Assembly (NCBI GenBank): GCA_014384515.1
Contig: JACNFS010000139.1
Span: 1 to 21,912, forward strand
DNA length: 21,912 nucleotides
Direction of reading: 5' to 3'
Source of the DNA: Dehalococcoidia bacterium
Lineage (GTDB): Bacteria; Chloroflexota; Dehalococcoidia; GIF9; UBA5629
A program made the position numbers and the translations under genes. This document shows positions 1 through 21,912 of this stretch, piece after piece (the stretch's first letter is position 1; every line of letters starts with the position of its first letter). The notes beneath the pieces are model-generated. The model did not search any database and had not been told where the DNA came from. It was given only the letters and a program-made list of their open reading frames with translations.

Positions 1-618
1 GTACTCGACTTGATACAAGCTGGGGACATAGATACCAGGAAGATTTGAAGCCTCCCGCAGTAGCTGCCGTTTGCTGTCCTTGTAGGCTCGGAAAACTTCC
101 AGAAGTTTCAATATGGCTTCTTCAGCCTCACCGATGACAAACAAATCGATGAAATCAGCCATCGGCTCCGGGTTAAGAGCGCTGCTACCCCCAGCTATTA
201 TCAAAGGGTGTGAATCGTTCCTCTGGCGACTGAACAGCGGGATTTGAGCCAAGTCGAGCATATTCAACACGTTGGTGTAGGTAAGCTCATAGCCCAGAGA
301 AAAGCCAACGATATTGAAATCGCTCAGGGGATGCTTGGTCTCTAAACTGAACAGGGGGATGTTATGATGTCGCAGGAGTGTTTCCATATCCACCCAGGGC
401 GCATAGACCCTTTCGGCGAGGACGTCAGGCTGGCTATTGATTACTTCATAGAGTATAGGCAGCGCCAGATTGGACATGCCGACTTCATAAGTGTCGGGGA
501 AGGCTAAGGCAACTCGAATTGGAGTCGCTTGCCAATCTTTGGCAATGCTATTCCACTCGCCCCCGGTGTAGCGAGCCGGTTTAGACACCTGGTAGAGGAT
601 ATCGTCGAGAGAAGCCAT
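1..618 (-). CDS. TIGR03960-type B12-binding radical SAM protein, N-terminal part (runs off left edge)
   Basis: Reading the minus strand from ATG at 618 gives 206 uninterrupted codons to the window edge, so the gene is partial at its 3' end. The protein begins MASLDDILYQVSKPARYTGG and continues with EWNSIAKDW, VALAFPDTYEVGMSNLALPILY, AERVYAPWVDMETLL, GFSLGYELTYTNVLNML, IAGGSSALNPEPMADFIDLFVIGEAEE. This is the hallmark N-terminal region of the TIGR03960 radical SAM family, which carries a B12-binding-like domain. The Cys triad for the iron-sulfur cluster would lie beyond the window. An in-frame GTG at 654 is an alternative start, but the family usually begins near the chosen ATG; neither has a strong ribosome binding site. 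It is transcribed away from the ribosomal operon. The exact reaction of this family is not settled, so none is assigned. Confidence 0.85.
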   Translation of the reverse strand, partial: MASLDDILYQVSKPARYTGGEWNSIAKDWQATPIRVALAFPDTYEVGMSNLALPILYEVINSQPDVLAERVYAPWVDMETLLRHHNIPLFSLETKHPLSDFNIVGFSLGYELTYTNVLNMLDLAQIPLFSRQRNDSHPLIIAGGSSALNPEPMADFIDLFVIGEAEEAILKLLEVFRAYKDSKRQLLREASNLPGIYVPSLYQVEY

Positions 619-676
619 CTTGGTTATCTCAGGCAGGTCAATTATAGCTTTCACCTTCTGTGGCTTTCAACTGTAA

Positions 677-988
677 CTCCTGTCTCACGGGTTTAAGGTA
701 GACATTGCTGCCAAGGGAAAGATTGCCCGGGACATGTCGAAAGGAAGAGATTGTTACCTTTGTCTCATCCATGTCAGGATGCCAGTTGTCACCGGCAGGG
801 AGCTCTGTCAATATGTCGAGCAGAAACGGCTACAGCTAGTAAACAGGGTGGTATTCTCCACCGGAGATATCATTGGCCGCACTACCATGGCCTTTTTGGA
901 GAAAGCAGACAGACCATATCTGCCCGAACCATTCAGCCCTGATGACCCGAGAGCCGTAGTCACGAAAACTCTGAAGCGACGGGGTTGA
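677..988 (+). pseudogene. Decayed response-regulator receiver domain fragment
   Basis: The frame is open from 677 (in-frame TAA at 674) to the stop at 986-988; the first ATG is at 734. The translation aligns by eye with the receiver (CheY-like) fold from about beta-2 to alpha-5: HGFKVDIAAKGKIARD, then a core CLIHVRMPVVTGRELCQ, then VVFSTGDIIGRTTMAFLE, then RPYLPEPFSPDDPRAVV. The last parts resemble receivers fused to hybrid histidine kinases. The first third, with the acidic Asp pair, is missing. The phospho-acceptor Asp expected before VRMP is His (CAT, one base from GAT), and the conserved Lys before PF is Glu (GAA, one base from AAA). No good ribosome binding site or partner kinase is visible. 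It is most likely a non-functional remnant, although expression of the 84-codon ORF from 734 cannot be excluded. Confidence 0.7.
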
Positions 989-1058
989 GACAAGCGGCCA
1001 CTCGCTGGGCAATCTATCTCCGCTTGGCGTTATATTTTAGATGATTCAATTCGCGTTA

Positions 1059-1088
1059 TTGACATCTGTTAGATCTTTGTGTTATAGT
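1059..1088 (+). promoter_or_regulatory. Sigma-70-type promoter of the ribosomal superoperon
   Basis: A perfect TTGACA (-35, 1059-1064) is followed after 18 bases by TATAGT (-10, 1083-1088), five of six matches to TATAAT. It lies in an AT-richer stretch between the receiver remnant and rpsL and points into the operon. The transcript would start near 1095 and carry a leader of about 150 nt. It is the best promoter match I found upstream of rpsL. Housekeeping-factor recognition is inferred from consensus only. Confidence 0.8.
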
Positions 1089-1094
1089 AACTTT

Positions 1095-1245
1095 TTAGCG
1101 TCTACTGGCCATTAGTCTGGGTTGGAAAACCTGAGTAAGCCGGCTGGTTGAACCGGGACGCAAACCTAATCGGGAAGTAGACCGGTAAACAACTGGGTGG
1201 CTTTTTAATTGTTGTATATTTATGGTAGGGAAGGAATAGAGCAAA
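1095..1245 (+). promoter_or_regulatory. Structured 5' leader of rpsL
   Basis: This 151-nt stretch between the predicted transcription start and rpsL has no ORF but several short helices. They are GGTT/AACC closing a GGAA tetraloop (1120-1131), CTGGT/ACCGG with a 3-nt loop (1144-1156), and CCGGT/ACTGG with a 5-nt loop (1182-1196), the last followed five bases later by five Ts (1202-1206). Between the second and third helices is GGGACGCAAACCTAA (1155-1169), which partly resembles conserved segments of c-di-GMP-I (GEMM) riboswitches, though the overall fold does not clearly match. The rpsL ribosome binding site AAGGAA (1231-1236) stands 9 bases before the ATG. The leader might serve attenuation or ribosomal-protein feedback; this is inference. 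Confidence 0.4.
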
Positions 1246-1740
1246 ATGCCGACGGTTAATCAGTTGGTTAGAAAGGGGCGGCGGCGGCTTGGTAAGCGAA
1301 CCAAAGCTCCAGCATTGGGCATCACTTACAATGCCCTAAAGAACACGGTTAGGCGAGGCAAGAGCTCCCCACAGAAGCGGGGAGTTTGTGTTCTGGTTAA
1401 GACTATGACTCCTAAGAAGCCCAATTCTGCCTTGCGCAAGATTGCCCGCGTGCGGTTGACCAATGGCATTGAGGTCACTGCCTATATCCCCGGGGAGGGG
1501 CATAATTTGCAGGAGCATTCTGTGGTTCTTATCCGTGGTGGTAGGGTGAAAGATTTGCCTGGAGTTCGCTACCATATTGTCCGGGGTGTTTTGGATACTG
1601 CTGGGGTGGATAATCGCCAGCAGGGTCGTAGCAAATATGGAGCCAAGCGAAGTAAAATAATCAAACCTTCGGGTATTGCCTCGGCTGAAGCTGTTGGCAC
1701 ACCAACAGTAAGTAAAACAGTCGAAACTTCGGAGGATTAG
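1246..1740 (+). CDS. rpsL: 30S ribosomal protein S12
   Basis: S12 sits at the subunit interface next to the decoding centre and helps monitor codon-anticodon fit. The 164-residue protein starts [14 protein letters not shown] and carries [25 protein letters not shown] (Lys57 and Lys58 correspond to the streptomycin-site lysines of the E. coli protein) and [20 protein letters not shown]. It is longer than the usual 124-140 residues for two reasons: a loop around residues 24-41 like that of the Firmicutes form, and a tail of about 28 residues rich in Ser/Thr/Ala after [11 protein letters not shown] at 1246 is supported by AAGGAA 9 bases upstream. It is the first gene of the superoperon and abuts rpsG directly. 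Confidence 0.98.
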
Positions 1741-2211
1741 ATGCCAAGGCGAGCTAAGGTAGCAAAAAGACAAATACCTCCTGATGCCAAGTATGGAAGC
1801 CATATCGTGGCCAAGTTTATCAATAGAGTAATGTCGGACGGGAAGAAAGCCAAAGCCGAGCGGATTGTCTACGAGGCTTTGGATTTGGTTAATGAACAAT
1901 TGAAAACGGAGCCCTTAGAGGTTCTGGACCAAGCGATCAAGAATGCTACTCCCGTACTCCAGGTCAAATCGCGCCGTGTTGGTGGTGCTACTTATCAGGT
2001 GCCAGTTGAGGTTCAACCCGACCGCGGGTTGTCCCTGGCCCTGCGTTGGCTTCTCAACTATGCCAGAGCTCGCAGTGGCAAATCTATGGCGGAGAAATTG
2101 GCGGCTGAAATTGCTGATGCTGCTCAGGGGCAGGGAGCAACTATCAAGAAGCGGCAAGATACTCATAAGATGGCTGAGGCAAATAAGGCTTTTGCTCATT
2201 ACCGATGGTAA
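1741..2211 (+). CDS. rpsG: 30S ribosomal protein S7
   Basis: S7 is the primary protein that nucleates assembly of the 30S head on 16S rRNA and contacts E-site tRNA. The 156 residues match the family length. They show [20 protein letters not shown] at the N-terminus, [22 protein letters not shown], the beta-hairpin segment [19 protein letters not shown], and a C-terminal helix ending [14 protein letters not shown]. The ATG follows the rpsL stop with no spacer (TAGATG), and a GGAGG at 1730-1734 lies inside the end of rpsL, so translation of the two is probably coupled. In E. coli S7 represses its own operon by binding the rpsL-rpsG junction; here that spacer is absent, so that mechanism is unlikely in the same form. 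Confidence 0.98.
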
Positions 2212-2257
2212 CGACAGTAGGGATTAAGGCTCAACAGGCCAAAAAAGCGGTTGGCAT

Positions 2258-2263
2258 AGGAAA
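2258..2263 (+). promoter_or_regulatory. Ribosome binding site deciding the fusA start
   Basis: AGGAAA at 2258-2263 is 7 bases upstream of the ATG at 2271. It supports that codon over the upstream in-frame ATG at 2205, which overlaps the rpsG stop and has no comparable site. The 2271 start also gives the usual EF-G N-terminus, with the P-loop beginning near residue 17. Confidence 0.6.
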
Positions 2264-2270
2264 TAATGTC

Positions 2271-4349
2271 ATGCCCAGGACTTTTCCCTTGGACAAGGTG
2301 CGAAACATAGGGATCATTGCCCATATCGATGCTGGCAAGACTACTGCCACTGAGAGAATCCTGTTCTATACCGGTCGCACCTATAAGGTTGGTGAGGTAG
2401 ATGATGGCACAGCGGTGATGGATTGGATGGAGCAGGAGCGGGAGCGGGGCATCACCATCACTGCTGCAGCTACCGCTTGTCAATGGCAAGGGCATCGCAT
2501 AAATATCATTGACACACCGGGGCACGTGGATTTTACCGCAGAGGTAGAACGTAGTCTCCGAGTGCTGGATGGAGGGGTAGTGCTACTTGATGCTGTGGCT
2601 GGAGTAGAGGCTCAGTCAGAGACAGTATGGCGACAAGCGGATAGATACAGCGTGCCAAGAGTCTGTTTCATCAACAAGATGGATAGGGTTGGCGCTGACT
2701 TTCATGGCACCGTAGCTATGATTGAGGAGCGTCTGCGGGCCAAAGCTGTACCAATACAGTTGCCGGTGGGCGAGGAGAATCAGTTTCGAGGTGTCATAGA
2801 CTTGGTTGACAATAAGGCTTGGCTCTTCTCTGACGATGTTGGTGCTACGCCAGTGGAAATGCCTATTCCAGAGGAAAAGAAAGATGAGGTAACCAAACAA
2901 CGTCAGGAGTTAGTTGAGAGACTGGCCGAGAATGATGACCAATTGATGTTGCTCTATCTGGACGGTGGGGACATTTCTGGTCCGCAAGTCAAAGCTGCTA
3001 TAAGAAGGTTGACTCTGGCTAATCGGATAGTACCCGTCCTTTGCGGCAGTGCTTTGAAGAATAAGGGAATCCAGCCCTTGCTCGATGCCGTTGTAGATTA
3101 TCTGCCTTCCCCTTTGGATGTACCTCCCGTTCATGTTATTGATTCCGAAACTGGCGAGGAGATTCTGCGGCAGGCGAGTGACGATGCTCCGTTCTCAGCA
3201 CTAGCTTTCAAGGTAGTTGCCGACCCTTTTATGGGGAGGTTGGTTTATTTTCGGGTTTACTCAGGTAAGGTCAAGGTGGGAGCACAGGTCTTAAACTCGA
3301 GCAAAGGGCAGAAGGAACGCCTGGGAAGATTGATTCTTATGCATGCCAATCGCCGTGAAGAAATCGAAGAGGTTGATACCGGTAGCATTGCGGCTACTCT
3401 CGGCCTTAAGAATACCTTCACCGGGGATACTCTGTGTGAATTGGGTCAGCCAGTGCTTCTTGAGTCTATTCGTTTCCCTGAGCCAGTGCTTTCGCTGGTT
3501 ATTGAACCTAAGAGCAAGGCTGATCAAGACAGACTGGGCGAAGTCCTGAATAAGCTTTCGGAAGAGGATCCCACTTTTAAGATGCGCAGTGACCAGGAAA
3601 CCGGGCAGACTCTTATCTCGGGGATGGGCGAACTGCATCTGGAAGTCTTGATAGACCGGATGTTGCGCGAGTTCAATGTTGGGGTGAGGGTTGGCAAGCC
3701 ACAAGTGGCCTATAAGGAGACCATCACTGTACCGGTGGAAACTGAGGGTAGATTTATTCGTCAGTTCGGGGGTCGAGGACAGTATGGTCATGTCTGGCTT
3801 AGGCTTGAGCCTGGAGACCGAGGAAGCGGCTTCAAGTTTTTTGACCGGGTTCGAGGCGGAGGTATACCAAAGGAGTATATTCCAGCGGTGGAGGCGGGAA
3901 TCAAAGAGGCTTTAGAAACCGGGGTGGTAGCTGGGTATCCGACAGTGGATATCAAAGCGACTCTGTATGATGGTGGCTTCCACGAAGTGGATTCCTCGGA
4001 GTTGGCTTTTAAGATGGCAGGTTCAATAGCTTTGAAAGATGGTGTCAGCAAGGCTAACCCTATCCTACTCGAGCCGATTATGAAGTTAGAGTTGGTGGTG
4101 CCAGCCCAGTTTCTGGGTGATGTCATCGGTGATTTGAATTCAAGAAGAGCACATATTGAGGGCATCGAGACCCACGGTGAAACTTGCGTTGTTCATTCCG
4201 TTGTTCCTCTGGCTGAGACTTTTGGTTATGCTACTGCCCTAAGGTCACTAAGTCAGGGTAGGGCAACCTATTCCTTGGAGTTTCATTGTCGTAGGGAACT
4301 CCCCACCAACTTGGCGGAGCAAATCATAGTTAGGGCTAAAGGGGTTTGA
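2271..4349 (+). CDS. fusA: Translation elongation factor G
   Basis: EF-G is the GTPase that drives translocation of tRNA and mRNA through the ribosome and, with RRF, splits post-termination ribosomes. From ATG 2271 the protein has 692 residues, the normal length. Domain I shows the P-loop AHIDAGKTT (17-25), switch [11 protein letters not shown] (59-68), DTPGHVDF (81-88), NKMD, and CGSAL as the G5 motif. Domains III-V follow, with [29 protein letters not shown], the domain IV loop [21 protein letters not shown], and [17 protein letters not shown]. The frame is open 22 codons further upstream to ATG 2205, which overlaps the rpsG stop; I reject that start on ribosome binding site and family grounds. 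The next gene is rpsJ rather than tuf. Confidence 0.97.
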
Positions 4350-4658
4350 ATGCCTAAGCAAAACATTCGAATCAAAGTCAAGGGGTACGACCACAGGCTG
4401 GTTGACCAATCAGTAGAGCAAATTGTGGAGACTGCAGAGCGCACTGGTGCCGTAGTTGCTGGCCCCGTACCCCTACCTACTCATATCCAGAAGTTTTGTG
4501 TAATTCGCTCTCCCCATATTGATAAAGATTCGCGAGAGCAATTCGAGATTCGTACTCACAAGCGCCTCATTGACATTATAGGGCCAACTTCCAAAACGAT
4601 AGATGCGCTGACCCAACTCCAGCTACCTTCCGGGGTAGAAATAGACATCAGATTGTAG
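4350..4658 (+). CDS. rpsJ: 30S ribosomal protein S10 (NusE)
   Basis: S10 is a 30S head protein that doubles as transcription factor NusE, binding NusB in antitermination and NusG to couple polymerase to the ribosome. The 102 residues are the standard length. Characteristic segments are [40 protein letters not shown], the loop residues [19 protein letters not shown], and the C-terminal [11 protein letters not shown]. Its ATG directly follows the fusA TGA (TGAATG), joining the str and S10 clusters without a spacer or promoter. In many bacteria S10 begins a separate operon with an L4-regulated leader; no such leader is possible here. Confidence 0.98.
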
Positions 4659-4666
4659 TTGGCAGA

Positions 4667-5278
4667 ATGATTCAAGGTATCGTTGGCAGAAAGATAGGTA
4701 TGACTCAGCTTTTCCAAGATGGTGGAGAAGTAGTGGTAACGGCCATTGAGGCTGGTCCTTGCTTTGTTACTCAGATAAAGACTGAAGCCAAGGATGGCTA
4801 TGACGCTGTGCAGGTCGGCTTTGGGGAAGCAAAGCGGCTTAATTCTGCACAGAAAGGCCATCTTAAGGACGTGGGTCGGTTCAAGTATCTCCGCGAGTTT
4901 GATATGGAAGACATCGAGTCTGCCCAGGTGGGACAGAAACTTGATGTAGATATGTTCAAGTCAGGTGATTTGGTCGACGTCACTGGCACTTCAAAAGGCA
5001 AAGGGTTTGCTGGCGTGGTTAAGCGTCACCATTTTGCTGGCGGACCGAAAACTCATGGGCAATCCGACCGTCATCGGGCACCCGGTTCCATTGGTGCTGG
5101 CACGAACCCAGGCAGGGTGTTTAAGGGAACACGTATGGCTGGACACATGGGGAATAGGCGAGTAACCGTGCGTAATCTTAAAGTAATCGATGTCGATTTG
5201 GCTCGCCACTTAATTCTGGTTGAAGGGGCGGTGCCCGGTTCCAACAAAGGGCTGCTGCTCATCAAGAAAGCCGGGTGA
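4667..5278 (+). CDS. rplC: 50S ribosomal protein L3
   Basis: L3 is an early assembly protein of the 50S subunit whose extension reaches toward the peptidyl transferase centre. The 203 residues include the opening [19 protein letters not shown], the central [20 protein letters not shown], and the signature [18 protein letters not shown] followed by [19 protein letters not shown]. The Gln in HGQSDRHR is the residue methylated by PrmB in E. coli. The ATG lies 8 bases after the rpsJ stop. No convincing Shine-Dalgarno site precedes it, so ribosomes finishing rpsJ may simply reinitiate. Confidence 0.98.
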
Positions 5279-5291
5279 GGGTTAAGCAAGA

Positions 5292-5948
5292 GTGCAAGTT
5301 CAAGTTCATGATTTCAAGGGTGGAATAACCGGCCAGATGGAAATAAGGGATGACGTTTTTGGTGTGCCCTTTAATGAGGCTGTTGTGCACCAGGCGCTGG
5401 TAATGCAGCTAGCCAATCGTCGTCTGGGTACTGTTGAGACTAAGAGAAGAGGAGAGGTTAGGGGGAGCACCAGGAAGCTTTTTGCTCAGAAGCATACTGG
5501 TCGCGCACGCCGCGGCGACGTAAGGTCGCCCCTACTCAGGGGAGGTGGAGTGGCTTTTGGTCCTCACCCCCGAAGTTACCGGCAGGCTATGCCCAAGAAG
5601 ATGCGACGTTTAGCTTTAAGATGTGTGCTGTCTGCCAAAGCCAATAGTGGGGAATTGAGAATCGTGGACAAGCTTGGACTAGATGAGCCAAGAACGAAAG
5701 GAATGCTGGGTATCTTACTGGCGCTAGGAGTCGGCACTTCTGTTATTGTTGCTACTATGGAGGCCGAAGCCAGTGTGGTTAAATCAGCCCGCAATTTACC
5801 GGGCGTTAAGACAGCGCCAGCAGGTCTGCTTAATGTGGCCGATTTGCTCTCCTACAGAGCGTTAGTAATGACTGTAGACGCAGTGCGGAAGGTGGAGGAG
5901 TTGTGGGGTCAAAAACCGGTCCAGAAGGCAGCGACTAGCGTCACGTAG
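5292..5948 (+). CDS. rplD: 50S ribosomal protein L4
   Basis: L4 binds 23S rRNA and sends a long loop into the exit tunnel near L22. In enterobacteria it also represses the S10 operon. The 218 residues show FNEAVVHQALVMQLANRR, the tunnel-loop region TKRRGEVRGSTRKLFAQKHTG followed by GRARRGDVRSPLLRGGGVAFGP, and PKKMRRLALRCVLSAKA. They end in the usual alpha/beta core with KTAPAGLLNVADLLSYRALVMT. The start is GTG at 5292, giving MQVQVHDFKGG; TGAGGG at 5275-5280 overlaps the rplC stop and serves as ribosome binding site. A short polar tail (about 12 residues) extends past the core. Confidence 0.97.
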   Translation: MQVQVHDFKGGITGQMEIRDDVFGVPFNEAVVHQALVMQLANRRLGTVETKRRGEVRGSTRKLFAQKHTGRARRGDVRSPLLRGGGVAFGPHPRSYRQAMPKKMRRLALRCVLSAKANSGELRIVDKLGLDEPRTKGMLGILLALGVGTSVIVATMEAEASVVKSARNLPGVKTAPAGLLNVADLLSYRALVMTVDAVRKVEELWGQKPVQKAATSVT

Positions 5949-5975
5949 AGCAAGATTTTGGGATTTTGTATTACC

Positions 5976-6260
5976 ATGCATCTTTACGAAGTGTTACGGC
6001 GGCCTTTGATTACTGAGAAGATCACGCTGCTTCAAGCGCAGAACAGGTATGGTTTTGAGGTGGCAAAGGGGGCGGCTAAGCAGCAGATTAAGGAAGCGGT
6101 GGAGGCAGCGTTTAAGGTTGAGGTGGTTAGGGTGAATGTGATGACTGTTCCGGGGAAAATGAGAAGGATAGGCAGGCGACAGGTATTGACTCCTTCTTGG
6201 AAGAAAGCAATCGTTACCTTGGAGCCAGGGCAAAAGATAGAGTTCTTCGAAGGAGTCTAA
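5976..6260 (+). CDS. rplW: 50S ribosomal protein L23
   Basis: L23 lies beside the exit of the polypeptide tunnel and is the main docking site for trigger factor and the signal recognition particle. I choose ATG 5976, which gives the typical opening MHLYEVLRRPLITEK and 94 residues. The frame is open to a TTG at 5958, adding an atypical MGFCIT, and neither start has a strong ribosome binding site. Further markers are YGFEVAKGAAKQQIKEAVEAAF and VNVMTVPGKMRRIGRR, then a C-terminal strand WKKAIVTLEPGQKIEFFEGV. In most bacteria rplB would follow directly; here a 31-codon gene intervenes. Confidence 0.96.
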   Translation: MHLYEVLRRPLITEKITLLQAQNRYGFEVAKGAAKQQIKEAVEAAFKVEVVRVNVMTVPGKMRRIGRRQVLTPSWKKAIVTLEPGQKIEFFEGV

Positions 6261-6277
6261 GGAGAAGAGGACTAGAA

Positions 6278-6373
6278 TTGGGCTCAGTTATCAAGAAACG
6301 GAACAAGAAGATGGCGAAGCATAAGCATCGCAAGATGCTTAAGAAGAGCCGCTGGCAGAGGAGACATCCGTAG
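6278..6373 (+). CDS. bS22-like / AURKAIP1-COX24 domain ribosomal mini-protein
   Basis: A 31-codon ORF fills the rplW-rplB gap and starts with TTG at 6278. Its residues 1-18 are MGSVIKKRNKKMAKHKHR and 19-31 are KMLKKSRWQRRHP. From memory this closely matches the actinobacterial small-subunit protein bS22 and the AURKAIP1/COX24 domain (mitochondrial mS38), whose core is MGSVIKKR, M.KKKHRK and RR. More than half the residues are Lys, Arg or His, as expected for a peptide buried in rRNA. AGAGG at 6266-6270 stands 7 bases before the TTG, and the spacing to both neighbours is that of a normal operon gene. Family knowledge suggests binding to 16S rRNA near the decoding region; incorporation here is inferred. 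It is short enough that many gene finders would miss it. Confidence 0.88.
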   Translation: MGSVIKKRNKKMAKHKHRKMLKKSRWQRRHP

Positions 6374-6392
6374 GACTAGGCGAGGGTAAGCT

Positions 6393-7223
6393 TTGGCACT
6401 GAGAACTTATCGTCCGACATCACCAGGTAAGCGTGGCATGGTTAGTATCTCGTTCGACGAGATAACCAAGTCAGTCCCTGAGAAGTCTCTGCTCAAGCCA
6501 TTCAGGAAGAAAGCAGGGCGCAACAACAGAGGCGTGGTAACTGTGCGGCATCGGGGCGGTGGGCCTAAGCGTAGATTGCGCGCAATTGATTTTAGGAGAG
6601 ACAAACTTGGTGTCCCTGGGAAAGTGGCTGCGATTGAGTATGACCCCACTCGCTCGGCTCGCATCGCTCTCATCCATTATGTAGATGGAGACAAACGTTA
6701 CATTCTTGCCCCCTTGGGACTCGGCGTGGGTGACATCATAAAAGCGGGGGATGGTGCTGAAATAAAGCCGGGCAATGCTTTGCCGCTAGGCTCGATCCCT
6801 GACGGCACCCTGATTCATAACATCGAACTCCAACCGGGCAAGGGCGGGCAGCTGGTGCGTAGCGCTGGGGTGGGAGCTCAGCTGTTGAGTAAGGAAGATA
6901 AACATTCGCTTATCCGTTTGCCTTCGGGAGAAGTACGGCGTTTCTTGGCTGATTGTTTGGCTACTGTGGGCCAGGTAGGTAATGTTGAACATCAGGGTGT
7001 GAAGTTGGGGAAGGCTGGACGCAGAAGGTTGCTGGGGCGACGTCCCAAGGTTCGTGGTTCGGCCATGACACCCCGAGACCATCCCCACGGGGGTGGTGAA
7101 GGGAGAGCTCCGCGGGGGATGGCACCAAAGACACCGTGGGGCAAGCCAGCTTTGGGCCGTAAGACACGCCGTAACAAGGCTTCAGATAGATTGATTGTCA
7201 GACGGCGAAACGTGGAAAAGTAA
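6393..7223 (+). CDS. rplB: 50S ribosomal protein L2
   Basis: L2 is one of the most conserved 50S proteins, needed for subunit association and peptidyl transferase activity. The 276 residues start at TTG 6393 ([15 protein letters not shown]), with GAGGG at 6382-6386 as ribosome binding site. Seen in order are [49 protein letters not shown], and the C-terminal signature [21 protein letters not shown], which includes the conserved His of the HPHGGGEG loop. Length is normal. The TTG start is unusual for so highly expressed a gene, but no ATG nearby fits. Confidence 0.98.
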
Positions 7224-7242
7224 TTGAGGAGGCAGGAAGAGA

Positions 7243-7536
7243 ATGTCGCGTTCATCCAAGAAAGGTCCTTATTGCGATGCCAAGTTGTTTAAGAAAATAG
7301 ACGCACTCAATCGGTCTGGGGAGAAGGTGGTGATAAAGACTTGGTCGCGCGCCTCTACTGTTATGCCTCAAATGGTAGGTCATACTATTGGAGTACACGA
7401 CGGTCGACGGCATGTGCCCATCTTTGTCACTGAGAATATGGTGGGGCATAAGCTGGGGGAGTTTGCTATGACCCGGACATTCCGAGGGCACACCAGCAAG
7501 GCACAAGTAACTGTTCAGGCAAGGAAGAAGAAGTAG
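7243..7536 (+). CDS. rpsS: 30S ribosomal protein S19
   Basis: S19 forms a complex with S13 in the 30S head close to A-site tRNA. The 97-residue product carries [59 protein letters not shown] and [13 protein letters not shown], all characteristic. ATG 7243 is preceded by GAGGAGG (7226-7232) and a nearer AGGAAG (7234-7239). It lies between rplB and rplV, the normal S10-cluster position. Confidence 0.98.
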
Positions 7537-7546
7537 TTCTGCAGTC

Positions 7547-7897
7547 ATGAAGGTAGGAGCGCTAGCTAAGGATGTTCGTGTTTCGCCTCGAAAAGCCAAG
7601 CTAGTTGTAGACACGGTACGGGGCAAGAAGGTTGATGAAGCTTTGACTATTCTGAAGTTCTCACCAACCCCGACAGCTCTAGCTGTGGCCAAGGTAGTTA
7701 AATCGGCAACTGCTAATGCTGAGAATAACTTTCAGATGGAGCCTTCTGAGCTTAGGATTACCGACATCTTCGCTCATGAAGGGCATACCTTTAAGAGATA
7801 CCGTCCTCAGGCCAGAGGGCGGGCGAATCCTATCCTGAAGCGCTGCACTCATATCGGTGTTTTTGTTTCTGAGGAGGAGAGTATCAGTGGGACATAA
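7547..7897 (+). CDS. rplV: 50S ribosomal protein L22
   Basis: L22 lines the exit tunnel with a long beta-hairpin where macrolide-resistance changes occur. The 116 residues begin MKVGALAKDVRVSPRKAKLV and include VDTVRGKKVDEALTIL, SATANAENNFQME, and the hairpin/C-terminal segment FKRYRPQARGRANPILKRCTHIGVFV. ATG 7547 gives the expected N-terminus. The last 11 bases overlap the start of rpsC, and the rpsC ribosome binding site lies inside this gene, implying coupled translation. Confidence 0.97.
   Translation: MKVGALAKDVRVSPRKAKLVVDTVRGKKVDEALTILKFSPTPTALAVAKVVKSATANAENNFQMEPSELRITDIFAHEGHTFKRYRPQARGRANPILKRCTHIGVFVSEEESISGT
7871..7880 (+). promoter_or_regulatory. Ribosome binding site deciding the rpsC start
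   Basis: GAGGAGGAGA at 7871-7880 lies within the end of rplV, 6 bases ahead of GTG 7887. It favours that codon over the upstream in-frame start at 7857, which would add ten residues (MFLFLRRRVS) foreign to the S3 family. Confidence 0.7.
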
Positions 7898-8558
7898 AGT
7901 TCACCCTTACGGTTTTAGAATTGGTATCATTCGGGGTTGGCATGCCAAATGGTATGACGACAAGCATTACACCGAGTTTTTGCAGGAAGATTTGAAGTTG
8001 CGTCGAACTGTTGAGATGAAGTGCCGTGAAGGCGGTATTGCTAGAGTGGAAATCGACCACCAAGGCAATGAGGTTTTGTTGACCGTATATTCGTCTCGCC
8101 CTGGCATTGTCATCGGTCGGGGTGGGCAGCGTGCTGAGGAATTGAGATCAGACTTGGAGAAAATCTGTGGCAAGAGGGTGCGACTGTCTATCAAAGAAGT
8201 TGAACAGCCCGAGCTTGAGGCTTGTTTGATAGCTCGAAGTGTGGCTGACCAACTTGAGCGTCGGATGGCTTTTAGGCGAGCAATGAAACAGACTGCTTTT
8301 CGGACAATGCAGGCTGGTGCAAAAGGGGTGAAGATCAGCTGCGCTGGAAGGTTGGGGGGCAACGAAATCGCTCGCCGAGAGACTACTCTTCAAGGTCGCT
8401 TACCCTTGCATACACTCTGCGCTGACATCGATTATGGCTTTGCTGAAGCTCATACCACTTTAGGTCATATCGGGGTTAAAGTCTGGGTCTATAAGGGTGA
8501 TATTCTTCCCGAAGTGAGGAGAGAGAGTGTTACAGCCGAAGCGAGTGAAGTATCGTAA
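7887..8558 (+). CDS. rpsC: 30S ribosomal protein S3
   Basis: S3 helps form the mRNA entry channel and contributes to ribosomal helicase activity. From GTG 7887 the protein has 223 residues and begins [18 protein letters not shown]. The KH domain holds the GXXG-type loop in [21 protein letters not shown], and the C-terminal domain has [22 protein letters not shown] and [11 protein letters not shown], ending with [13 protein letters not shown]. The last 32 bases overlap rplP. The short tail [12 protein letters not shown] lies in the overlap and is probably shaped by it. Confidence 0.97.
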
Positions 8559-8967
8559 AGTTCATCGAGGGGAACGGAGAGGCAAGGCACAGTCGGGGAA
8601 TACTGTTAGCTTTGGTGAGTTTGGGTTGCAGGCTCAGCAAGCGGCTTGGGTAACAGCCAGGCAGATTGAATCTGCTCGTCGTGTTATGGTCCGTTATCTG
8701 CGTCGCGGTGGTCAGATGTGGATTCGCGTTTATCCAGACAAGCCAGTGACCAAGAAACCGGCGGAGACCAGAATGGGCAGTGGTAAAGGTGCTCCAGACC
8801 ATTGGGTGGCTGTAGTTAGACCAGGGAGAATGCTGTTCGAGATAAGCGGCATAAAAGAACGTATGGCACGAGAAGCGATGCATCTGGCTTCTTATAAGTT
8901 ACCTATCGCCACCAGGTTTGTGGTAAAAGAAACGGTTAAGGAAGAGGCAAGAGTTGAAAATCGATGA
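8527..8967 (+). CDS. rplP: 50S ribosomal protein L16
   Basis: L16 contacts A-site tRNA elbow and the 5S-23S region and is required for late 50S assembly. The 146 residues start at GTG 8527 ([19 protein letters not shown]), 32 bases inside rpsC, with GAGGAGAGA just upstream as ribosome binding site. Further motifs are [40 protein letters not shown], and [21 protein letters not shown]. That last segment includes the Arg hydroxylated in some bacteria. Length is slightly above the 136-144 typical of the family owing to a polar tail [13 protein letters not shown]. Confidence 0.97.
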
Positions 8968-9151
8968 GATTCGCGCTCTTAGAGATGAGGAATTGGCGAA
9001 GCGATTGGAGGAGGCTCACCAGGAGCTTTTTAATTTGCGGTTTCGTCTGGCCACTCGGCAGCTAGTTAATCACCGGGAGCTGCCAAATGTTACAAAGAGG
9101 ATTGCCAGAATGAAGACGGTAGTAAGAGAGAGGGAACTTGGTATAGGATAG
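8954..9151 (+). CDS. rpmC: 50S ribosomal protein L29
   Basis: L29 is a small helical-hairpin protein near the tunnel exit, next to L23. The 65 residues begin at TTG 8954 ([20 protein letters not shown]) and contain [20 protein letters not shown] and [18 protein letters not shown], the two long helices. The start overlaps the end of rplP by 14 bases, so translation is probably coupled; GAAGAGG (8941-8947) could act as binding site. Confidence 0.96.
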
Positions 9152-9154
9152 GTT

Positions 9155-9478
9155 ATGGAGAATAGACGAAAAGTCAGGACTGGGAAGGTGGTAAGCGACA
9201 AGATGGATAAAACGGTGGTGGTTTTGGTGGAAACTCTAAGACGCCATCCTCTCTATAAGAAGGTTATTAGGCATACTTCCAAATTCAAAGCCCATGACGA
9301 AGCCAATGCCTGCAAAGTCGGTGATATAGTGAAGATTGTCGAGACTCGCCCTTTGTCCAAGGAGAAATGCTGGCGGGTTGCAGAGATAATAAGAAGGAAA
9401 GAGGTCGCCGAGGTGGAGCTTGTCGAACCTGCTCAGATTCGGCCCGAAGTAGAAGACAGTGATTCAACCTCAGACTAG
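9155..9478 (+). CDS. rpsQ: 30S ribosomal protein S17
   Basis: S17 is a primary 16S rRNA-binding protein of the 30S body with an OB fold. The 107 residues start [20 protein letters not shown] and contain [20 protein letters not shown], the signature [20 protein letters not shown], and [17 protein letters not shown]. The normal family length is about 80-90. The extra 15-20 residues form an acidic tail ([11 protein letters not shown]) whose coding region overlaps the first 20 bases of rplN, so the tail may exist partly to couple the two genes. Confidence 0.97.
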
Positions 9479-9830
9479 ACTCAGAGTAGCTGATAACAGT
9501 GGAGCCCGGCAAATCATGTGCATCAATGTGCCAGGTGGGACTCGAAGGAGGTACGCTGCCGTGGGCGATGTTATTGTGGCTTCAGTAAAGCGGGCCATAC
9601 CTGGTGGTGGTGTGGTGAAGAAGGGCGACGTGGTACGAGCAGTGGTCGTGCGTGTAGCCAAACAGTATCGCCGTCCGGATGGCTCTTATGTCAGGTTTGA
9701 CGAGAACGCCGCAGTTATCCTGGATGATAAGAACAACCCAAAGGGTACTCGTATTTTCGGTCCGGTAGCGAGGGAACTAAGAGACAAGAATTTCATGAAA
9801 ATAGTATCTCTGGCTCCAGAGGTTCTTTGA
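9459..9830 (+). CDS. rplN: 50S ribosomal protein L14
   Basis: L14 binds at the subunit interface with L19 and is the target of the silencing factor RsfS. The 123 residues begin at GTG 9459 ([20 protein letters not shown]) and match the family end to end, with [39 protein letters not shown], and [20 protein letters not shown]. The start lies 20 bases inside rpsQ, in another frame. This gene would head the classical spc operon; here no promoter space is present. Confidence 0.98.
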
Positions 9831-9831
9831 A

Positions 9832-10143
9832 ATGAAGATCAGAAAGAATGACACGGTTCTCGTTATTGCTGGCAAAGACAAAGGGAAAAAGGGTAAGGTA
9901 CGGCAGGCTTTCCCGAAGAAGGATAGGGTGACAGTCGACGGCGTCAATATGGTGAAGCGTCATTCCCGAGCCCGCGGCGCAGCTAGGCAGGCGGGCATAA
10001 TTGAGCTAGAAGCGCCGCTCCGTGCATCAAATGTGATGTTGGTTTGCAACAAGTGTAATAAGCCGGTTCGGGTTGGCTTTCGTTTTCTTGAAGATGGTAG
10101 AAAGGCGCGGATTTGTCGTTCTTGCTATGAGATAATCGATTAG
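9832..10143 (+). CDS. rplX: 50S ribosomal protein L24 (Cys4 zinc-ribbon form)
   Basis: L24 is an assembly-initiator protein on 23S rRNA domain I. The 103 residues open with [20 protein letters not shown], the KOW motif, and continue with [12 protein letters not shown] and [13 protein letters not shown]. The C-terminal part carries Cys72, Cys75, Cys95 and Cys98 in two CxxC pairs, a probable zinc ribbon found in many but not all L24 proteins. The ATG follows the rplN stop by one base. Confidence 0.97.
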
Positions 10144-10162
10144 CTAAAGGTGTATTTCAGGG

Positions 10163-10705
10163 ATGATCAGGTTGAAGGAAAAGCATACACAGGAAACGGT
10201 ACCCGAGCTAATGAGCAAGTTCGGGTATAAGAATGTAATGCAAGTGCCGAGGCTCAAGAAAATCGTGCTGAATATCGGTTTGGGTGAGGCAATACAAAAC
10301 CCTAAAGCTTTGGAAGCCGCTGAGACCGACCTTACGGCAATCTCGGGGCAACATCCAGTAATAACGCGAGCCAAGAAGTCTATTGCCTCTTTCAAGCTCA
10401 GAGCAGGCATGCCTATTGGAATGATGGTGACATTGCGTGGCAGGCGGATGTATGAGTTCTACGATAAACTGGTTAATGTTGTTCTGGCACGCATTCGGGA
10501 TTTTCAGGGGGTGTCTCGGGATGCCTTTGATGGTGAAGGCAACTACACTTTGGGGATTAAGGAGCAGATAGTTTTCCCCGAGATTGATTATGATAAGGTG
10601 GACAAGGTGCGCGGATTCGAAGTGACTGTTGTTACTAGCGCAGCTAGTGATGAGGAGGGCAGGAGTTTGCTTGAGTCTCTAGGCATGCCTTTCAGAAGAA
10701 GTTAA
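10163..10705 (+). CDS. rplE: 50S ribosomal protein L5
   Basis: L5 carries 5S rRNA into the central protuberance and touches P-site tRNA. The 180-residue protein, standard length, shows [61 protein letters not shown], and [20 protein letters not shown]. It ends with [20 protein letters not shown] and a C-terminal [15 protein letters not shown] 10163 is 19 bases after rplX. The next gene is the zinc S14, the usual L5-S14-S8 order. Confidence 0.98.
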
Positions 10706-10721
10706 TGGGTTTGGGTGAAAC

Positions 10722-10907
10722 GTGGCAAAGCTATCCAAAATTGTAAAATCCAAGCGCCCTCCGAAGTATAAGGTGCAGCGGCGGAATCGATGCCAATTGT
10801 GTGGCAGACCGCGCGCTTATATACGCAAGTTTGGTTTGTGTCGTATTTGTTTTCGGAAGTTGGCTTTGTGTGGCCAGATTCCTGGGGTAAGAAAGTCAAG
10901 TTGGTGA
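10722..10907 (+). CDS. rpsZ: 30S ribosomal protein S14, zinc-binding (type Z)
   Basis: S14 is a 30S head protein. This is the short, 61-residue zinc form, starting at GTG 10722 ([20 protein letters not shown]). Zinc ligands are Cys24, Cys27, Cys40 and Cys43, in CQLC and CRIC. The C-terminus [13 protein letters not shown] is the family signature. The zinc-free paralogue some bacteria use under zinc starvation is not in this window. The gene is sometimes named rpsN type Z. Confidence 0.98.
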
Positions 10908-10932
10908 TTGAAAGTGCTGGAGGCATCTGTTG

Positions 10933-11325
10933 ATGGTTACTGATCCAATCGCTGATATGTTAACTCGAATTCGCAACGCAATCATGGCGCGCCATGATGT
11001 TGTGCTCATGCCAGCTTCCAAGATGAAGCTTTCTATTGCTAGAATTCTCAAGGATGAGGGCTTCATTTCTGATTATACCGTGCTTAAGGGTAAGCCACAG
11101 CGAGTGATTAAGATCTTCCTGAAGTATATTGGTGATCAACCGGCCGTCGCAGGTTTGGAGAGGGTGAGTAAGCCCGGCCTTAGGGTCTACGTAGGCCGAG
11201 GGGAGATCCCCCGCGTCTACGGTGGTCTTGGGGTTGCTCTCTTGTCCACGTCCAAAGGGGTCATGATCGGGCAGGACGCGTGGCGCCAAAATCTCGGTGG
11301 TGAATTGCTATGTTATGTCTGGTAA
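10933..11325 (+). CDS. rpsH: 30S ribosomal protein S8
   Basis: S8 is a primary binder of 16S rRNA and, in E. coli, the repressor of the spc operon. I choose ATG 10933 ([16 protein letters not shown], 130 residues); a TTG directly before it at 10930 is equally possible and adds one residue. GGAGG at 10919-10923 is 9 bases upstream. The C-terminal RNA-binding signature is complete: [20 protein letters not shown] and [13 protein letters not shown], ending GGELLCYVW. Confidence 0.97.
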
Positions 11326-11347
11326 CTAGGCTTCTGGGAGTGAGTTT

Positions 11348-11899
11348 GTGTCTAGAGTAGGATTGCGCCCCATACCTTTACCTCCGAGTGTCAAGGTCAT
11401 TACTCAGGGGAATGAAGTGACCGTAGAGGGTAGCAAGGGCAAGCTATGTCGCTCATTGCACCCGGACATTTCTGTCACGTTAGTAGATGACAACCTGATA
11501 GTCTCGCGACCTAGCGATAGCAGAATCCATCGCTCTTTACATGGGTTAACTCGAAGTCTTGTGGCTAATATGGTCGAGGGGGTTACTAAAGGTTTTGAAA
11601 AGACTCTGGAGCTTAATGGTGTTGGCTACCGGGCTCAAAAAGCCGACAATAAGTTGTCGCTACAGATTGGATACAGTCATCCAGTAGATTTTTCCCCGCC
11701 ATCTGGTGTGGATATTGTGGTGGAGGGGACGAACCGGGTTCGCGTCATTGGCATTGATAAGGAGGTCGTGGGTGAGACAGCAGCGCGAATTCGGGCCATA
11801 CGCCCTGCTGACGCCTATAAAGGAAAGGGTATCAAGTATGCTGGTGAGAGGCTTCGTCGTAAAGCTGGCAAGGCAGGCAAGGCAGCACTGAGAGGATAG
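11348..11899 (+). CDS. rplF: 50S ribosomal protein L6
   Basis: L6 consists of two repeated alpha/beta domains and stands near the sarcin-ricin loop and factor-binding site. The 183 residues begin at GTG 11348 (MSRVGLRPIPLPPSVKV). Markers are VTVEGSKGKLCRSLH, VEGVTKGFEKTLELNGVGYR, GYSHPVDFSPPSGVDIVVEG, and the C-terminal signature RAIRPADAYKGKGIKYAGER. GGGAGTG at 11337-11343 is the probable binding site. Length is normal. Confidence 0.98.
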   Translation: MSRVGLRPIPLPPSVKVITQGNEVTVEGSKGKLCRSLHPDISVTLVDDNLIVSRPSDSRIHRSLHGLTRSLVANMVEGVTKGFEKTLELNGVGYRAQKADNKLSLQIGYSHPVDFSPPSGVDIVVEGTNRVRVIGIDKEVVGETAARIRAIRPADAYKGKGIKYAGERLRRKAGKAGKAALRG

Positions 11900-11912
11900 A
11901 TAATAGATACTA

Positions 11913-12278
11913 ATGCCTAAGACGGATACAAGGCTAGCACGAAAACGGCGTCATGCTCGAGTCAGGGACAGAGTTAATGGAACAGGGACGAGGCCAAGAC
12001 TTTGTGTTTTCCGGAGCTTGAAATATACTTATGCTCAAGTCATAGATGATTCTGTCGGGCACACTCTGGCTTCGGCCAGCAGTCTGGATCCGGAAATAAG
12101 AGACAAAATGGCAGGGAAGACAAAAACAGAGATCTCTGAGCTAATAGGTGCTCTTGTGGCTCAGCGTGCGCTGAACAAGGGGATCAATCGGGTGGTTTTT
12201 GACAGGGGCGGTTATAAATATCACGGGCGAGTTAAAGCTTTGGCTGAAGCTGCCCGGAAAGCAGGACTGGAGTTTTGA
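11913..12278 (+). CDS. rplR: 50S ribosomal protein L18
   Basis: L18 binds 5S rRNA together with L5 in the central protuberance. The 121 residues run from ATG 11913 and show [54 protein letters not shown], and the C-terminal [20 protein letters not shown], then [10 protein letters not shown]. Both the length and the [17 protein letters not shown] motif are typical. Confidence 0.98.
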
Positions 12279-12288
12279 GGTTAGTTCA

Positions 12289-12831
12289 ATGAAAGCGATT
12301 ACCAAGGCAATTGGGGAGACAGTCAAAGTTGACGCTAGCGACCTAGAGCTGAGTGAGAAGCTGGTGGAACTTAACCGGGTGGCTAAGGTTGTGAAAGGTG
12401 GTAAGCGTCTTCATTTTAGGGCTCTCGTAGTAGTTGGTGATGGCAACGGGCATGTAGGGATTGGTCTGGGCAAGGCCAGGGAGGTACCAGAAGCTATCCG
12501 CAAAGCTGGTGTGGTCGCCCGAAAGGGCCTAATCAAGATACCGATGGCTGGCGACACCATTCCCCATGAGATATTGGCCAAGTTTGGAGCCGGTAAGGTT
12601 CTGCTTAAGCCGGCGCTGCCTGGGACCGGTGTGATTGCTGGTGGTAGTGTTCGGGCAGTGCTTGAAGCTGTAGGTATAAAGGATGTCCTTACCAAGTCTT
12701 TGGGAAGCTCTAATCCTGTGAATGTAGTCAAAGCCACTATGTTGGCCCTACGTAGCCTTAGGGACCCCAAGGAGGCTGTAGCCAGGCGGAAAGCTGGACT
12801 TGAAATTGAGGAGATTGAGACGAGTGGCTAA
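12289..12831 (+). CDS. rpsE: 30S ribosomal protein S5
   Basis: S5 helps form the mRNA entry tunnel and influences decoding accuracy; spectinomycin-resistance changes map here in other bacteria. From ATG 12289 the protein has 180 residues. TGAGG at 12276-12280, overlapping the rplR stop, supports this start over the open frame reaching back to 12199 inside rplR. Motifs are [60 protein letters not shown], and [20 protein letters not shown]. The start of rpmD overlaps its end by 8 bases. Confidence 0.97.
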
Positions 12832-13018
12832 ACTGCGTATTACCTGGATCAAGAGCGACATTGGCTATGTCAAGCAGCAAAGGCGAACCTTGAGAGCTCT
12901 GGGCTTTCATCGACTCAATCAAACAGTGGAGCATGAGGACTCCCCGTCCATTCGGGGTATGATAGCTAAGGTGAGTCATTTGGTTAGCGCGGAAGTGATC
13001 GGTGATGGAACAAGGTGA
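12824..13018 (+). CDS. rpmD: 50S ribosomal protein L30
   Basis: L30 is a small 23S rRNA-binding protein. From GTG 12824 it has 64 residues: [20 protein letters not shown], then [20 protein letters not shown], then [17 protein letters not shown]. Pairing of I-G-Y at the N-terminal strand with LG(F/L)..(L)..V and the conserved RGM(I).KV is typical. The open frame extends upstream to 12800 within rpsE, but that adds eight basic residues not expected in the family. The start overlaps rpsE by 8 bases, and rplO begins inside its end. A C-terminal tail of about five residues exceeds the usual 58-60. Confidence 0.95.
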
Positions 13019-13448
13019 ATTGAAGCCCCCTGTGGGAGCCAAGCATAGGAGAAAGCGCGTCGGGCGCGGCGATGGTAGTGGGCATGGCACCTATTCGGGG
13101 CGAGGCTGTAAGGGACAGAAGTCACGTTCCGGGGGTGGAGTTCGCCTCGGTTTTGAGGGAGGGCAATTGGCTCTGATCAAGCGTTTACCTCGGAAGCGGG
13201 GATTCGTTAATATTTTTCGAACTGAATATAATGTTGTCAATGTGGGCAAGCTTAAAATGTTCGCTCCTGATGCTGAAGTTACTCCAGAGGAGTTGCTCAA
13301 AGCCAGGCTGATTAAGTCTGTTAGGCAGCCAGTCAAAATCTTGGGCGATGGGGAAATTGATCGCCCGCTGGTGGTAAGGGCCAACAAGTTCTCCACTACG
13401 GCGCAAAAGAAAATCGTGGCTGCCGGGGGAAGAGTGGAGGGGATTTAG
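13005..13448 (+). CDS. rplO: 50S ribosomal protein L15
   Basis: L15 is a late-assembly protein that threads through 23S rRNA domains. The 147 residues (ATG 13005; a GTG directly before it at 13002 is possible) contain [40 protein letters not shown] and GFEGGQLALIKRLPRKRGFV. They end with the C-terminal KFSTTAQKKIVAAGGRVEGI. The glycine- and arginine-rich N-terminal extension is characteristic. GGAAG at 12991-12995 is the likely binding site. It overlaps rpmD by 14 bases and ends 1 base before secY. Confidence 0.97.
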   Translation: MEQGELKPPVGAKHRRKRVGRGDGSGHGTYSGRGCKGQKSRSGGGVRLGFEGGQLALIKRLPRKRGFVNIFRTEYNVVNVGKLKMFAPDAEVTPEELLKARLIKSVRQPVKILGDGEIDRPLVVRANKFSTTAQKKIVAAGGRVEGI

Positions 13449-13449
13449 A

Positions 13450-14766
13450 ATGCAGCAGAGGGAAGGTAGACCGCGTCTTATTCAAGCGTTGCTGGACGCC
13501 TTTTCATTGCCGGACCTGAGACGGCGCCTCCTCTTCACGTTGGGCATGCTGGTGATTTTCCGCTTTGTGGCTCACGTGCCCTTGCCCGGAGTAGACCTTG
13601 ATGCGTTACGTGAGCTTTTCGACCGGAATCAACTTCTGGGCATGCTCGACATGTTTAGCGGTGGGGCTATGAGGAACTTCAGCGTAGCGGCCATGGGAGT
13701 TTATCCCTACATAACCTCCTCCATCATTATGCAGTTATTGGTTCCGGTTATTCCTGGTCTTCGAGCTTTGTCTCAAGAGGGGGAAGCTGGCAGACGTAGG
13801 ATTAACCAATACACTCATTGGCTGACCGTGCCCATGGCCGGGCTTCAGGGTTATGCTCAACTGGCGCTACTGCGCAGCCAGGGCATCGTTGTCCACGCCG
13901 GGGCCTTACCTACTATGGCTATCATAGTGTCATTGGCAGCGGGTACTATGTTTCTTGTCTGGCTTGGTGAACTGATTACCGAGCGAGGCATTGGCAACGG
14001 TATATCGATAATAATCTTCGGTGGCATTGTGGCAGGTCTGCCAGAAATGATTGGGCGCGGCTTTTTGGCCAAGGGAGACATAACCGGCCTGATTGCCTTT
14101 GTCATTTTGGCCTTGGCTACTATGGTACTTATAGTTATATTCACCGAAGGTCATCGCCGCATCCCGGTCCAATATGCACGGACTGCCTTTCGCGGCGCCC
14201 GCATGTATCGCCAATCGGGTTCAACGCATATCCCGCTTCGGGTAAATACTGCTGGGATGATACCTCTCATCTTTGCCATGTCGTTGATGATATTTCCGGG
14301 GACAATAGCTAGCTACCTTGCCAGCCCGCCAGGACAGGATCCAAACTTCTGGAATACGGTTGCGCAGTGGTTTAGCCCCAGCGCACCTCTGCCTGTTGGT
14401 TTGTTTTACTGGGGATTCTATTTCTTGATGGTGGTCGCCTTTGCCTTTTTCTACACCATGGTGATATTTGAACAGATGGACCTGGCGCGAACCTTGCAGC
14501 GCCAGGGGGGCTTTGTCCCTGGCGTCCGCCCCGGGAAGCCTACCACCGACTACCTCAACAAGGTTATCAGACATATCACCTGGGGTGGGGCTCTTTTCTT
14601 GGCTGTAGTGGCCATAATTCCGTTTGTGGCACGGGAAGTTACTGACGTTGCTGTGTTGACTCTGTCCAGCATGGGGATGCTTATCATGGTTGGCGTGGCT
14701 TTGGATACCATGAAACAAATAGAGGCGCAGTTAACAATGCGCCGCTATGAGGGCTTCTTGAAGTAG
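13450..14766 (+). CDS. secY: Preprotein translocase subunit SecY
   Basis: SecY forms the protein-conducting channel in the cytoplasmic membrane with SecE and SecG. The 438 residues fit the ten-helix family. They begin with a cytoplasmic segment ending LPDLRRRLLFTLGMLVIFRF, then the plug region VDLDALRELFDRNQLLGMLD and MFSGGAMRNFSVAAMGVYPYI, then LSQEGEAGRRRINQYTHWLT. TM4-5 contain LGELITERGIGNGISIIIFG, and a late cytoplasmic loop contains RTLQRQGGFVPGVRPGKPT. It is in its standard place between rplO and adk, with ATG 1 base after the rplO stop. Confidence 0.98.
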   Translation: MQQREGRPRLIQALLDAFSLPDLRRRLLFTLGMLVIFRFVAHVPLPGVDLDALRELFDRNQLLGMLDMFSGGAMRNFSVAAMGVYPYITSSIIMQLLVPVIPGLRALSQEGEAGRRRINQYTHWLTVPMAGLQGYAQLALLRSQGIVVHAGALPTMAIIVSLAAGTMFLVWLGELITERGIGNGISIIIFGGIVAGLPEMIGRGFLAKGDITGLIAFVILALATMVLIVIFTEGHRRIPVQYARTAFRGARMYRQSGSTHIPLRVNTAGMIPLIFAMSLMIFPGTIASYLASPPGQDPNFWNTVAQWFSPSAPLPVGLFYWGFYFLMVVAFAFFYTMVIFEQMDLARTLQRQGGFVPGVRPGKPTTDYLNKVIRHITWGGALFLAVVAIIPFVAREVTDVAVLTLSSMGMLIMVGVALDTMKQIEAQLTMRRYEGFLK

Positions 14767-14779
14767 GGAGATAACACGA

Positions 14780-15442
14780 ATGTTTTTGGTTTTGCTTGGT
14801 GCTCCGGGAGCGGGCAAAGGAACTCAGGCGGCTATGATTTCTCGAAAGGTAGGACTAGCTCACATAGCTTCTGGTGACCTGTTTCGGCAGGCAGTGGAGA
14901 AGGGAACTGAACTGGGGCAGTCGGTCAAAGCTTATATGGATAAAGGTATGTTGGTTCCTGACGAAGTGACGATTCAGGTAATCTCAGAGCGGCTCAATGA
15001 GCCTGATTGTCAAACGGGCTGTATTTTTGATGGCTTTCCTCGAACTGTGGAGCAGGCCAAGGCGCTTGGTAAGACCTTAGCCAGTCAGGGGAAGGCTATA
15101 GACAAAGCAATATATGTTGAGGTGTCCGATGAGGAGCTGTTGAAACGTCTTGGTGGGCGCTGGATATGCCGTCAGTGCCAGACACCTTACCATGAAGTAA
15201 CCTCACCGCCAAGAATTCCCAATAAATGTGACGAATGTGGTGGTGAGCTCTATCAGCGTTCTGACGATACTGAAGAGACGGTAAAAGAGCGACTGAAAGT
15301 GTATTTTGTTCAAACTACCCCTGTCTTGGATTATTACAGGGCAGAGGGCAAGCTTGTTAAGGTGGACGGCAAGCGTGGGATAGAGGAAGTGTCCGAGGAA
15401 ATAATCGATGTTCTCGGCCTTAAATCGGTGAAAGCTAAATGA
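14780..15442 (+). CDS. adk: Adenylate kinase, zinc-type LID
   Basis: This cytoplasmic enzyme interconverts ATP + AMP and 2 ADP, balancing adenylate energy charge. The 220-residue long form has the P-loop GAPGAGKGT (7-15), the AMP-binding segment HIASGDLFRQAV, and GCIFDGFPRTVEQAKAL. The LID domain carries Cys130, Cys133, Cys150 and Cys153, arranged as in zinc-binding adenylate kinases of Gram-positive bacteria. ERLKVYFVQTTPVLDYYRAEG closes the core. Its stop overlaps the map start as ATGA. Confidence 0.98.
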   Translation: MFLVLLGAPGAGKGTQAAMISRKVGLAHIASGDLFRQAVEKGTELGQSVKAYMDKGMLVPDEVTIQVISERLNEPDCQTGCIFDGFPRTVEQAKALGKTLASQGKAIDKAIYVEVSDEELLKRLGGRWICRQCQTPYHEVTSPPRIPNKCDECGGELYQRSDDTEETVKERLKVYFVQTTPVLDYYRAEGKLVKVDGKRGIEEVSEEIIDVLGLKSVKAK

Positions 15443-16185
15443 CGGTCATAAAGTCTACAGAAGAAGTAGCTATTATGCGACAGGCTGGGAGAGTTGTGGC
15501 GGCCGTTTTGCAGAGATTGAAGGACGAAATAAAGCCAGGAATTAAGACGGGCCGGCTGGAATCGGTAGCCGTAAGTGAATTGCAAAAACGTGGGGCTAAG
15601 GCTTCTTTTAAGGGTTACCGGGGTTTCCCGGCGCACCTGTGTGTGTCGGTGAATGATGAGATTGTCCATGGCATCCCTGGGGAGCGGCGGCTAAATGAGG
15701 GTGACATAGTGTCCTTGGATTTTGGGGCGATCGTTGACGGCTTTCATGGTGATGCGGCGATAACAGTCGGGGTAGATGGAATTAGCTCTAAAGCTCAGGA
15801 ACTCCTGGCGGTTACAGAGGCTGCGTTGATGGCTGGGATAAAGGCCGCAAGTTGTGGGGCCCACCTAGGAGATGTTTCGGCGGCTATTCAGGACTATGTT
15901 GAGACAAAGGGGCTTTCTGTGATTCGGGAGTATTCTGGTCACGGAGTTGGTAGAGACCTGCATGAGGATCCGTTAGTGCCAAACTTCGGCTCGCGTGGTC
16001 GAGGCCCCGTGTTGAAAGAAGGTATGACCTTGGCTTTGGAGCCGATGGTGACTACGGGAGACTGGCACACACGTGTCACCGAGAATCAGTGGACGGTGCT
16101 GACTGCTGATGGCAGCCTTTCAGCTCATTTTGAGCACACTATCGCTATTAGCAAGGGTGAACCTGAGATACTCACTGTGCTATAG
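15439..16185 (+). CDS. map: Methionine aminopeptidase, type I
   Basis: This cytoplasmic metalloenzyme removes the initiator Met from nascent proteins with small second residues. All expected ligands are visible in the 248-residue protein: Asp94 (SLDFG), Asp105 (FHGDAA), His168 (SGHGVG), Glu201 (ALEPM) and Glu232 (HFEHT). His77 (EIVHGIP) and His175 (LHEDP) correspond to the substrate-site histidines. The lack of an insertion in the catalytic fold marks type I. ATG 15439 overlaps the adk stop by 4 bases. Its stop lies in one arm of a small inverted repeat that reaches the infA start. Confidence 0.98.
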   Translation: MTVIKSTEEVAIMRQAGRVVAAVLQRLKDEIKPGIKTGRLESVAVSELQKRGAKASFKGYRGFPAHLCVSVNDEIVHGIPGERRLNEGDIVSLDFGAIVDGFHGDAAITVGVDGISSKAQELLAVTEAALMAGIKAASCGAHLGDVSAAIQDYVETKGLSVIREYSGHGVGRDLHEDPLVPNFGSRGRGPVLKEGMTLALEPMVTTGDWHTRVTENQWTVLTADGSLSAHFEHTIAISKGEPEILTVL

Positions 16186-16201
16186 TATAGAAGAATACTA
16201 T
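16182..16201 (+). repeat. Inverted repeat spanning map stop and infA start
   Basis: ATAGTAT (16182-16188) and ATACTAT (16195-16201) are perfect 7-base inverted copies around a 6-base loop AGAAGA. The left arm holds the map TAG stop. The right arm holds the first two bases of the infA ATG. The loop holds the only purine-rich stretch that could serve as infA ribosome binding site. The stem is A/U-rich and weak, so an effect on translation is only a possibility. Confidence 0.45.
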
Positions 16202-16418
16202 GCCTAGCAAAGAAGCGATAGAAGTTGAGGGCAAGGTGATTGACACTTTACCGAATGCTACATTCCGTGTGGAGTTACCTAATGGGCACAAGGTCTTGGC
16301 GCACATTTCGGGTAGAATGAGGCGGCATTACATCAGAATCTTGCCTGCAGACCGAGTATTGGTGGAGCTTTCGCCCTATGATTTGAGCCGGGGGAGAATT
16401 ACCTATCGGTTCAAGTAG
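16200..16418 (+). CDS. infA: Translation initiation factor IF-1
   Basis: IF-1 blocks the 30S A site during initiation and stimulates IF-2 and IF-3. The 72 residues are the exact family length and form a single OB/S1 fold, with [60 protein letters not shown] and RITYRFK. The ATG at 16200 lies in the right arm of a small inverted repeat. Position between map and rpmJ is the common Gram-positive/Chloroflexota arrangement. An 82-base gap with a promoter follows. Confidence 0.98.
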
Positions 16419-16436
16419 TCGTTGAGCAAATGCATT

Positions 16437-16466
16437 TTGACATGTCTGTTGACGAAGTCTTATTAT
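16437..16466 (+). promoter_or_regulatory. Internal sigma-70-type promoter before rpmJ
   Basis: In the 82-base infA-rpmJ gap, a perfect TTGACA (16437-16442) is followed after 18 bases by TATTAT (16461-16466), five of six matches to the -10 consensus. The transcript would begin about 16473, just ahead of GAGGTGA (16488-16494), which is the rpmJ ribosome binding site. This would give rpmJ-rpsM-rpsK-rpsD-rpoA-rplQ a separate promoter. It is the longest coding-free gap between the genes from rpsL to rpsI. Confidence 0.65.
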
Positions 16467-16500
16467 TAAGCGAATTTTCTTAGATTTGAGGTGACTAGGT

Positions 16501-16614
16501 ATGAAAGTCCGAGCTTCTGTTAAGCGTCGTTGCGATAAATGCAAAATTATCAGGCGCCATGGGATAGTTCGGGTCATTTGCCAAAACCCCAAGCACAAGC
16601 AGCGGCAAGGATGA
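16501..16614 (+). CDS. rpmJ: 50S ribosomal protein L36, zinc-binding form
   Basis: L36 is a tiny 23S rRNA-binding protein. This 37-codon ORF is [19 protein letters not shown], then [18 protein letters not shown]. Zinc ligands are Cys11, Cys14, Cys27 and His32, the C+ form. The GAGGTGA at 16488-16494 is an excellent binding site 6 bases ahead of ATG. The position between infA and rpsM is standard. It is shorter than most ORF length cut-offs. Confidence 0.97.
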
Positions 16615-16634
16615 CCGCGGGAGTAAAGTGAGAG

Positions 16635-17024
16635 ATGGCACGTATTGCTGGCGTGGATATTCCTAAAGACAAAAGGGTTGTGGTTTCTTTGCAACATATC
16701 TACGGTATAGGTCCTACCCTGAGCCGCAAGGTTCTATTCTCCAGCGGTGTCAATCCTGACACTAAGGTAAAGGAGCTTAGCGAACAAGAGGTTAGCCGTA
16801 TTCGCGCGATTATTGACAAAGAGTATAATGTAGAGGGCGAGCTTCGGAAAGAAGTCAATCTTAACATCAAACGGCTTACTGAAATCGGCAGCTATCGAGG
16901 CATAAGGCATCGTCGTGGTCTACCAGTCTGGGGACAACGGACACGAACTAATGCTCGTACCAAGCGTGGTCTTCGCAAGACAGTGGCTGGGCGCGGACAA
17001 AGGCGTGGCACGACTAAGAAGTAA
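16635..17024 (+). CDS. rpsM: 30S ribosomal protein S13
   Basis: S13 forms bridges between the 30S head and the 50S central protuberance, and its tail touches P-site tRNA. The 129 residues begin [20 protein letters not shown], with [20 protein letters not shown], then the signature [20 protein letters not shown]. The basic C-terminus [19 protein letters not shown] is typical. ATG 16635 follows GGGAG and GAGAG stretches that can act as binding site. Confidence 0.98.
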
Positions 17025-17041
17025 AGGAAGGGTGAAAGGAT

Positions 17042-17434
17042 ATGGCTAGGAAAAGGAGAACTGGAGTAAGAAGGCGAGAGCGCAAGCTGATTCCTGAAGG
17101 CAAGGCTTATATTCAGTCTACTTTCAATAACACTATTATTACGCTTACCGACCCCAAAGGCAATGTTATTGCTTGGGGAAGTTCCGGCACAGCCGGGTTC
17201 AAAGGGTCTCGAAAGGGCACCCCCTATGCGGCTCAATTGGCTGCCCAGGGAGCTGCTCACAGGGCCAAGGAACACGGCTTGCGCCAAGTAGAGGTATATA
17301 TCCGAGGGCCTGGTAGCGGTCGTGAAGCAGCAATTCGAGCTCTCCAAGCGTCGGGAATTTTCGTCACCGGGATTAAGGATGTAACCCCTGTTCCCCATAA
17401 CGGTTGTCGTCCTCGTAAGAGAAGGCGAGTGTAG
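17042..17434 (+). CDS. rpsK: 30S ribosomal protein S11
   Basis: S11 is a platform protein of the 30S subunit near the E-site mRNA path. The 130 residues contain [60 protein letters not shown], and the end [20 protein letters not shown]. Family length and motifs are complete. It starts 17 bases after rpsM, with AAAGGA as binding site. Confidence 0.98.
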
Positions 17435-17436
17435 AA

Positions 17437-18069
17437 ATGGCGCGTTATACACAGGCTACTTGTCGTTTGTGCCGTCGTGTCGACGACAAATTGATGCTCA
17501 AAGGTGAGAGGTGTTTTACCTCTAAATGTGCTTTGGAGCGGAGACATGTTCCACCTGGGTACCGTTCCACCTCAAGGCGGCGCCCGAAGAAGTCTGACCG
17601 TGGGCTTCAGTTGCGGGAGAAGCAGAAAGGCCGATACACCTACGGAATTTTGGAGCGGCAATTCCGCAAGTTCTTCGCCGAGGCAGAAAGACTTCCTGGT
17701 GCAACTGGTGAGAACCTTCTGGTTCTGCTGGAGAGACGCCTGGATAATGTGGTTTATCGCTTAGGTTTTGCTAGCTCCCGCTCTCAAGCCAGACAGCTAG
17801 TACGGCATGGTCACTTCCTCTTGAATGACCGCAGGACTGATGTCCCCTCGTGTCTGGTAAAGTCTGGGGATGTTGTTGCTTGGCGGGATAGAAGTACTCA
17901 AACTGAATATTACAAGACGCTCGTTCAAGAAATCGAGGACAAGACTATTCCTGGCTGGTTGACGCTGGATACGCAGAAGCTGGTCGGTCGAGTTCTTGCT
18001 CTACCAACCAGTGGTGATATTGAAGTCAAGTTCGATGAAAAAGTTATCGTTGAATTCTATGCTCGTTAA
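17437..18069 (+). CDS. rpsD: 30S ribosomal protein S4, Cys4 zinc form
   Basis: S4 nucleates 30S body assembly and, in E. coli, represses the alpha operon. The 210 residues begin with a Cys4 motif, Cys9, Cys12, Cys26 and Cys31 (the C+ zinc form). The S4 core follows with KQKGRYTYGILERQFRKFF, LVLLERRLDNVVYRLGFASS, and the S4 RNA-binding domain RSQARQLVRHGHFLLNDRRT. The ATG is 2 bases after the rpsK stop, and TAAGGAGGA at its end also provides the rpoA ribosome binding site. Being inside the alpha operon, it could provide feedback control, but no S4-binding pseudoknot is evident upstream of rpmJ or rpsM. Confidence 0.98.
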   Translation: MARYTQATCRLCRRVDDKLMLKGERCFTSKCALERRHVPPGYRSTSRRRPKKSDRGLQLREKQKGRYTYGILERQFRKFFAEAERLPGATGENLLVLLERRLDNVVYRLGFASSRSQARQLVRHGHFLLNDRRTDVPSCLVKSGDVVAWRDRSTQTEYYKTLVQEIEDKTIPGWLTLDTQKLVGRVLALPTSGDIEVKFDEKVIVEFYAR

Positions 18070-18078
18070 GGAGGATTT

Positions 18079-19128
18079 TTGGCTGGGTTATCACTACCAA
18101 AAGTAGAGTGTATTGAAAGCACCGAAACTTATGGCCGTTTTGTTGCTGAACCTCTGGAGAGAGGTTTTGGGGTCACCTTGGGCAACAGTTTGCGCCGAGT
18201 GCTTTTAGGTTCTTTGTCTGGCGCCGCCATAACCTGGGTTGAGATTGAGGGTGTTCACCATGAATTCTCAACAATCCCTCACGTTAAGGAGGATACCACA
18301 GACTTTTTGTTGAATACCAGGGCAGTGCGCATTCGCCCTCTTTCCCAACTCCCCGGCAAGTTAAGGCTGGAGGTTGAGGGAGAGGGCGAAGTCTGTGCTG
18401 CCGACATCAAGACGTCGGCAGATTTTGAAATTGCTAACCCTGAGCTTCATTTGGCTACCTTGGACTCCCCTGAAGCTAAGCTCAGGGTCGAGTTTAACGT
18501 GGAGCTAGGCAGAGGGTACGTGCCAGCTAGTTCCAGCGACAGCCTACCGATTGGGGCAATTCCTATAGATGCCATCTTCACCCCGGTGCGCAAAGCCCAT
18601 TACACGCTTGAGCCTAGCAGCCTGATTGAGGGAACCAACCAAGAGAAGCTTACCTTGGAGGTTTGGACCGACGGCACTCTAGCTCCAATAGAGGCAGTTA
18701 CTCAAAGCGCTGCCATTCTGATGGAGCAGTTTTCCTGTTTCCGAGAACTGGCCAAAGCTCTGGTAGAGGAGGGGGCAGAATTGGCTTGGCAAGGGTTAAT
18801 TCCCCCAGAGCAGTACAATATGCCCATAGACCAGTTGAATATATCAACTCATACTTATAATAGTCTAAGGAGAGGTGGCATCACCACGTTAGGCCAGATT
18901 TTGGAAAAAGGCATAGAAGGTCTGTGTACACTAGCCGGCTTTGGCGCCAAATCTAGGGATGAGGTGGAGGCAGCCCTCAAGGGCCTCGACCTGCCTTTTA
19001 TCCCTGAGGCGAAAGAGAAAAAGAAGAAACGATCAGCATCTGCCGCTGCCTCGGAGGGAGAAGACGATTCAAATCTCGAAGGGACGATAACGGATGAGAC
19101 ATCGGATAGCCGGACGGAAACTGAGTAG
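18079..19128 (+). CDS. rpoA: DNA-directed RNA polymerase subunit alpha
   Basis: The alpha subunit dimerises to seed RNA polymerase assembly, and its C-terminal domain binds UP elements and activators. The 349 residues start at TTG 18079 ([20 protein letters not shown]). GGAGG at 18070-18074 lies 4 bases before it, and no better start is near. The N-terminal domain shows [20 protein letters not shown] and [17 protein letters not shown]. The C-terminal domain is [40 protein letters not shown], then [20 protein letters not shown]. After the domain comes a 40-residue tail, first basic (KEKKKKR) then acidic and Ser/Thr-rich, making the protein longer than the usual 314-330. The tail region overlaps rplQ by 35 bases. 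Confidence 0.98.
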
Positions 19129-19447
19129 ACCTACAGCTCACCGGTGGGCTTTGTACCGCAACTTGGTGACTGATTTGTTTAGATATGAGAAGATTGTCAC
19201 CACTGAGGCCAAAGCCAAGGAAGTTCGGGGTCTGGCGGAGAAGATGATTACCTTAGGCAAAGAGGGCAGCCTTTCTTCTCGGCGTCGGGCTTTAGCCTTT
19301 GTTACGGATAAGAAGCTTGTTGACAAGATATTCAACCAGCTTGCTCCCAGGTATGCAGAGCGTCCCGGGGGTTATACACGACTGGTCAAGATAGGGCCCA
19401 GGCTGGGCGATGGGGCACCCATGGCTCAGCTTGAGATGGTAGAATAA
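19094..19447 (+). CDS. rplQ: 50S ribosomal protein L17
   Basis: L17 sits on the solvent side of 23S rRNA near the tunnel exit. The 117 residues start [20 protein letters not shown], the classic N-terminus, followed by [38 protein letters not shown], and [23 protein letters not shown] 19094 is 35 bases inside the rpoA tail in another frame, so L17 is probably made by coupled translation. It is the last gene of the classical alpha operon. Confidence 0.97.
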
Positions 19448-19463
19448 CAAGCTACCTTGGTTA

Positions 19464-20240
19464 GTGAAGCTCTTTAATAGTTTCAACAAGATTGTTCTGG
19501 TTGTGGAGTACGATGGTAGCCATTATCACGGCTTTCAGTGGCAGACAGGCTCGCCCACTATTCAGGCTGAGCTGGAAGAGGCTATACACAAGGTTACCGG
19601 GGAGAGGAGTCGGGTAATAGCTGCTAGTCGGACTGATGCTGGGGTGCATGCTAAGGGGCAGGTAGTCAGCTTTCGGACTCAATCTGCCCTGTCTCCGCAG
19701 ACGTTTGTTAGAGCTTTGAATCACTATCTGCCGGGGGACATTGCGATTAAGGGCGCTTGTAGAGTAAGTGCAGACTTCAATGTCAGGCGCGATGCCTTGA
19801 ATCGGGAATATGATTACTACATCTTGAATGGTTCAACCCGGTCGCCTTTGGCCAGAGGTTTTGCTTATTTGGTAACTGGTGAATTGAATATTGAAACCAT
19901 GAATAAGGCAAGTCGGTTTCTTGAAGGTGAGCACGATTTTGCCTCTTTTGCTACTTCTTTAGGTAAGCTTAGGGGCACAGTGCGTAATGTTTACCAAGCC
20001 AAGCTGACACGGCAGGATGACTTGGTCGCTTTTCATATGGTTGCCAATTCCTTTTTGCCTCATCAGGTACGCAATACTATAGGCTTGCTAATCAGGGTAG
20101 GGTTAGGTAAAGTGGCGCTTGAAGAGTTTCACCAGATTATGGGGGCAAGGACGGTGGGCTTGGCTGGGCCGACCGCTCCAGCCCATGGCCTATGTCTTAC
20201 CAAAGTTAACTACCCCAGCAGTTTGGAGCTAGCAGTATGA
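19464..20240 (+). CDS. truA: tRNA pseudouridine(38-40) synthase TruA
   Basis: TruA converts uridines 38-40 of many tRNA anticodon arms to pseudouridine. The 258 residues start at GTG 19464 ([20 protein letters not shown]) and carry the catalytic Asp58 in [18 protein letters not shown]. Later motifs are [27 protein letters not shown], and [19 protein letters not shown]. No strong ribosome binding site precedes the GTG, so it may depend on translation of rplQ 16 bases upstream. It joins rplM by an ATGA overlap; truA-rplM-rpsI is a common order in Gram-positive bacteria. Confidence 0.97.
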
Positions 20241-20686
20241 GGACCTATTCAACTAGAGCCAGGGACGTCGAACACCAATGGCATGTTGTTGATGCTTCTG
20301 GGAAGACCTTAGGTAGGCTCGCTTCTCAAATAGCGATCTTGCTCATGGGCAAGCATAAGGCGATATACGTTCCTTATCTTGATACCGGTGACTATGTCAT
20401 CGTGCTCAATGCGGCTAAAGTCAGAGTGACCGGGAAGAAAGCCAAGCAGAAAGTCTATTATCGGCATTCGGGATACCCTGGGGGCATAAAAGCGATAACT
20501 TTTGAAAAGATGCTTGCCGCTCATCCCACCAGAGTGATCGAGCGCGCGGTTAGGGGGATGCTGCCACATAACCGGTTGGGTAGAGCCATGTTCAAGAAAC
20601 TGAAGGTCTACGCCGGGGATAGCCATCCTCACCAGGCTCAAGTGGCCGGTTCAAAAGTAACTACGGAAGGGAGTGGAAACTCGTGA
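20237..20686 (+). CDS. rplM: 50S ribosomal protein L13
   Basis: L13 is an early 50S assembly protein. The 149 residues include [80 protein letters not shown], and [20 protein letters not shown]. All are family signatures. Length is slightly above the 142-147 usual. The start overlaps truA (ATGA) and the end overlaps rpsI (GTGA). Confidence 0.98.
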
Positions 20687-21078
20687 CTACTCAAACTTAT
20701 GACCGTGGCACAGGCAAGCGTAAGTGTGCTGTAGCTCAAGTAAAGCTTTTCTCGGGTAGAGGAGAGATTATTGTCAATGGCAAGCCTTATCAGGACGTTT
20801 TCCCCCGCCGTGAGCACCGCCGCACTATCGAGCACCCGTTCGTGGCTACTGATACCGAAGGTAAGTTCAATGTTGAGGTCAAGGTGAATGGTGGTGGCAT
20901 CAGTGGGCAGGCCTGGGCTATTCGCCATGGTATTGCCCGGGCATTGGTTAAGGCTAACGAGCAGTTCAAGCCGCTTTTGCGCCGGGAAGGTCTGCTAACT
21001 CGCGATCCTCGGGTCAAAGAACGCAAGAAATACGGACTTAAGCGCGCCCGCAAAGCACCTCAATACACCAAGCGGTAA
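20683..21078 (+). CDS. rpsI: 30S ribosomal protein S9
   Basis: S9 is a 30S head protein whose C-terminal tail contacts the P-site tRNA anticodon stem. The 131 residues begin at GTG 20683 ([20 protein letters not shown]) and contain [39 protein letters not shown], and [20 protein letters not shown]. The protein ends APQYTKR with the conserved terminal Lys-Arg. GGGAGTGGAAA just upstream serves as ribosome binding site. It is the last gene I can place in the operon. Confidence 0.98.
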
Positions 21079-21289
21079 GAGCCTCTGGGCGTTCCCTCCA
21101 TTCATGCGATGAGCCTATGGCAGGAAATGCGGTAATCTTATTCTCGCTTTGGTGTCGTTGCCGGTGAGGAGACGCAAGCCACAGGTGCGGCCATCATCCG
21201 AGGTCGTTTGGGGACCGAATGCTTGTCAGTGATGACAGAACAAATGTAGGGACGGGTCTTTATACAATGAACGGAAAGGGGTACGGGCG
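21079..21289. other. Intergenic region between convergent genes, no clear terminator
   Basis: This 211-base spacer separates rpsI from the convergent membrane-enzyme gene. I see no intrinsic terminator on either strand. The one tidy hairpin, TGTCA-GTGA-TGACA (21224-21237), lacks a T-run on both sides. A 37-codon open stretch without a start codon (21136-21249, translation beginning SYSRFGVVAGEETQATGAA) does not match anything I recognise and may be chance. Confidence 0.6.
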
Positions 21290-21883
21290 TCAGTCGGTAA
21301 AAATGTAGCTACCCTTCTTAAGGTAGGAGTAGAAGGCAAGCAATGTGGAGATAATCGCGAGGTACATTAGGATAGCAAGTAGCACGTCTGGACCTATACC
21401 GAAAACGGCCACCACCGCCGGCGCCAGCCAAAACCAGAAGATAACCTTGGCCGTCCTTGTGGGAGTGGGGAACTCGAACGTTCGGCTGCGACGCTTCCAG
21501 ATATAGGTGAACACACCTGCCAGGACCGCGACTCCAGCGGCAATCACAACCACCGCGAAAGGATAGGGATTCCACGGCATCAGATCGTCTGTCCTTGAAA
21601 ACAGTCCAACGGCTATTGCCACAACCAAGTTTGGGATAAAGAGTATTTGGTCGGCGACCAGGTCGAAAAGCGATCCACCGAGGGTTGATTGCCCCAATCT
21701 ACGAGCCAGGAAGCCGTCTAATCCATCGGTAGACGCGGCAACAAGGACTAAGATGCCCGCCGCCAGGAATTCGTCCTGGCACAGGAACCAAGCAATGATT
21801 GGAGACAAGACGACCCGCACTGCGGTCACAGCGTTGGGTACATTGAGGGCCAACCTCAACTCCTGCTCCGACGGCGTATTCAT
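21290..21883 (-). CDS. CDP-alcohol phosphatidyltransferase family membrane protein
   Basis: Family members transfer a phosphatidyl group from CDP-diacylglycerol (or a similar CDP-alcohol) to an alcohol in phospholipid synthesis. Counting from ATG 21883, the 197 residues hold the complete signature D53-x2-D56-G57-x2-A60-R61-x8-G70-x3-D74-x3-D78. About six hydrophobic helices are visible, including VVLSPIIAWFLC, ILVLVAAS, FIPNLVVAIAVGLF and VIFWFWLAPAVVAVFGI. It may be a PgsA-like glycerophosphate transferase or another member; substrate cannot be told. The frame stays open past a TTG at 21892 to the window edge, so the true start could lie outside. It runs convergent to the ribosomal operon. 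Confidence 0.88.
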   Translation of the reverse strand: MNTPSEQELRLALNVPNAVTAVRVVLSPIIAWFLCQDEFLAAGILVLVAASTDGLDGFLARRLGQSTLGGSLFDLVADQILFIPNLVVAIAVGLFSRTDDLMPWNPYPFAVVVIAAGVAVLAGVFTYIWKRRSRTFEFPTPTRTAKVIFWFWLAPAVVAVFGIGPDVLLAILMYLAIISTLLAFYSYLKKGSYIFTD

Positions 21884-21912
21884 TGGCTTCAATTCTGCAG
21901 GGAAAAGACATT

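Follow-up and report, generated by a model that had tools for sequence, protein, structure and literature searches.

The small ribosomal protein bS22 is already known from Actinobacteria, Bacteroidetes and Borrelia (PMC10618245, PMC10085706, PMC13118837), and in Streptomyces it has been reported for 927 of 929 genomes (PMC13118837). It is described as binding a pocket of the 16S rRNA formed by helices h2, h27, h44 and h45 and as touching helix H68 or H67 of the 23S rRNA (PMC10618245, PMC10085706). The actinobacterial proteins (mycobacteria, Cutibacterium, Streptomyces; NCBIfam NF047430) share with the peptide analyzed here a length of about 31-33 residues, an MGSVIKKR-type start, a basic helix and a score above the equivalog cut-off. 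The proteins of Borrelia burgdorferi and Flavobacterium johnsoniae are likewise small and easily missed and occupy the same rRNA pocket; the Borrelia gene starts with GUG (PMC10618245). The main text of that paper gives no S10-operon position for them and does not contain the word 'operon'. In cytosolic ribosomes, the same pocket accommodates eL41/aL41 (PMC10618245, PMC10085706). Here, we describe a bS22 frame that resides between rplW and rplB in a Dehalococcoidia bacterium. It is best read as an ordinary bS22 that adds a member to a known family, the new part being its lineage-fixed place in the operon. This arrangement was not found in the literature searched on bS22 in Chloroflexi or Dehalococcoidia and on the S10 operon in Dehalococcoidia; most subscription papers lie outside that search.

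The reading frame and its operon setting

The window, i.e., the whole stretch of DNA that was analyzed, is an entire contig of 21,912 bases. It carries a ribosomal-protein cluster in the order rpsL-rpsG-fusA-rpsJ-rplC-rplD-rplW-[bS22]-rplB-rpsS-rplV-rpsC and on, in which rplW, rplB, rpsJ, rplC, rplD, rpsS and fusA were named by models and the other genes by eye from their translations. The features around the frame are:

4350..5948, + strand: rpsJ, rplC and rplD, S10-operon genes upstream of rplW (each above the cut-off of its NCBIfam equivalog model)
5976..6260, + strand: rplW (uL23), upstream neighbour (Pfam Ribosomal_L23, E 1.1e-30; NCBIfam NF004363 above cut-off)
6266..6270, + strand: putative Shine-Dalgarno sequence of bS22, AGAGG, separated from the TTG by 7 nt (taken from the sequence)
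6278..6373, + strand: bS22 gene (30S ribosomal protein bS22 / COX24_C), TTG start, 31 codons plus TAG (family models, conservation)
6393..7223, + strand: rplB (uL2), downstream neighbour, also with a TTG start (TIGR01171, 398.6 bits, cut-off 174.5)
7243..7536, + strand: rpsS, first gene after rplB (TIGR01050 above cut-off)

The gap between rplW and rplB that holds bS22 comprises 132 nt. No promoter- or terminator-like sites were found between positions 5900 and 6600, a result that says little because shuffled sequences average only 0.5 and 0.7 sites. No tRNA or Rfam matches were obtained across the window. As a side observation, fusA (in the stretch 2205-4350) is followed directly by rpsJ without an intervening tuf, and the best EF-Tu match of the source genome resides on another contig.

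As read from the sequence, the bS22 frame extends over 31 codons from TTG at 6278-6280 to the stop codon TAG at 6371-6373, and the coordinates, start codon, length and peptide sequence given in the first-pass annotation agree exactly with the DNA. A 58-residue form starting at 6197, present in the list of open reading frames, was dropped, as it overlaps rplW and lacks support from models or conservation. The TTG at 6278 is preferred because it is where the family models start and where conservation sets in. The AGAGG at 6266..6270 is likely to act as the Shine-Dalgarno sequence; purine-rich stretches were seen by eye in front of many of the orthologues used in the selection analysis.

The peptide is strongly basic (14 lysine or arginine and three histidine residues out of 31). 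It reaches 65.4 bits (cut-off 34, E 3.6e-18) against the equivalog model NF047430 (ribo_bS22) in a near full-length alignment, with residues 1-30 matching positions 1-30 of the 31 in the model. The search against the AURKAIP1/COX24 domain proposed in the first-pass annotation yielded 33.8 bits for Pfam PF08213 (COX24_C; gathering cut-off 23, E 3e-8). A comparison of the peptide with chains of solved structures gave 15 distinct sequences with E values of 1 or less. The top five were bS22 or DUF1713 chains with E values from 9.9e-13 to 8.6e-6, the best-scoring of which carries two repeats. Chain 8crx_X, a bS22 that we take to be from Cutibacterium acnes, matched with an E value of 1e-7 and with 22 of 30 residues identical, as counted on the alignment. 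The remaining ten matches were mS38-type chains with weak E values of 0.05 to 1; eL41/aL41 was not among the 15 sequences. Mitochondrial mS38 (AURKAIP1, COX24), which shares the COX24_C domain, typically has a long N-terminal part before it. Such a part is absent from the 31-codon frame, whereas six of the ten matched mS38-type chains have 137-200 residues and chain 3j9m_A3 (199 residues) is matched only at 129-155. Kinship with mS38 is marginal by single-sequence search. The call of the frame as an mS38-related bS22 is upheld by curated models above cut-off and by matches to chains that their depositors named bS22. The profile search found one bS22 in the source genome, which is 76.9% complete, and the idea of a second copy was dropped.

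Conservation of frame and position

Within the order of the source genome, NF047430 matched in 79 of 84 genomes, once in each, including 26 of 26 genomes with at least 90% completeness and at most 5% contamination. An rplB match was likewise present in 79 genomes, and the five without bS22 are the same five without rplB, so that the locus is probably missing from these assemblies. The fixed operon place claimed in the first-pass annotation is evident in 78 of the 79 bS22-positive genomes, where rplB follows bS22 on the same strand at a distance of 12-93 nt; in the 79th (G409), the two genes are split over contig ends, bS22 starting at base 1 of its contig and rplB at base 65 of a different one. 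Direct reading of 41 S10-linked loci (40 by pattern, L255 by eye in printed frames) placed the peptide between rplW and rplB in every case.

Selection was assessed on 71 linked loci including repeat genomes, 65 from the order and six from outside. A pattern found the gene in 67 of them, giving 50 distinct coding sequences (28 starting with TTG, 21 with ATG and one with GTG); L142, L143, L148 and L255 gave no pattern match and were dropped. In the bS22 frame, pN was 0.13 and pS 0.82 (pN/pS 0.16), and the relation was reversed in the other two frames of the same 50 sequences (pN 0.29 and 0.28, pS 0.15). The conserved, codon-biased sequence that had been expected in relatives is therefore present, and in place of the absent conservation, frameshifts or stops named as counter-evidence there are matches across the order and a frame under silent-site bias.

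Outside the order, the S10 place is rare. In a sample of 400 genomes of the phylum, 98 matched bS22 (83 over the cut-off), and rplB was located in 94 of these; G056, G063, G342 and G366 lack an rplB match and stay unplaced. As judged by comparing position tables by eye, bS22 adjoins rplB in ten of the 98, namely the source genome, eight others of its order and G057 from another family of the class. In the other nine genomes of the class in this sample bS22 is away from rplB, and the S10 place was seen in none of the 79 bS22-positive genomes of other classes (rplB located in 75). In a sample of 393 genomes of the class, 124 matched (118 over the cut-off), 47 in the order and 77 outside it. Six of the latter are S10-adjacent (G057, G483, G484, G497, G509, G586), and three bS22-positive genomes without an rplB match (G486, G644, G647) are unplaced. 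Taken together, these counts show a fixed S10 place within the order and the same arrangement in no fewer than four other families (f6, f99, f100, f113). Absences of bS22 are soft, since divergent proteins may escape a model of 31 positions used with a first-look step.

A scan of named GTDB species genomes, some identical with genomes of our samples, gave 134 confirmed loci. Among the best 80, rplB lies next to bS22 in at least 13, all titled Dehalococcoidia, Chloroflexi or Chloroflexota. Together with the insertion in the same operon across the order, this led us to drop a stray actinobacterial contig as the origin of the window. Nearest to the window among the matches listed was L158 (Dehalococcoidia bacterium PowLak16_MAG20; 82% DNA identity over 4.4 kb). 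In the DNA fetched for the 67 non-linked loci among these 80, there was no match to 31 proteins of the window's cluster, nor to rpsE or five small cluster genes. Every listed locus with Actinobacteria, Actinomycetota, Actinomycetes or Acidimicrobiia in its title is among these 67, in contrast to the window gene, which lies inside the S10 operon. The first-pass annotation had presented bS22 as an actinobacterial type; the family is indeed present there, but its spread is wider, as titles among the 67 listed non-linked loci comprise Nitrospirae, Acidimicrobiia, Desulfobacteraceae, Acidobacteria, Armatimonadetes and Chloroflexi.

Away from the S10 operon, the neighbours of bS22 vary, as read at 25 places in 24 genomes (26 places were fetched and G129, L101, was left out). 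The neighbour names proB, proA, GAPDH and DNA polymerase III delta' subunit rest on recognition by eye. In seven loci from several Dehalococcoidia families (L095, L096, L256, L258, L259, L260, L261), bS22 adjoins an apparent proB and/or proA. Genome G662 has two full bS22 matches (C2:76530-76619 and C22:1282-1371; L256, L257), neither on the contig with rplB; the second is either a paralogue or contamination, which is given as 6% for this genome.

The rplW-rplB junction and the history of the S10 placement

According to the first-pass annotation, the rplW-rplB junction is usually free of genes. In the main, this stands. In class members that lack a bS22 match, the gap measures at most 50 nt in 24 of 26 cases (83 nt in G162 and 424 nt in G210), and in those with bS22 elsewhere it measures 1-18 nt in nine of nine. 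Longer gaps without bS22 do occur, however, in three of 22 loci of other classes (89, 177 and 180 nt) and in seven of 12 readable gaps of the order to which G162 belongs (83-424 nt), so that gap length alone is no proof of a gene. The 424-nt gap of G210 (L074 / L244) contains an open frame of about 130 codons that is not bS22-like.

Six of seven gaps longer than 80 nt, with that of G210 left out, were scored for relics against a profile of 13 bS22 peptides and 300 shuffles. A 14-residue stretch in the G162 gap resembles the bS22 start and beat all 300 shuffles; the G553 gap beat 288 of 300, and those of G596, G614, G529 and G561 scored at chance level. In a MAFFT alignment read by eye, five gaps of 83-98 nt from the order of G162 (L043 1412-1494, i.e., that of G162, L238, L241, L243 and L250), two of them from one genus, have one stretch in common. 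The resemblance in G162 is suggestive of a decayed bS22 copy, perhaps left over from an earlier S10 placement, although the tree described next puts this order outside the clade of the linked rows.

A tree was calculated from rplD, rplW and rplB of 78 chosen genomes (20 S10-linked, 28 with bS22 elsewhere, 24 without and six outgroup; rplD found in 74) by a quick method with SH-aLRT support only, which leaves 23 of 75 inner branches open. All 20 linked rows fall into one 33-row clade (SH-aLRT 95) that also contains seven rows with bS22 elsewhere and six without; the order of G162 is placed outside this clade. S10 linkage requires three changes on the tree, as compared with a mean of 17.8 for shuffled labels, and none of 500 shuffles was as low. 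Three changes fit one gain and two losses or three gains equally. We infer a single relocation into the S10 operon within one Dehalococcoidia subclade, after which the gene was kept. Repeated entry of bS22 into the gap, or entry by transfer from one lineage to another, would also agree with the three linkage changes on a tree whose branches are weak around families f6 and f113 and the order, and with a distance to rplB that varies from 12 to 93 nt within the order. We nevertheless consider repeated entry rather unlikely, given that the linked rows share one clade and that one gain with two losses comes at the same number of changes. A further scenario, which we put forward tentatively and hold for possible rather than probable, is that a large clade of Dehalococcoidia had bS22 as a fixed S10 gene from early on and that some of its lineages lost it later, with decayed remnants in a sister order (best in G162, L043) and nothing left in family f5. 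If this is true, one of the most conserved gene orders of bacteria would record how a ribosomal protein was gained, used and lost.

Proposed role in the ribosome

Very probably, the window encodes a working bS22 that moved between rplW and rplB in one Dehalococcoidia subclade and was retained there by purifying selection. The basic 31-residue peptide would be made from the S10-operon mRNA with its own TTG start, and its position between rplW and rplB suggests co-transcription with proteins of both subunits. By analogy with ribosomes of solved structure, it would form a bent helix that occupies the h2/h27/h44/h45 pocket of the 16S rRNA and contacts 23S rRNA at the subunit interface.

Two other explanations of the frame have to be weighed. 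A chance basic frame or an untranslated operon spacer might be suspected in view of merely 31 codons, a non-ATG start, a lysine-rich product within a ribosomal operon and the long bS22-less spacers at this junction in some relatives. An equivalog score far above the cut-off, peptides of close similarity in this position throughout the order and a silent-site bias confined to the bS22 frame make this explanation exceedingly improbable. Alternatively, the operon copy could have another job, for instance translational feedback on the S10 operon or action as a free basic peptide, while the rRNA pocket is filled by another protein or by none. The free bS22 peptide of C. acnes is reported to inhibit the growth of three bacteria and E. 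coli cell-free translation (PMC10085706), and the two matches of G662 both lie off the rplB contig. A division of labour of this kind is nonetheless very unlikely where bS22 is present as a single copy, as it is in the incomplete source genome and in all 79 genomes of the order that have a match.

Taking bS22 as the working ribosomal protein, an uncultured Dehalococcoidia order joins the bacteria in which 30S subunits with bS22 are to be expected. The patchy presence of bS22 (98 of 400 genomes) makes the phylum a useful group for asking what goes along with gain or loss of this protein. The fixed place in the S10 operon provides gene-order evidence, independent of sequence likeness, for bS22 as a ribosomal protein in these organisms.
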